Made by a program: the position numbers and the translations under genes
Notes under the pieces: model-generated
The model's input: only the letters and a program-made list of their open reading frames with translations
What the model was told of the DNA's origin: nothing
The model's database searches: none
NCBI GenBank assembly: GCA_902635895.1
Contig: CACPPV010000006.1
Location: 1 to 64,000 of the forward strand
DNA from: an uncultured Bacteroidota bacterium
Lineage (GTDB): Bacteria > Bacteroidota > Bacteroidia > Flavobacteriales > Flavobacteriaceae
Length of the DNA stretch: 64,000 nucleotides
Direction: 5' to 3'
Shown: piece by piece, positions 1 through 64,000 of the stretch
Layout: the number at the start of each line of letters is the position of its first letter
Position numbering within the stretch: position 1 is the first letter of the stretch

Positions 1-72
1 AATTATTTAAAAGTCGCAAATATACATTTATCGATGCCCCTCTGTCAAGTTAATTAGCAATTAATTAAACTC

Positions 73-1299
73 TTATCTGGAAATTTCAAAATTTATTGCT
101 CTCAAATCAGACCAAAAGTTCTTATAGGATTTTGTGACAACATCAGGATTTTCTATATAAATTGGAACTAACAATGAAAGAGGAGCAAAAGCCATTGCCA
201 TTCTATGGTCATTATATGTTTTGATAGAGATATTTTTTTTTATTTCAAAACTTGGATGGAGTTTAAGACTTTCGTTTGTAATTTCAATTTTACCTCCAAG
301 TTTCTCTATTTCATTTTTTAGAGCAACTAATCTATCTGTTTCTTTAATCTTAAGAGTGTGTAACCCCTTAATATTACAGCTAATCCCTAAACCAAAACAG
401 GTTACAGCTATTGTTTGAGCTATATCAGGATTTTCTGTTAAATTAAGGTCTAAATTTTTAGGTAATAAACATTCCGTATTCTTTTCTAAAATTATTTTAT
501 TATTTATAAATTCTGTTTTCACACCAAGTTTTGAGTAGATCTCCACAAGTTTTTTATCGCCTTGAATAGAATTTTTAAAATAGCTTCCAATTTCTAAATG
601 ACTTTTTTTGGAAATAGCAATAATGCTGTAAAAATAAGATACAGAACTCCAGTCGGATTCAACATTTACCGTTATATCTTTTATTTTATCACAAGGATGT
701 ACTGATATTTTATTTTTCTCAAACTTATTTTTAATACCAAGCTTATCTAAAATTGATAGAGTCATTAAAATATAAGGTTTGGATGCAATTGGTCCTTGTA
801 GATTAATAATTAAACCTTTTTCTAACATAGGTGCAATTAATATCAAGGCAGTAATGTACTGACTACTTATTTCGGCACTTAAAAAAATTTCTCCACCCAA
901 AATTTTTTTTCCAGATATAATTAACGGAGGAAAACCTATTTGATCTTTGTAGGTAATTTCAGCACCTAAGTTTTTTAAAGCTTCAACCAAAACTCCTATT
1001 GGTCTTTGTTTCATTCTATCAGATCCTGTGATTTCGAACTTTTTATTCTCTTTAACAGAAAGTAAAGCTGTTAAAAAACGCATTGCAGTACCTGCGTGAT
1101 GTATATCTATATGCTCAGATAAATTATCTAAATATTTTTTTAAAACAATCGAATCGTCTGAGTCTGAAAGGTTTTCGATATTTAAATTTTGATATATAGA
1201 TTTAAGAACTAACAATCTATTGGATTCACTTTTTGAGCCAGAAATTTTAAACGACCTTGAAAAAAATGAATTATCGTGTTTAAGTAACAAACTACTCAT
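73..1299 (-). CDS. aroA: 3-phosphoshikimate 1-carboxyvinyltransferase (EPSP synthase)
   Basis: 408 aa ORF; EPSP synthase-like motifs (GSKSESNRLL, HAGTAMRFLTA, GSDRMKQRPI, KETDRL, YNDHRMAMAFA). Confidence 0.95.
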   Translation of the reverse strand: MSSLLLKHDNSFFSRSFKISGSKSESNRLLVLKSIYQNLNIENLSDSDDSIVLKKYLDNLSEHIDIHHAGTAMRFLTALLSVKENKKFEITGSDRMKQRPIGVLVEALKNLGAEITYKDQIGFPPLIISGKKILGGEIFLSAEISSQYITALILIAPMLEKGLIINLQGPIASKPYILMTLSILDKLGIKNKFEKNKISVHPCDKIKDITVNVESDWSSVSYFYSIIAISKKSHLEIGSYFKNSIQGDKKLVEIYSKLGVKTEFINNKIILEKNTECLLPKNLDLNLTENPDIAQTIAVTCFGLGISCNIKGLHTLKIKETDRLVALKNEIEKLGGKIEITNESLKLHPSFEIKKNISIKTYNDHRMAMAFAPLSLLVPIYIENPDVVTKSYKNFWSDLRAINFEISR

Positions 1300-1302
1300 G
1301 AA

Positions 1303-1629
1303 CTAGTTAAGCTTAGGATTATTTTTATGCCTGGAACTATCTCTTTTAGATTTATATTCGAGTTTTTTATTAAATGACTCATCTAGATCTAATCCGGTCT
1401 GATTAGCTAAACAAAAAACAACAAAAAGAACATCAGAAAGTTCTTCGCCTAAATCTGCTTTTTTATCTGATTCTTTTTCAGATTGTTCCCCATATCTTCT
1501 AGAAATAATTCTCGCTACTTCTCCAACTTCTTCAGTGAGTTGAGCCATATTGGTCAAAGGATCGAAATATCTGACTCCGTGTTTATTAATCCAATCATCT
1601 ACCTTACTTTGAATTTTTTTTAATTCCAT
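1303..1629 (-). CDS. MazG-like nucleotide pyrophosphohydrolase
   Basis: 108 aa; EEVGEVARIISRRYG...LGEELSDVLFVVFCLAN, typical MazG fold motif. Confidence 0.85.
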   Translation of the reverse strand: MELKKIQSKVDDWINKHGVRYFDPLTNMAQLTEEVGEVARIISRRYGEQSEKESDKKADLGEELSDVLFVVFCLANQTGLDLDESFNKKLEYKSKRDSSRHKNNPKLN

Positions 1630-1790
1630 ATCTATAATATTAATTAGATAATTCGTTATAAATTACTAAAACGATTAGTAAAATTAAGTTATTAAGATTA
1701 GAATATAAACTTAAAGTTTAGTAAATAAGTCATTGAACATCCGATTGGATTAATCAAGATTATTTAAATACTAGAACTCAAATTGTTGAG

Positions 1791-2024
1791 TTAATAAGAA
1801 GACCAAGAGAAGCAAAGCATTCCAGGAGCTGAGTGACCAGGGTTTGGACAATCAGACTTTTTGTAGCTAGAACAGCTTGCACAATCTGAAAGCTTTGAAA
1901 AAGCCTTTTTAATAGAATGGTCTCCACATACATTGTTTATCTCAACAGAAAGATCATGCTTTGAACATTTCAAAGAATCAACTAAATTTTCACAAGTAAG
2001 ACAACTATTTACAGATTCAATCAT
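1791..2024 (-). CDS. Small cysteine-rich protein of unknown function
   Basis: 77 aa ORF with 8 Cys arranged as two CxxC-centred blocks; no recognised family. Confidence 0.6.
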   Translation of the reverse strand: MIESVNSCLTCENLVDSLKCSKHDLSVEINNVCGDHSIKKAFSKLSDCASCSSYKKSDCPNPGHSAPGMLCFSWSSY

Positions 2025-2083
2025 ATTATAAATTTTACATAAATCTAAAGTGATTTACGTTTAGAATGAATTTAAATTAGTAT

Positions 2084-3058
2084 TTATTGATTTAAAGTGA
2101 AAAAATTTGAACAGGTTGAGTCAAATTCTAGTAAATCTTTTTTGTTAAAATTTAGATATACTTTATTGTTTTTTTCGATTGCATAATCGTTGAAAAAGGT
2201 CCATGTCTCACCATTTACTTTGGCGCTAATTTTATATTCTTTTCCAGCAAATAAGCATTTTTCAACTTCACCTTCAAAATCAGAAGACTCTGTAACCATA
2301 ATTTTTTCAGGCCTTAAATAAAATATCTTATCGTTAATATTAACTTGATTCAAATCCCCTAAAATCTTTGCACAATAACAGTTAACAGGATTACAATACA
2401 TACTTACTGGATTATCGTATTGTTGAAGAATACCTGCCTTAAAGATTAAAATTTTATCAGAAATATTAAATGTGTCTCTGATATCATGCGTAACTAAAAT
2501 AGTGGTAGTTTGGGTTTCTTTTACAATTTTATGAATTTCTTCCTGAATACTTAGTTTTATATTGGAATCTAAGTTGCTAAATGGTTCATCAAGTAATAAA
2601 AGATCTGGCTCTCTAACTAAAGCTCTAGCTAAACAAGCACGTTGCTGTTCCCCTCCAGAAAGTTGATCCGGATATCTATTGCTCAAGTTCTGAAGATTAG
2701 TTAAACCTAAGATATATTCGATCTTAGATAAAAACCTTTTCTCTAGGTTAATTTTTATATTTTCTAGAACTGTTAAATGTGGGAAAAGTGGATAGTCCTG
2801 AAAAACAAACCCAATTTTTCTTTCATTTGGAGTTACAAAAGTATTTTGATTGTCTAAAACTTTTCCATTTAGCTCTATTGAACCAGAATTGATTTTTTCT
2901 AAACCAGCTAAACATTTCAAAAAAGTAGTTTTACCAGAACCACTTTCTCCAATAAAAGATACAATATCACCTTCTTTAACAGAAAAATTTAAATCTCTGA
3001 TTAAGTGCTCGTCTTGGCTGTAATATTTTTTTAAATTGTTAACTTTTAGAAACATCAA
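2084..3058 (-). CDS. fbpC: ABC transporter ATP-binding protein, ferric iron (FbpC-like)
   Basis: Walker A GESGSGKTT, signature LSGGEQQR, Walker B LLLLDEPF; C-terminal TOBE-like part; adjacent to permease and SBP. Confidence 0.88.
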   Translation of the reverse strand: MMFLKVNNLKKYYSQDEHLIRDLNFSVKEGDIVSFIGESGSGKTTFLKCLAGLEKINSGSIELNGKVLDNQNTFVTPNERKIGFVFQDYPLFPHLTVLENIKINLEKRFLSKIEYILGLTNLQNLSNRYPDQLSGGEQQRACLARALVREPDLLLLDEPFSNLDSNIKLSIQEEIHKIVKETQTTTILVTHDIRDTFNISDKILIFKAGILQQYDNPVSMYCNPVNCYCAKILGDLNQVNINDKIFYLRPEKIMVTESSDFEGEVEKCLFAGKEYKISAKVNGETWTFFNDYAIEKNNKVYLNFNKKDLLEFDSTCSNFFTLNQ

Positions 3059-4652
3059 TCTGGTTATTTACAATTTTTTTCAAAAATATTAACAATATTA
3101 TTCCCATCATAACAATAATTAAAGAATAAATTGAAGATTTAGGAATCATTTCCTCAATAGCGTATTCATAGGTTTGTACAGCAAGAGTATCAAAATTAAA
3201 AGGTCTTAATATCAATGTTATTGGCAATTCTTTCAAAATATCAACAAATGTTATTAAAAAAGCTATAGCAATAGCAGATTTATTTATTGGAAAATGTATC
3301 GATTTAAATAATTTTAATGGACCCATGCCTAAATTCACAGCAGTATCGTCAAATGAGCTGGGATGTTTTTCAAAACTGGACTTTAATGGAGAAATTCCTA
3401 CAGCCATATATCTTATTACATAGGCATATATTAAGACAAAAAAAGATCCAATTAAAATTTCTGATTTAAAAGGAGTTGAAGAGAATAATATTATTAAAGA
3501 CAAACCAATAACTGCTCCTGGAAGAGCATAGGATAATGATATAGCCTCGTTAAAAATTGTTAACACTTTATTTTTAACTATTCTTCTTAAAAATTGAAAG
3601 TATACAGAAATTGCAATAATTATAAATGTTGCAATTAAAGAAACTAAAATTGTGTTTTTAGATAAATTAAAGACTTTAACAAATTCAATTCTTTCAAATT
3701 CATAAACAACGTTTCCTGAGATAAATAATATTGGAACAATAAAGCCAAAAATAATTGGAACCAAGCAAAAAAAATGAATTATAAATTTATTTTTAGTACT
3801 TGGAATTTCCTCTTTAAAATTTTTTGTATTTGACTGATAGCTGTAATTATATTTTGAATTAATAAACCTTTCTAAAACAAAAAATATCAAAACTGTAAAA
3901 AATAAAAAAACAGCGAGAAGAGATGCAGTTTCTACATCTTGCATTGAATACCATGATCTAAAAATGCCACTTGTAAATGTATTAACTCCAAAATATTTTA
4001 CTGCTCCATATTCATTTAAGACTTCCATGACAACCAAAAAAAGACCTGAAAAAATCGAGACTCTTGAAAGAGGTATAACAATTTTAAAAAATGTTTTTGA
4101 TTTTGACATTCCTAAACTTTTTGACAATTCAATGTAGTTTGATCCTATTAGTGAAAAAGAAAGTCTACAAGCTGTATAAATGTAGGGATATAAAGCTAAG
4201 GCCATTATAATACCCAAAACCTCAATTTGAAGATAATCTTGATTTAGTAATTCTGAAAAGTTTGAAAAATACTTTCTTGTAAAACTTTGAATCGGTCCAG
4301 TGAAACTTAAAATATCACTGTAAGTAAATGCCATTATGTATACCGGGATAGCTAGTGGAAGGTAAAGCAGAAAATCGTAGATATTTTTGCCTTTAAATTT
4401 AAATGTGCTTACAAACCATGCAGGAACTACTCCAAACAATAAGGCAAAAAAAGATGTTATTGCTACAAGATATACCGTATTGAACGAATAATCATACAGT
4501 AAATTATCCCATAAATATTTAAAATTTGAACTATCAATACTTGTTGTACTAACAATTAAAGTTAGTATTGGTAAAATGATAATTATAGAAAGTAAAACTG
4601 TTGATAATGTTAACTTTCTATTGTTTGAGTAATATTTTTTCTTTATTTCCAA
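3039..4652 (-). CDS. fbpB: Ferric iron ABC transporter permease (FbpB-like, fused double permease)
   Basis: 537 aa multi-TM protein with two BPD_transp_1-like halves; 20 nt overlap with the ATPase gene. Confidence 0.88.
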   Translation of the reverse strand: MEIKKKYYSNNRKLTLSTVLLSIIIILPILTLIVSTTSIDSSNFKYLWDNLLYDYSFNTVYLVAITSFFALLFGVVPAWFVSTFKFKGKNIYDFLLYLPLAIPVYIMAFTYSDILSFTGPIQSFTRKYFSNFSELLNQDYLQIEVLGIIMALALYPYIYTACRLSFSLIGSNYIELSKSLGMSKSKTFFKIVIPLSRVSIFSGLFLVVMEVLNEYGAVKYFGVNTFTSGIFRSWYSMQDVETASLLAVFLFFTVLIFFVLERFINSKYNYSYQSNTKNFKEEIPSTKNKFIIHFFCLVPIIFGFIVPILFISGNVVYEFERIEFVKVFNLSKNTILVSLIATFIIIAISVYFQFLRRIVKNKVLTIFNEAISLSYALPGAVIGLSLIILFSSTPFKSEILIGSFFVLIYAYVIRYMAVGISPLKSSFEKHPSSFDDTAVNLGMGPLKLFKSIHFPINKSAIAIAFLITFVDILKELPITLILRPFNFDTLAVQTYEYAIEEMIPKSSIYSLIIVMMGIILLIFLKKIVNNQIDVSKS

Positions 4653-5686
4653 CCTGTTTTGTCAAATATACGTATTGCATCATTTCTCTTGATTCCAAGC
4701 ATATTAAGATCTAAAGGATCTTTTTTAAAGTCTCCCCATTTTTGAACAATTTCATCAGGTTCAACAGAGGGATTTACAGAATATTCATAACTATTATTGA
4801 CATAAGTCTTCTGTGCATTTACACTAGTTAAATACTTAATTAGTTTAATAGCATTTTCTTTGTTAGGAGCATTTTTTGTAATGGCTATACCTGAAACATT
4901 TATGTGAGCCCCTCTTTCATCTTCGCCTTGATTTGGGAAAAAAACAGAAACCGACTTACCTGCATTAATTTCTTCTTCTTTTTCAGAAGATAAAAGTAAT
5001 CCTATGTAATATGAATTGACAATGGCAATATCACCTTGTCCAGCCGCTATTGCTTTTACTTGGTCTCTATCACTTCCTTTTGGATCTCTGGCAAAATTAG
5101 AAACTACTGCTTCTGACCATTTTGATGTTTCTTCATATCCTAAATTAGCTATAAGTGAAGACATCAACGCTTGATTATAAGCATTTGATGAAGATCTAAC
5201 CAATAGCCTATTTTTCCATTTTTCATTTGCTAAGTCTTCATAAGTAGACAATTCGTTTTTGTCAACTCTATCGTTGCTGTAAACAATAACTCTTGATCTA
5301 TATGTTAGTGGAACCCAAAAGTTATTTGGATCTAATAAATCAGGATCTATATTTTCGTAATCAAAATCATCACTTATTTTTTGAAATAAATTCATATCAC
5401 TTCCTTGCCATAGCTTACCAACATCAACTGTTATAAAAAGATCTGCAGGTGAATTTTCCCCTTCATTTTTCATTCTCTGAATTAGTTCATCAGCATTTGC
5501 TTTTGTTACATTAACTTTTATTCCAGTAAGTTCTTCAAAGTTTTTGTATTGAATTTCGTCTACTTTATAATGTCTTTGACTGTATATGTTTATTTCATTA
5601 GAGTCTTTTTTATTTGGCACACAACTTGCACAAATAAGAACTAATATTAGGTATAATTTATATTTCATTTTAAAAAATTTGGACAA
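4643..5686 (-). CDS. fbpA: Ferric iron ABC transporter substrate-binding lipoprotein (FbpA-like)
   Basis: lipobox (CASC), NEINIYSQRHY...FEELTGIKVNVTKANADELIQRMKNEG typical of FbpA/extracellular SBP family 1. Confidence 0.9.
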   Translation of the reverse strand: MSKFFKMKYKLYLILVLICASCVPNKKDSNEINIYSQRHYKVDEIQYKNFEELTGIKVNVTKANADELIQRMKNEGENSPADLFITVDVGKLWQGSDMNLFQKISDDFDYENIDPDLLDPNNFWVPLTYRSRVIVYSNDRVDKNELSTYEDLANEKWKNRLLVRSSSNAYNQALMSSLIANLGYEETSKWSEAVVSNFARDPKGSDRDQVKAIAAGQGDIAIVNSYYIGLLLSSEKEEEINAGKSVSVFFPNQGEDERGAHINVSGIAITKNAPNKENAIKLIKYLTSVNAQKTYVNNSYEYSVNPSVEPDEIVQKWGDFKKDPLDLNMLGIKRNDAIRIFDKTGWK

Positions 5687-5739
5687 CGAATGTAGTCGAA
5701 TTTTCGTTAAAAAAAAAACTTATCTTTATTTAGACTAAT

Positions 5740-5757
5740 TATAAATAATTATTTATA
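5740..5757. promoter_or_regulatory. Perfect 18-bp palindrome TATAAATAATTATTTATA between divergent iron-uptake operons; candidate metalloregulator operator
   Basis: Direct reading; overlaps a second inverted repeat TTATTTA-N9-TAAATAA. Confidence 0.4.
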
Positions 5758-5788
5758 TTAGCGGAAAATTCGCAAAAAAAACAAAAAA

Positions 5789-6973
5789 ATGAAAAAAAAT
5801 TTAACTATTAACAAGTACTTTTTATTACTATTCTCACTTTTAACAATTTCATGTAGCTCTGACGAAGAAGACATTCCTATACAAATTGTTGAACCTAGCA
5901 CTTACGATTTTCTAAGAGATGGTCAATCAACTGTTTCTTTTTCAGGTCAAACTACCAGACTAAACCAAGCAGATGCAATTTATAAAGCTTTAAATTCAGA
6001 AGCTGACGATGGTTCTGGAGATCAAAAGTTTTACACTGAAGCGCAAATTGACGAAATGTTTGCTGATGGTTCAGGGTTTATTTCCTCATTATTAAATGGA
6101 ACTGGTAAAAAAGTAAGAAGTAAAACGTCTGCTGCATGTGCAGGAGGAAACTCTTCTACTCAAGCTCAATTCGACGATCAAATCGCAGATTTTGCCAACA
6201 ATGTTGTTCCAGCTTGGACAGCGGATGCAAGTGCAGGAGTTGCAGGTAAATTGACTGATGCAACAGGAAGATCAATTCATGTAAACTCAAAAGGTCACGA
6301 AATTGATCAAACATTTATTAAAGGTTTAATTGGTGGAATGTGCGTAGATCAAATTGTAAATAATTATTTACAACCATGCCAACTTGATTCAGGAACCAGA
6401 AAAGAAGATAATACAAACGGAGTTTTATCAAGCGGAAAAAATTACACCGATATGGAGCACAAATGGGACGAAGCTTTTGGATACTTATATGGTCAAGAGG
6501 AAGACTACAAAAGAGCAGATCTTGCCTCAAGCCCAAATGGAAAAGGAACTACTTTAAATAAGTATTTCAAAAAAATTAATGAAAGTAATATGCCTGGTAT
6601 TTCTGAAATAGTTTATAATGCCTTCAAAAGAGGAAGAGCCGCAATCGTAGCAGGCGACTACAATGTAAGAGATGCTCAAGCTAATATTATTAAAATTAAT
6701 TTATCAAAAGTAGTTGGTTTCAAGGCTATTGATTATTTAAACGGATACATGTCTAAAATGGCAGCTGGTAATAAAGCAGATGCATTTCATGCTCTTTCCG
6801 AGGGATATGGGTTTATTATGAGTTTACAATTTACAAATAACGGAAATGATGTTCCTTATTTTACTAAATCTGAAGTTGACGCTATGTTAGCCAAAATGGA
6901 TGATTTTTGGACAGTACAAGATTCTGATTTAAGTTCAATGGTTGATGATATTAAATCAAGATTCAATATATAA
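5789..6973 (+). CDS. DUF4856 domain-containing lipoprotein
   Basis: 394 aa, lipobox ISCSS, internal similarity recalled to DUF4856 proteins; upstream of imelysin gene. Confidence 0.75.
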   Translation: MKKNLTINKYFLLLFSLLTISCSSDEEDIPIQIVEPSTYDFLRDGQSTVSFSGQTTRLNQADAIYKALNSEADDGSGDQKFYTEAQIDEMFADGSGFISSLLNGTGKKVRSKTSAACAGGNSSTQAQFDDQIADFANNVVPAWTADASAGVAGKLTDATGRSIHVNSKGHEIDQTFIKGLIGGMCVDQIVNNYLQPCQLDSGTRKEDNTNGVLSSGKNYTDMEHKWDEAFGYLYGQEEDYKRADLASSPNGKGTTLNKYFKKINESNMPGISEIVYNAFKRGRAAIVAGDYNVRDAQANIIKINLSKVVGFKAIDYLNGYMSKMAAGNKADAFHALSEGYGFIMSLQFTNNGNDVPYFTKSEVDAMLAKMDDFWTVQDSDLSSMVDDIKSRFNI

Positions 6974-7005
6974 TATATAATGTTAAAAAAATAAACTAAA
7001 TACAT

Positions 7006-7037
7006 TAAAAAACAGTGGGTCTAACTCCCACTGTTTT
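7006..7037 (+). terminator. Intrinsic terminator between DUF4856 and imelysin genes
   Basis: AAAAAACAGTGGG-TCTAACT-CCCACTGTTTTTT, ~13-bp stem with T-tract. Confidence 0.8.
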
Positions 7038-7050
7038 TTACTTTTGCGCT

Positions 7051-8181
7051 ATGAAAAATCTATTTAATTTTATTATCACATCATGTATAATTTTTTCATT
7101 TATTTCATGTTCTAGTGACAGTGATGAAGATATAGATCAGATTCCTCAGTTTGATAGATCCTCTATTTTAAAAAATTATGCTGATAATATTATTATCCCG
7201 AGATATAGTGACTTCCAATCTGAAGTATTGAAATTAAAATCAGATATAGAAAACTTTACGAAAGAACCTAACACCATTAACTACGACAAAGCACATAATA
7301 GTTGGTTCGAAACCTATAAAAAATGGCAACATGTGGAAATGTTCAACATCGGAAAAGCCGAACAGATCATGTATCTTAATACTATAAATACCTATCCAGT
7401 TGACGAATTAAGAATAAATAACAACATTAATTCTAAAAAATTAGACTTGTCAAATGAAAACGATTGGTCTTGTCAAGGCTTAAGTGGAATAGATTTCATG
7501 CTTCACGGAGTTGAAGGAACAAAGGAGGAAATTATTGAAAAGTACCTAACTGATCCTAATTATTCTGATTATTTAAATAATCTAATTGAAATAATTTCTA
7601 ACAATACAAATACAATCGTTGAAGATTGGACAACAAACTATAAAGATACTTTTATTCAATCCTCAGGAAATTCAAATTCAAGCTCACTTAATATGCTGAC
7701 AAATGATTTTGTTTATTATTTTGAGAAAGGATTGAGAACTAACAAAATTGGGATTCCAGTTGGCTATTTTTCAGGGGGAAATACACTTGCTGAAAAAGTT
7801 GAAACATACTACTCGTCTAAAAATTCGATACAAAATGTTTCGAGAGATTTAGCAGCTGAAGCATTAATTGCGTCTGAAAATCTATTTATTGGAAAATCAT
7901 CTTCAGGTTCCACAGGCCCTAGTCTTAAGTCTTACCTTGACTATTTATATTCCTCAAATGTCAATGAAAATAATTTAAGCCCAATTATTCTCAATAATTT
8001 TCAAAAAGCAAAAATTGCAATAAACGAATTAGATGAAAATTTCATTTATCAAATTAATAATGATAAATCTAAAATGTTAAATGCATTCGACAAACTTCAA
8101 TCTATAGTTGTAAATATGAAAACAGATATGTTATCTATATTAAGCATTCAAGTTGATTACATAGATGCTGATGGAGATTAA
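7051..8181 (+). CDS. Imelysin-family (peptidase M75-like) lipoprotein
   Basis: Imelysin-like sequence (NSWFETYKKWQHVEMFNIGKAEQIMYLNTINTYPVD); start corrected to ATG at 7051 (MKNLFNF...ISCSS lipobox) because the tracked start at 7015 lies in the terminator. Confidence 0.85.
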   Translation: MKNLFNFIITSCIIFSFISCSSDSDEDIDQIPQFDRSSILKNYADNIIIPRYSDFQSEVLKLKSDIENFTKEPNTINYDKAHNSWFETYKKWQHVEMFNIGKAEQIMYLNTINTYPVDELRINNNINSKKLDLSNENDWSCQGLSGIDFMLHGVEGTKEEIIEKYLTDPNYSDYLNNLIEIISNNTNTIVEDWTTNYKDTFIQSSGNSNSSSLNMLTNDFVYYFEKGLRTNKIGIPVGYFSGGNTLAEKVETYYSSKNSIQNVSRDLAAEALIASENLFIGKSSSGSTGPSLKSYLDYLYSSNVNENNLSPIILNNFQKAKIAINELDENFIYQINNDKSKMLNAFDKLQSIVVNMKTDMLSILSIQVDYIDADGD

Positions 8182-8199
8182 TAATATTTTAAATTCATT

Positions 8200-9558
8200 T
8201 TGAAAATAATTTCATCTTACTTATCAAAGACTCAAGAGTCATCAAGTCTAGCTTTATTCAGGTTAGGCTTTGGTTTTTTAATGACCTTTAGCATTGTAAG
8301 ATTTTGGTTAAAAGGTTGGATTAAGACAATGTACATCGACCCATCTTTTCATTTTACATTCTATGGATTTGAATGGGTTAAGCCAGTTGGAGAATATACA
8401 TACATATTGTTTTTCATATGTGGTTTATCAGCATTTTTAGTTGCTATAGGTTATAAGTACTACATTGCTATAATTACATTTTTTTTGTCATTTACATATA
8501 TCGAATTGATGGACAAAACCACTTATTTAAATCATTATTATTTTGTGAGTATACTAAGTTTTTTGATGATCTTTTTGCCATGTAATTCATCATATTCAAT
8601 AGATTCCTTTATAAAAAAGAAATCGTTTAAATATTCACCAAAATGGTGTGTTGACTCTATTAAAACCCTTCTATTTATTGTTTATTTTTATTCAGGTTTA
8701 GCTAAAATTAACCGGGATTGGTTATTTGAAGCTCAACCACTAAAAATATGGTTAGCAACTGGAAGTTATGATCTTCCCATAATTGGGTCCACTTTAATGC
8801 AGCAAGAATGGTTTCATTATTTCATGAGTTGGGGTGGTATGTTTTACGATTTATTAATACCATTTATATTATTATACAAACCAACAAGAATAATAGGATT
8901 TTCTCTTGTTGTATTTTTTCATGTATTTACAGCAGTACTATTCCCAATTGGAATGTTCCCCTACATAATGATAATTTCAACAATCATATTTTTCAGTTCT
9001 AATACCCATGAAAAAATTTTAAAATTTATTTTAAAACCTTTTAAAAATACAATCAAAAAAACAATAGAAATTGATAACATTAAAATAAAAAAAAACAAGT
9101 TTGCTATTTCATTGATTTCTCTATTTTTTGTTGTGCAATTTTTATTTCCGTTTAGATATGCTATCTATCCTGGAGAATTATTTTGGAATGAGGAGGGGTA
9201 CAGATTTTCTTGGCGTGTAATGTTAATGGAAAAAAGAGGATATACTACATTTAAGGTTGTTGATAATTCAAATGGAAATTCTTTTTTTGTTAGAAACGAT
9301 GAATTTCTTACTGAATTTCAAGAAAGACAAATGAGTTTTCAGCCAGATTTCATTTTAGAATATGCACATTTTTTAGGAGATCATTATAACAATAAAGGGT
9401 TGAACGATATTGAAATTTACGCAGAAAGTTATGTTGCACTAAATGGAAGAATCAATAAAAGATTTGTGAATCCTAAAATTGATTTATTAAAAGAAAAAAG
9501 AGGATTTAATTCAAAACACTGGATTATAGATTTAAATGAAGAAATTAATTATTTGTAA
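8200..9558 (+). CDS. HTTM domain protein (vitamin K-dependent gamma-carboxylase-like membrane protein)
   Basis: 452 aa; TM segments plus DKTTYLNHYYF, AKINRDWL, FHVFTAVLFPIGMFPYIM motifs; TTG start. Confidence 0.8.
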   Translation: MKIISSYLSKTQESSSLALFRLGFGFLMTFSIVRFWLKGWIKTMYIDPSFHFTFYGFEWVKPVGEYTYILFFICGLSAFLVAIGYKYYIAIITFFLSFTYIELMDKTTYLNHYYFVSILSFLMIFLPCNSSYSIDSFIKKKSFKYSPKWCVDSIKTLLFIVYFYSGLAKINRDWLFEAQPLKIWLATGSYDLPIIGSTLMQQEWFHYFMSWGGMFYDLLIPFILLYKPTRIIGFSLVVFFHVFTAVLFPIGMFPYIMIISTIIFFSSNTHEKILKFILKPFKNTIKKTIEIDNIKIKKNKFAISLISLFFVVQFLFPFRYAIYPGELFWNEEGYRFSWRVMLMEKRGYTTFKVVDNSNGNSFFVRNDEFLTEFQERQMSFQPDFILEYAHFLGDHYNNKGLNDIEIYAESYVALNGRINKRFVNPKIDLLKEKRGFNSKHWIIDLNEEINYL

Positions 9559-11956
9559 AATTTTATTGCTGTCTCTTTTCCAGAAATCATTCACACAAGA
9601 AAAGATTTCAGGCTATATTTTTGATGAAATAACTAATGATCCAGTCGAAAATGTTACCGTTTTTGATAATTACAGTGATGGCGTGGTTTTTTCAAATAAA
9701 AATGGATTTTTTGAGTTTGTAAAAAATAAAAGAACTATTGAAATAAGTTTTTATAAGGAAGGTTACAATCTTTTTAGTTTAACTGATAGTATAAAACCAA
9801 AAAATAATATTATAAAATTATCTTCGAGAATTGAAAAACTTAACGAGGTAGTTGTCAGAGCCAACAGAAAAAAGATTTTTCAAATTAAAAGAATGTTAGA
9901 TTTTGAAGGCACATCTGTATTTGCTGGAAAAAAAAATGAAGTAATTCTTTTGGACCTTTCAATGGCTAACATGGCATCTAATAATGCCCGTCAGATTTAT
10001 AATCAAATTCCTGGATTAAATATTTATCAAAACGATGATGGTGGATTACAATTAAATATTGGAGGAAGAGGACTTAATCCTAATAGGACATCAAATTTTA
10101 ATACTAGACAAAATGGCTATGACATTAGCGCAGACGCACTTGGATATCCGGAAAGCTATTATACCCCACCAGCAGAAGGTTTGAGAGAAATACAGATTTT
10201 ACGAGGAGCTGCCTCACTTCAATATGGAACTCAATTTGGAGGACTTGTTAATTTTGTAATGAAAAAACCCAATTACGACAAAAACATTGAACTCATTACT
10301 AGAAATACATTAGGGTCAAATAATTTGTACACTAATTTTACAAGCCTTAGTAAAAGTGGAAAAAAATTAAGTTATTATGGGTACATCAATTATAAGAAGG
10401 GTGATGGATTTAGGGATAATTCTAAATTTGAATCGACAAACACTTTTCAGTATTTAGAATATAAATTTAACAATTCAACTACCTTAAGTTCAGAGATCAC
10501 ATACCTAAGTTATCTGGCTCAACAAGCTGGAGGACTAACTGATGAAATGTTTAAAAATAACCCTTACCAAAGTAATCGTTCCAGAAACTGGTTTGAGATA
10601 GAATGGCTACTATATAGCCTAAGATTTGATAAGGAAATTTCAAAAAACATAAACTTTAGTTTTAATTTTTTTGGCCTAGAAGCTAAAAGAAATTCACTTG
10701 GTTTTAGAACCAATAGAGTAAGCCAAATTGATTCTGGCGAGGAAAGAGATTTGATTAAGGGTGAGTTTTCGAATTATGGACTAGAAACTCGCTTATTGAC
10801 CAATTACAAAATATTAAATAAAAAATCTTTTTTTCTATTTGGAATTAGATATTATAATTCAAATTCTTCAAGTGCCCAAGGCCCTGGATCTAAAGATTCT
10901 AATCCAAATTTTAATTTTCAAAACTTAACATTTCCTAACTATACAAATCAATCAGATTATTCATATCCAAATCAAAATATATCATTATTTGGTGAAAATA
11001 TTTTTTATCTGAGCGATAAAATATCACTTACACCAGGATTCAGATTTGAAAAAATAAAAACCAAAAGTGATGGTTTTTATAAAAAAATTAATTTGGATGC
11101 AGCAGGTAATGTCATCTTTAATGAAACATATAAAGAAAATGATGAAAAAAATAGAGACTTTTTACTACTTGGATTAGGCTTGAGTTATAAATTGAATAGA
11201 AATCTTGAATTGTATTCAAACATTAGCGAGAACTACAGATCAGTTACGTTTGCGGATATAAGTACTATCAATCCTGCTTATGCAATTAATCCAGAAATTG
11301 ATGATGAAAAAGGGTATACTTTTGATTTAGGTTTTAGAGGAAATTTTAAAAGAAAAATTTCTTACGATGCTAATATTTTTCTTTTAAAATATGAAGATAG
11401 AATAGGATTTATTCAAAAAGTTTTCCCTGACGGCAATGTTAAAAGTGAAAGAGGAAATGTAGGTAATGCTGTAATAAGTGGAATTGAAACCTTATTGGAA
11501 TTTGATTTAAACGAAATAGTACTTAAAAACAATGACTTTGACTTTACTTTCTTTACAAACTATTCTTACATAAATTCAAGGTATTTAGAATCAGACCAAG
11601 TTGGTATTGAAGGAAAAAATGTAGAGTTTGTTCCTGATCATAATTTGAAAACTGGATTTAAATTTGGTTACAAAAATCTCTTAATAAACTTTCAATATTC
11701 TTACTTATCTAAACAATTCACTGATTCATCAAATGCAGAAAGCGGAAATTTAAGTGGAGTCATAGGTCAAATTCCATCATATGGACTTGCTGATTTATCA
11801 ATGTCTTACAAATTAAATAAAATGAAATTTGAAACTGGGTTGAATAATATATTTAACAAGGAATATTTCACAAGAAGAGCTACTGGATATCCTGGCCCTG
11901 GAATTATTCCCTCACCACCAAGAAATTTTTATTTAACAATTCAGTATAAATTTTGA
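9536..11956 (+). CDS. TonB-dependent receptor (FecA-like), carboxypeptidase-regulatory-like N-terminus
   Basis: Plug motif EIQILRGAASLQYGTQFGGLVNFV; C-terminal FNKEYFTRRATGYPGPGIIPSPPRNFYLTIQYKF. Confidence 0.9.
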   Translation: MKKLIICKILLLSLFQKSFTQEKISGYIFDEITNDPVENVTVFDNYSDGVVFSNKNGFFEFVKNKRTIEISFYKEGYNLFSLTDSIKPKNNIIKLSSRIEKLNEVVVRANRKKIFQIKRMLDFEGTSVFAGKKNEVILLDLSMANMASNNARQIYNQIPGLNIYQNDDGGLQLNIGGRGLNPNRTSNFNTRQNGYDISADALGYPESYYTPPAEGLREIQILRGAASLQYGTQFGGLVNFVMKKPNYDKNIELITRNTLGSNNLYTNFTSLSKSGKKLSYYGYINYKKGDGFRDNSKFESTNTFQYLEYKFNNSTTLSSEITYLSYLAQQAGGLTDEMFKNNPYQSNRSRNWFEIEWLLYSLRFDKEISKNINFSFNFFGLEAKRNSLGFRTNRVSQIDSGEERDLIKGEFSNYGLETRLLTNYKILNKKSFFLFGIRYYNSNSSSAQGPGSKDSNPNFNFQNLTFPNYTNQSDYSYPNQNISLFGENIFYLSDKISLTPGFRFEKIKTKSDGFYKKINLDAAGNVIFNETYKENDEKNRDFLLLGLGLSYKLNRNLELYSNISENYRSVTFADISTINPAYAINPEIDDEKGYTFDLGFRGNFKRKISYDANIFLLKYEDRIGFIQKVFPDGNVKSERGNVGNAVISGIETLLEFDLNEIVLKNNDFDFTFFTNYSYINSRYLESDQVGIEGKNVEFVPDHNLKTGFKFGYKNLLINFQYSYLSKQFTDSSNAESGNLSGVIGQIPSYGLADLSMSYKLNKMKFETGLNNIFNKEYFTRRATGYPGPGIIPSPPRNFYLTIQYKF

Positions 11957-11962
11957 TTTAAA

Positions 11963-12418
11963 CTAATAGGATCGATTTTTGGAATCTATCATAATGGTAA
12001 CCGGGCCATCATTTTCTATCTTAACCAGCATATCTGCTCCAAAAACTCCAGCATGTGGTTTTTTATTTAATTTATTTTCCATTAGAGTTAAAAACTGATC
12101 GTAAACTTTTTTTGCATAATCACTTTTAGCAGCTCTAATATAAGAGGGTCTATTTCCCTTTTTGGTCATTGCATGCAAAGTAAACTGACTAATTATTAAT
12201 ATTTCACCATCAATATCCACCAAGGATTTGTTCATAACCTTACCTTCATCATCAAAAATTCTTAACTGAGAAACTTTTTTACAAATCCAGTCAATATCAT
12301 CAAAATCATCACTGTCCTCAATTCCAATCAATAAAACAATTCCTTGATTTATTTTAGAAATTATTTGATTATCAACCTCCACACTTCCACTCTTAACTCT
12401 TTGAATCAGTGCCCTCAT
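11963..12418 (-). CDS. dtd: D-aminoacyl-tRNA (D-Tyr-tRNA) deacylase
   Basis: MRALIQRVKSGSVEV...SQFTLHA...RPSYIRAA...GVFGADMLVKIENDGPVTIMID. Confidence 0.95.
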   Translation of the reverse strand: MRALIQRVKSGSVEVDNQIISKINQGIVLLIGIEDSDDFDDIDWICKKVSQLRIFDDEGKVMNKSLVDIDGEILIISQFTLHAMTKKGNRPSYIRAAKSDYAKKVYDQFLTLMENKLNKKPHAGVFGADMLVKIENDGPVTIMIDSKNRSY

Positions 12419-12427
12419 AAATAAGAA

Positions 12428-13354
12428 TTATCTAAAATTATTTTCATCATCATTTAATATACTTAAGTAATTAACGTATCTGGATTCTGATATATCATTA
12501 GCTTCCAGTGCAGATTTTACGGCACAATTTGGTTCATTTAAATGTAAACAGTTATTAAACTTACAATTAGTACTTAATTTAGCAATTTCAACAAAATAAC
12601 CGCCTATTTCATTCTTTTCAATATCGATTAGTCCAAATCCTTTAATACCTGGACTATCAATTACTTTAGCTCCGTTATTAAAATCAAACATTTCTGCAAA
12701 GGTAGTAGTATGTTGTCCCTGTTCGTTTTGTTTTGAAATTTCAGAAGTTTTCAAGTTTAAGTTTGAATCTAAAGCATTCATCATACTACTTTTCCCAACA
12801 CCACTATGACCTGTAAATACAGAAACATTATTTTCCATAAATTTTTTAACTTTTTCAATATTTGTTTTTTGTTTAACTGAAATTTTTAAACATTGATATC
12901 CGATAGATGTGTAAGTCTTATATAACTTTTCAATATAATCAGTATCATCTTTGTCATAGGAATCGATTTTATTGAAAAGAATTATTGTATTAATTCCAAA
13001 AGATTCAGTTGACAAAAGAACTCTATCAATAAAAAGAGATGAAGTAGAAGGGTTTGAAGGTGTTACAAATAGAAAACAGTAATCGATATTAGATGCTAAT
13101 ATATGGCTCTGTTTAGACAGATTAACAGATTTCCTAATAATATAATTCTTTCTTGGTTCAATTTTAGTGATTACTCCTCTCTGTTCTTTTTCATCATTTA
13201 TTTCAAAAAAAACATAGTCACCAACTGCAACAGGATTAGTGCTTTTGATTCCCAAAGAACGAAATTTTCCTTTAATACTGCATTTATAAACCTCATGAGA
13301 ATCGGTATGAACATCGTACCAATTCCCTGTTGATTTATAAACTAATCCTTTCAT
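12428..13354 (-). CDS. rsgA: Ribosome small subunit-dependent GTPase A
   Basis: Circularly permuted GTPase: NKID, TGHSGVGKSSMMN, DSPGIKGFG, CxxxxC..HxxxxxC zinc site. Confidence 0.95.
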   Translation of the reverse strand: MKGLVYKSTGNWYDVHTDSHEVYKCSIKGKFRSLGIKSTNPVAVGDYVFFEINDEKEQRGVITKIEPRKNYIIRKSVNLSKQSHILASNIDYCFLFVTPSNPSTSSLFIDRVLLSTESFGINTIILFNKIDSYDKDDTDYIEKLYKTYTSIGYQCLKISVKQKTNIEKVKKFMENNVSVFTGHSGVGKSSMMNALDSNLNLKTSEISKQNEQGQHTTTFAEMFDFNNGAKVIDSPGIKGFGLIDIEKNEIGGYFVEIAKLSTNCKFNNCLHLNEPNCAVKSALEANDISESRYVNYLSILNDDENNFR

Positions 13355-13361
13355 TATGTTA

Positions 13362-14444
13362 TTAGCTATTGATAACTTTGTTTTGATTATTAATAGATTC
13401 TTGATGAATTGCTTTAAACATTCTTAAAACGAATTCTTCGCTTAATCCTTTTTTTTCACCCTCTAAAATCATATTACCTAAGATCTCATTCCATCTTTTA
13501 GTTTGCAGTACAGCAACATTTTTTTTCTTTTTCAATTCACCTATAGAAATAGCAACATTCATCCTTTTACCCAAAGTTTCAAGTAAACCGTGATCAATCA
13601 CATCTATTTGTGTTCTTAAAGTATTTAATTGATTCTTATAATCAGCCTCCTCGCTTGTTAAAGTTCTGATTTTTAAATCATTCATCATTTTAACAAGAAC
13701 AGATGGGGTTATTTGTTGGGCAGCATCACTCCAAGCATTATCAGGATCAATATGTGTTTCAATCATTAATCCATCAAAATTAAGATCAAGAGCTGTTTGT
13801 GAAATGTCTTGTAGAATATCTCTTCTTCCTGCAATGTGTGAAGGATCACAAATCAATGGTAAATCAGGAAACTTATTTTGAAGTTCAATTGGCAATTGCC
13901 ATTCTGGATTGTTTCTGTATTTAGATTTTTCGTAAGTTGAGAATCCTCTGTGAATAACACCAAGTTTTTTAATATTGGCAGAATATAATCTTTCAATTCC
14001 CCCAAGCCATAGTGAAAGATCAGGGTTTACTGGATTTTTTACTAAAACAATTTTATCAGTTCCATTTAATGCATCTGCAATTTCTTGAACTATAAACGGA
14101 CTAACAGTTGATCTAGCACCTATCCAAAGTACGTCAATATCATATTCAAGTGCTAATTTAACATGACTAGCATTCGCCACTTCAGTTGCAGTTAAAAGAC
14201 CTGTTTCTTTTTTTACTTTGTCCAACCATTTAAGACCAATTGCTCCAACTCCCTCAAACATCCCTGGTCGAGTTCTTGGTTTCCAAATTCCAGCTCTGTA
14301 GACTGATACGTCTGTATCTTTTAAATCGTGAGCAATTTTTAATACTTGATCTTCAGTTTCCGCACTACAAGGACCAGCTATTACCAACGGGTGTTTTAAA
14401 TTAAACTCATTAAGCCAAGTTCTCATTTCTTTTCTGTTTTCCAT
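13362..14444 (-). CDS. Bifunctional 3-deoxy-7-phosphoheptulonate synthase / chorismate mutase
   Basis: GPCSAETEDQVL..AGIWKPRTRPGMFEGVG (DAHPS) plus C-terminal chorismate mutase type II helices. Confidence 0.92.
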   Translation of the reverse strand: MENRKEMRTWLNEFNLKHPLVIAGPCSAETEDQVLKIAHDLKDTDVSVYRAGIWKPRTRPGMFEGVGAIGLKWLDKVKKETGLLTATEVANASHVKLALEYDIDVLWIGARSTVSPFIVQEIADALNGTDKIVLVKNPVNPDLSLWLGGIERLYSANIKKLGVIHRGFSTYEKSKYRNNPEWQLPIELQNKFPDLPLICDPSHIAGRRDILQDISQTALDLNFDGLMIETHIDPDNAWSDAAQQITPSVLVKMMNDLKIRTLTSEEADYKNQLNTLRTQIDVIDHGLLETLGKRMNVAISIGELKKKKNVAVLQTKRWNEILGNMILEGEKKGLSEEFVLRMFKAIHQESINNQNKVINS

Positions 14445-14446
14445 TT

Positions 14447-15292
14447 TTATTTTTTGTTTAATATTTCTTTAATTCGATTTGTATTGTTTAAAATTTTATT
14501 TAGTTCTTCATCATTTTCTTCAACAATAAGCTCTTTTAATAAATTTAAATTTGTTACATATTCATCAATTGCAGCCGCTAAATTAGTTTTATTTTGTAAG
14601 AAAATAGGAGTCCATGTATTAGGACTACTTTTTGCTAATCTAACTGTGGATTCGAAACCACTTCCAGCCAAATCAAAAATATTGTTCTCATTTTTTTCTT
14701 TTTCAATAACTGTTTTACCAAGCATAAATGAACTAACATGGGAAAGATGAGAGACATAGGCAACATGAACATCATGAGATTTTGGATCCATATAAATTGT
14801 TTTCATTTTTAAAGCATCAAAAATTTCAAGTGCTAATTTTCCAAGTTTTTTATCGGTTTTTTCAAATTCACATATTATGTTGGTTTTTCCTACATAAAGT
14901 CCTTTAATAGCTGCTGTAGGTCCTGAAAATTCAGTACCAGCCATTGGGTGTGCAGCTAAAAAATTAGATCTTTTCTCATGGTTTTTTAAGTACTTACATA
15001 TAGGTTCTTTGGTTGAACCAACATCAAAAACTAAAGTATTATCTCCAACAACATCAAGAACCTTATCAATTAAACCAAATATGTTATTTACTGGAACTGA
15101 TATCAAAATTAAATCCATTTTATTTAGATCCTTGTAATCGATTTTATGATCAATTAATCCTAGCTCAAGAGCTTCATCTAAATTTTTACTTGAAGAATCT
15201 ATTCCAAAAATTTCAGAATTAGGAAATGGTTTTTTTATATCAAGAGCAAATGAACCTCCCATTAATCCTAAACCAATTATACCTACTTTCAT
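14447..15292 (-). CDS. tyrA: Prephenate dehydrogenase
   Basis: GLGLMGGSFALD Rossmann motif; HPMAGTEFSG; SHLSHVSSFML. Confidence 0.9.
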   Translation of the reverse strand: MKVGIIGLGLMGGSFALDIKKPFPNSEIFGIDSSSKNLDEALELGLIDHKIDYKDLNKMDLILISVPVNNIFGLIDKVLDVVGDNTLVFDVGSTKEPICKYLKNHEKRSNFLAAHPMAGTEFSGPTAAIKGLYVGKTNIICEFEKTDKKLGKLALEIFDALKMKTIYMDPKSHDVHVAYVSHLSHVSSFMLGKTVIEKEKNENNIFDLAGSGFESTVRLAKSSPNTWTPIFLQNKTNLAAAIDEYVTNLNLLKELIVEENDEELNKILNNTNRIKEILNKK

Positions 15293-16440
15293 AAGTCGAT
15301 TCTTTTTAGTGATTCAACAATTTTACTTTCATCGACACATAAGGAAAATCTAACATAGCCCTCCCCATTAGAGCCAAAAATGGTTCCAGGTGCAATAAAA
15401 ATATTTTTTTCTAACAATAAATTTTCAATAAAACTTTCAGCACAAGGATTTTTACCAGGTAGCTTTGCCCATACAAATAATCCTTTTGAATTTCTATCAT
15501 ATGAACAATTTAATTTATCTGCAATTTTCCAAATTAATTCTCTTCGTTTTGAATAAACTTCATTTAAATTTTCAAACCATGTGTCACTTAAATTTAAAGC
15601 TGAAATAGCCCCTTTTTGAATTCCATAGAAAATTCCTGAATCCATATTACTTTTTACCTTTAAAACTCTTGAAATATTTAAATCAGATCCCACTAACATT
15701 CCTACTCTCCATCCAGACATATTAAAAGATTTACTAAGAGAGTTTAACTCCATCGCTACATCTTTTGAACCATTTACTTTTAATATACTTAGATAATCAT
15801 TATTTAAAATAAAACTGTAAGGATTGTCATTTACAATTAAAATACTATTTCTTTTAGCAAACTCTATCAGTTCTTCATATTGGTTCACATCAACAGATGC
15901 ACCAGTAGGCATATGAGGATAATTCACCCACATTAACTTTACTTTTGAAAGGTCACTTTTTTCTAATTCAGTAAGATCTGGAAACCAATTGTTACTTTCA
16001 TTTAGGTCATAAAATCTTGGCTTAGCCTCAACCAAATTAGTGACCGAAAAATAAGTAGGGTATCCTGGGTTTGGAATTAATACTTCATCACCAGGGTTTA
16101 AAAAAGCAAGTGAAATATGCATAATTCCCTCTTTAGAACCCATTAATGGAAGCACCTCATTTTCTGAGTTTAAGTCAACTTGGAAATAATTTTGATAAAA
16201 CTTTGATATGGATTTCCTAAATTCTGGTAATCCCTGATAGCTTTGATATTTATGAGCATTTTGATCTGATAAGCTATTTTTTATTTCATCAATCACATTT
16301 TTTGAAGGATACAAGTCTGGACTTCCAATACCCATATTAATTACAGGCTTACCAGAGCTTATCATTTTAGAAACCTCTCTTAATTTTTTTGAGAAGTAAT
16401 ATTCTTCAACAGTATTTAATCTTTTCGAATGTGTAATCAT
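15289..16440 (-). CDS. PLP-dependent aminotransferase (class I/II, putative aromatic aminotransferase)
   Basis: NDNPYSFI, SLSKSFNMSGWRVGMLVG PLP-lysine motif; within aromatic operon. Confidence 0.88.
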   Translation of the reverse strand: MITHSKRLNTVEEYYFSKKLREVSKMISSGKPVINMGIGSPDLYPSKNVIDEIKNSLSDQNAHKYQSYQGLPEFRKSISKFYQNYFQVDLNSENEVLPLMGSKEGIMHISLAFLNPGDEVLIPNPGYPTYFSVTNLVEAKPRFYDLNESNNWFPDLTELEKSDLSKVKLMWVNYPHMPTGASVDVNQYEELIEFAKRNSILIVNDNPYSFILNNDYLSILKVNGSKDVAMELNSLSKSFNMSGWRVGMLVGSDLNISRVLKVKSNMDSGIFYGIQKGAISALNLSDTWFENLNEVYSKRRELIWKIADKLNCSYDRNSKGLFVWAKLPGKNPCAESFIENLLLEKNIFIAPGTIFGSNGEGYVRFSLCVDESKIVESLKRIDL

Positions 16441-17258
16441 TTCATTTGATTTTTATAAACTCCCAAAACCTTGAGAGACTCGGCCTCATTTTTTATAATA
16501 TTAACTGCATTGTTAAAATCGTCTAAGGAAATAAACGTTGTATCAACAAAAAATGAATATTTCCACGGTATTTCAATAATTGGAAGCGATTGAATTTTAG
16601 TAAGATTTAAATTATATTTTTTTAAAATGTTTAAAACTAAAGCTAGGCTACCTGTCTCATGACTTAAAGAAAATTTTAATGAAGCTTTATTTAACAACCC
16701 ACCATTTTTGATTTTATTTTTAGAAACAATCACAAATCGAGTTTGGTTTTTCTTTATTGTTTGAATGTTCTTTGAGATGATATCCAAATCATAAATTTTA
16801 GCAGCTTGAACACTTGCAACAGCTGCAGTATCTTTAACATTATTTTCTGAAATTCTTTTAGCAACTTCTGCTGTATCTTTTTCCTCAACCAAAGTTATAT
16901 GCGGGTATTTTTTAAAAAATCTTTTACATTGAAGTAATGCCATTGGATGAGAAGAAACATACTTTATATCTTCTATTTTTGATCCAGGAAGAACCATAAG
17001 CTGATGGTTAATATTAATAAAATATTCACCAACAATATACAAGTCATGAGAATCAATCAAAGCGTAATTTGGAATAATAGATCCAGCTATTGAATTTTCA
17101 ATTGCCATAACTCCAAATTCAGACTCACCTTTATTAACGGACAAAGCCAAATCATCAAAAGATAAAAACTCATTTACAATTAATGACTTTCCAAAATAAT
17201 CTTTTGCCACTTGATCGTGATATGATCCCTTGATTCCTTGAATCCCAACTGTTTTCAT
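16437..17258 (-). CDS. pheA: Prephenate dehydratase
   Basis: GIQGIKGSYHDQVAKDYFG..., NQTRFVIVSK, C-terminal ACT domain (SLSHETGSLALVLNILKKYNLNLTKIQSLPI). Confidence 0.93.
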   Translation of the reverse strand: MKTVGIQGIKGSYHDQVAKDYFGKSLIVNEFLSFDDLALSVNKGESEFGVMAIENSIAGSIIPNYALIDSHDLYIVGEYFININHQLMVLPGSKIEDIKYVSSHPMALLQCKRFFKKYPHITLVEEKDTAEVAKRISENNVKDTAAVASVQAAKIYDLDIISKNIQTIKKNQTRFVIVSKNKIKNGGLLNKASLKFSLSHETGSLALVLNILKKYNLNLTKIQSLPIIEIPWKYSFFVDTTFISLDDFNNAVNIIKNEAESLKVLGVYKNQMK

Positions 17259-17266
17259 ATTTATTT

Positions 17267-17295
17267 AAAAAAAAAGTCCTGATTTTATCAGGACT
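17267..17295 (-). terminator. Attenuator terminator in pheA leader
   Basis: Minus strand AGTCCTGAT-AAA-ATCAGGACT followed by TTTTTTTT(T); 9-bp stem directly before pheA start. Confidence 0.9.
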
Positions 17296-17319
17296 CATTA
17301 AAATATATTTTATTAATTA

Positions 17320-17397
17320 TTATATATACAAAAGTCCTGTTTTGTCTTCATAATAGAAGAAAAAATAAAAGTTTTGAAAAAAATAATTGCGTTTCAT
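17320..17397 (-). CDS. Phe/Tyr-rich leader peptide MKRNYFFQNFYFFFYYEDKTGLLYI (25 aa) of pheA attenuator
   Basis: Manual reverse-complement translation; 10 of residues 5-16 are Phe or Tyr; followed by antiterminator and terminator elements. Confidence 0.88.
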   Translation of the reverse strand: MKRNYFFQNFYFFFYYEDKTGLLYI

Positions 17398-17412
17398 AAA
17401 AATTTTAAGCGG

Positions 17413-17443
17413 TAAATGTAATATTAGTTGAGATAAAAACAAA
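17413..17443 (-). promoter_or_regulatory. Bacteroidetes-type promoter for the aromatic operon (TTTG-N19-TACATTTA)
   Basis: Minus strand TTTG (17443-17440), 19-nt spacer, TACATTTA (17420-17413), one mismatch to TAnnTTTG. Confidence 0.65.
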
Positions 17444-17463
17444 AAAAAGGAGATAGAAAAAAT

Positions 17464-18453
17464 TTAAAAATTAGAATCTAAAACTTTTTCTCTTTTGAAA
17501 ACTGAGCTCAAAAGTTTATTAATTTGATCAAACTCAATTAAAAATGCATCATGACCATGAACAGACTTAATTGTTTTAAAAAATATATTGTCCTTAATTC
17601 TACAGGCTTTATAAAATGTGTCTCTATTTTGATAATCTGTAAAAAACAAATCAGAATCAACTGAGACAATAAATATGTTTCCTTTTATCTTTGAAATAAT
17701 ATCTTCAAATTTAATCTTTCCTCCTTGAGTAATATCAATGGTTGAAAGCAAGTGGTTCATTAACTTATATGAACTTAATTGAAACCTTTCTTGTAATTTT
17801 TTTCCGTGATGGAGTAGCCAACTTTCAACATTAAAAATTTTAGCATCCTCATTTATAGATCTATCAAATTTCTTTTGAAAAGAAAGAGGAGATCTGTAAC
17901 ACAACATAGCATGAATTCTTGCATCATGAACTGGATTTGATGAATTATTTAAAATTTGTTTTTGTAATCTAGTATTAGCTAGTAACCAGTCGCTAGATTT
18001 CCAATCTGAAGCAATTGGAATATAATTTTCTGAAATGTTTGGAGATATTGATGCCATTTCCCACACTAATCCCCCTCCTATAGAGCCTCCAACAATAGCA
18101 AACAACTTTTCAATTTTTAGCTTCTCAAGTCCAATTATAAACATTTTTGCAATGTCTCTAAGAATCAAACTTTCATAATTGTCAATTAATTTACCGTCGT
18201 AACCGTTTCCTGGAAAATTAAAAGCTAAAACAGTAAAATAGTTAGTATCAATTAATTTTTTATCACCAACAATTGAATTCCACCAACCTTTACTTCCACT
18301 AACAGATGAGTTTCCTGTAAGAGCATGATTAATTAAAACAATTGGACTCTCTCCTATTGGTTGTCCAAACAATTCATAAGTAAGCTCAATATCAAAATTG
18401 GTTCCATCAAAGGAGCTAAAATTTTCGATATTGAGCTTATTTAAATTAATCAT
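17464..18453 (-). CDS. metX: Homoserine O-acetyltransferase-like alpha/beta hydrolase
   Basis: NHALTGNSSVSG, GGSIGGGLVWEM nucleophile elbow, GHDAFLIE; directly downstream of metY. Confidence 0.85.
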   Translation of the reverse strand: MINLNKLNIENFSSFDGTNFDIELTYELFGQPIGESPIVLINHALTGNSSVSGSKGWWNSIVGDKKLIDTNYFTVLAFNFPGNGYDGKLIDNYESLILRDIAKMFIIGLEKLKIEKLFAIVGGSIGGGLVWEMASISPNISENYIPIASDWKSSDWLLANTRLQKQILNNSSNPVHDARIHAMLCYRSPLSFQKKFDRSINEDAKIFNVESWLLHHGKKLQERFQLSSYKLMNHLLSTIDITQGGKIKFEDIISKIKGNIFIVSVDSDLFFTDYQNRDTFYKACRIKDNIFFKTIKSVHGHDAFLIEFDQINKLLSSVFKREKVLDSNF

Positions 18454-18458
18454 GGAAA

Positions 18459-19751
18459 TTATGCTAAAACTTTTGAGTCTATTTTAGAAAAAGCCAACTC
18501 TAAATCTTGTTTTAAATCTTCAATATCCTCAAGTCCAACAGAAAGCCTTATTAAATCACTAGTAACTCCTGTCGATGCTTGTTCTTCAACACTTAATTGT
18601 TGATGTGTAGTACTTGCTGGATGAATAATTAAAGATTTTGTATCTCCAATGTTAGCCAACAGAGAAAAAACTTCTGTTTTATCTGCTATTGTTTTAGCAG
18701 ATTCAAATCCACCTTTAACCCCAAAAGTTAAAATACCACTTTGACCTTTTGGCAAATATTTTTCAGAAAGCGAATAGTATTTGCTAGACTCTAAACCAGG
18801 ATAGTTAACCCATTCAACCTCAGGTCTTTTTTCAAGCCATTGAGCAAGTTTTAAAGCATTTGAACTGTGCTTTTTTATTCTAATATCTAGAGTTTCAAGT
18901 CCTTGAATTATTTGAAAGGCATTAAATGGACTCAATGCACCACCTAAATCTCTAAGTCCCTCAATTCTAACTTTTGCAATAAAAGCTGCTGCACCAAGAG
19001 CATCGTGGTAAACTAATCCGTGATATCCAGGAGATGGCTCTGTAAATTCTGGAAATTTCCCATTTGACCAATCAAATGTACCTGCATCAATAATAACTCC
19101 TCCTAAAGCAGTACCATTTCCATTAATATATTTTGTTAAAGAATGTATTACAATGTTAGCTCCGTGCTCAATAGGATTTAATAATGCAGGGCTTGCTACA
19201 GTGTTATCAACAATAAATGGAACTTTTGATTCTTTTGCATAGCTTGAAATTCCTTTTAAGTCTAAAACATCAAGCTTTGGATTTCCTAAAGATTCAGCAA
19301 AAAACACTCTAGTATTTTCTTGAACAGCATCTTTAAAGTTTTGTGGATCAGATGGATCTACGAAAGTTGTTGTAATTCCCAGTCTTGGAAGTGTTACATT
19401 TAAAAGATTAAATGTCCCCCCGTAGAGACTACTAGAAGCTACAATATGATCACCTGCTTTTAAAAGCACAAGTAGTGCAGTTGAAATAGCAGATGTTCCA
19501 GATGCTGTAACAACTGATGCTATACCGCCTTCAAGGGCTGCTAGTCTTTGTTCTAAAACATCGTTAGTTGGATTATTTAATCTTGTATAAATGTACCCAG
19601 GTTCAGCAAGTGCAAATAAATTTGCAGCATGATCTGCATTATTGAAAACATAAGATGTAGATTGATAAATTGGAACTGCTCTAGTTCCTTGGCTTAAACT
19701 CGTATCATGCCCAGCATGAAGAGCTTTAGTTGGTAATTTTTGTTCACTCAT
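18459..19751 (-). CDS. metY: O-acetylhomoserine aminocarboxypropyltransferase / sulfhydrylase
   Basis: TKALHAGHD...YTRLNNPTNDVLEQRLAALEGG, HSLTKYINGNGTALGG PLP-Lys motif. Confidence 0.95.
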   Translation of the reverse strand: MSEQKLPTKALHAGHDTSLSQGTRAVPIYQSTSYVFNNADHAANLFALAEPGYIYTRLNNPTNDVLEQRLAALEGGIASVVTASGTSAISTALLVLLKAGDHIVASSSLYGGTFNLLNVTLPRLGITTTFVDPSDPQNFKDAVQENTRVFFAESLGNPKLDVLDLKGISSYAKESKVPFIVDNTVASPALLNPIEHGANIVIHSLTKYINGNGTALGGVIIDAGTFDWSNGKFPEFTEPSPGYHGLVYHDALGAAAFIAKVRIEGLRDLGGALSPFNAFQIIQGLETLDIRIKKHSSNALKLAQWLEKRPEVEWVNYPGLESSKYYSLSEKYLPKGQSGILTFGVKGGFESAKTIADKTEVFSLLANIGDTKSLIIHPASTTHQQLSVEEQASTGVTSDLIRLSVGLEDIEDLKQDLELAFSKIDSKVLA

Positions 19752-19821
19752 TTTTATATATTTAATTATTAATAAATTAAATTTATAATTAGATGTGATT
19801 TGACGTTAAATAGATGCGAAG

Positions 19822-19876
19822 CTACTGCTTTAGCACTTTTTTAAAGAGGTTGCAATCAGTCAAATCGTTCCTCTAA
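19822..19876 (-). ncRNA. SAM-II (SAM/alpha, metA-motif) riboswitch
   Basis: Minus strand AGAGGAACGATTTGACTGATTGCAACCTCTTTAAAAAAGTGCTAAAGCAG; P1 AGAGG/CCTCT, core GATTTgACyGATTGCAA and GCTAAA matching the SAM-II pseudoknot pattern; upstream of metYX. Confidence 0.85.
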
Positions 19877-19927
19877 CAATAAATTATGGATCAAAATTAT
19901 AATTAAAAATAATTATAACAAAAAAAA

Positions 19928-20941
19928 TTATCTAAAATTTACAGAAATACCTGCTGAAAGAGTGTTGTATCTCTGGAAAGTAAAATCAGCAAAGGCACTA
20001 AATACCAAAAATTTAAATCTAGCGCCAATTGTTGTCCTGTACCCAGAAGCATTAAAATTCATATCAATTGGATCAATCAATGATTTATTTATTGGAATTC
20101 CAGAAGCTGAGTTGTATTCCAAATCGTAATTTCCAAGTAATTTAAATGAAGAACTTCCGCCTGAATATCCAAAAGAGGTATAAAAATCAACCACCAATAA
20201 ATCAACCGATGCTAGTAATAAAAAATTATAATTATTTAAACTAAACTGTGCAACTTGACCAGAACCATTTAAAGAACTAAACGATTGAACATCGTAGTCT
20301 ATGTCCATATTTGAATAAGAGGCAAATGCAGATACATTTAAAGGAACTTTATCAATTGGTCCAAAATATTGAAGTAAATTGTGTTTTACACCAAGTCCCT
20401 TTAAAGACATGTCAACTCCGTTTCTATGATATTCTGGACTGTAACGAATTATAAGCTCGGTATCAAATGGAACTCCAACACCCAATTGTAAAACTGGAGC
20501 AGGAATGGCTCCTAGAGGTAATTTACTTTTTATCCCTTTTGGAGATTTAATAGTTGATGTTATTTCAGGATAAATTCCATCAGCAGGTATAGTAATAAAT
20601 AAGTTTTCTTGTCTACTTTCACCTGCAATTGTTGGTAGATTTTCAGCATCTGTTGAAATATATTCTAAATCAGAGATTGAAAATACTCTGTCAGCAGAAG
20701 GAACAAAAGAAGTATTTAATCTTAAGGATAAATCTATACCTAATTTTTTATGAACCTTTGCAGTACTATACCAACCAGCATTTAAACTGTATATTGCACC
20801 CTTCATCATTGGATCTAAATAGCGTTCAAAAATTTTTTTTGAATCGCTTTCAACTGCTAGAAGAATAGACTCAAAACCGGATTGAGACCAAGAAAACAGT
20901 GGTGAAAAAAGGAAAAACAATATAATGTGTCTAAAATTCAA
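19928..20941 (-). CDS. DUF6588-like outer-membrane-associated protein
   Basis: 337 aa, signal peptide, beta-rich, LGVGVPFDTELIIRYSP; family recalled tentatively. Confidence 0.5.
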   Translation of the reverse strand: MNFRHIILFFLFSPLFSWSQSGFESILLAVESDSKKIFERYLDPMMKGAIYSLNAGWYSTAKVHKKLGIDLSLRLNTSFVPSADRVFSISDLEYISTDAENLPTIAGESRQENLFITIPADGIYPEITSTIKSPKGIKSKLPLGAIPAPVLQLGVGVPFDTELIIRYSPEYHRNGVDMSLKGLGVKHNLLQYFGPIDKVPLNVSAFASYSNMDIDYDVQSFSSLNGSGQVAQFSLNNYNFLLLASVDLLVVDFYTSFGYSGGSSSFKLLGNYDLEYNSASGIPINKSLIDPIDMNFNASGYRTTIGARFKFLVFSAFADFTFQRYNTLSAGISVNFR

Positions 20942-20979
20942 ATAATTAAATTTTAAACAAATATACGCTGAAAATAATC

Positions 20980-23739
20980 TTATTTCTTACCGCCTTTAGA
21001 CTTACCTCCTTTTGAATTTCCAGATCCTCCAGCAAACGATGTCAAATCGTATTTTAATCTAAAAACGGTATATCTAGGTTGAATAACATAGGATCTAGTT
21101 TGACTGTATAATTGATTAAAACTATCTCTATTTATGGATGTGTCGTTAAATATATTAGTGACACTAATACCAAACTCCCATTTAGATCCATCTTTATTGT
21201 AGGATAAATCTGCTTCAGCAGACCTGTATTCATTTAAGGTAACATTTTCATCTCTATAATAGTTGTAAGAGTAATCGGCTCTAAAAACAAATCCTTTGCC
21301 AAAATATGCATCAATTTCAACAAATGGAGAATCAGTGTAAAAATAATTTTTAAAATTACCAGTGTCATACATACGCTTGTTATAGCTATAACCAACCTCA
21401 ATATTTGGCTTATCTCTAAAATTTGTTGCTATACTAGCTTTATAACTTTGAGTGAAGTTTACTTGTTCAGTAAGGGTTCCATTTACTATATTATTAAAAT
21501 CACTGAAATTAAAATTCATGTTAAACCCAGCTTTAAAATTTTTAAATCTTTTATCTATTCTTCCAGATGCGCTGTAAGTTTCTCTTGGAAGATTAGAATT
21601 TATTGGTGATCTAACACTACTCACTCCACTTAGTAAAGTTGTACTTTGAATTGAATTACTTCTTTTAGAATAATTTAATCTTGCAAAAACATTTGTAAAA
21701 TTAAAAATATTGATGCTTTGATAATTAAGATTATAATTATAAAATTTAGCTGATTCAAGATTTGGATTCCCTTGAAAAAAAGAATTATAATTACTAAAAA
21801 TATAGCCCTCTGCTAAATTATTTACATCAGTAAACTGATTTGTTGCATTGTAAGTAAATCTTAATGATTCAGAATCTTTAAATTTTACAAATACTCTCAT
21901 GTCAGGTCTTATATCAGTAAATGAATTAGTCTCTGTTCTAGAAAGCTGAGTGTTTTCCGATTTGTAGGAATTGATTGTAAAACCTGGCTCCATTGTAAAA
22001 ATCCCAGTAATAAATCTGTAATTTAAAGAAAAGTATGCGTCATTAAATTTAAAGTCTACATTATTATTTAAAATATCATCGTTGAAAGATACCTGAGAAT
22101 TATTATCTAAAATTTGAAAAATACTTGAATTAAAATTTTGTTTAACATCTGTTACACCAAAAGTGAAATTCAAATTTGATTTTGGAGTCAAAATGTAGTA
22201 ATAATCTAATTTTGCTTCCATTTTATCAGTTTCAACTATTCTGTTTTGATTAATGTTAAATTTAGACTGATTAGTATTTAAAGGTATAATATTTCTAAAG
22301 GGTTGAACATCTCGAACAGCCCTATAAAACGGGTCTTCAGTCTGTGATAAATGTTGAGCCTCAAAAGAAAAAATATGATCTTCGTTAAGTGTATAATACG
22401 CTTTTAATTCTTGGTTAATAGAACTTGGTTCATCAGATTTATATAAATTAATTTCATCTAGTTCTATTGGTTGAATAGACGGTTGATTTGAAGAACCACG
22501 AAAAGATTCCGACATCAAATCGGTAGTTTCTATATTTTCCGCAGATTTTAAAAGTAAGTTGTATTCGGTTTGCAATCTATCATTAGGATTGAAAGCAGTA
22601 GTAAATTTATATAGTTGTTGCTGGTTATCCTGCACAACATTGTCCTCAGAGTTTTGAATATTTCCGTTGGTGTAATTTCGAGATATTTTTTCCTCAACAA
22701 TGTTTTTTGTTTCAGCTAAAATTGCGAAACCACTAATCTCCCAGCTTTCATTGGGTGAATGGCTAAAATTATAAGCTCCTAACTGTGCATCAATGGATTT
22801 TGCTTGATTATTTTGTAAACCTCCTAAACCAGCTCCATCGGTTGATATACTTATAGAAGTACCGTTTCTTGCATTTAAATTACCAAAACCTCCGCCAAAT
22901 TTATAAAAATCTCTTCTTGAAAGTACAGGCTCACCAATGTTGTTTGTATTACCCAAAACACTCATACTAAAGTCTTTGGCATAGTAAAACACCTTTGGAG
23001 CAGCTAAAACTCTGTCTTCATTACCAACTCCTCCTAAAATTTCACCAAACCAAAATTTATCTTTTCCACTTTTAAGGCTAATATTAATGGCTATATTATC
23101 TTCATTATTTGTCACATTTCTAAGCTGACCAACTTCTGTAAAATTTCTTAAAACCTCTACTTTACCAACTGCTTTTGCAGGTAAATTTTGAGTAGCTAAT
23201 TTAGAATCTCCATCAAAAAAATCTTTTCCTTCGACGGTTATTTTAGTTATTTCTTTCCCTTCCACTTCTACTCTACCGTCTTCATTTATTTCAACGCCAG
23301 GCAAATTTTCTAATACATCAGCTAATTTTTTTTCAGTCCCAGTGTTAAAAGAATCTGCATTATAAACTATAGTATCTCCTTTGATGGTTACAGGCATTTC
23401 ATAAACAAGTTCAACTTCATCTAGAGCTTCAGCCTGTTCTTCGAGTTTAATATTTTTTTCAAAACTTTCAGAAATGTTTAAATCAAATACAAATTCTGTA
23501 AAACCAATAAAAGAAACTTTTATTTCGTAGTCTGTATTTTTCTTTAATGAAAGTCTAAAATATCCGGATTCATTAGATATTCCAAAACCATCCAAAATTT
23601 TTGATTGCTTTTCTATCGCAATGACATTTGCTCCAGTTAAACTATTTCCCTCTAAATCTGTAATTGTTCCATCAAACCTAACTTGAGAATAACCTAATGT
23701 TGAAAAAACTAATGCAACGATTAGTAATATATTTTTCAT
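20980..23739 (-). CDS. TonB-dependent-receptor-like outer membrane beta-barrel protein with carboxypeptidase-regulatory-like domain
   Basis: 919 aa; N-terminal CarboxypepD_reg-like repeat; plug-like LADVLENLPGVEINEDGRVEVEG; Gly/Lys-rich C-terminus. Confidence 0.82.
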   Translation of the reverse strand: MKNILLIVALVFSTLGYSQVRFDGTITDLEGNSLTGANVIAIEKQSKILDGFGISNESGYFRLSLKKNTDYEIKVSFIGFTEFVFDLNISESFEKNIKLEEQAEALDEVELVYEMPVTIKGDTIVYNADSFNTGTEKKLADVLENLPGVEINEDGRVEVEGKEITKITVEGKDFFDGDSKLATQNLPAKAVGKVEVLRNFTEVGQLRNVTNNEDNIAINISLKSGKDKFWFGEILGGVGNEDRVLAAPKVFYYAKDFSMSVLGNTNNIGEPVLSRRDFYKFGGGFGNLNARNGTSISISTDGAGLGGLQNNQAKSIDAQLGAYNFSHSPNESWEISGFAILAETKNIVEEKISRNYTNGNIQNSEDNVVQDNQQQLYKFTTAFNPNDRLQTEYNLLLKSAENIETTDLMSESFRGSSNQPSIQPIELDEINLYKSDEPSSINQELKAYYTLNEDHIFSFEAQHLSQTEDPFYRAVRDVQPFRNIIPLNTNQSKFNINQNRIVETDKMEAKLDYYYILTPKSNLNFTFGVTDVKQNFNSSIFQILDNNSQVSFNDDILNNNVDFKFNDAYFSLNYRFITGIFTMEPGFTINSYKSENTQLSRTETNSFTDIRPDMRVFVKFKDSESLRFTYNATNQFTDVNNLAEGYIFSNYNSFFQGNPNLESAKFYNYNLNYQSINIFNFTNVFARLNYSKRSNSIQSTTLLSGVSSVRSPINSNLPRETYSASGRIDKRFKNFKAGFNMNFNFSDFNNIVNGTLTEQVNFTQSYKASIATNFRDKPNIEVGYSYNKRMYDTGNFKNYFYTDSPFVEIDAYFGKGFVFRADYSYNYYRDENVTLNEYRSAEADLSYNKDGSKWEFGISVTNIFNDTSINRDSFNQLYSQTRSYVIQPRYTVFRLKYDLTSFAGGSGNSKGGKSKGGKK

Positions 23740-23762
23740 AAGTTGTTATTTAAATTTTAAAA

Positions 23763-24614
23763 TTAGTTTAAACGTGCCCTAGAATTTCCCCAACCACCAC
23801 GACCACCGCCACGATTATATCTCTCTCTCATTTCTTTCATTTTATCTTCTTGAATAGTGTTAAACTCAGAATTTGAAACAACTTTGCCCTTTGAAGGTTC
23901 TTTAATTTTTATTTTCTCTTCAGGGTTTAAAACAACTTTTGTACATAACATTGTTCTATTTCCATCACTAATTTCTAAAATAAGTCCAGGCAATCCACCA
24001 TACATTGCTGGTCCAGTTGAAACAGGGATCTCAGGTGTGAACCAAGCTGTCATAACTACTGTTTTGGTTTTGGGAAGTACAGGATTATTTTCCTCATTAT
24101 TGTTCTGATTATCTCTTTGTCTTCTACTGAAACTAAAAACATCTTCTTCAACTTCTTTAGTGTAAGTAGCTTTGTAAGCATTATAAATTCCTATTTTTTT
24201 ACTCTCACCAGTCATAACCCATTTTGTGGGAGCTATACTATCAGTTATTAAAAAGATTTTTCCAAATAATTCTCTTTTATTTACATAGGTTTTTTCCTGA
24301 ATATCTTTATAAATGTCGCCCTGATTAGGTCCTGCTACAAACTGCATCCAATTAAATCCTCCACCGCCTGAACCTCCAGCTTCAAGTGTAACCTCTTCTT
24401 TAAAATAGGAAGACTTGCTATCAAAATCTAGAATGTAATTTTTCTCAAGAGCTGTTTTCATTCTTGCTTTAAGGTATTTTTGTCTTTCTGGAGGCATATT
24501 TTTCATCCAGTCCATGTTAACACTACTTTTAGACATATAATAAGCTTTTCCTAAGAAGTCTTGAGAGTAAGATTCAAAACTCAAGAACATTAAAAGAATA
24601 ATTAATTTTTTCAT
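23763..24614 (-). CDS. GLPGLI family protein
   Basis: Contains GLPGLILEI signature; paired with OM beta-barrel gene. Confidence 0.92.
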   Translation of the reverse strand: MKKLIILLMFLSFESYSQDFLGKAYYMSKSSVNMDWMKNMPPERQKYLKARMKTALEKNYILDFDSKSSYFKEEVTLEAGGSGGGGFNWMQFVAGPNQGDIYKDIQEKTYVNKRELFGKIFLITDSIAPTKWVMTGESKKIGIYNAYKATYTKEVEEDVFSFSRRQRDNQNNNEENNPVLPKTKTVVMTAWFTPEIPVSTGPAMYGGLPGLILEISDGNRTMLCTKVVLNPEEKIKIKEPSKGKVVSNSEFNTIQEDKMKEMRERYNRGGGRGGWGNSRARLN

Positions 24615-24736
24615 AGATTTTATTTAAATTGAAAGTCTTTAATACTATATAGACAATAATTAAGCCATAAAGTTTAACATATGTCAAATTATATTAAATA
24701 TAAATTATAAATTAGAACCTTTTAATACATTGAAAT

Positions 24737-25348
24737 ATGCACATTGCAATCGCTGGAAACATAGGTGCTGGAAAAACAACACTGACAAAATTACTTTCTA
24801 AAAAATACAAATTTGAGGGACATTATGAAGATGTTTTAAAAAATCCATATTTAGACGATTTTTACGAACAAATGGAGCGTTGGTCGTTTAACTTGCAAAT
24901 ATATTTTTTAAACAGTAGGTTTCGACAAATTTTAGACTTTAATAAAGAAGGAAAAAATATTATTCAAGATAGAACCATTTACGAAGATGCCTTCATATTT
25001 GCTCCAAATCTAAAAGCAATGGGTCTTATGACCAACAGAGATTTTGAAAATTATAAATCCATTTTTAATTTGATGGAATCGTTTGTAAAAGCTCCTGATT
25101 TACTAATTTATTTAAGAAGCCAAATCCCTAATTTAGTCGATCAAATTCACAAAAGAGGAAGAGACTATGAAAGTTCTATTAGCATTGATTATTTAAGTCG
25201 ATTAAATGAAAGATACGAAGCTTGGATTCAAACTTACGATAAAGGAAAACTACTTATCATTGACGTAGACGATTTAGATTTTGTGGAAAACAAAAAAGAC
25301 CTTCAAACTATTACCGACAAAATCGATAAGAGCATAAAAGGTCTTTAA
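24737..25348 (+). CDS. Deoxynucleoside kinase
   Basis: IAGNIGAGKTTLTKLL P-loop, QDRTIYEDAFIFA, LIYLRS. Confidence 0.9.
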   Translation: MHIAIAGNIGAGKTTLTKLLSKKYKFEGHYEDVLKNPYLDDFYEQMERWSFNLQIYFLNSRFRQILDFNKEGKNIIQDRTIYEDAFIFAPNLKAMGLMTNRDFENYKSIFNLMESFVKAPDLLIYLRSQIPNLVDQIHKRGRDYESSISIDYLSRLNERYEAWIQTYDKGKLLIIDVDDLDFVENKKDLQTITDKIDKSIKGL

Positions 25349-25367
25349 ATTCTATTTATTAATTAAG

Positions 25368-27779
25368 TTATTTTTTATTTATCTGCATCATTGCAGCCTT
25401 TGCAATTTCCTTGGCTTCACTATTACTATGTTCTAACATTGCTTCCATAATTTCTTCTTTAGAACCACTTTTAAATTCAGATGTTTTTGACACACCATCA
25501 GAATCTGTCTCTTCAGTTGTTACAGTCATAGTCCAAACATCGCTTTCAGCCTTTACAATTACTTCTTTTTTTACTTCAAGATCAATTGATGTATGATCAG
25601 ATTCTAAAGCATGTCCGCCAAGTATTGGCGCAACAACCAAACCGATCAAACAAGTAAGTTTAATTAATATATTCATTGAAGGACCAGAGGTATCTTTAAA
25701 AGGATCACCAACAGTATCTCCTGTCACAGCAGCTTTGTGCGCATCAGAACCTTTGTAAGTCATCTCACCATTAATCTCAACTCCAGCTTCAAATGATTTT
25801 TTAGCATTATCCCAAGCTCCACCAGCATTGTTTTGGAAAATTGCCCATAAAACTCCACTTACAGTAACTCCAGCCATATAACCTCCAAGCATTTCAGCGA
25901 TTGCTAAATTGTCCATTCCAAATAACATAGGAACAAAAGCAATAGCAAGTGGAAAACCAATAGTTAGTAATCCAGGTGCCATCATTTCTTTAAGAGAGGC
26001 TTGAGTAGAAATAGCCACACATTTGTCATACTCAGGCTTACCTGTTCCTTTCATAATTCCAGGGATGTCTTTAAACTGTCTTCTCACTTCATGAACCATT
26101 TCCATAGCAGCTTTTCCAACAGCATTCATAGCTAAAGCGGAGAAAACTACAGGAACCATTCCTCCAACGAACAACATCGCAAGAACTGGTGCTTTGAAAA
26201 TATTAATACCATCGATTCCAGTGAATGTTACGTAAGCAGCAAATAGAGCAAGAGATGTTAAAGCAGCAGATGCAATAGCAAAACCTTTACCTGTAGCTGC
26301 AGTAGTGTTTCCAACAGAATCCAAAATATCAGTTCTTTCTCTTACAATTGGATCTTGCTCACTCATTTCAGCAATACCTCCAGCATTATCTGAAATCGGA
26401 CCAAAAGCATCAATTGCAAGTTGCATAGCAGTTGTTGCCATCATAGCAGAAGCTGACAAAGCTACTCCATAAAAACCTGCAAAGAAATAAGATGCCCATA
26501 TTGCTAGGGCGAATAAAATTACAGAGGGGAATGTAGAAATCATACCAGTTGCAAGTCCTGCAATGATATTAGTTCCTGCTCCAGTGCTTGATTGTTGTAC
26601 AATTTTTAAAGTAGGTGTTTTACCAAGTCCTGTATAGTATTCCGTGACTGAAGAAATTACAGCTCCAACTATTAAACCAACAATAGTTGCATAAAATACA
26701 TCCATCGAAGAAACGTCTTTTAACCCTTCACCAAAAAACTCCATTTGCATAGTCTCAGGAAGCATCCAAATACATAGCACATAACATGAAATAGCAACTA
26801 GTGCTATGGATGTCCAGTTACCCTTATTTAGTGCATTCATTACTTGATCTTCTTTAGCATCATTGGATTTTACACTTACTAATAATGTTCCAATTATAGA
26901 AATAATAATACCTGCACCAGCTATTGCTACTGGAAGGATAATAGGTCCAATACCACCAAATGCATCATTTATACTACCTCCCATATCCTCTATAACATAA
27001 TTTCCAAGAACCATCGCTGCAAGAACAGTTGCAACATAGGAACCAAATAAATCAGCACCCATTCCAGCAACATCTCCTACGTTGTCACCAACATTATCAG
27101 CAATTGTAGCTGGATTTCTAGGATCGTCCTCAGGTATTCCAGCCTCTACTTTTCCAACTAAATCAGCTCCAACATCCGCTGCCTTGGTATATATACCTCC
27201 ACCAACTCTAGCAAACAATGCAATAGATTCAGCTCCTAATGAAAATCCTGCTAAAGTTTCTAACACAATTGTCATATCAGCTGTACTTGTCCAAGCACCA
27301 TCCATAAAGAAATTAAAGAATAAAATGAAAAATGCTGTTAATCCAAGAACTGCTAAACCTGCTACTCCAAGACCCATAACGGTTCCCCCACCAAATGAAA
27401 TCTTAAGTGCGTTTGGAAGGCTAGTTCTAGCTGCTTGAGTTGTTCTAACATTAGTTTTTGTAGCAATTTTCATCCCCATATTTCCAGCCCATGCAGAAAA
27501 AACTGCTCCGAAAATAAATGCTATGGTAATAAGCCAATGAGTAGTTGGAACTATAAATGAAACTCCTGCTAATGCTAAACTTACTATCAGAACAAAAACT
27601 GACAAAAGTTTGTATTCAGCATTTAAAAAAGCTAAAGCTCCTTCATAGATGTGGTCAGAAATTTCTTTCATTTTACCGTCTCCAGCATCTTGTTTCATTA
27701 CCCAAGATTTCTTGTAAAGCATATAAGCTAATCCAATTAAAGCCAGGATTATAGGCATATAAATTGCAAATGATTCCAT
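25368..27779 (-). CDS. hppA: Membrane-bound cation-translocating pyrophosphatase (K+-dependent type by [10 protein letters not shown])
   Basis: 803 aa; [48 protein letters not shown]. Confidence 0.95.
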
Positions 27780-27855
27780 GTTTATATTTTATTTATGTTT
27801 GTTTTAAATTTTGATGGCAAAAGTAGTCAAATACAGTGAATTACAAAATTGATTT

Positions 27856-28833
27856 CTATTTATACATCACCTTCTTAATAGACTTGATAACATCGTCACT
27901 ATTTGGAAGCCATTCCGCCAATAAAACAGGTGAGTATGGAGCAGGTGTATCTGCAGTATTTATCTTTTCAATTGGCGCATCTAAATAATCAAAAACTTGA
28001 TTTTGAACTTGATACGTAATTTCTGTAGAAATATTTCCAAATGGCCACGATTCTTCTAATATGACAAGTCTATTAGTTTTCTTGACTGATTCTATAATTG
28101 TATTAATATCTAAGGGTCTAATTGTTCTTAAGTCAATTAATTCAACCTCAATATTTTCTTTTTTTAATTCTTCAACTGCTTTTTGAGCCTGTTTAAATAT
28201 TTTTCCAAAAGAAACTAAAGTCACATCTTTACCTGGGACTTTTACTTCTGCTTTTCCAATTGGAATTAAATACTCCTCTTCGGGCACTTCACCTTTATCA
28301 CCATACATCTGTTCAGACTCCATAAAAATTACAGGATCATTATCTCTAATTGCAGACTTTAAAAGTCCTTTAGCATCGTAAGGATTTGAGGGCACAATAA
28401 CTTTTAATCCTGGACAATTTGCATACCAACTTTCAAATGCCTGAGAATGAGTTGCAGCAAGCTGTCCAGCAGATCCAGTTGGGCCTCTAAAAACAATTGG
28501 ACAAGGAAATTGACCTCCGGACATTTGTCTTATTTTAGCAGCATTATTAATTATTTGGTCTATACCAACTAATGCAAAATTGAAAGTCATAAATTCAATA
28601 ATAGGACGATTTCCAGTCATTGTTGATCCAACTCCGATTCCAGCAAAACCAAGTTCAGAAATTGGAGTATCTATAACTCTTTTATCACCAAATTCATCTA
28701 ACATACCTTTTGATGCCTTGTAAGCTCCATTGTATTCCGCAACCTCTTCTCCCATCAAATAGATGGATTCATCAAGTCTCATTTCTTCTGACATTGCCTC
28801 ACAAATAGCTTCTCTAAATTGAATGACCCTCAT
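27856..28833 (-). CDS. Pyruvate dehydrogenase E1 component beta subunit
   Basis: REAICEAMSEEM...MGEEVAEYNGAYKASKGMLDEFGDKRVIDTPISE. Confidence 0.93.
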   Translation of the reverse strand: MRVIQFREAICEAMSEEMRLDESIYLMGEEVAEYNGAYKASKGMLDEFGDKRVIDTPISELGFAGIGVGSTMTGNRPIIEFMTFNFALVGIDQIINNAAKIRQMSGGQFPCPIVFRGPTGSAGQLAATHSQAFESWYANCPGLKVIVPSNPYDAKGLLKSAIRDNDPVIFMESEQMYGDKGEVPEEEYLIPIGKAEVKVPGKDVTLVSFGKIFKQAQKAVEELKKENIEVELIDLRTIRPLDINTIIESVKKTNRLVILEESWPFGNISTEITYQVQNQVFDYLDAPIEKINTADTPAPYSPVLLAEWLPNSDDVIKSIKKVMYK

Positions 28834-28899
28834 TTATTGTTTTAAATTTTGTGCAAAAATAAAATAATATTTAATGTTTAAACGATTTTATTATTAAAA

Positions 28900-28927
28900 A
28901 AAAATACTATGCATGCATAGTATTTTT
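28900..28927. promoter_or_regulatory. Perfect 28-bp palindrome overlapping the -33 region of the etfBA promoter; candidate operator
   Basis: AAAAATACTATGCATGCATAGTATTTTT verified base by base; -7 box TATATTTG at 28939-28946. Confidence 0.6.
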
Positions 28928-28938
28928 ATAAATTTTGT

Positions 28939-28946
28939 TATATTTG
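28939..28946 (+). promoter_or_regulatory. -7 promoter box TATATTTG of etfBA
   Basis: Matches Bacteroidetes TAnnTTTG consensus, 25 nt before ATG. Confidence 0.65.
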
Positions 28947-28971
28947 AATAGAAAAAAATGTTTAAAAATTT

Positions 28972-29718
28972 ATGAAAATTTTAGTTTGTATAAGCCATGT
29001 TCCTGATACGACATCGAAAATAAATTTTGTTGATGATGATACAAAATTTGATGTTCAAGGAGTTCAGTTTGTAATTAATCCAAATGATGAATTCGGTCTT
29101 ACAAGAGCTATGTGGCTTAAAGAAAAGCAAGATGCTTCAATTGACGTGATCAATGTTGGTAACCAGACCTCCGAACCTACACTAAGAAAGGCTCTGGCTA
29201 TTGGAGCAGATAGAGCAATTAGAATTAATGCCGAACCAATTGACGGGTTTTTTGTTGCTAAACAAATTGCTGAATTTATAAAAGAAAATCCTTACGATTT
29301 AATAATTGCAGGCCGTGAATCAATTGACTACAATGGTGCTATGGTACCTGGTTTAATTGCCGGTTTTTTAAATATTGACTATGTTACTAATTGTACAAAA
29401 TTAGATATTGAAAATGGAAAAGCCACCTTAGATAGAGAAATTGATGGAGGAAAAGAAACTTTATCTGGATCTCTTCCAATTATTATTGGAGGACAGAAAG
29501 GTCTCGTTGAGGAGAGTGATTTGAGAATACCAAACATGAGAGGAATAATGCAAGCCAGACAAAAACCTCTGGATACCATTGAACCATTTGATTTTTCTCC
29601 AAACACATCTACAATTAAATTTCATAAACCAGAACCAAAACAAGCGGTCAAACTGGTTGATAGTGATAACCTAGACGAATTAATTAATCTTCTTCATAAC
29701 GAAGCTAAAGTTTTATAA
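28972..29718 (+). CDS. etfB: Electron transfer flavoprotein beta subunit
   Basis: MKILVCISHVPDT...NPNDEFGLTRAMWLKE. Confidence 0.93.
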   Translation: MKILVCISHVPDTTSKINFVDDDTKFDVQGVQFVINPNDEFGLTRAMWLKEKQDASIDVINVGNQTSEPTLRKALAIGADRAIRINAEPIDGFFVAKQIAEFIKENPYDLIIAGRESIDYNGAMVPGLIAGFLNIDYVTNCTKLDIENGKATLDREIDGGKETLSGSLPIIIGGQKGLVEESDLRIPNMRGIMQARQKPLDTIEPFDFSPNTSTIKFHKPEPKQAVKLVDSDNLDELINLLHNEAKVL

Positions 29719-29719
29719 A

Positions 29720-30682
29720 ATGGCTGTACTAACATATATAGAATCCTCAAACGGAAAAATAAAAAAAAGTGGTTTTGAATTGGCATCATATGCCTGTGAA
29801 TTAGCAAAACAAACAAATTCATCAGCCATTGCTATTACAATTAATTGTCCTGATACTAGCGAAATCGCTAATTACGGAATTGATAAAGTTTTAAAAGTAA
29901 ATAGCGATTCATTAAATGAATTCAATGCTAAGTTGTATTCAGACGTGATTTCTCAAGCATCCACTAATTTTGATTGTGATAGAATTGTTCTTAGCAGTAG
30001 TTCTGACTCAAAATATTTAGCACCTCTTCTTGCAGCAAAAATTGATGCTTCGTATTTAAATAATGTAATTAGCTTACCTTCAAATCTTAATCCTTTTACT
30101 GTCAGAAGAACTGCGTTTACTAACAAAGCTTTTAGTGACACTAGCTCATCATCAAAAAATATAATTATAGGTCTATCTAATAACTCTTTTGGACTGGTAG
30201 AAAACTCCGTTTCACTTAGTGAAGAAGACTTTCAAGTTAATCTTGAAAACTCAAACCTTGCTGTTGAATCAACAGAAAAAGCTTCAGGAACTATATCTAT
30301 TGCTGATGCAGATATAGTTGTTTCAGCTGGAAGAGGAATGAAAGGACCTGAAAATTGGAATTTAATTGAAGATTTAGCAAATACTTTAGGAGCTGCAACT
30401 GCCTGCTCAAAACCAGTTTCTGATATGGGTTGGAGACCGCACAGTGAACATGTTGGCCAAACTGGAAAACCAGTCGCAACAAATTTATATATAGCAATTG
30501 GAATCTCTGGTGCTATTCAGCATCTAGCTGGAATAAATTCTTCAAAAATTAAAGTTGTAATTAATAACGATCCAGAAGCTCCATTCTTCAAAGCTGCAGA
30601 TTATGGTGTAGTTGGAGATGCTTTCGAAGTTGTACCAAAACTTAACGAAAAACTCAAAGAATTTAACTTACAAAACTCATAA
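29720..30682 (+). CDS. etfA: Electron transfer flavoprotein alpha subunit
   Basis: SAGRGMKGPENWNLIEDLANTLGAATACSKPVSDMGWRPHSEHVGQTGKPVATNLYIAIGISGAIQHLAG. Confidence 0.95.
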   Translation: MAVLTYIESSNGKIKKSGFELASYACELAKQTNSSAIAITINCPDTSEIANYGIDKVLKVNSDSLNEFNAKLYSDVISQASTNFDCDRIVLSSSSDSKYLAPLLAAKIDASYLNNVISLPSNLNPFTVRRTAFTNKAFSDTSSSSKNIIIGLSNNSFGLVENSVSLSEEDFQVNLENSNLAVESTEKASGTISIADADIVVSAGRGMKGPENWNLIEDLANTLGAATACSKPVSDMGWRPHSEHVGQTGKPVATNLYIAIGISGAIQHLAGINSSKIKVVINNDPEAPFFKAADYGVVGDAFEVVPKLNEKLKEFNLQNS

Positions 30683-30722
30683 ATTTTTAATACTTTAGAA
30701 GCTACTACAAACTTCTATATTA

Positions 30723-31292
30723 ATGAGTTTAATTCGTTTGACAATCGACAGAATTTCTTACAGTCAAAACACTAATGGGGCTTATGCATTGCTGTTAAAT
30801 GAAAAGAATGGTGAAAGAAAACTACCAATTGTAATTGGGGGGTTTGAAGCCCAGTCAATTGCAGTGGCTTTAGAAAAAGAAATAAAACCTCCTAGACCAC
30901 TAACCCACGACTTGTTTAAAAATTTTTCAGATTGTTTCGAAATTAATTTAAAACAAGTAATAATCCATAAAATAGTAGATGGAGTATTTTTTTCAAGTTT
31001 AATATGTGCTAGAGATAAAATTGAAGAAATAATTGATTCTAGAACATCAGACGCAATTGCTTTAGCTATCAGATTTAACGCTCCAATTTTTACATATGAA
31101 AGTGTATTAGAAAAAGCAGGAATAGTATTAAAACCCGATTTGAAAAAAAACAAATCAGGTTCAATAAAAGCTAAAAAAACAGATCTTAAAAAAATGTCTG
31201 CTAGTCAAATAAAAAAAGCTATTGAAGTTGCAGTTAAAAATGAGGATTACGAATTAGCTGCTCAATTAAGAGATGAGCTAAATAATAAATAA
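30723..31292 (+). CDS. Bifunctional nuclease family protein (BFN/DUF151) with UvrB/UvrC-like C-terminal motif
   Basis: KLPIVIGGFEAQSIAVALE, SRTSDAIALAIRF; C-term EDYELAAQLRDEL. Confidence 0.9.
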   Translation: MSLIRLTIDRISYSQNTNGAYALLLNEKNGERKLPIVIGGFEAQSIAVALEKEIKPPRPLTHDLFKNFSDCFEINLKQVIIHKIVDGVFFSSLICARDKIEEIIDSRTSDAIALAIRFNAPIFTYESVLEKAGIVLKPDLKKNKSGSIKAKKTDLKKMSASQIKKAIEVAVKNEDYELAAQLRDELNNK

Positions 31293-31296
31293 ATAA

Positions 31297-32640
31297 ATGA
31301 TTGCAATAGAAACTATTCAAAGAGAAATAATACTCAGTCAAGGCTTTTCCATTGAAAGTATTATTAGAGGAATAATTGGAATGACATGTCTTGTTTTAAT
31401 AGCTTATTTGTTTAGTAATAACAGAAAAAAAATAAATTGGAAAACTGCTTTTCTAGGTTTATTCACTCAGCTAATTTTGGCAATTTTAATAATTAGAGTT
31501 GAATTTGTTCAAAATATATTTGAGTTTTTTGGAAAAATATTTGTAAAAACATTGGATTTTACAATGGAAGGCAGTAGGTTTTTACTGGGAGACATGGTTA
31601 ATGTAGAAAGTTTCGGTTATGTGTTTTTATTTCAAGTTTTACCAACAATAATATTCTTCTCTGCCCTAACTTCTGTGTTATTTTATCTTGGAGTCATACA
31701 AAAAATTGTAAAGTTATTAGCTTGGAGTTTAAGTAAATTATTGAATATTTCAGGAGCTGAAAGTTTGAGTGTTGCGGGTAATATATTTCTTGGTCAAACA
31801 GAAGCACCCCTAATGATTAAAGCCTATCTTGAAAAAATGACTAAATCAGAAATTCTTTTAGTCATGATTGGTGGAATGGCTACAGTTGCTGGTGGAGTAC
31901 TAGCAGCATACATTGGTTTTTTGGGTGGTGAAGATGAAGTAATGAAACTGTATTATGCCAAACATTTATTAACTGCATCTGTAATGGCAGCTCCGGGTGC
32001 GATTGTAATTTCAAAAATATTATTTCCACAAGTTGAGGCTATTAATAAAAATGTAACCGTTTCCCAAGATAAAATTGGTTCCAACTTACTTGATGCTATT
32101 GCTAATGGAACTACTGAGGGCCTTAAATTAGCTGCAAATGTTGGTGCTATGCTTCTTGTTTTTATTGCATTTATCGCTATGATAAATTTTGGTTTTGAGA
32201 AAATTGGTGATTTATCCAATTTAAATAATTGGATCAGTTCTAATACAAGCTATCAATTTCTATCTATTGAATTTATTTTAGGGTATACACTATCTCCATT
32301 GATGTGGATTATTGGTGTTGCTAAAGAAGATATGGCGCTTATGGGTCAGCTTTTAGGAATAAAACTAGCCGCAAGTGAATTTATTGGTTACATGCAACTT
32401 TCTGAACTTAAAGATGTTTCAAATATTGTTCACCTTCAATATGAAAAATCAATTTTAATGGCTACTTACATGCTGTGTGGTTTTGCAAATTTTGCCTCAA
32501 TTGGAATACAAATTGGAGGAATCGGTTCTTTAGCACCTAACCAGAGAATTAATTTATCAAAATTTGGAATGATTGCAGTTTTAGGCGGAACTTTAGCTTC
32601 TCTTTTGTCAGCAACTATTGCGGGAATGATAATCGGTTAA
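31297..32640 (+). CDS. nupC: NupC-family nucleoside transporter
   Basis: GQTEAPLMIKAYLEKMTKSE, GPGAIVISKILFP-like motif, SIGIQIGGIGSLAP. Confidence 0.92.
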   Translation: MIAIETIQREIILSQGFSIESIIRGIIGMTCLVLIAYLFSNNRKKINWKTAFLGLFTQLILAILIIRVEFVQNIFEFFGKIFVKTLDFTMEGSRFLLGDMVNVESFGYVFLFQVLPTIIFFSALTSVLFYLGVIQKIVKLLAWSLSKLLNISGAESLSVAGNIFLGQTEAPLMIKAYLEKMTKSEILLVMIGGMATVAGGVLAAYIGFLGGEDEVMKLYYAKHLLTASVMAAPGAIVISKILFPQVEAINKNVTVSQDKIGSNLLDAIANGTTEGLKLAANVGAMLLVFIAFIAMINFGFEKIGDLSNLNNWISSNTSYQFLSIEFILGYTLSPLMWIIGVAKEDMALMGQLLGIKLAASEFIGYMQLSELKDVSNIVHLQYEKSILMATYMLCGFANFASIGIQIGGIGSLAPNQRINLSKFGMIAVLGGTLASLLSATIAGMIIG

Positions 32641-32708
32641 TATCTATTTAAAAATTTATAAAATTTTATACACTCCAAAATCACACAATTTATATTTTTG
32701 AAATCATT

Positions 32709-33533
32709 ATGAAACAATATTTAGATTTAGTTAAACACGTACTAGAAAATGGAAATGAAAAATCTGACAGAACTGGTACTGGAACTAAAAGTGTTTTCGG
32801 CTACCAAATGAGATTTGACCTTTCTGAAGGTTTTCCAATGGTAACTACTAAAAAACTTCACCTTAAATCTATCATTTTTGAATTATTATGGTTTTTAAAA
32901 GGAGACACAAATATTCAATATTTACAAGAAAACGGAGTCAAAATCTGGGACGAATGGGCTGATGAAAACGGAAATCTAGGGCCAGTTTATGGACATCAGT
33001 GGAGAAACTGGAACAGTACTGACTTAGATCAAATTTCTGATGTAATTACAACATTAAAAAATAATCCTGATAGCAGAAGAATGTTAGTTACCGCATGGAA
33101 TCCTGGTGTTTTACCTGATACTTCTTTATCATTTAGCGAAAATGTAAAAAATGGAAAAGCTGCTCTTCCACCTTGCCATGCTTTTTTTCAATTCTATGTA
33201 CATAATAATAGACTATCATGTCAACTATATCAAAGAAGTGCTGATATTTTTTTAGGGGTTCCATTTAATATTGCTTCATATGCATTACTCACAGAAATGA
33301 TCGCTCATGTTTGTGGTTTTAAAGCAGGGGACTTTGTTCACACATTTGGTGATGCTCATATTTATAATAATCATATTGAACAACTAAATCTACAATTGTC
33401 AAGGGAACCTAAAAATTTACCCAAGCTAAAAATTAAAAGAGAAGTAAAAGATATTACTGATTTTAAATTTGATGATTTTGAAGTTGAAAATTATGATCCG
33501 CATCCTCACATCAAGGGTAAAGTAGCTGTTTAA
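32709..33533 (+). CDS. thyA: Thymidylate synthase
   Basis: [51 protein letters not shown]. Confidence 0.97.
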
Positions 33534-33553
33534 TTTAATTGTGATATCGTCAT

Positions 33554-33580
33554 AAAACATACCGATTTGTATGTTTTTTC
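33554..33580 (+). terminator. Intrinsic terminator downstream of thyA
   Basis: AAAACATAC-CGATTT-GTATGTTTTTT, 9-bp stem with T-tract. Confidence 0.7.
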
Positions 33581-33717
33581 GTTATAATAGATTAATAATT
33601 TTACGAATTATTCATTAAACTAAATGATATTCTGAGCATATTTTAATATATTCGAAAATCAAAAAAAAACTAATTGTTGGCATGTAATTTGCTCTAAAAC
33701 AATTCAAAAACAAAACT

Positions 33718-36700
33718 TTGAAAAAACTTCATAAAATATCAATCTTTCTTACATTTTTATTATTAATTGGAATATATAATTCCAAAGACTTAATTATTGA
33801 TTTCAAAAGATCTGTTCATTTAGAAAATTTAAAGAACAGTCCGGTTAAACAAACTTATAAACTTTCAAAAACTGAAAGAAAAAAAATCAATCTTCCCCCG
33901 AACCAGTATCAAGAAAAAATGTGGGAGCTTTCAATGAACCCTATGACCGGGAAACCTGATATTGATGATTTATTTGAAATACAATACAAACTGAAAGAAT
34001 CAAATGAATTTGATGTGAGAGCTTTTACTGTTCCGGGAGAGTCAGAAGAAATGAAATGGATTAGTAGAGGTCCTTATAATGTTGGTGGTAGGACAAAAGG
34101 ATTAATGTTCGACCCAAATGATGAATCTGACGAAACTGTATTTGCCGGTGGTGTTAGTGGAGGATTATTTAAAAACTCTAACATTTCTAACGTAAATTCA
34201 GAATGGGTACATGTAACATCTGGTATTCCTGACAACATTCCTGTTTCTTCAATAGTATTTGATCCTAACGATAAAAAAACATTTTACGTAGGTACTGGAG
34301 AATCTTACACTGGAGCTGAAGCACTAGGAAATGGACTTTGGAAATCTTCTGACGGAGGGATTACCTGGAATAATGTTTTTGGTGGGAAATCTAAAACTCA
34401 AAAGGTATACAGAAGTAAAGGAAATTTTATAAAAGTGACTAATCGCGATCTTGGTCCGTATTCATACATAGGTGCTGCTTTTGGACCCTCATTAACTTCA
34501 GATGCTATCACTGGAGATTTAATTTTAGCAAACGATAACGATGACACTGGTGATGTTTCTGACGGTATAGGAGGATCAATTTATGATGCTTGTCAATCCT
34601 TAATTAACGGATCTGAGATAAAAGATAACATTGCATTCATTGAAAGAGGAGACTGCTCTTTTATTTCTAAAGTTCAAAAAGCACAGGACGCTGGAGCTAT
34701 TGCTGTAATTGTTGTTAATAGAAATGATGGCTCACAAACAAATTGGACATCAGGACCAATAACAATGGGTGGTACAGACGGAGCTCAAAATATTAAAATT
34801 CCGTCAGTAATGATTTCCGCAACTTATGCAAACCAATTGAAGAATGCTATTAACCAAGGATCTGTTAAGGTTTCTATGGCTCTCGAATATTTAGCTAGTG
34901 AAGGTAGAACTGTAAGCCCTGGCATTTTTTACATAAACGATGTAATCGTCAGAGATAACGATGGGAAATCTGAAGTCATTATTGCAGCAGGTGTATCCTC
35001 TCATAGAGATAATTCAAATCATTTATTTGGAGTAGATGATTATGGAATTTGGAAATCAACTGATAAAGGGGGATCATGGGATAAAATTCCTTTTCAAATT
35101 GATGGAAGTGTTTATTCATATCAACCAATGGACTTAGAACTTGCTCCTGATAACAAGTTATGGGTTTCAACAACAAGAAATCACAGAGGCTCTGGAGGAG
35201 GTTCAATCCTAGTTGCTAACACAGACATAAGTGCTTTTGAACTTAAGCACACCATTACATATAACGATGGAGCAGATCTAGCAAGAAGAACTGAACTAGA
35301 AATTGCATCAAATGGCGATATATATGCACTAGCTGCTGAAAACCCAGTTACTATTATAAAATCTACTAATGAATTTGCATCGGCTCCAGTTCCGCTAGTA
35401 TTGCCAAATGACGATGATGGTAATATTGACGCAGATGATTTCACCAGAGGTCAATCTTTTTATGATCTTTTGATTGATTCCGATCCAAATAACCCTCAAT
35501 CGATATATGCTGGTGGAATTGATTTATTTAAATCAACTTCAGCTGGTGAAAATGCAACTGCAAATCCATGGAATCAATTCACTCACTGGTATAATGGTTT
35601 TGGATATGTTTATGCACATGCAGATCAACATAACATGGCTTTTGGAAATTACGATTCATCTAAAAAAGTATTTGGGAACGACGGAGGAGTTTATTACAGC
35701 AAAACAACTGGTACTGCTGAAGAAATATCTTCAAGAAATTCAAATTTTGTAACAACACAATTTTACACTTTAGGTGTTGCCCCGTCAGAGATGTTTAAAG
35801 ATTTAGATAAGCAAATTAGTGGTAATGATCTTTCAGATTGGAGAGAAAAAACAAAAAGAGTCAGAGGAATGACTGATGTTTTTATATCTGGAGCTCAAGA
35901 CAACGGAACTCAATTTCAGTCTGACAACCTAGATAGAATTACTACAAGTATTGATGTTTCTGGTGGTGATGGTGCCGCCTCAATGTTTTCACAAAACATC
36001 AGTAAGCCATATTTCATAACAAACTACGTTTATAATAATTATGTCGAGGCCTATGATTTTCTCACTAATGATTTTTACAGAATAAATAGTGAAAGTGGAT
36101 CGAACGGGGATTTCATTAATGTTCAAGCACTGGACTCAAACTATGGAATTATTTACTCAAACTACACTGGATCTAACTATGAAATTATCTCATACTACGG
36201 GTGGGATAATTTTGCAGCAGAGGATAAAAGGACTAACGCTCCAAGTAGAATACTTTCCAATCCACAACTTACTTCGAATATTTCTGCATTGACTGTTTCT
36301 CCACATACTACTGAATCTTCAACCTTAATGGTTGGTCTGGAAGATGGCTCTGTTATTAAAGTTGAAAATGCTAACACTTCCAACCCAACATACACCAACC
36401 TAACAGGAAGAAACTTTTTAGGAAGTGTATCTGACATCGAATTTGGATTAACTGAAAATGAAATCTTCGTCACATTCCACAATTATTCAGTTGTTAATAT
36501 ATTTTATTCAAAAGATGGAGGTAAAACATGGGAAAACAAAGAAGGAGATGAAGATAATGGAGGACTACCAAACTTACCTGTAAGATCAATTTTACAAAAT
36601 CCGATCGTTTTAAGCGAAGTCATAGTAGGAACTGATCTTGGAGTTTGGTATACAAAAAACTTTTTTGACAGTTCTCCTACTTGGAATTCTGCTTTTAATG

Positions 36701-37971
36701 GGATGAGCGATGTAAGAGTTACTGATCTTGATATGAGAGACGATTACAAAGTTTTTGCGTCAACCTATGGAAGAGGAGTTTTTTCTTCATATTTTTCATC
36801 AGATGGCCCATTACTTCAGTTAAGCGTTCCTGAACCTAGCTTAAAAATAAATCAAGGCGAAACTGGTTCATTTAATGTGAAATTTAGAGTTTTTTCTAAC
36901 TATGATTTTGAAACTACATTCTCAGTTGATGGGCTTCCACTTGATACTGAATTAAATTATGACCCATCTAACCCGATTATTATTAATACTGATGGTGAGT
37001 TAACCTTTAATTTAACCATAAACGACACAGTTGAAGCTAAAATTTATCCTCTTACAATTAACGCTACAGCAGCTGGACAAACAATAGAATCGGTTGGTAT
37101 TGAGCTGGAAATCCTTTCAAACGATTACGACAATGATGGTATAAAAAATTCAGAAGACAATTGTGAAAATACAGCAAACCCAGGTCAAGAAGACTTTGAT
37201 GGAGATGGAATTGGAGATGTTTGTGATCCTAGTCCAGTTGCCAATGATACTTTTACTTTGTTTTATACAGACGAAGTATGTAGGTCTTCAAACAATGGAG
37301 TTATAGATTTAACTATAAAGGGAGAATGGGGAGAATTTCCTTTTACAGTTGATGTGACTAGCAATGTAAGTGGGTTTTCATTTGATCCATTAATTATTCA
37401 AGATTCAAATTGGAATTTATCAGATCTAAAAGCTGGACTTTATGAAGTATGTTTAACAAACGGCTTGTTTCCAAACTTTAAACAATGCTATAACTTAAAT
37501 ATAAAAGAACCAATTGATCTTTCTGTTCTGGCTGGAGTTAATAGAGACAACAGACAAATTAATTTGAACTTAAGCGGAAGTTCTAGTTATAATATTTTGT
37601 TTAATGGTTTAAATTTTAAAACATCTAGTAGTGAACTAAATCTTGATCTTAAGCCTGGTGTTAACACAATCAAAGTTTCTACAAATTTAGAATGTCAAGG
37701 AGTATTTGAAGAAACAATTTTTATTTCTGAAGAGATTTTATTATCACCAAATCCGACAAGTAACGAAAGTAAACTATGGGTTGGAGGAAATGACAACGAC
37801 ATTAATATGACATTATTTGATGTGACTGGTAGAATCATTTGGACAAAAGAAGACAAAGTTCCATACACAAGATCTTTAAATGTTCCATTTATTGATATAA
37901 AATCAGGAATTTACATCTTACAAGTAGAATCTGAAACAGTTAACAAATCAATTAAAGTAATTAAAGAATAA
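33718..37971 (+). CDS. Large secreted multidomain protein: BNR/VPS10-like propeller, inserted PA domain, thrombospondin type-3 repeat, T9SS type A sorting domain
   Basis: 1417 aa; repeated SxDGGxTW motifs; PA-like IAFIERGDCSFISKVQKAQDAGAIAVIVVN; DYDNDGIKNSEDNCENTANPGQEDFDGDGIGDVCD; C-terminal SPNPTSN...DVTGRIIW...SGIYILQV. Confidence 0.88.
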   Translation: MKKLHKISIFLTFLLLIGIYNSKDLIIDFKRSVHLENLKNSPVKQTYKLSKTERKKINLPPNQYQEKMWELSMNPMTGKPDIDDLFEIQYKLKESNEFDVRAFTVPGESEEMKWISRGPYNVGGRTKGLMFDPNDESDETVFAGGVSGGLFKNSNISNVNSEWVHVTSGIPDNIPVSSIVFDPNDKKTFYVGTGESYTGAEALGNGLWKSSDGGITWNNVFGGKSKTQKVYRSKGNFIKVTNRDLGPYSYIGAAFGPSLTSDAITGDLILANDNDDTGDVSDGIGGSIYDACQSLINGSEIKDNIAFIERGDCSFISKVQKAQDAGAIAVIVVNRNDGSQTNWTSGPITMGGTDGAQNIKIPSVMISATYANQLKNAINQGSVKVSMALEYLASEGRTVSPGIFYINDVIVRDNDGKSEVIIAAGVSSHRDNSNHLFGVDDYGIWKSTDKGGSWDKIPFQIDGSVYSYQPMDLELAPDNKLWVSTTRNHRGSGGGSILVANTDISAFELKHTITYNDGADLARRTELEIASNGDIYALAAENPVTIIKSTNEFASAPVPLVLPNDDDGNIDADDFTRGQSFYDLLIDSDPNNPQSIYAGGIDLFKSTSAGENATANPWNQFTHWYNGFGYVYAHADQHNMAFGNYDSSKKVFGNDGGVYYSKTTGTAEEISSRNSNFVTTQFYTLGVAPSEMFKDLDKQISGNDLSDWREKTKRVRGMTDVFISGAQDNGTQFQSDNLDRITTSIDVSGGDGAASMFSQNISKPYFITNYVYNNYVEAYDFLTNDFYRINSESGSNGDFINVQALDSNYGIIYSNYTGSNYEIISYYGWDNFAAEDKRTNAPSRILSNPQLTSNISALTVSPHTTESSTLMVGLEDGSVIKVENANTSNPTYTNLTGRNFLGSVSDIEFGLTENEIFVTFHNYSVVNIFYSKDGGKTWENKEGDEDNGGLPNLPVRSILQNPIVLSEVIVGTDLGVWYTKNFFDSSPTWNSAFNGMSDVRVTDLDMRDDYKVFASTYGRGVFSSYFSSDGPLLQLSVPEPSLKINQGETGSFNVKFRVFSNYDFETTFSVDGLPLDTELNYDPSNPIIINTDGELTFNLTINDTVEAKIYPLTINATAAGQTIESVGIELEILSNDYDNDGIKNSEDNCENTANPGQEDFDGDGIGDVCDPSPVANDTFTLFYTDEVCRSSNNGVIDLTIKGEWGEFPFTVDVTSNVSGFSFDPLIIQDSNWNLSDLKAGLYEVCLTNGLFPNFKQCYNLNIKEPIDLSVLAGVNRDNRQINLNLSGSSSYNILFNGLNFKTSSSELNLDLKPGVNTIKVSTNLECQGVFEETIFISEEILLSPNPTSNESKLWVGGNDNDINMTLFDVTGRIIWTKEDKVPYTRSLNVPFIDIKSGIYILQVESETVNKSIKVIKE

Positions 37972-38678
37972 TGAAAAAAATACTTTTTACATCGATATAT
38001 CTTTTAAGTCTAATTATGATTTCGTGCGGGGGGGGCGGAGATGATAATGGTGGAGGCGGAAATGGAGGACCAGTTGACCCACCTCCAACACCTCAAAAAC
38101 CTCAAAAAGCTGTTTTAAGTAAACCCGAGAATAATACTGAATGCTTAGAAGTTGATGCTGTCAAATTTGAGTGGAATACAGCACAAAATACGACCTCATA
38201 CACTCTTAACGTAAAAAACTTAACTACAAATGAAATTAGCACTACTACTACTGGTAATACAAGTGCAGATATAACATTAGAAAAAGGATTTCCTTATTCA
38301 TGGCAAATTATTTCAACTAATAGTACGAGTTTTGTAGCTGAGAGTGATAAATGGAAATTTTACTTATCTGGAGAACCTTTAAAAAATCATGCTCCTTTCC
38401 CTGCTGAAATTGTGGCTCCTTCACCTGGTGCATCAGTAAATACTGGGTCAATTCAATTATCCTGGACATTTTCTGATATAGACAGTAGTGATACCCATAG
38501 TTTTGATTTATATATTGATAAGGAAGATGCATCAACTTTATTAGCTAGGAACTGGGGAGCTACAAAAAGAACCATTTCATTAACTGATCCCGGCACTTAT
38601 TATTGGAGAATAGTTACTAAAGATAATCACGGAGCTTCGTCTGATTCTGGTATTTCAAGTTTTATAGTTTTAGAATAA
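37971..38678 (+). CDS. Fibronectin/Ig-like lipoprotein with Gly-rich linker
   Basis: Lipobox MISCGGGG; repeated FSWxxxxxxTSYTLxV and YYWRIVTKDNHG motifs; overlaps upstream stop codon by 1 nt. Confidence 0.75.
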   Translation: MKKILFTSIYLLSLIMISCGGGGDDNGGGGNGGPVDPPPTPQKPQKAVLSKPENNTECLEVDAVKFEWNTAQNTTSYTLNVKNLTTNEISTTTTGNTSADITLEKGFPYSWQIISTNSTSFVAESDKWKFYLSGEPLKNHAPFPAEIVAPSPGASVNTGSIQLSWTFSDIDSSDTHSFDLYIDKEDASTLLARNWGATKRTISLTDPGTYYWRIVTKDNHGASSDSGISSFIVLE

Positions 38679-38680
38679 AC

Positions 38681-39703
38681 CTATAGCTTAGAAATTAAAA
38701 AATCAATTTCATCTGTCGTATTATAGAAATTAAAACTAAGTCTCAAACCTACGCCTCTTTTTGAGCAAATAATTTTGTGTTTTAAAAGTTTGTTATGGAT
38801 TTTATCGTTTCCTTTAATATTGAAAATATTAGAATGTTTTTTTCTTTTCCCCACTTTATCACTTAAAAGATTTTTTTCTTCAAATCTCTTTCTAGCATAG
38901 GTTGACAAAACATTAATTTTATTTTCAATTTTTTTAATTCCATATTTAGATAAATTGTTTAAAGAAAAAGATAAACTACCAAAACTTAGTGTATCCAAAT
39001 GTCCAGGCTCAAATAAATCGAATAAATCATCAACATTTAAATTTGCATTGAAATGTTTTAAAGAAATAGATTTATTGAAAGAAACAAATCCATTCCCATA
39101 TCCTCCAAGCATCCACTTATAGCCACTTGAAGCTATAACATCAATTTCAGATTTACTGAAGTCAAAAAATTTCGTACCAAAATATTGAGTTCCATCTGCT
39201 ACAAAAAGAATATTTGGGAATTTTTCTTTTATTTTTTTAATAAAGTCAAGATCAATCAATAAGCCATCGATATATTGGACTATTGAAAAAACAAAAACCG
39301 TTGGATTATTTTCATTAATTCCATTAATAATTTGATTTTCTAAATCCCAAGAATTATCGATAAAAAAATGATCGAAACCAGAAGATATAATTTGTTTTGT
39401 AATACTTGGATAATCGCCGCTTATCATCATCACTTTGGAACTCTTTTTTATAATTTTTAGCAAACAATTAAATCCTGCTGAAAAGTTTTGTGTCAAATAT
39501 GTTCTGGAATTTGGAGAATTAAAAAAACTATTAATTTCAAATCTGGTTTTATCAAAAAGTTCGTCGTGATTAATTCTGAATTGACTACCTTGAAATAAAA
39601 AAAGATCTTCATGATCTTTTCTCCATTTCAACAATTCATCATACATTAATCCTGAGCGTGCTGTGTCAAAGTATATTTTATTTTCTAAAGCTGGAAAATT
39701 CAT
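38681..39703 (-). CDS. PLP-dependent class V aminotransferase-like protein
   Basis: YFDTARSGLM, VADGTQYFG, IASSGYKWMLGGYGNGFV. Confidence 0.8.
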   Translation of the reverse strand: MNFPALENKIYFDTARSGLMYDELLKWRKDHEDLFLFQGSQFRINHDELFDKTRFEINSFFNSPNSRTYLTQNFSAGFNCLLKIIKKSSKVMMISGDYPSITKQIISSGFDHFFIDNSWDLENQIINGINENNPTVFVFSIVQYIDGLLIDLDFIKKIKEKFPNILFVADGTQYFGTKFFDFSKSEIDVIASSGYKWMLGGYGNGFVSFNKSISLKHFNANLNVDDLFDLFEPGHLDTLSFGSLSFSLNNLSKYGIKKIENKINVLSTYARKRFEEKNLLSDKVGKRKKHSNIFNIKGNDKIHNKLLKHKIICSKRGVGLRLSFNFYNTTDEIDFLISKL

Positions 39704-39758
39704 TTAATAAATAAAAATTATGATTTAAAAGAGTATTTTTGAATCTGATTTAAAAATT

Positions 39759-40661
39759 ATGCTATTTAAAAATAAGAATAGTTCAAATATAAATGAGGAT
39801 CAATTAGCTTTAATTGAATATGCTCAAGCTCGAATAAAATCAAAAAAGAAATTATTTTACCATTTTTCCTTTTTTATCATTGGGTCTATAACGTCTCTAC
39901 TGGCTAACCTAGTTTTTGACTATAAATCAGAACTAACCTTTCTTGAATATTCATGGTCTTATTGGTTATGTTCTTTATGGTTACTATTACTCCTTTTCCA
40001 TCTTTTTAATGTTTATGTTAAAAATAAATTTATTGGTAAAAAATGGGAAAAAGAACAATTAAAAAAATTAGTTGAAAAACAACAAATAAAAATTTCAGAA
40101 ATAAAAGCTGAATTAGAAAAAGAGGCTAGAATTATAGCCGAATCTGAACTATATTCTCAAAAAAATCCAAAAAGCTTAGTGACTTTAATTGCTGCTGCTA
40201 GTGAAAACAATGTTATTGGAAAAGACAATAAACTTATTTGGCACTTAAGTGATGACTTAAAACATTTTAAAGACTTAACCAAAGGACATTTCGTTATTAT
40301 GGGAAGAAAAACTTTCGAATCAATGCCTAAAGCTTTGCCTAATAGAACAAATGTTGTAATTACTAGAAAACTAGACTATAAAGCAGAAAATGCAATTGTA
40401 GTTAATTCATTAGAACAGGCTTTATTAGAAGCAAAAAGTGATAAACAGCCTTTTATTATTGGAGGAGGAGAAATATATAAACTAGCAATTGAAAATACTG
40501 ACAGAATAGAACTAACTAGGGTTCATACAACTATTGAAGGTGATGCATTTTTCCCAGAAATCAACACCAATCTATGGCAAGAAGTTAGTTCAGAAAAAAG
40601 ATTCAAAGATGACAAAAACGAATACGATTTTACATTTTACAGATACAATAAAATAAAATAA
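39759..40661 (+). CDS. folA: 2TM-domain / dihydrofolate reductase fusion protein
   Basis: N-term two TM helices and coiled coil, C-term DHFR (LIAAASENNVIGKDNKLIWHLSDDLKHFK, VIMGRKTFESMPKALPNRTNVVITR). Confidence 0.9.
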   Translation: MLFKNKNSSNINEDQLALIEYAQARIKSKKKLFYHFSFFIIGSITSLLANLVFDYKSELTFLEYSWSYWLCSLWLLLLLFHLFNVYVKNKFIGKKWEKEQLKKLVEKQQIKISEIKAELEKEARIIAESELYSQKNPKSLVTLIAAASENNVIGKDNKLIWHLSDDLKHFKDLTKGHFVIMGRKTFESMPKALPNRTNVVITRKLDYKAENAIVVNSLEQALLEAKSDKQPFIIGGGEIYKLAIENTDRIELTRVHTTIEGDAFFPEINTNLWQEVSSEKRFKDDKNEYDFTFYRYNKIK

Positions 40662-40666
40662 AATAG

Positions 40667-41548
40667 ATGAAAGGATATATTTTTCCAGGACAAGGGTCAC
40701 AATTCACTGGGATGTGTCAAGATTTATACTTGAAATATGATGAATTAAAACCTATTTTTAAAACATCCGAAAAAATTCTTGGATTTGACATTTCAAAAAT
40801 TATGTTTGAGGGTTCCAAAGAAGAATTAACTCAAACTAAAGTTACTCAGCCAGCCATATTTATACATTCTATGGCTATAATAAAAATACTAGGAGAGTCT
40901 TTTAAACCAAATTTAGTAGCTGGACATTCCTTGGGAGAATTTTCAGCTTTAGTTGCCTCTGGTGCTTTAAACTTTGAGGACGGTTTAAAGTTAGTTTCTA
41001 TTCGAGCAAAAGCGATGCAAAAATCATGTGAAAAAACCAATGGAACTATGGCCGCTATTTTAGGTCTAGAAAATAAAATTATTGAAGATATTTGCCAAGA
41101 AACTAATGGGATAGTCGTTGCAGCGAATTATAACTGTCCAGGTCAAGTAGTTATTTCTGGTGAAGTTGATGCGGTTAAAAATGCTTGTGAAAAATTGAGT
41201 AGTGCTGGAGCTAGAAGAGCTTTAGTATTAACTGTTGGAGGAGCTTTTCACTCTGAATTAATGACTGATGCAAAAAAAGAACTTTCTTCTGCAATAAATC
41301 AAACTGTATTTAATCAGCCATCATGCCCTATTTATCAAAATGTAAATGGACGTCCTGAATTATCGGTTGAAAAAATTAAAGAAAACCTTATAGCTCAACT
41401 AACCTCTCCAGTTAAGTGGACTCAAAGTGTAAACAAAATGATTCAAGATGGTTGTAATAACTTTATTGAAATTGGTCCAGGAAAAGTTTTGCAGGGCCTT
41501 GTAAGGAAAATAAATAGAGAATCAGAAGTTAGCTCGCCTAATCTTTGA
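40667..41548 (+). CDS. fabD: Malonyl CoA-ACP transacylase
   Basis: FPGQGSQFTGM; VAGHSLGEFSALVASGAL; GGAFHSELM. Confidence 0.95.
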   Translation: MKGYIFPGQGSQFTGMCQDLYLKYDELKPIFKTSEKILGFDISKIMFEGSKEELTQTKVTQPAIFIHSMAIIKILGESFKPNLVAGHSLGEFSALVASGALNFEDGLKLVSIRAKAMQKSCEKTNGTMAAILGLENKIIEDICQETNGIVVAANYNCPGQVVISGEVDAVKNACEKLSSAGARRALVLTVGGAFHSELMTDAKKELSSAINQTVFNQPSCPIYQNVNGRPELSVEKIKENLIAQLTSPVKWTQSVNKMIQDGCNNFIEIGPGKVLQGLVRKINRESEVSSPNL

Positions 41549-42659
41549 AAAAACAATTAATTTTTTCAGAAATAAAGTCAATTTGATCGTCCTGAAGTTC
41601 AGAGTGCATTGGAAGAGAAATTACTTGCTTAGACATCATAATTGATATTTTAAAATTTTCCTCATTATATCTGTCGTCACTATAAGCTTTCTGTTTATGA
41701 AGAGGAATTGGATAATATATTCCATGTGGTATACCGTTATCATTTAGATAGTTCGATAGTTCATCTCTTTTATTATTTAACACTCTTAAAGTATACTGAT
41801 GAAAAACATGGGATTGACAATTATCATAAACAATGGGAGTTTTTAAATTTTTATTATCCTTAAATCTGATCGAATATTTTATTGCGGCTTCTTTTCTTCT
41901 CTCATTGTAAAAATCAAGTAAAGGAAGTTTAGCTCTAAGAACAGCTGCCTGAACACTATCTAATCTTGAATTAACTCCCACTACATCATGATGGTATCTC
42001 TTATACATTCCATGATTAACAATTCCTCTTATAATGTGAGCTATGCTGTCATCATTTGTGAATATCGCACCACCGTCACCATAACAACCTAGATTTTTTG
42101 ATGGAAAAAAAGATGTAGTTCCAATATCGCCAATAGTACCAGATTTTTGATTTGTTTTATATGTAGCTCCAATTGCTTGAGCATTATCTTCAATAACTTT
42201 TAAATTATGATTTTTTGCAATCTTAATTACCTCTTCCATGTTCGCTATTTGTCCAAATAAATGAACTGGAATTATTGCTTTAGTTTTTGGAGTAATTGAT
42301 TTTAAAATTTCTTCACAATTAATATTAAAAGTATTTTCTTCAATATCTACAAGTACAGGCTTTAACTGTAATAAAGCAATAACCTCAACTGTAGCTGCAA
42401 AAGTAAAATCAGAAGTTATAATTTCATCACCTGGTTTTAAGCCTAAACTCATTAATGCAATTTGAAGAGCATCAGTTCCATTGGCACAAGGAATTACATG
42501 TTTTACATTTAAATATTTTTCTAAATCAGATTGAAACTCTTTAACTGTTGGACCATTAATAAATGTCCCTCTTTTAAAAATATCTAATACTGTAGAATCA
42601 ACTTGATCTTTAATAAACTCATATTGAGTTTGTAAATCGACCATTTGAAGTTTTTTCAT
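41538..42659 (-). CDS. DegT/DnrJ/EryC1/StrS aminotransferase
   Basis: PCANGTDALQIALMSLGLKPGDEIITSDFTFAAT; EDNAQAIGATY; FFPSKNLGCYGDGGAI. Confidence 0.92.
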   Translation of the reverse strand: MKKLQMVDLQTQYEFIKDQVDSTVLDIFKRGTFINGPTVKEFQSDLEKYLNVKHVIPCANGTDALQIALMSLGLKPGDEIITSDFTFAATVEVIALLQLKPVLVDIEENTFNINCEEILKSITPKTKAIIPVHLFGQIANMEEVIKIAKNHNLKVIEDNAQAIGATYKTNQKSGTIGDIGTTSFFPSKNLGCYGDGGAIFTNDDSIAHIIRGIVNHGMYKRYHHDVVGVNSRLDSVQAAVLRAKLPLLDFYNERRKEAAIKYSIRFKDNKNLKTPIVYDNCQSHVFHQYTLRVLNNKRDELSNYLNDNGIPHGIYYPIPLHKQKAYSDDRYNEENFKISIMMSKQVISLPMHSELQDDQIDFISEKINCFFKD

Positions 42660-42771
42660 CTAATAAAAATTTACGCAAAAGTAATGAAATAGAAATTGTT
42701 TCAATAATCAATTTATGTCTTCTAAATAATTAGAAATATTATTAATAAGTAACTTTAGCACACATAATTAG

Positions 42772-42779
42772 TATTTTTG
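42772..42779 (+). promoter_or_regulatory. -7 promoter box TATTTTTG immediately before waaA start
   Basis: Matches TAnnTTTG; only 6 nt before ATG at 42786. Confidence 0.6.
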
Positions 42780-42785
42780 CATCTA

Positions 42786-44030
42786 ATGATTACTTTATAT
42801 AATATTTTAATTTTTAAAACCACTGTTTTATTATTCTTTTTAAAATTTTTTAATAAAAAAATTAGAGTCTTTGTTGATCAAAGAAAAAATGTTTTAAACA
42901 CATTAGAAAAAAACATTTCAAAATCAGAAAAATACATCTGGATACATGTTGCTTCACTAGGAGAATATGAACAAGGTCTTCCTGTTTTCAAAGAATTAAA
43001 AAAAATATATAAAGACCATAAAATTTTACTGTCTTTTTTTTCATCCTCAGGATATGAAGTAAAAAAAAATAATAAAATAGCAGATTTGACTGTTTATCTT
43101 CCACTTGACAACTATTTTAATTCAAAAAAATTTATAAAAATAGTAAGTCCAAAAATGGCTTTTTTTGTAAAGTATGAGTTTTGGCCAAACTATCTAAGAA
43201 ATCTAAGTAAAAACAATATTCCAACTTATCTAATTGCTGGTCGATTTAGACAAAGTCATTGGTTTTTCAAATGGTATGGTAAAAGTTTTTTAAAGATGAT
43301 ATCGTCCTCATTCTCTCATTTTTTTGTTCAAAATAAAACCTCACTCGAACTATTAAAAAAATTTAAAATTTCAAATTCAAGTTTAATGGGTGATTCAAGA
43401 TTTGACAGAGTATATTCTTTGTTGAATCAAAACAACTTTATAAAAAATATAAGCGATTTTATTGATCAAAAGACTTGCTTTGTTGCTGGTAGTACTTGGT
43501 TTGAAGACGAGTCACTTATAATTGATTATTTGAAGTCTAATTCAACAGAAAATATACGTTGGATCATCGCTCCTCATCAAATAAATTCAAAAAAAATAAA
43601 AGAATTTCAAAATAGGCTTAACGTTAAAAGCGTTACCCTGTCCAATCTTGAAAACAACAATCCTAAAGACTACAAAATCTTAATTGTAGATTGTATTGGA
43701 TTATTAACTAAACTTTACAGTTATGCTAATATTTCATATGTTGGTGGAGCGATGGGGAAAACTGGTCTACATAATATTTTGGAACCCGCAATTTTTAAAT
43801 GCCCTATAGTCATTGGAAAAAATCACGATAAATTTCCTGAAGCCCAAGAAATGATCACTCGAAAGGGGTTAATTAGTGTTAAAAATAATCTTGATTTTAA
43901 CAATGCGGTAAATAAACTAATTAATGATAAAGAATTATGTTTAAAGATGGGAGAAAACAACTACAATTATATATTTGACAACCTAGGAGCTACAAAAAAT
44001 GTTGTTTCTTTTTTAAAACAAAATAAATGA
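42786..44030 (+). CDS. waaA: 3-deoxy-D-manno-octulosonic acid transferase (Kdo transferase)
   Basis: WIHVASLGEYEQGLPV; SYVGGAMGKTGLHNILEPA; start moved from tracked 42777 TTG (inside promoter box) to ATG 42786. Confidence 0.9.
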   Translation: MITLYNILIFKTTVLLFFLKFFNKKIRVFVDQRKNVLNTLEKNISKSEKYIWIHVASLGEYEQGLPVFKELKKIYKDHKILLSFFSSSGYEVKKNNKIADLTVYLPLDNYFNSKKFIKIVSPKMAFFVKYEFWPNYLRNLSKNNIPTYLIAGRFRQSHWFFKWYGKSFLKMISSSFSHFFVQNKTSLELLKKFKISNSSLMGDSRFDRVYSLLNQNNFIKNISDFIDQKTCFVAGSTWFEDESLIIDYLKSNSTENIRWIIAPHQINSKKIKEFQNRLNVKSVTLSNLENNNPKDYKILIVDCIGLLTKLYSYANISYVGGAMGKTGLHNILEPAIFKCPIVIGKNHDKFPEAQEMITRKGLISVKNNLDFNNAVNKLINDKELCLKMGENNYNYIFDNLGATKNVVSFLKQNK

Positions 44031-44731
44031 AAAACACTCTAATATTACTATTAACAATTTTTTCAATCTTTCTAAATGCTCAGAGTCCTGTAGGCGCTTG
44101 GGAAAGAATCCACAGCTCAGAAGATGGAACAGAGCTTAAAAGCATAGTAATTTTCTCAGAATCACATCAAAGTCTTAGTATTATTGAAAAGAATACAGGA
44201 AAACTTATTCATTCAAATGGAGGAAGCTGGAAATTAGAAGGTAATACAATGACTGAAGTTGTAGAGTTTGATACTGATAATCCTGAAAGAGTTGGAGAAT
44301 CTGTTGTTTTTGATATTAATATTAATGAAGAATTTTTAGAAATAGCAGGAACCGACATGAAGTTTTCTAGAATTGATAACGGTTCTCCTGGTGAATTGAA
44401 CGGAGCTTGGTTGATGTCTGCTAGATTTAGAAATGGTAAATTCCAAATAAGAGATACTAATAAATCTAGAAAAACAATGAAAATACTCTCTGGTTCAAAA
44501 TTTCAATGGATAGCATACGACCTTGATTCTAAAAAATTTATTGCAACTGGGGGTGGTTCATACACAACTATTAACGGAAAGTATTCTGAAAACATTGAAT
44601 ATTTTTCAAGAGATATTTCCAGAGTTGGAATTAAGCTTGAATTTGACTTTAATTTAAAAGACGGAAAATGGAATCATAAAGGATTTAGTAGTAAAGGAAA
44701 CCCAATTAATGAAATATGGATACAAAGATAA
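44027..44731 (+). CDS. Secreted hypothetical protein (lipocalin-like duplicated beta domain)
   Basis: 234 aa with signal peptide; duplicated GAW...GSKFQWIAYD/IVIFSESHQS pattern; 4-nt overlap with waaA. Confidence 0.6.
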   Translation: MKNTLILLLTIFSIFLNAQSPVGAWERIHSSEDGTELKSIVIFSESHQSLSIIEKNTGKLIHSNGGSWKLEGNTMTEVVEFDTDNPERVGESVVFDININEEFLEIAGTDMKFSRIDNGSPGELNGAWLMSARFRNGKFQIRDTNKSRKTMKILSGSKFQWIAYDLDSKKFIATGGGSYTTINGKYSENIEYFSRDISRVGIKLEFDFNLKDGKWNHKGFSSKGNPINEIWIQR

Positions 44732-44777
44732 ATTAGAGAACCTCCAATAATTAAATTAATTTTACTTAAAACAAACT

Positions 44778-45548
44778 ATGTCTAAAAGACCTTTAATATT
44801 AGTAACCAATGATGACGGAATTTCAGCTCCTGGCATAAGAACTTTAATTTCTGCAATGAATGAGATTGGGGATGTTGTTGTTGTTGCACCTGATAGTCCT
44901 CAATCTGCTATGGGCCATGCAATAACTATTAATTCGACATTACATTGTAATTCAATTAAAATTGATGATGGTCCTCAAATAGAATACTCATGTTCAGGAA
45001 CACCTGCAGATTGTGTTAAATTGGGGATTAATGAAATTTTAGATAGAAAGCCTGACATATGTGTTTCTGGAATAAATCATGGCTCCAATTCGTCAATAAA
45101 TGTAATCTATTCTGGAACTATGAGTGCAGCAGTTGAAGCTAGTGTTGAGGGTGTGCCTGCTATTGGCTTTTCTCTTTTAGATTACAATTGGAATGCTGAC
45201 TTTAGTCAAATTAGAGAATATGTAATAAAAATCACTAAAAAAGCTATAAAAGAAGGTATCCCTAAAGGAAATGCTCTAAATGTAAATTTTCCTAAGTTGA
45301 AAAAAGAGGAAATTAAAGGAATTAAGGTGTGTAGACAAGCAAATGCTTATTGGATTGAAAAATTTGATAAAAGAACTAATCCTCAGGGAAGAGAATATTA
45401 TTGGCTTACAGGTGAATTTATAAATAAAGATAAGGGGAGTGATTCAGACGAGTGGGCTTTAGAAAACGGATACATATCAATTGTGCCAATAAAATTCGAT
45501 ATGACAGATCATGATAATATAAGTAAGTTGAGAAACTGGATTTTCTAA
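44778..45548 (+). CDS. surE: 5'/3'-nucleotidase SurE
   Basis: LVTNDDGISAPGIRTL; APDSPQSAMGHAIT; SGINHGSN. Confidence 0.96.
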   Translation: MSKRPLILVTNDDGISAPGIRTLISAMNEIGDVVVVAPDSPQSAMGHAITINSTLHCNSIKIDDGPQIEYSCSGTPADCVKLGINEILDRKPDICVSGINHGSNSSINVIYSGTMSAAVEASVEGVPAIGFSLLDYNWNADFSQIREYVIKITKKAIKEGIPKGNALNVNFPKLKKEEIKGIKVCRQANAYWIEKFDKRTNPQGREYYWLTGEFINKDKGSDSDEWALENGYISIVPIKFDMTDHDNISKLRNWIF

Positions 45549-45549
45549 A

Positions 45550-46653
45550 ATGAAATACTATATAATTTCAGGTGAAGCCTCTGGCGATTTGCACGGATCT
45601 AACTTAATTAAAGAAATAATTAAAAAAGATCCTAAAGCTGAAATTAGAGCCTGGGGCGGTGATAAAATGAAAGATGCAGGAGCTACATTAGTAAAACATT
45701 TTAAAGATTTAGCTTTTATGGGGTTTTATGAAGTTTTAATTAATCTTAAAACTATTTTAAAAAATATCAGTTACTGTAAAGAAGATATTTTAAAATTTTC
45801 CCCAGATAAAATAATTTTTATTGATTATCCTGGTTTTAACCTAAGAATTGCAAAATGGGCTACTAAAAATAAATTTAAAACGATTTATTATATAGCTCCA
45901 CAGCTTTGGGCATGGAATGAAAAAAGAATAAAAAAAATAAAAAAATACATCAATTCATTATATGTAATCCTCCCTTTTGAAAAAGATTTTTTCGAAAAAA
46001 AACACGGTTTTCCCGTTAAATTTCTAGGTCATCCTCTTATTGACAGTATTGAAAATTTTAAGATTATTTATGATAAAAAGAATAAACCTTTAGATTTTGG
46101 TAATAAACCAGTTATTGCTATTCTTCCTGGAAGCAGAAAACAAGAGATTAATAAAATTCTCCGCACCATAAAAGAAATAATAGATTATTATCCTGACTAT
46201 GAATTTGTCATAGCCGGTGCTCCAAACATTGATAATAATTTTTATAAATCAATTCTGAAAGGTGTTGAAATTAATATTGTTCAAAATAAGACATACGAAC
46301 TTTTATCAATGTGTAAAGTAGCAATTGTCACTAGCGGAACAGCAACACTTGAAACAGCGTTATTTAAAGTCCCTCAAATAGTATGTTATAAAAGTAGTTT
46401 TCTAAGTTATTTTATTGCAAGACTTTTAGTGAAAATTAAATACATATCACTTGTTAACCTTATTATGGATAAAGAAATTGTAAAAGAATTGATTCAAAAC
46501 AAGTGTAACAAGAACTCTATTAGAATAGAATTAAATAAAATTCTTGACAACAATTACAGTAAAGAAATTAAATCAAATTATATCAAATTAATTTCTATTT
46601 TAGGAAAGTCAGGAACAAGTAAGCGAATAGCTGAAGATATTTTAAAAACTTAG
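45550..46653 (+). CDS. lpxB: Lipid-A-disaccharide synthase
   Basis: ISGEASGDLHGSNLIKEI; WGGDKMKDAGA; FIDYPGFNLRIAK; LPGSRKQEI. Confidence 0.95.
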   Translation: MKYYIISGEASGDLHGSNLIKEIIKKDPKAEIRAWGGDKMKDAGATLVKHFKDLAFMGFYEVLINLKTILKNISYCKEDILKFSPDKIIFIDYPGFNLRIAKWATKNKFKTIYYIAPQLWAWNEKRIKKIKKYINSLYVILPFEKDFFEKKHGFPVKFLGHPLIDSIENFKIIYDKKNKPLDFGNKPVIAILPGSRKQEINKILRTIKEIIDYYPDYEFVIAGAPNIDNNFYKSILKGVEINIVQNKTYELLSMCKVAIVTSGTATLETALFKVPQIVCYKSSFLSYFIARLLVKIKYISLVNLIMDKEIVKELIQNKCNKNSIRIELNKILDNNYSKEIKSNYIKLISILGKSGTSKRIAEDILKT

Positions 46654-46657
46654 TGAT

Positions 46658-47110
46658 TTGAAAATTGATGGAATAGATAAAAAAATAATTCAAGAATTAG
46701 CTAATAATTCAAGAACTCCAATTTTGGAAATTTCTAGAAAAATTGGAATTTCAGGAGCAGCAATTCATCAAAGAATTAGAAAGCTTGAAGATTCTGGACT
46801 TATTAGCGGTCATCATTTGAAATTGAATCCCAAAGTTTTAGGATACTCAACCCTTGCCTTTGTTGGAGTTTATTTTGATAAGGCTGAAAGAAACGCAGAA
46901 GCTATAAAATTAATGAAAACAATTCCAGAAATTCTTGAATGTCACTATACAACAGGTAATTGGAGTGTGCTAATAAAAATTTTGTGCAAAGACAACGAGC
47001 ATTTAATGCTAATTTTAAATAAAAAAATTCAATCAATCAATGGAGTTTCTAGAACAGAAACTTTTATTTCTCTAGAACAACAAATAGATAGACAAATTGC
47101 TATTAATTAA
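46658..47110 (+). CDS. Lrp/AsnC family transcriptional regulator
   Basis: IDGIDKKIIQELANNSRTPILEISRKIGISGAAIHQRIRKLEDSGLISG HTH. Confidence 0.93.
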   Translation: MKIDGIDKKIIQELANNSRTPILEISRKIGISGAAIHQRIRKLEDSGLISGHHLKLNPKVLGYSTLAFVGVYFDKAERNAEAIKLMKTIPEILECHYTTGNWSVLIKILCKDNEHLMLILNKKIQSINGVSRTETFISLEQQIDRQIAIN

Positions 47111-47378
47111 TCTTAGATTTAATTATAAAGTATATTATTACTGATGCTAAAAGAACAGTTATAAAATTTGCAATTATCATAGATAAGCTTCCTATACTCA
47201 ACCCATATAAAAACCAAAGAAAAACTCCAATTATAAATATTATATAAGTTGTAAGGGATAACCCTTCAACAGATTTGGATTTCCAAACTTGTATAACTTG
47301 AGGAATAAAAGCAATTGTTGTTAGAAAAGCTGCTGCAAATCCTATTAGCTCAACTCCAATTGTGACAGAATCTAACAT
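47103..47378 (-). CDS. SemiSWEET family sugar transporter
   Basis: 91 aa; PQ-loop AFIPQVIQVWKSKSVEGLS; three TM helices. Confidence 0.88.
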   Translation of the reverse strand: MLDSVTIGVELIGFAAAFLTTIAFIPQVIQVWKSKSVEGLSLTTYIIFIIGVFLWFLYGLSIGSLSMIIANFITVLLASVIIYFIIKSKIN

Positions 47379-50185
47379 ACAATATTGATTATTTTTCCTG
47401 GAACTGCAATAATTTTTTTAATTTCTCTTCCATTCAAATATTTTTCTAATCTTTCGTCATTTGAAATATTTGTTTTTATTTCATCAGCTGTATTAGATGA
47501 ATCTAACATTATCTTAAATTTCATTTTACCATTGAAAGAAACTGGATATTCAATTGAAGATTCTTTTATAAATTCCGGGTTGAAAAGGGGAAATGATTGA
47601 AAGGTTATGGATTCCTTATTTCCTAATTTGCTCCATACTTCTTCACATATGTGTGGAGCGAATGGTGATAACAAAACTGTAAGAGTTTTAATAATTTCAG
47701 CGTTATTACATTTTAAAGAGGTTAGTTCATTAACACATATCATGAACGCACTTACCGATGTATTAAAAGAAAAGTTATTAATATCTTCTTCTACCTTTTT
47801 TATTGTTTTGTGTAATATTTTTAAACTTTCTTTACTTGGTTTCTCATAGTTTACTGAGAGTTCACCAGATTTGTGAGAAAGATTCCAAAACTTTTTTAAG
47901 AAAGAAAATGTGCCGGAAATACCAGCTGTATTCCAAGGTTTAGCTTGTTCTATTGGACCCAAAAACATTTCATATAACCTTAAAGTATCTGCCCCGTAGT
48001 CATTACAAATTTGATCAGGATTAATAACATTATACTTTGATTTTGACATTTTTTCAACCTCTCTTTTGACTAAAAACTTACCATCTTTTTTTTCGAATGT
48101 GGCTTTTTTAAATTGAGGTTGCCAATTTCTTAACCCTTCAATGTCCAGTTCATCATTTGTATTCACATACTTAACATCAACATGAACGAGTTGAAATTTA
48201 ACATCTTTTTCAATGGTTTTTGAATAATAATTATCTGTTCCAACTTCTCTATAAATGAAGGCACTGTTTCCAAGAATCATTCCCTGATTAATCAATTTTT
48301 TTGCATAATCTTTAACAGGAACTAATTCAAGATCGTAAAGAAAATATTGCCAAAATCTTGAATATAGTAAATGTCCTGTTGCATGCTCACTTCCTCCTAC
48401 ATAAACATCCACTTCTTTCCAATAATTAAGAGCATCTTTTGATGCGAAATTAGTATTGTTTTTTGGATCCATGTATCTATTAAAATACCATGAACTTCCA
48501 GCCCAACCAGGCATAGTATTAAGTTCCATTCTAAAAACAGTCTTATTATCAATTAAAGAGTTTTTAACTATTTTATTTTTTACAGTATCCCAGGCCCACT
48601 CATCTGAATTTCCTAATGGGGGTTTACCGTCTTCGGTTGGTAAATATTTATTTACATCTGGAAGAGTAACAGGAAGGTAGTCTTTTTCAATCATCACAGG
48701 CATGTCATTCTTGTAGTATACAGGAAAAGGTTCACCCCAATATCTTTGTCTACTAAACACAGCATCCCTTAACTTATAATTGATTTTATGTACTCCTTTT
48801 TTTAGATCATTAAGTTTTTTGATAGCTAAAGCTAATCCATCTTTAAAATTTAATCCATCAAGAAAATCAGAATTTGATAAAACAAATCCATCTTTATTTC
48901 CAAAAGCTTCTTTGGAGATATCTTTATCTAAAAAAATATTTTTTATTGGAATATTGAAAAATTTAGCAAAATTGTAGTCGCGTTGATCGCCACAAGGGAC
49001 TGCCATTACTGCTCCAGTACCATATCCAGCTAAAACATAATCTGAAATCCAAATTGGTAACTTTTCATCATTAAAAGGGTGAATAGCATATGCTCCTGTA
49101 AAAACACCACTAATCGATTTAACATCTGACATTCTTTCTCTTTCAGTTCTTTTTGCAGATTTCTTTATGTAATCATCAACTGACTTCATATTTTCTTGAG
49201 TTGTGATTTTTCTTACAAGTGGGTTTTCAGGTGCTAAAGTCATAAAAGTTACACCAAAAATAGTATCAACTCTAGTCGTAAAAACTTCAATTTTATCTTC
49301 AAATTTTTCTACATCGAAACTCACCATTGCTCCATCAGATCTTCCAATCCAATTTTTCTGCATTTCTTTCAAAGGTTCTGGCCAATCAATATCCTCTAGT
49401 CCATCAAGAAGTCTTTGTGAATATGCAGATATTCTTATGCTCCACTGAGTCATTTTTTTTCTAACTACTTCATGCCCTCCTCTTTCAGACAATCCATCAA
49501 TTATTTCATCATTAGCCAGTACAGTACCCAACTTTGGACACCAATTAACATCAATTTCTGATAAAAATGCTAATCTATAACCAAGTAAAATTTTAGTTTT
49601 TTCAAATTCACTAAAGGAGTGCCATTGTTTGGATGAAAAAAGTTCTAATCCATCATCACAGCAAGCATTAATTTTTTTATTCCCTTCATTTTCAAAAATT
49701 AAAATTAGTTCTTTAATTGGTCTTGCTTGATTTTTTTCATAATCATACCAGCTCTCATAAAGTTTAATAAACATCCATTGAGTCCACTTGTAATAGTCCT
49801 TGTTAGAAGTTCTTATTTCTCTTGACCAGTCAAATGAAAACCCAAGTCTATCGAGCTGTTCTCTATATCTTGAAATATTCTCCTCTGTTGTTTCTTTTGG
49901 ATGTCTTCCCGTTTGAATAGCATATTGTTCAGCGGGTAATCCAAAGGAATCATAACCTTGAGGATGAAGTACATTAAATCCTTTTAAACGTTTATATCTT
50001 GAAAAAATATCACTTGCTATATATCCAAGCGGGTGGCCAACATGTAATCCAGCGCCAGACGGATATGGGAACATATCCATAACATAAAATTTTGGTAAAT
50101 CAGAGTTGTTATTGACTTTAAAGGTATTGTTGTCCGACCAATATCTTTGCCATTTATTTTCAATTTGTTTAAAATTATATGACAT
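47372..50185 (-). CDS. leuS: Leucyl-tRNA synthetase
   Basis: DMFPYPSGAGLHVGHPLGY (HIGH) and MSKSKYNVINP (KMSKS). Confidence 0.97.
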   Translation of the reverse strand: MSYNFKQIENKWQRYWSDNNTFKVNNNSDLPKFYVMDMFPYPSGAGLHVGHPLGYIASDIFSRYKRLKGFNVLHPQGYDSFGLPAEQYAIQTGRHPKETTEENISRYREQLDRLGFSFDWSREIRTSNKDYYKWTQWMFIKLYESWYDYEKNQARPIKELILIFENEGNKKINACCDDGLELFSSKQWHSFSEFEKTKILLGYRLAFLSEIDVNWCPKLGTVLANDEIIDGLSERGGHEVVRKKMTQWSIRISAYSQRLLDGLEDIDWPEPLKEMQKNWIGRSDGAMVSFDVEKFEDKIEVFTTRVDTIFGVTFMTLAPENPLVRKITTQENMKSVDDYIKKSAKRTERERMSDVKSISGVFTGAYAIHPFNDEKLPIWISDYVLAGYGTGAVMAVPCGDQRDYNFAKFFNIPIKNIFLDKDISKEAFGNKDGFVLSNSDFLDGLNFKDGLALAIKKLNDLKKGVHKINYKLRDAVFSRQRYWGEPFPVYYKNDMPVMIEKDYLPVTLPDVNKYLPTEDGKPPLGNSDEWAWDTVKNKIVKNSLIDNKTVFRMELNTMPGWAGSSWYFNRYMDPKNNTNFASKDALNYWKEVDVYVGGSEHATGHLLYSRFWQYFLYDLELVPVKDYAKKLINQGMILGNSAFIYREVGTDNYYSKTIEKDVKFQLVHVDVKYVNTNDELDIEGLRNWQPQFKKATFEKKDGKFLVKREVEKMSKSKYNVINPDQICNDYGADTLRLYEMFLGPIEQAKPWNTAGISGTFSFLKKFWNLSHKSGELSVNYEKPSKESLKILHKTIKKVEEDINNFSFNTSVSAFMICVNELTSLKCNNAEIIKTLTVLLSPFAPHICEEVWSKLGNKESITFQSFPLFNPEFIKESSIEYPVSFNGKMKFKIMLDSSNTADEIKTNISNDERLEKYLNGREIKKIIAVPGKIINIVC

Positions 50186-50303
50186 TGTATGTTTTAAAGA
50201 GACAAAAATACATTTAATGTATGAATAGGGAAAGTTTAATTAATATATCCTATCTTATTAAAAAGGTTTATTATTTTTACACCAAATCTTACATTTTATT
50301 GTT

Positions 50304-51167
50304 TTGAGCAGTTCAAAAAACAAACGTTTAATTTCTTCATACTTCTCAGTAACTGTAAGTATTTCAATCGTACTTTTTTTAATTGGAGCTTTTTTATTAA
50401 TAGCTTTTAATGCAAGAAAAATTACCAATGATTTTAAAGAAAAAATTCCAATTACTATTTATCTAAAAAACGAAGCTAAAAAAATTGAAATAGAACAATT
50501 GATAAAAAAACTTAATATTAAAGACTACACCAACTCAGTAGTTTATGTATCTAAGGAAAAAGGAGCTGAAATATTAATAGATGAGATTGGTGAAAATTTT
50601 ATTGAATTCTATGGAAGCAATCCCCTTTTAAATTCGATAGATATTTTTTTAAAATCAGAATTCGTAAACACAGTTATATTTGATGAAATAACATCTGAAT
50701 TGAATAAAACTTATTTTATCGATGAGATAATATACGATGCTCCCCTTGTTTCATTAATTAATGAAAACATTAATAAAGTTAAATATTGGATTTTAGGAAT
50801 TTCTATATTCTTTCTAATTGTATCCATATTAATTATTAATGGGTCAATAAGGTTATCTATTTATTCCAACCGAATTAATATTAAGACTATGCAAATGGTA
50901 GGAGCTACGCGAGGATTTATTAGAAAGCCATTTATAATCACACATATTAAATTAGGGGTATTAGGTTCGTTAATTTCTATTTCTATGCTAAGCGGTGCTT
51001 TATTTTATATTCAAAATCTATTTGATTACATAGATTTTCAATCTGATATTCAAATCATTTTAATTATGTTTGGAGCAATAGGATTATTTAGTATTATTAT
51101 AACATATTTATGCACTTTTTTTGCAACTCAAAAGTTTTTAAAATCTAAAATTGATCAATTATACTAA
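50304..51167 (+). CDS. ftsX: Cell division protein FtsX (permease-like)
   Basis: N-term TM, extracellular domain, C-terminal FtsX 3-TM domain, MQMVGATRGFIRKPFI. Confidence 0.88.
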   Translation: MSSSKNKRLISSYFSVTVSISIVLFLIGAFLLIAFNARKITNDFKEKIPITIYLKNEAKKIEIEQLIKKLNIKDYTNSVVYVSKEKGAEILIDEIGENFIEFYGSNPLLNSIDIFLKSEFVNTVIFDEITSELNKTYFIDEIIYDAPLVSLINENINKVKYWILGISIFFLIVSILIINGSIRLSIYSNRINIKTMQMVGATRGFIRKPFIITHIKLGVLGSLISISMLSGALFYIQNLFDYIDFQSDIQIILIMFGAIGLFSIIITYLCTFFATQKFLKSKIDQLY

Positions 51168-51409
51168 TGAAAAATAAAAAACCAAAGAAAACATTTGTTT
51201 TTCAAAAAAGGAATTACGTGTTCATGACATTGGGATTGATAGTTATTGCTATTGGTTTTATTCTTATGTCAGGCGGAGCTAGTGATGACCCTAATGTTTT
51301 TAATCCTGAGATCTATAATTTTAGAAGAATCCGCTTAGCACCTACACTTGTATTAATTGGTTTTGGAATACAAGTTTATGCTATTTTAACTTCCTCCTCA
51401 AAAAAATAA
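51167..51409 (+). CDS. DUF3098 domain protein
   Basis: 80 aa, FVFQKRNYVFMTLGLIVIAIGFILMSGGASDDPNVFNPEIYNFRRIRLAPTLVLIGF. Confidence 0.85.
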   Translation: MKNKKPKKTFVFQKRNYVFMTLGLIVIAIGFILMSGGASDDPNVFNPEIYNFRRIRLAPTLVLIGFGIQVYAILTSSSKK

Positions 51410-52210
51410 ATGGATTACATTGAATCAATAATTTTAGGGATTGTTCAAGGCCTAACCGAATTTTTACCTATTTCTTCTAGTGGACATTTAGAAATTTTTA
51501 AAGTCGTTTTCGATAGTGACTTTTCAACAAAAGAAAGTCTATTGTTTACTATTGTATTACATTTTGCAACAGCACTAAGCACAATGGTTTTCTTTAGAAA
51601 AGAAATATCACTAATATTTGAAGGTCTTTTTAATTCAAAAGATAAAAGTTCAAAAGAATTCAGTATTTCCATTTTAATTTCAATGATTCCAGCAACTCTA
51701 ATCGGTTTTTTCTTTGAGGATACAATAAATTCTTTTTTTGATGGAAATTTAATTTTTGTTGGTATTATGCTTTACATAACAGCTATTTTACTATACTTAT
51801 CCGATGTTATAACATCTAAAAGAAATTCAGTAAACTATAAAAACAGTTTTATTATTGGATTGGCTCAAGCAATAGCTATTATGCCCGGAATATCTCGTAG
51901 TGGCGCTACTATTGCTACAGCAGTTGTTTTAGGAATTGAAAGAGAAAAAGCAGCAAGATTTTCATTTTTAATGGTTGTCCCATTGATTTTTGGAAGCATG
52001 CTTAAATCAATAATCGACAATGGTGGATTGAAATTTGAAAACTTTGATTTAATTACAATTTCTCTTGGATTTATTTCCGCATTTATTACTGGACTTTTAG
52101 CATGTAAGTGGATGATTGCACTTGTTAAAAAAAGTAAACTCTATTATTTTTCTATTTATTGCTTGCTTGTTGGATCAATAATTATTTTTTACACGATTAA
52201 TGGTATTTAG
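51410..52210 (+). CDS. uppP: Undecaprenyl-diphosphatase
   Basis: GIVQGLTEFLPISSSGHLE; MPGISRSGATIATAV. Confidence 0.96.
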   Translation: MDYIESIILGIVQGLTEFLPISSSGHLEIFKVVFDSDFSTKESLLFTIVLHFATALSTMVFFRKEISLIFEGLFNSKDKSSKEFSISILISMIPATLIGFFFEDTINSFFDGNLIFVGIMLYITAILLYLSDVITSKRNSVNYKNSFIIGLAQAIAIMPGISRSGATIATAVVLGIEREKAARFSFLMVVPLIFGSMLKSIIDNGGLKFENFDLITISLGFISAFITGLLACKWMIALVKKSKLYYFSIYCLLVGSIIIFYTINGI

Positions 52211-52901
52211 TAAAGAAGTTTTTATTGATGGCACTATTCTTTTAATTAATAAACCACTAAACTGGACATCTTTTCAAGTTGTAAATAAAATTAGATGGCT
52301 TATAAAGTCAAAATTTAATATTAAAAAAATTAAAGTAGGTCATGCTGGAACTTTAGATCCTTTGGCAGAAGGATTACTTATTATCTGTACTGGGAAAATG
52401 ACTAAAAAAATTTCTGAATTTCAAAATTTAGAAAAAGAATATTCAGGTACGTTTTATTTAGGAGCTACTACTCCATCCTTTGATCTTGAAACTGAGATTA
52501 ACCAAACTAAATCAATTGATCACCTAACAGACGATATGATTTTTGAAAAATCTAAAGATTTTACAGGAAAAATATTTCAAGCACCTCCAATTTATTCAGC
52601 AATTAAACATAGAGGAAAAAAACTATATGAATTTGCCAGAAAAGGAGAAGAAATTGAAATAAAAAAAAGAGAAGTTACTATTTATGATTTTTTAATATCA
52701 GACATTCAACTTCCAAAGGTTAATTTTCATATAAAATGCAGTAAAGGGACCTATATAAGGTCGATTGCAAACGATTTTGGAGAGGATTTAAATTGTGGAG
52801 CTCATCTAACAAAATTGGTAAGAAATTCTATTGGAAAATACAAAATAGAAGAGGCTATTTCAATTGATGATTTTGAAGAGAAATTAAACCAAAAAACTTA
52901 A
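52200..52901 (+). CDS. truB: tRNA pseudouridine(55) synthase
   Basis: LINKPLNWTSFQVVNKI; VGHAGTLDPLAEGLLIICTGKMTK. Confidence 0.95.
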   Translation: MVFSKEVFIDGTILLINKPLNWTSFQVVNKIRWLIKSKFNIKKIKVGHAGTLDPLAEGLLIICTGKMTKKISEFQNLEKEYSGTFYLGATTPSFDLETEINQTKSIDHLTDDMIFEKSKDFTGKIFQAPPIYSAIKHRGKKLYEFARKGEEIEIKKREVTIYDFLISDIQLPKVNFHIKCSKGTYIRSIANDFGEDLNCGAHLTKLVRNSIGKYKIEEAISIDDFEEKLNQKT

Positions 52902-53516
52902 AAATTCTCTTCTTGAAATTTCTTCAGCGCCTAAAGATTTTAAATGTGCACTTGGGACTTGACAATCTATTAATTTATAATTGTTTTTTGTTAATTCTTT
53001 TACTAGGTGAATAAATCCTACTTTACTAGCATTATTGGCTTTAGTAAACATACTTTCTCCACAAAATATATCCCCTAGGTCAATTCCATATAAACCTCCA
53101 ACTAATTCATAATCTTTCCAAACTTCAACTGAGTAAGCATACCCCATTTCGTGAAGTTGATTATAAGCTTTTTTCAACCCTTCAGTTATCCAAGTACCAT
53201 TTTGGCCAAATCGTTTGACCTTTGAGCAACATTCAACCACTTCATTAAACGATTGATTGTAAGTAACTTTAAAATAATCTTGATTGATTATTTTTTTTGT
53301 TGACTTTGATATTTTAATTTTTTTAGGGAACAACACCATTCTTGGGTCAGGACTCCACCACACTAAATTGTTATCATTCTCAAACCAAGGGAAAATTCCC
53401 TTTTTGTATGCATTTAGAATTCTATTTGGATCAAGATCACCTCCAATAGCTACAATACCCTCTCTAGATGCTGTTTCAGCTGAGGGAAATGTATGTTCGC
53501 TACCTAATAGATGCAT
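52884..53516 (-). CDS. aat: Leucyl/phenylalanyl-tRNA--protein transferase
   Basis: GIVAIGGDLDPNRILNAYKKGIFPWF; WWSPDPRMVLFP; GESMFTKANNASKVGFIHL. Confidence 0.95.
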   Translation of the reverse strand: MHLLGSEHTFPSAETASREGIVAIGGDLDPNRILNAYKKGIFPWFENDNNLVWWSPDPRMVLFPKKIKISKSTKKIINQDYFKVTYNQSFNEVVECCSKVKRFGQNGTWITEGLKKAYNQLHEMGYAYSVEVWKDYELVGGLYGIDLGDIFCGESMFTKANNASKVGFIHLVKELTKNNYKLIDCQVPSAHLKSLGAEEISRREFLSFLV

Positions 53517-53521
53517 CTATA

Positions 53522-53899
53522 TTAAAAAGGCAAGTCGTCTGGCTCGTTATCATTGACCTCATCTGCTGGTTCAAATGCATCAGCAGGTGGTATAGGTGGA
53601 ATATTTGCATCTGAATCTCCTGAAAAGGTTTTTTCGATTCTCCATCCTTGTATAGAATTAAAATACTTTGTTTCTCCTTGAGGACTTTGCCATTCTCTAC
53701 CCCTTAAATTAATATCGATTTTAACGGATTCACCAACGTTGTATGAATTTAAAATATCACACTTATCCTGAATAAACTCAATTAATAAATCTTGAGGGTA
53801 TTGTTCTTCTGTAGTTACGACTAGTTCTCTTTTTCTAAAACCGTTACTACCGTACTCTTTTGTCTCATTAATTAGTTTAATTTTTCCTGTAATATCCAT
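53522..53899 (-). CDS. DUF3127 domain protein
   Basis: GKIKLINETKEYGSNGFRKRELVVTTEEQYPQDLLIEFIQDKCD; acidic C-term. Confidence 0.85.
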   Translation of the reverse strand: MDITGKIKLINETKEYGSNGFRKRELVVTTEEQYPQDLLIEFIQDKCDILNSYNVGESVKIDINLRGREWQSPQGETKYFNSIQGWRIEKTFSGDSDANIPPIPPADAFEPADEVNDNEPDDLPF

Positions 53900-53964
53900 A
53901 TCTATTTTAATTTACAACGAAAGTAAATAATTTTATTTTTTTAATGAGGATAGAATACTAAAAT

Positions 53965-54354
53965 CTACAAAAAAGAGTTGATTTTTTTTGCAAGGGTTTT
54001 AAAATCTTCTGTTTCTAATTTTACTTTCTTTTTAAAAGAAACGTCATCCATTGAATTTATTGGAATTAAGTGAACGTGAGCATGGGGAACTTCTAATCCA
54101 ATGACTGACATAGCAATTCTTTCACAATCAACAGCTTTTTTTAACGCAACTGCTATTTTTTTTGAAAAATTCATCAACTCAATATAATCTTCACTGTCAA
54201 GATCAAAAATAAGATCAACCTCGTTTTTAGGAATACACAAAGTGTGACCAACAGAATTTGGATTAATATCTAAAAAAGCTAAACATTTTGAGGTTTCAGC
54301 AATTTTATAACAAGGAATTTCACCTTTAACTATCTGTGTAAAAATAGAACTCAA
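53965..54354 (-). CDS. HIT family protein
   Basis: SSIFTQIVKGEIPCYKIAE; HAHVHLIP. Confidence 0.94.
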   Translation of the reverse strand: MSSIFTQIVKGEIPCYKIAETSKCLAFLDINPNSVGHTLCIPKNEVDLIFDLDSEDYIELMNFSKKIAVALKKAVDCERIAMSVIGLEVPHAHVHLIPINSMDDVSFKKKVKLETEDFKTLAKKINSFL

Positions 54355-54357
54355 TAT

Positions 54358-54831
54358 TTATCTTTCAATTGAAATAATTTCGAATTTTATTGTTCCATTA
54401 GGAACAACTACTTCAGCAATTTCTCCAACTTTTTTTCCTAAAAGTCCTTTCCCTATAGGAGAATTTACAGAAATTTTTCCAGATTTTAAATCTGCTTCAC
54501 TTTCAGCAACCAAAGTATACTTTAATTGCATTTGATTGCCTAAGTTTTTTATAGTAACCTTAGACAAAACTAAAACTTTACTTAAATCCAACTGAGACTC
54601 ATCGATAAGTCTAGCATTTGATAAAATAGCTTCTAGTTTAGAAATTTTCATTTCTAACATTCCTTGAGCTTCCTTTGCAGCATCGTATTCAGCATTTTCA
54701 CTCAAATCACCTTTATCTCTAGCTTCAGCAATAGCATTAGAAGCCTTAGGTCTTTCAATATCTTTAAGTTGATTTAATTCGTCTTTCAACTTATTAAGTC
54801 CCTCTTCAGTATAGTAAGAAACATCACTCAT
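54358..54831 (-). CDS. greA: Transcription elongation factor GreA
   Basis: YYTEEGLNKLKDELNQLK; EARDKGDLSENAEYDAAKEAQ. Confidence 0.96.
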   Translation of the reverse strand: MSDVSYYTEEGLNKLKDELNQLKDIERPKASNAIAEARDKGDLSENAEYDAAKEAQGMLEMKISKLEAILSNARLIDESQLDLSKVLVLSKVTIKNLGNQMQLKYTLVAESEADLKSGKISVNSPIGKGLLGKKVGEIAEVVVPNGTIKFEIISIER

Positions 54832-54853
54832 AACACTTATTTTAAAATAAAAA

Positions 54854-54872
54854 ATCCCTGAAAAAACGGGAT
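54854..54872 (-). promoter_or_regulatory. Hairpin at the predicted 5' end of the greA transcript (ATCCC-GTTTTTTCA-GGGAT then T-rich)
   Basis: Minus strand GATCCCGTTTTTTCAGGGATTTTTTATTTT between -7 box TATATTTG and greA ATG. Confidence 0.5.
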
Positions 54873-54928
54873 CTTATACAAATATACAAAATTATTAAAT
54901 CTATAATTTTTTAACTATTTTCACCCAG

Positions 54929-55357
54929 ATGAGATTATTTAAATACGTTTCACTAATTCTTATTTTAAACTTTATTTCTTGTTCAAAAAATGAAATAATC
55001 AAAAACCCTTATCTTCATGAGGTTTCTTTCGAAAAAGTAATAAATCTTAATCTCCCACAGTACGATAACTTAAATTTTAATGGAGGTGCTTTGTATTTAA
55101 ATTCTGGTGGGATAAAAGGTTTAATATTATTTAATTTTAATAATCAAATTTTCGCCTGGGAAGCAAGTTGTCCTAACCAATATCCTTCCTCATGTTCTAC
55201 CATGGAAATTGAAGGGGTACAATCAATTTGTAATTGCGATAATTATAAATATAGCCTAGCTACTGGACAGTTACTTTCTGGAACAAACGAAAACGCATAT
55301 CCGATGAAAATGTACTTTTCAGAAAAAAATGGTAATTCAGTTCGAATATCAAACTGA
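54929..55357 (+). CDS. Rieske-like lipoprotein with apparently degenerate metal ligands
   Basis: Lipobox ISCSK; Rieske-like tail (FAWEASCPNQ...CNCDNYKYSLATGQ) lacking the canonical CxH / CxxH pattern. Confidence 0.55.
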   Translation: MRLFKYVSLILILNFISCSKNEIIKNPYLHEVSFEKVINLNLPQYDNLNFNGGALYLNSGGIKGLILFNFNNQIFAWEASCPNQYPSSCSTMEIEGVQSICNCDNYKYSLATGQLLSGTNENAYPMKMYFSEKNGNSVRISN

Positions 55358-55363
55358 ATTACC
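55331..55363 (-). terminator. Intrinsic terminator of the His/Asp-rich TonB receptor gene, overlapping the convergent ORF
   Basis: GGTAATTCAGTT/AACTGAATTACC 12-bp stem; minus-strand 3' T-tract ATTTTTTTCT. Confidence 0.78.
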
Positions 55364-55376
55364 AAATATTGTTTAT

Positions 55377-57551
55377 TTAAAATTTATAATTTAAACCAAA
55401 AGAAATATTTCTTCCCATTTCGTGGATTCCTATAGTTTTGAATCTTGATAAATGATCAAAATATTCTTCATCTAATAAGTTATTGACTGACCAAACAAAA
55501 CCTAATTTATTGTTCGTTAAATTAAACTCATGACTTCCGGAAAAATTTAACAAGAAGTAAGAATCCGTTGCAGTTTCAAACTGAGCTACATTATTTTGCT
55601 TGGATTTAGAAACCAAACTTAATTTATAACTGTTTGAGTCAAAATCTAAGTTAAACGATTGTTTAAATGTAAAAGGAGATATAAAAGGCAAATACCCACC
55701 ATTTGCTAATTCTCCCGAAACATACTCTAAAGATGTTTTAAAAGAAAGCCAATCGATTGAAGTTGATCGAGAATAATATAATTCTCCTCCAAATAAAGAA
55801 GCATCAGCTTGAGTATAGTTGTATACAGGCACAGATCCTCTTGAAGTCCCTGTTGGATTTAAATAAATATAATCGTTAATTGAGTTGTAGAAGATATCTA
55901 TTCCAAAGCTATAATTTGAACCAAATGAACTAATAGAAATATCAGATTGTAAATTCTTCTCTTCACTTAAGTTTTTATCTCCAATTTCATACTTGTTTGT
56001 TCCGTGGTGAATGCCATCAGAAAACAATTCGGATAGATTTGGAGCTCTATATCCACTAGAAAAATTAAGTCTAAAGGTTTTATTTTCTCCAAAATTTCTT
56101 TTAAACCCAACAGAACTTGTAAAGCTGTTAAAATTTTCATTAAAGCTTTCTGTTTCAATCTTTCTATCATCAATTCTTAATCCTAATAAGACATCCCACT
56201 TGGAAGTATGTATGTGCGATAATGCATATAACCCCAAATCTTTCTTTTCAGCATCTGGAATTAATTTTTCATCACCAAAGTTAGTATTGCTTTGCCATAA
56301 CATGTTTGTTCCAAGTACTAATTCAAATTTGTCAGATTTTGGAAAAATGTATTTGAAATCAAAAGTTGTTGTTTCTAAATCCATATTTAAAGCGGCTTCA
56401 TCTCCGTGATCGTCATGATCGTCATGATCGTCATGATCATCATGGTCGTCATCATCGTGATCGTCATGATCGTCATCGTCGTCGTCGTGATCATCATCAC
56501 CATGATCATCATCGTGATCATCGTGATCTCCATGCTCATCGTGATGTCCAAATTCCTTTCTTTTGTTCATGCTGTATCCTATTGTGAATTCAATTTCAGA
56601 TTTGTTATCAAATAATATTCTGTTCTTCCATGAAACCATAGTGTTTAAAAGATCCTGATATGATTTTTCTTCTTCATGATCGTCATGGTCATCATGATCG
56701 TCGTGGTCATCATCATGATCGTCATGATCGTCGTCATCGTGATCATCGTGATCGTCATGATCATCATGATCGTCATGCCCCTCATCTCCATGTGGAATTC
56801 CAATTTCAGAGTCAGAAATGTTTACTCTTAAATCCGAAATAAAGTTGTCAGAACTATACCCTAAACCAAAGTTGAGGTCATTTTGTTTAAAATAAGTGTT
56901 TTCAACTTCGTGATCTGGAGTATTAAAATTATCATTGTCAACCATACTTGCTTGAACAATGTAATTTAATTTATTAAGGTTTCCTTTAACTCCTAAATTA
57001 GTTGTAAACCCACTGTAGTTGGAATTGTAAACTGTCCCTAGTTCAATTTCAGGTCCATCTCCATCATAATAACTATCAGGATTAATGTAAAGAACTCCTC
57101 CCAAGGCATCACTTCCATAAAGAACAGACATTGGACCTTTTATAACTTCAACAGATCCCACTCCAAAGCCTGAAAGATTCATTCCATGTTCGTCTCCCCA
57201 TTGCTGATTTTCAACTCTTATGTTATGACTAAAAACTGTAACACGGTTTGAAGATAATCCTCTTATTACTGGTTTTGATATTCCTGGTCCAGTTGAAATT
57301 ATAGAAATACCTGGAATTTCTTGAATTGCAGCAGATAAATTTTGTCTTTTAATGTAATTTAAATTGTTGAGATTTAATTTACTTACATTGATAACGTTGT
57401 TTTTTAATGACTCTTTAAAAGGAGTAGATACAACTACTTCTGATAATTCAACAGGAACTAATGTATCGTTCTCCTGAGTATTTTGAGCATTAATTGTATT
57501 TATGCTAATAAATAGCATAGCCAAAAAGGCAATTTTTGTAATATTTTTCAT
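55377..57551 (-). CDS. TonB-dependent receptor with two Asp/His-rich loops (putative zinc/metal receptor, ZnuD-like)
   Basis: TBDR plug (SAAIQEIPGISIISTGPGISKPVIRGLSSNRV; VEVIKGPMSVLYGSDALGGVLYI); two HDDHDD repeat tracts. Confidence 0.88.
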   Translation of the reverse strand: MKNITKIAFLAMLFISINTINAQNTQENDTLVPVELSEVVVSTPFKESLKNNVINVSKLNLNNLNYIKRQNLSAAIQEIPGISIISTGPGISKPVIRGLSSNRVTVFSHNIRVENQQWGDEHGMNLSGFGVGSVEVIKGPMSVLYGSDALGGVLYINPDSYYDGDGPEIELGTVYNSNYSGFTTNLGVKGNLNKLNYIVQASMVDNDNFNTPDHEVENTYFKQNDLNFGLGYSSDNFISDLRVNISDSEIGIPHGDEGHDDHDDHDDHDDHDDDDHDDHDDDHDDHDDHDDHEEEKSYQDLLNTMVSWKNRILFDNKSEIEFTIGYSMNKRKEFGHHDEHGDHDDHDDDHGDDDHDDDDDDHDDHDDDDHDDHDDHDDHDDHGDEAALNMDLETTTFDFKYIFPKSDKFELVLGTNMLWQSNTNFGDEKLIPDAEKKDLGLYALSHIHTSKWDVLLGLRIDDRKIETESFNENFNSFTSSVGFKRNFGENKTFRLNFSSGYRAPNLSELFSDGIHHGTNKYEIGDKNLSEEKNLQSDISISSFGSNYSFGIDIFYNSINDYIYLNPTGTSRGSVPVYNYTQADASLFGGELYYSRSTSIDWLSFKTSLEYVSGELANGGYLPFISPFTFKQSFNLDFDSNSYKLSLVSKSKQNNVAQFETATDSYFLLNFSGSHEFNLTNNKLGFVWSVNNLLDEEYFDHLSRFKTIGIHEMGRNISFGLNYKF
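56400..56545. repeat. Tandem GATCGTCAT-type repeat tract encoding Asp/His loop 2 of TonB receptor
   Basis: Repeated gatcgtcat/catgatcgt units on + strand (coding on -). Confidence 0.85.
56675..56785. repeat. Tandem GATCGTCAT-type repeat tract encoding Asp/His loop 1 of TonB receptor
   Basis: Same degenerate unit as 56400-56545, separated by ~130 nt of unique sequence. Confidence 0.85.
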
Positions 57552-57593
57552 TTTTTTATTTATAATTTATATTGATTTGTTAGATTGAATAAT

Positions 57594-57899
57594 TTAACAA
57601 TCTACTGGGGGACCTCTTGAATCAAAATAATTATAAAAATTTGAAAAATGTGTTCTATTATAAACAGCATATTGTTTATAATTGATAAAAAAATCTTTAA
57701 TTAAAAAAGTAGAATCTTCAGAACTAAAATCAGAATTTGCTCTTAAAAAATCACATGTAGAACAACTGATTTCAGCTTCGTGAAAATGAGCGTTTTCTTC
57801 AGAGCAAACAACATGCTCTTCAAATAAATAGTGATTTAAGCCAAAAATGGTTGGAAGGCTTAAAATCCCAATAAGAATTAAGCTAATAACTCTTTTCAC
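57594..57899 (-). CDS. Small His/Cys-containing secreted protein upstream of metal TonB receptor
   Basis: 101 aa, signal peptide, HAHFHEAEISCSTC cluster, C-terminal SRGPPVDC. Confidence 0.65.
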   Translation of the reverse strand: MKRVISLILIGILSLPTIFGLNHYLFEEHVVCSEENAHFHEAEISCSTCDFLRANSDFSSEDSTFLIKDFFINYKQYAVYNRTHFSNFYNYFDSRGPPVDC

Positions 57900-57917
57900 G
57901 CTGTGAATTTACAAAAT

Positions 57918-60074
57918 TTAAAACTTAAGGGTTAATCCCAACAAAAAATTTCTAGTAGCTTGTGGATAATACCCAGCTCCATCCAAAGTTGTTACTTGAC
58001 CGGGTGAAGACCATGTGTCATCATAAGTATAATAATATCCATTAGAAACATACTCGTTGTTAAAAACATTATTGACTAATCCTGAAAATATGATTTCGTC
58101 AAAGACTAGATTTGAAATAATCTTGTAACTAAAATTAATATCATTAACAAAGTAGCTATCCAAAATAGAGTTAACAGCGTCAGTATTTCCCATATATTGT
58201 TTTCCAACGTATTTGGATAAAAAACTAATCATAAGATTATTGTTTGGTGAAAAGATTAGTGAATTGGATGAGATTAAATTAGGTGAAAACGAGATGTTAG
58301 TTTTTCCAAAATCAAAAACAGATCCATTAAATTTTGAAAGAATTTTCTTGTTTTTATTACTACTCAATGTAAAATTATTTCTTAATGACAAATTGCTTGA
58401 AAGCTTTAGCTCAAGTTCTGATTCTATTCCAATACGATAACTTGAACCACTATTGGTTCTAATTGGAGAACCCACATCGTCCAATTCTCCTGTTAAAACT
58501 AATTGTTCGTTGTAAAGCATGTAATATGTATTAAGATTGAATCTTAAACCATTTTTTTTATATCTCCATCCAATCTCAAAATCGTTTAGTTGCTCTGGCC
58601 TTATATTTTCATTTGCTTCATAATCACTTCGACTTGGTTCTCGGTTAGCTCTTGAATACGAACCGTATAGTATGGAATTAGGTCTAATCTTGTATGACAA
58701 TCCAAATTTTGGATTAAAAAAACTAAACGATTCATCAATCAACATATTAACAAGATCTGATGTAATTCCACTAGTCTTGTATGTAACATTTCTGAATTGA
58801 ACATCTCCATATAGTTCTAACTCATCGCTTAGATCATAAGATGCTTTAGCAAAAACACTAAAATCTGTTTTTTTTCCATTTCCATCGTAATATCTATCTC
58901 TGATAGAACTGTCTTTACTAAAATTCCTTGCCCATACAATTTCACCAAAATGATCTCCACTGTAAGTACTGTAGGATGAATTAAATATCATAGCTAACCT
59001 ACTCCCAGTATATTTAGCTGATGCATTAATTACATAAAAGTCATTATCTAACCAACGTCTTCTAATTAAATCTGTAGTTCCTGTTTCGTTTCCATCTGAA
59101 TCAATATCTGATATTAAAATACCCCCATAAGTTCCAACAGAATCGTCCTCCCTATATTGTTCAAAATAACCTCTTCCATAGGTATAATTTAAACCTAGAT
59201 TTGTAGACCAATTTTGATTTAGTTTTTGATTCCAATGAAACTGATAATGATCTTGTTTGTAATTATCAATTTCATTTTCATAAGTATATGGATTTTGTCT
59301 TCGGTTTTCAAGCAATTGTTCTTTACTTAATCCATACCAGGATTGGTAAGTTTTTTCATGACCTCCAAATGAAAGAGCTTTAATAAGGGTGTTGCCTTTA
59401 CTATAAGTCCCCTGAAGAAAATAAGATTTTAAGTCTGAAAAAGCCCTATCAATGTATCCATCAGAATCAATTTTAGAAAGTCTTCCCGAAAGTTCAAACG
59501 ACTGGTTTAATTTTCCTGTACTAAACTTTACAGTATGTTTAAGCGTGTTATAACTTCCCACAGAGTTAGATATCTCTGCGTAGGGGGTTTCTGAAATTGC
59601 ATCAGTTAATATGTTTATACTTGCTCCAAAGGCCCCAGATCCATTTGTTGATGTACCAACTCCTCTTTGAACCTGAAGACTTTCTACAGACGATGTAAAA
59701 TCTGGGAGATTGACCCAAAAAGTACCATGAGACTCCGGATCATTGAATGGTATACCGTTGATTGTAATGTTAGTTGATTGAGCACTAACTCCTCGTATTC
59801 TAATTCCAGTGTAACCAATACCTGCTCCTGCGTCAGATGTTGTCACAACTGAGGGTAAGTAATTTAACAAAACTGGCAAGTCTTGACCTAAGTTTCTAGT
59901 TGATAGTTCTTTTTTGTAAACATTTGAATGAGTAATAGGAGAGGTATTGTTTACTCTTATTGATTGAACGACAACCTCATCTAATATTTGTTTAGTTCCT
60001 TGAATTGTATCTTTTACTTGTTGAGAATAAATATTAATTGATAACAATATCAAAAAGTATAGAGCTTTTTTCAT
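57918..60074 (-). CDS. TonB-dependent receptor, probable thiamine receptor (TPP-riboswitch regulated)
   Basis: TBDR plug and barrel motifs (SLQVQRGVGTSTNGSGAFGASINI); TPP riboswitch in 5' leader. Confidence 0.88.
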   Translation of the reverse strand: MKKALYFLILLSINIYSQQVKDTIQGTKQILDEVVVQSIRVNNTSPITHSNVYKKELSTRNLGQDLPVLLNYLPSVVTTSDAGAGIGYTGIRIRGVSAQSTNITINGIPFNDPESHGTFWVNLPDFTSSVESLQVQRGVGTSTNGSGAFGASINILTDAISETPYAEISNSVGSYNTLKHTVKFSTGKLNQSFELSGRLSKIDSDGYIDRAFSDLKSYFLQGTYSKGNTLIKALSFGGHEKTYQSWYGLSKEQLLENRRQNPYTYENEIDNYKQDHYQFHWNQKLNQNWSTNLGLNYTYGRGYFEQYREDDSVGTYGGILISDIDSDGNETGTTDLIRRRWLDNDFYVINASAKYTGSRLAMIFNSSYSTYSGDHFGEIVWARNFSKDSSIRDRYYDGNGKKTDFSVFAKASYDLSDELELYGDVQFRNVTYKTSGITSDLVNMLIDESFSFFNPKFGLSYKIRPNSILYGSYSRANREPSRSDYEANENIRPEQLNDFEIGWRYKKNGLRFNLNTYYMLYNEQLVLTGELDDVGSPIRTNSGSSYRIGIESELELKLSSNLSLRNNFTLSSNKNKKILSKFNGSVFDFGKTNISFSPNLISSNSLIFSPNNNLMISFLSKYVGKQYMGNTDAVNSILDSYFVNDINFSYKIISNLVFDEIIFSGLVNNVFNNEYVSNGYYYTYDDTWSSPGQVTTLDGAGYYPQATRNFLLGLTLKF

Positions 60075-60091
60075 ATTTAAAAAAATTTATA

Positions 60092-60177
60092 GTGGGGATA
60101 AAACAGATGATAACAATTTTCCTCTCCAAAATTACTTGGCAGGTTCATTGGGTATAATCTCAGCCGTAGCACCCCAT
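60092..60177 (-). ncRNA. TPP riboswitch (THI element)
   Basis: Minus strand ATGGGGTGCTACGGCTGAGATTATACCCAATGAACCTGCCAAGTAATTTTGGAGAGGAAAA...TATCCCCA; CTGAGA, ACCC, GAACCTG core conserved; P1 TGGGG/CCCCA. Confidence 0.92.
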
Positions 60178-60188
60178 TTATTATATTT

Positions 60189-60196
60189 CAAAGATA
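60189..60196 (-). promoter_or_regulatory. -7 promoter box TATCTTTG for the TPP-riboswitch transcript
   Basis: Matches TAnnTTTG just upstream of the aptamer. Confidence 0.55.
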
Positions 60197-60208
60197 ATGA
60201 TATTGTTA

Positions 60209-60772
60209 CTATATATCTAGCAACTTATTTATTTCTTTTATTGCTGTTTCTAATCTGTAACTTTTAGGTCCGCTTACTAAAATATATGGTTTATTGTATT
60301 TATTTAAAGTTTCTTTAAAAGCATCAAACATTTTTTGCCTTTCTAAAGGTTTATCTCTTAAATCATCTTTTTCCCAGGGAACATCGATGTCGGTTAGAAT
60401 ATACAAATCGTAATTGTTCTTAAGAGCATATTTTTCTAAAATTGGGTCACAATAACCATCATAATAGGTCTCAGAATAAACTTTAGTTTCTAAAAGATCT
60501 GTGTCGCATATAAGTATTCTATTAGCCAGTTTTGAAAGTTGATTTTCCAATTTTATTTGTCCTTTTGCTATTGGAAGTAAATCTTTAAGTTCACAAATCT
60601 TTTTTTCATTATCCCATTTTCTTTGCAGGTAATCTCTAGCATATTCTTTTACCCAATTAGTATTATAATAGTCTGCAAGATCTTTTGAAAGAGTAGTTTT
60701 ACCTGAGGATTCAGGTCCAAAAAGAACTACTTTTAAGCAGCTTGATTTGATTTGTTTAAGATTTTTTTCCAT
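60209..60772 (-). CDS. NadR-like (ribosylnicotinamide kinase-like) P-loop ATPase
   Basis: FGPESSGKTTLSKDLADYYNTNWVKEYARDYL; LICDTDLLET. Confidence 0.85.
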   Translation of the reverse strand: MEKNLKQIKSSCLKVVLFGPESSGKTTLSKDLADYYNTNWVKEYARDYLQRKWDNEKKICELKDLLPIAKGQIKLENQLSKLANRILICDTDLLETKVYSETYYDGYCDPILEKYALKNNYDLYILTDIDVPWEKDDLRDKPLERQKMFDAFKETLNKYNKPYILVSGPKSYRLETAIKEINKLLDI

Positions 60773-61383
60773 GAATAATAACCAGAGATAGCAATTATAG
60801 TAAAAATAAAATATTGTAAACTAGTAAATGTTAATCCTTTGTAAAAATATAAGGGAACCGATATTACATCTCCAATAATCCAAAAAATCCAATTTTCAAT
60901 CTTTCTTTTAGCCATTAACCACATTCCAACAAAGAAAATCGCAGTAGTAATATTATCAATGTATGACGTTAAAGACCCCCACTTATCAAAATAATTATAG
61001 ATTCCGTACACAAAAATCAGAGAAGAAATAAATATAGATAAGGATATTTTTTTTTCATAGTTACTAATCTTCGATATGGGAGTTACTATGTTATTTTTTT
61101 TACGAGTCCAAATATACCATCCATAAATACTCATTATAAAATAATATACATTTATCATCATATCACCCAATAATCCCCACTTAAAGAGTAAATAAGTAAA
61201 TATTGACGTTGAAATCATTCCCGTTGGATAAACTAGTATATTATTGTTTTTTGAAAACCAAACACTTAATAAGCCAAAGATTACAGCTACGATTTCAAAA
61301 AATATGTCCAGTTCATTATATTGTGAATATTGTTGAAATAAAAAATCAAACATAATTAATCCATAATTTGTGCTGTAGAACAA
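60733..61383 (-). CDS. PnuC-family vitamin transporter (nicotinamide riboside or thiamine/PnuT)
   Basis: Multi-TM; FGLLSVWFSKNNNILVYPTGMIST, YGWYIWTRKK, WFWIIGDVISVPLYFYKGL-type motif. Confidence 0.88.
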   Translation of the reverse strand: MFYSTNYGLIMFDFLFQQYSQYNELDIFFEIVAVIFGLLSVWFSKNNNILVYPTGMISTSIFTYLLFKWGLLGDMMINVYYFIMSIYGWYIWTRKKNNIVTPISKISNYEKKISLSIFISSLIFVYGIYNYFDKWGSLTSYIDNITTAIFFVGMWLMAKRKIENWIFWIIGDVISVPLYFYKGLTFTSLQYFIFTIIAISGYYSWKKILNKSNQAA

Positions 61384-61973
61384 ATGTAATTAGAAAACTT
61401 CATGAGATCTACAAGATAGTTTTCAGAAAATTCATTTTTATAAATTCTAACTATTGCTTTGTTATTTTTTAGAGATTCAATAATTATATTTTTTTTAAAA
61501 TCAATACTGTCATATCCAAAAGCTTTAAAAACTGATTCTTTTATAGTCCAGGCTTTAGTAATACTTTCTACACTCTTGAAATCAAACAACTCCAATTCAT
61601 GTTTAGAAATAAATTTAGGCCAAATGTTTAAAATTTTATCTCTAAACTTTTCAATATCAATTCCAATTTTTTTTTTTGAATAGTAGATTCCAGAATATTG
61701 AAAAGAATGGGTTATTGAAATGAATCCTTTATGAAGAGTTGGCTTGCCAAACTCATCATAATTTAAATCGTCAAAAGTTAAATTTAATTCTTCTAATAAT
61801 TTTAGTATACTCAAAAATTCAATTTGTTTAGTTTCACTTTTAATGGAACTTAACTTTAGATTATAAGAAGAGTCTTGTTTTAAAGCCGAAATTAGTTCTT
61901 GCTTACCTTCTTTAATGTTCCAAATCACAAGATGGTTGTTCTTATGATCGCTGAATTTCTTGTATAATGGCAT
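61356..61973 (-). CDS. 4'-phosphopantetheinyl transferase superfamily protein
   Basis: ISITHSFQYSGIYYSKKKIGIDIEKFRDKI; AWTIKESVFKAFG. Confidence 0.88.
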   Translation of the reverse strand: MPLYKKFSDHKNNHLVIWNIKEGKQELISALKQDSSYNLKLSSIKSETKQIEFLSILKLLEELNLTFDDLNYDEFGKPTLHKGFISITHSFQYSGIYYSKKKIGIDIEKFRDKILNIWPKFISKHELELFDFKSVESITKAWTIKESVFKAFGYDSIDFKKNIIIESLKNNKAIVRIYKNEFSENYLVDLMKFSNYICSTAQIMD

Positions 61974-62021
61974 TATAATATATAATACAAATATACTTAA
62001 AGGAAAAATTGTTTAATTACA

Positions 62022-62040
62022 AAGCTTAATAATTAAGCTT
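62022..62040 (-). terminator. Terminator-like hairpin overlapping rpmA stop codon
   Basis: AAGCTTAA-TTA-TTAAGCTT 8-bp stem on minus strand; only a weak T-rich tail. Confidence 0.4.
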
Positions 62041-62293
62041 CAAATGGGACGACAGAAACAAAAGATTTGTTGTCTTTCTTTTTAGTGAACTGTACAATAC
62101 CATCAACTTTAGCGTGAAGAGTGTGGTCTTTACTTACGTAAACATTTTCACCAGCTTTATGAGCTGTACCTCTTTGACGAACAATAATATTACCAGCTAT
62201 AGCAGCTTGGCCACCATAAATTTTAACACCAAGTCGTTTTGATTCTGATTCTCTTCCGTTTTTAGAACTACCTACACCTTTTTTATGAGCCAT
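62033..62293 (-). CDS. rpmA: 50S ribosomal protein L27
   Basis: [29 protein letters not shown]...[18 protein letters not shown]. Confidence 0.98.
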
Positions 62294-62310
62294 GATTTAT
62301 AGTTTATAAA

Positions 62311-62766
62311 TTATTTCTTAGTTTTCTTTGCAGCTGGTTTTTTTGCAGCAGTCTTTTTAGTAGCTGGTTTTTTAGCTACAATTTTTTTAGTAGAAGCTTC
62401 ATTTTTTGCAGGAACTTCTTTTTTAGCTTTAGGTTCAGCCTTAGTTTTTTTTGAGTTTTCTGAAATATTCTGAACTAATATCTCTGTCAAGGCTTGTCTA
62501 TGACCATTCTTTACTTTATAGCCTTTTCTTCTTTTCTTTTTAAATACAATTACCTTATCATCTTTCAAGTGTTTTACAATTTTAGCCTCAACACTTGCAC
62601 CACTAACAGTTGGATTACCAATTGAAATTTTTCCTGAATTGTCTAGCATTAAAATATTGTCAAAACTTACTTTTGATCCTTCTTTACCTTCAAGTCTATT
62701 GACATAAACTTTCTGATCTTTTTCAACTTTGAATTGTTGGCCTGCTATTTCTACAACTGCGTACAT
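62311..62766 (-). CDS. rplU: 50S ribosomal protein L21 with Lys/Ala-rich C-terminal extension
   Basis: MYAVVEIAGQQFKVEKDQKVYVNRL..KKKRRKGYKVKNGHRQALTEI; ~50 aa KKPATKKTAAKKPAAKKTKK tail. Confidence 0.96.
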   Translation of the reverse strand: MYAVVEIAGQQFKVEKDQKVYVNRLEGKEGSKVSFDNILMLDNSGKISIGNPTVSGASVEAKIVKHLKDDKVIVFKKKRRKGYKVKNGHRQALTEILVQNISENSKKTKAEPKAKKEVPAKNEASTKKIVAKKPATKKTAAKKPAAKKTKK

Positions 62767-62873
62767 AATAGTATTTTATTAAAAAAACGTGTGCAAATAT
62801 ACAAGGATTGAGTATATATAACAACAATTAGCACTAAAATATAAAGGTGCTATAATTTAATCTGGAACTTGAA

Positions 62874-63749
62874 TTATTTATTGGATTTCTTGTTTGCTAA
62901 ATAAACTCCTATAAAAATAACAATAGTGGCAAATAGCTGACTTACTGTAAATATTTCACCATCCAAAAGACCCCAAAATAAAGCAATTACAGGGATTAAA
63001 TAGGTTACTGAAGAAGCAAAGACTGGAGAAGCAATTTGAACAAATTTATTAAATAAAATTTTAGCAAATACGGTTCCAACGATTGACAAAACTAGTATGT
63101 AAAGGAAAGCATCAAAAACATTTTGATTTTGTAAATCAATTTGATTGTAATCGGTAGATAAAAAAATGATAACTGCAAATGGTAAAATAAAGACAAAATT
63201 TCCAACTGCAATTGCAACAGCTGAGACATTTTGGAGATAAACTTTCAATAGGTTTACTTGTAAAGCATACAGAAATGAAGCGCAAATTATAAAAAAAACA
63301 TACATCAAGTTTTGATCAGGGTTAATAATTGAGCCCTGATACATTAACAATACAGATCCAATAAGACCTAAAATGACCCCCAAAATTTGTTTAGAATCAA
63401 TTTTAAAACTATAAAAACCAACCCCTATAAGTAGAGTTGCCAGTGGAGTTAACGAATTTAATATCGCCGCTAAAGCGCTATCAATCTCGGTTTGAGCATA
63501 TGCAAATAAAAAAGGAGGGATAAATGATACATATCCTGTTATAGCAATCCATTTCCATTTATTTTTTGGTATGGTTTTTAAAGATGAATATCCAATTAAC
63601 AATAATAAAAATGCTGAAATTATTGTTCTTAAACTACCAACTTGAAGGGGACTTAAACCAATTAAAGCTTTTTTAATCAGAATATATGAACTTCCCCAAA
63701 CAATAGAAAGCACAACTAAATAGATCCATTTTAATTTATTTTTTGTCAT
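62874..63749 (-). CDS. EamA/DMT family transporter
   Basis: Ten-TM EamA pattern (SIVWGSSYILIKKAL, ILNSLTPLATLLIG); start moved to ATG at 63749 (tracked start 63767 is TTG overlapping the upstream stop). Confidence 0.88.
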   Translation of the reverse strand: MTKNKLKWIYLVVLSIVWGSSYILIKKALIGLSPLQVGSLRTIISAFLLLLIGYSSLKTIPKNKWKWIAITGYVSFIPPFLFAYAQTEIDSALAAILNSLTPLATLLIGVGFYSFKIDSKQILGVILGLIGSVLLMYQGSIINPDQNLMYVFFIICASFLYALQVNLLKVYLQNVSAVAIAVGNFVFILPFAVIIFLSTDYNQIDLQNQNVFDAFLYILVLSIVGTVFAKILFNKFVQIASPVFASSVTYLIPVIALFWGLLDGEIFTVSQLFATIVIFIGVYLANKKSNK

Positions 63750-63757
63750 AAAAAATA

Positions 63758-64000
63758 TTAATTCCAATTAAAAGATTGAATTAACTTCCTAATTTCATTA
63801 TTTGTAAATTCTATTGAAGGAAGTAATGAATCATAGTTTGGTTTTGATTCAAAAAATAAAGAACCTGAAATGTACTTTGAAATTGAATCTGTTATAAAGA
63901 ATTGTGTATTGGATGGAGTATCACCAGAAAACGTAAAATATTTAGCATAAATTTTTTTATTTGAATTAACATATTCACTTGATTTTACGTAAAATGCATT
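63758..64000 (-). CDS. gldD: C-terminal part of gliding motility lipoprotein GldD-like protein (runs off the window)
   Basis: Manual translation ...NAFYVKSSEYVNSNKKIYAKYFTFSGDTPSNTQFFITDSISKYISGSLFFESKPNYDSLLPSIEFTNNEIRKLIQSFNWN*; resembles recalled GldD C-termini (LYF..PNxDSxxPxxxY...W). Confidence 0.5.
   Translation of the reverse strand, partial: NAFYVKSSEYVNSNKKIYAKYFTFSGDTPSNTQFFITDSISKYISGSLFFESKPNYDSLLPSIEFTNNEIRKLIQSFNWN

Follow-up and report, generated by a model that had tools for sequence, protein, structure and literature searches.

Most of what is known about attenuation, a textbook mechanism, comes from Proteobacteria, and in the thr and ilv operons of Escherichia coli a single leader carries codons for several products of the pathway. 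In the Bacteroidia, translation is started largely without Shine-Dalgarno sequences (see also PMC9723704). Among the closest described counterparts of the element reported here is the pheL/pheA attenuator of E. coli and Salmonella (RF01859). Both have a leader peptide rich in Phe, antiterminator and terminator structures that exclude each other, and a prephenate dehydratase gene downstream. The present element differs from pheL/pheA in that Phe and Tyr codons are mixed, with Trp codons added in many genera, in that its putative pause hairpin adjoins segment 2 (the 5' strand of the antiterminator) but does not pair with it, and in that the operon includes tyrA and a DAHP synthase gene. When searched with the Rfam covariance model for Phe_leader (RF01859), the leader scored 18 bits, below the gathering threshold of 55. 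Relative to the multi-amino-acid attenuators of thr and ilv, the distinguishing features are the aromatic amino acids and the interleaving of Phe and Tyr codons. The hisL and trpL attenuators of enteric bacteria share with our element leader codons and the competition of segments 2:3 versus 3:4, and their pause hairpin has a putative equivalent in it. However, the pause-type hairpin here is unlike the enteric 1:2 hairpin because it spares segment 2, leaving it unoccupied, and in an untranslated leader read-through would tend to prevail.

The pause stem of E. coli hisL is followed ~10 nt further on by a YG pause site (PMC9291695), the same spacing as is predicted for the pheA leader in this study. 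Closer to the locus, a 2021 transcriptome of Flavobacterium psychrophilum described structured 5' elements before pheA and hisG that are common to Flavobacteriaceae, as well as clues for leader-peptide attenuation at amino-acid operons (PMC9723704). The pheA element of that study, which was not among the loci that we compared, precedes the same gene in the same bacterial family, and the main text presents it without a leader sequence, codon content or pairing. Attenuators had also been surveyed comparatively in earlier work by Lopatovskaya and colleagues, which PMC4833913 cites. Given the published pheA 5' element, the proposal in the initial annotation of our locus, that enteric-style attenuation operates in a Bacteroidetes operon, is not wholly surprising; the logic itself stands, except that the pause-type hairpin occupies another position than the enteric one, adjoining segment 2 without sequestering it. 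The mechanism is a classical one, and what the present analysis adds is explicit leader peptides, covariation, geometry, the pause hairpin, mixed aromatic codons and the spread through much of the class. An uncharacterised 5' element before pheA is thereby turned into a specific, testable model, and ~150 predicted leader peptides are supplied.

Anatomy of the pheA leader and its operon

Direct reading of the minus strand between metX (end 17464) and pheA (start 17258) revealed, in order, a promoter, a leader ORF and a terminator. The promoter is of the Bacteroidetes sigma type, TTTG-N19-TACATTTA (17413..17443, minus strand; TTTG at 17443-17440 and TACATTTA at 17420-17413), and its second box ends 15 nt upstream of the leader ATG. 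Against the consensus TTTG...TAnnTTTG it scores 5/6, and scores of 5-6 were obtained for 52 of 76 relatives versus 62 of 1520 shuffled regions. The leader peptide ORF (17320..17397, minus strand; 25 codons plus stop) encodes MKRNYFFQNFYFFFYYEDKTGLLYI, in which residues 5-16 form a run of 10 Phe/Tyr residues, 6 Phe and 4 Tyr. Among ATG ORFs of 12-45 codons with at least 8 F/Y per 12 residues, it is unique on either strand of the window, that is, the whole 64-kb stretch of DNA that was analysed, and when the 205-nt metX–pheA gap was shuffled 5000 times with dinucleotides preserved, an equal Phe/Tyr run arose just twice. Differences between seven close leaders fall mostly at third codon positions, yet non-synonymous codon differences outnumber synonymous ones, so these counts do not by themselves prove that the ORF is coding. 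Its coding status rests on the retained Phe/Tyr run, and its translation is predicted.

The intrinsic terminator, formed by segments 3 and 4 (17274..17296, minus strand), reads GAGTCCTGAT-AAA-ATCAGGACTT-T7, with AAA as the loop and the T tract at 17273-17267. It is the sole terminator-like site within 1.1 kb (shuffle mean 0.3), and its stem ends 15 nt before the pheA start. Segment 2, CAGGACTT (17332..17339, minus strand), lies inside the leader ORF, 10 nt past the last Tyr codon, and the antiterminator duplex that it forms with GAGTCCTG (17296-17289), the 5' arm of the terminator, comprises 8 bp with an energy of -12.1 kcal/mol. Within the antiterminator loop an AU hairpin, ATATAT...ATATAT (17303..17327, minus strand), the sequence of which is conserved within the genus, draws segments 2 and 3 towards each other in the predicted fold. 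The locus therefore combines a short ORF rich in codons for the products with an intrinsic terminator between that ORF and the first gene and, in silico, with an exclusive antiterminator whose availability depends on the position of the ribosome. The initial annotation had proposed the same promoter, 25-codon ORF and terminator, and all three were borne out: the promoter matches every consensus base except the last, translation returned the 6 Phe and 4 Tyr at residues 5-16, and the hairpin with the AAA loop lies between leader ORF and pheA as described. The antiterminator segment had been placed at 17340-17333; the pairing with the terminator 5' arm stood, but the true position is one base off and the pairing contains one G-U.

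The first controlled gene is pheA, which encodes prephenate dehydratase (16437..17258; PF00800), and it is followed on the minus strand by genes for a class I/II aminotransferase (15289..16440; PF00155), prephenate dehydrogenase, TyrA (14447..15292; PF02153, PF20463), and a DAHP synthase fused to chorismate mutase (13362..14444; PF00793, PF01817). Because the gene ends overlap or nearly touch, these four genes very probably constitute one operon, and the encoded enzymes fit the amino acids of the leader codons, Phe and Tyr. Behind the operon, on the same strand and after gaps of 7 and 9 nt, are rsgA and dtd (11963-13354; PF02580, D-Tyr-tRNA deacylase), and this tRNA-Tyr proofreading gene may be under the same Phe/Tyr attenuator. 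On the other side, a SAM-II riboswitch (19820-19879, minus strand; 74.7 bits) was identified upstream of metY-metX, and two cis-regulated amino-acid operons are thus arranged in tandem.

Conservation and covariation in related genomes

Of 150 related genomes, 106 proved to have a PheA homologue, and the DNA upstream of pheA was inspected in 87 cases. The initial annotation had named conservation of the leader upstream of pheA, together with compensatory changes in the 2:3 and 3:4 stems, as checks of its proposal, and both support it. The Phe/Tyr-rich leader ORF with its run, the antiterminator and the terminator precede pheA in 77 of the 87 relatives with readable upstream DNA, and in three further regions the leader is present with a hairpin that falls narrowly below the terminator filter. 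In the remaining seven of the 87 no leader was found, at least one of these cases being explained by a contig end. All 77 leaders have at least three Phe and at least two Tyr residues, and 35 of them have Trp too. Leader and terminator are present in all 80 of the named Flavobacterium-type loci, including that of a Flavobacterium johnsoniae strain (locus L255), whose leader is MAANRFYFSNNFYFFFSRSQDCAMVI. According to a covariance model of the element, genomes of the window's genus each have one strong copy.

Across the leaders of the relatives, the segment complementary to the terminator 5' arm begins a median of 11 nt past the Phe/Tyr run, and this spacing is tight (sd 1.9 nt) whereas the position of the stop codon is loose (sd 7.4). 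Pairs of a leader with its own arm have a mean energy of -11.0 kcal/mol versus -7.5 once arms are swapped; none of 5000 permutations did as well, and control 30-nt regions of the same leaders, upstream of and inside the run, gave -2.3 to -2.9. The permutation test carries no correction for genome relatedness, a concern that is eased by the recurrent triple changes described below and by a version restricted to one representative for each of 28 distinct arm cores, in which the values were -12.0 for own and -7.5 for swapped pairs (0 of 20000). Segment 2, the 5' arm and the 3' arm switch jointly between G-C-G and A-T-A at two stem columns (37/24 and 51/18 leaders), with rarer types of triple change at other stem columns, and the residues encoded at the covarying segment differ (TGL, NET, RGTG, QDC). 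This pattern indicates that past the Phe/Tyr run it is the RNA pairing that is retained, not the peptide.

The same pattern bears on the idea that the leader acts as a TnaC-like arrest peptide, with free Phe or Tyr as its signal rather than tRNA charging. Segment 2 lies within the ORF, and the RNA switch would be identical for any ribosome that stalled no later than the end of the run. However, the residues after the run are highly variable (EDKTGLLYI, SKRNETLYV, SRSQDCAMVI, ERGTGLL) and what is kept is the count of Phe/Tyr codons; in addition, TnaC-like control amounts to induction in excess, which would be illogical for a biosynthetic operon. Since the post-run residues follow the RNA pairing, we regard an arrest peptide as very unlikely.

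It is slighter still in probability that the hairpin is merely the end-of-operon terminator of metY-metX and the Phe/Tyr ORF a chance product of T-rich DNA. The metX gene does lie upstream on the same strand, ending at 17464, and the region around the leader is T-rich, but shuffles almost never yield such a Phe/Tyr ORF, and a hairpin situated 15 nt before pheA leaves no space for another promoter. Moreover, the element is also kept in relatives in which the closest ORF upstream runs in the opposite direction, 42 of the 77, and in eight relatives it is still there next to a divergent upstream ORF of at least 299 codons. The divergent upstream genes in so many relatives, together with the covariation of leader and stems, lead us to exclude this explanation for practical purposes. 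Just as improbable is control of the terminator by a metabolite riboswitch, a T-box or an RNA-binding protein with the ORF incidental, for although the SAM-II riboswitch ~2.4 kb upstream on the same strand means that riboswitches are used in this genome, no Rfam family, T-box and metabolite riboswitches included, reached threshold in the leader, the conserved structures found were the pause hairpin, the antiterminator and the terminator, and the Phe/Tyr run is retained along with its spacing from segment 2. The reading that we favor, and which we consider highly likely, is that the element is a ribosome-mediated transcription attenuator, its anatomy, conservation, covariation and codon-exact geometry having been established by sequence analysis.

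A putative pause hairpin and the modelled position of the ribosome

Immediately before segment 2 is a pause-type hairpin (17340..17365, minus strand; -5.4 kcal/mol), in which the last Phe/Tyr codons of the run (UUY and UAY) are base-paired to the purine-rich sequence that follows directly. The stability of this hairpin exceeds that of dinucleotide shuffles in 71 of the 77 leaders and that of resamples with synonymous codons in 72; Wilcoxon p-values for it take no account of how closely the genomes are related and are not read as probabilities. The 3' end of the hairpin adjoins segment 2 with a median gap of 0 nt. A predicted RNA polymerase pause dinucleotide, TG (17329..17330, minus strand), which is a partial match to the Y-1G+1 consensus, is located ~10 nt past the hairpin. 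A YG peak at offset 19/20 was seen in 42 of the 77 leaders, being partly confounded by codon phase and with G-10 not conserved. By analogy with the enteric leaders, the conserved hairpin and the TG would make RNA polymerase pause and so keep it in step with the ribosome.

To model the switch, we folded the RNA that is free 3' of the ribosome as a snapshot, at the stage when transcription has passed the terminator 5' arm and loop but has yet to reach the 3' arm. In this snapshot fold the 5' arm pairs upstream with a probability of 0.8 for an A site anywhere through Tyr16, the last codon of the run, and this value drops to 0.49 with the A site at codon 17, falls to 0.11 one codon later and has reached 0.07 by the stop codon. 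The mean over the 77 leaders shows the drop in antiterminator availability at the same place. Functionally, the strongest evidence comes from the codon-exact fit of the run end, the ribosome edge and segment 2 in this model. When instead the complete leader was folded at equilibrium with a ribosome at each codon, the terminator was always favored, stalled ribosomes included, and that approach was dropped as a model of the switch. As the full-leader equilibrium invariably favors the terminator, antitermination, as read from the snapshot before the 3' arm, must be kinetic in this model.

The pause hairpin leaves segment 2 free, and the window leader without any ribosome is therefore predicted to favor the antiterminator (0.79; the mean of the relatives is 0.51). 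It follows that the element would be without the default termination that the 1:2 protector provides in E. coli trp.

On these grounds we envisage the following sequence of events. Transcription would start ~10 nt upstream of the leader ATG, and RNA polymerase would make the Phe/Tyr run and segment 2 and then probably pause at the TG behind the pause hairpin while the ribosome catches up. If Phe-tRNA or Tyr-tRNA is scarce, the ribosome would stall within the run with its 3' edge just short of segment 2, which would be free to pair with the terminator 5' arm, so that the polymerase would continue into pheA and the aminotransferase, tyrA and DAHP synthase/chorismate mutase genes. If both tRNAs are plentiful, the ribosome would advance over segment 2, the 5' arm would join its own 3' arm and transcription would terminate 15 nt before pheA. 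Both the charging of the tRNAs as the signal and the direction of the response are presumed here. The stall and read-through logic had been put forward in the initial annotation; it agrees with the modelled collapse of antiterminator availability one to two codons past the last Phe/Tyr codon, and its sensing of aminoacyl-tRNA is the part that we infer.

Distribution beyond the family and other leaders

In a phylum-wide sample, Phe/Tyr-rich leader ORFs were found in all 19 genomes newly sampled from other Bacteroidia families and in four of 20 genomes outside the Bacteroidia, a matching terminator being detected in some but not all of them; in the other 16 of these 20 there was no Phe/Tyr-rich leader ORF. 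Three loci from one genus of another Bacteroidia family (L112, L117 and L118) have no leader before pheA. In these, pheA lies directly behind an aroA-like coding region, which runs straight into it, and no leader would thus be expected; judging from this arrangement, pheA regulation has moved or been lost in that genus. The sequence evidence points to retention of a single aromatic attenuator by Flavobacteriaceae and by most of the other Bacteroidia families sampled. Tentatively, we raise the possibility of an attenuator found throughout the class Bacteroidia and integrating the aromatic amino acids (Phe and Tyr in every case, Trp codons in about half of the leaders), in which a pause hairpin made from the regulatory codons is stacked on the antiterminator without competing with it and the untranslated leader reads through.

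Other amino-acid operons of the genus were also surveyed. In a rough scan of the genus, neither ilvD nor leuA was preceded by a clear leader. In the same genome as the window, hisG (locus L162, contig C8) lies behind a histidine leader, MKTIRNHHHHFNFLKRAM, and then the terminator AAGCCCGTTTG-TTAATT-CAAACGGGTTT, and this architecture recurs in other genomes of the genus. Likewise, a tryptophan leader, MKTNLNTNWWRQLNSN, with a terminator precedes trpE (locus L178, contig C31 of the same genome). Since the genus has his and trp leaders as well, leader-peptide attenuation looks like a general strategy in it. At the trpE locus, base pairing would be possible between GTCGATAA, just past the leader, and TTATCGAC within the terminator, and WW-containing leaders were observed in relatives.
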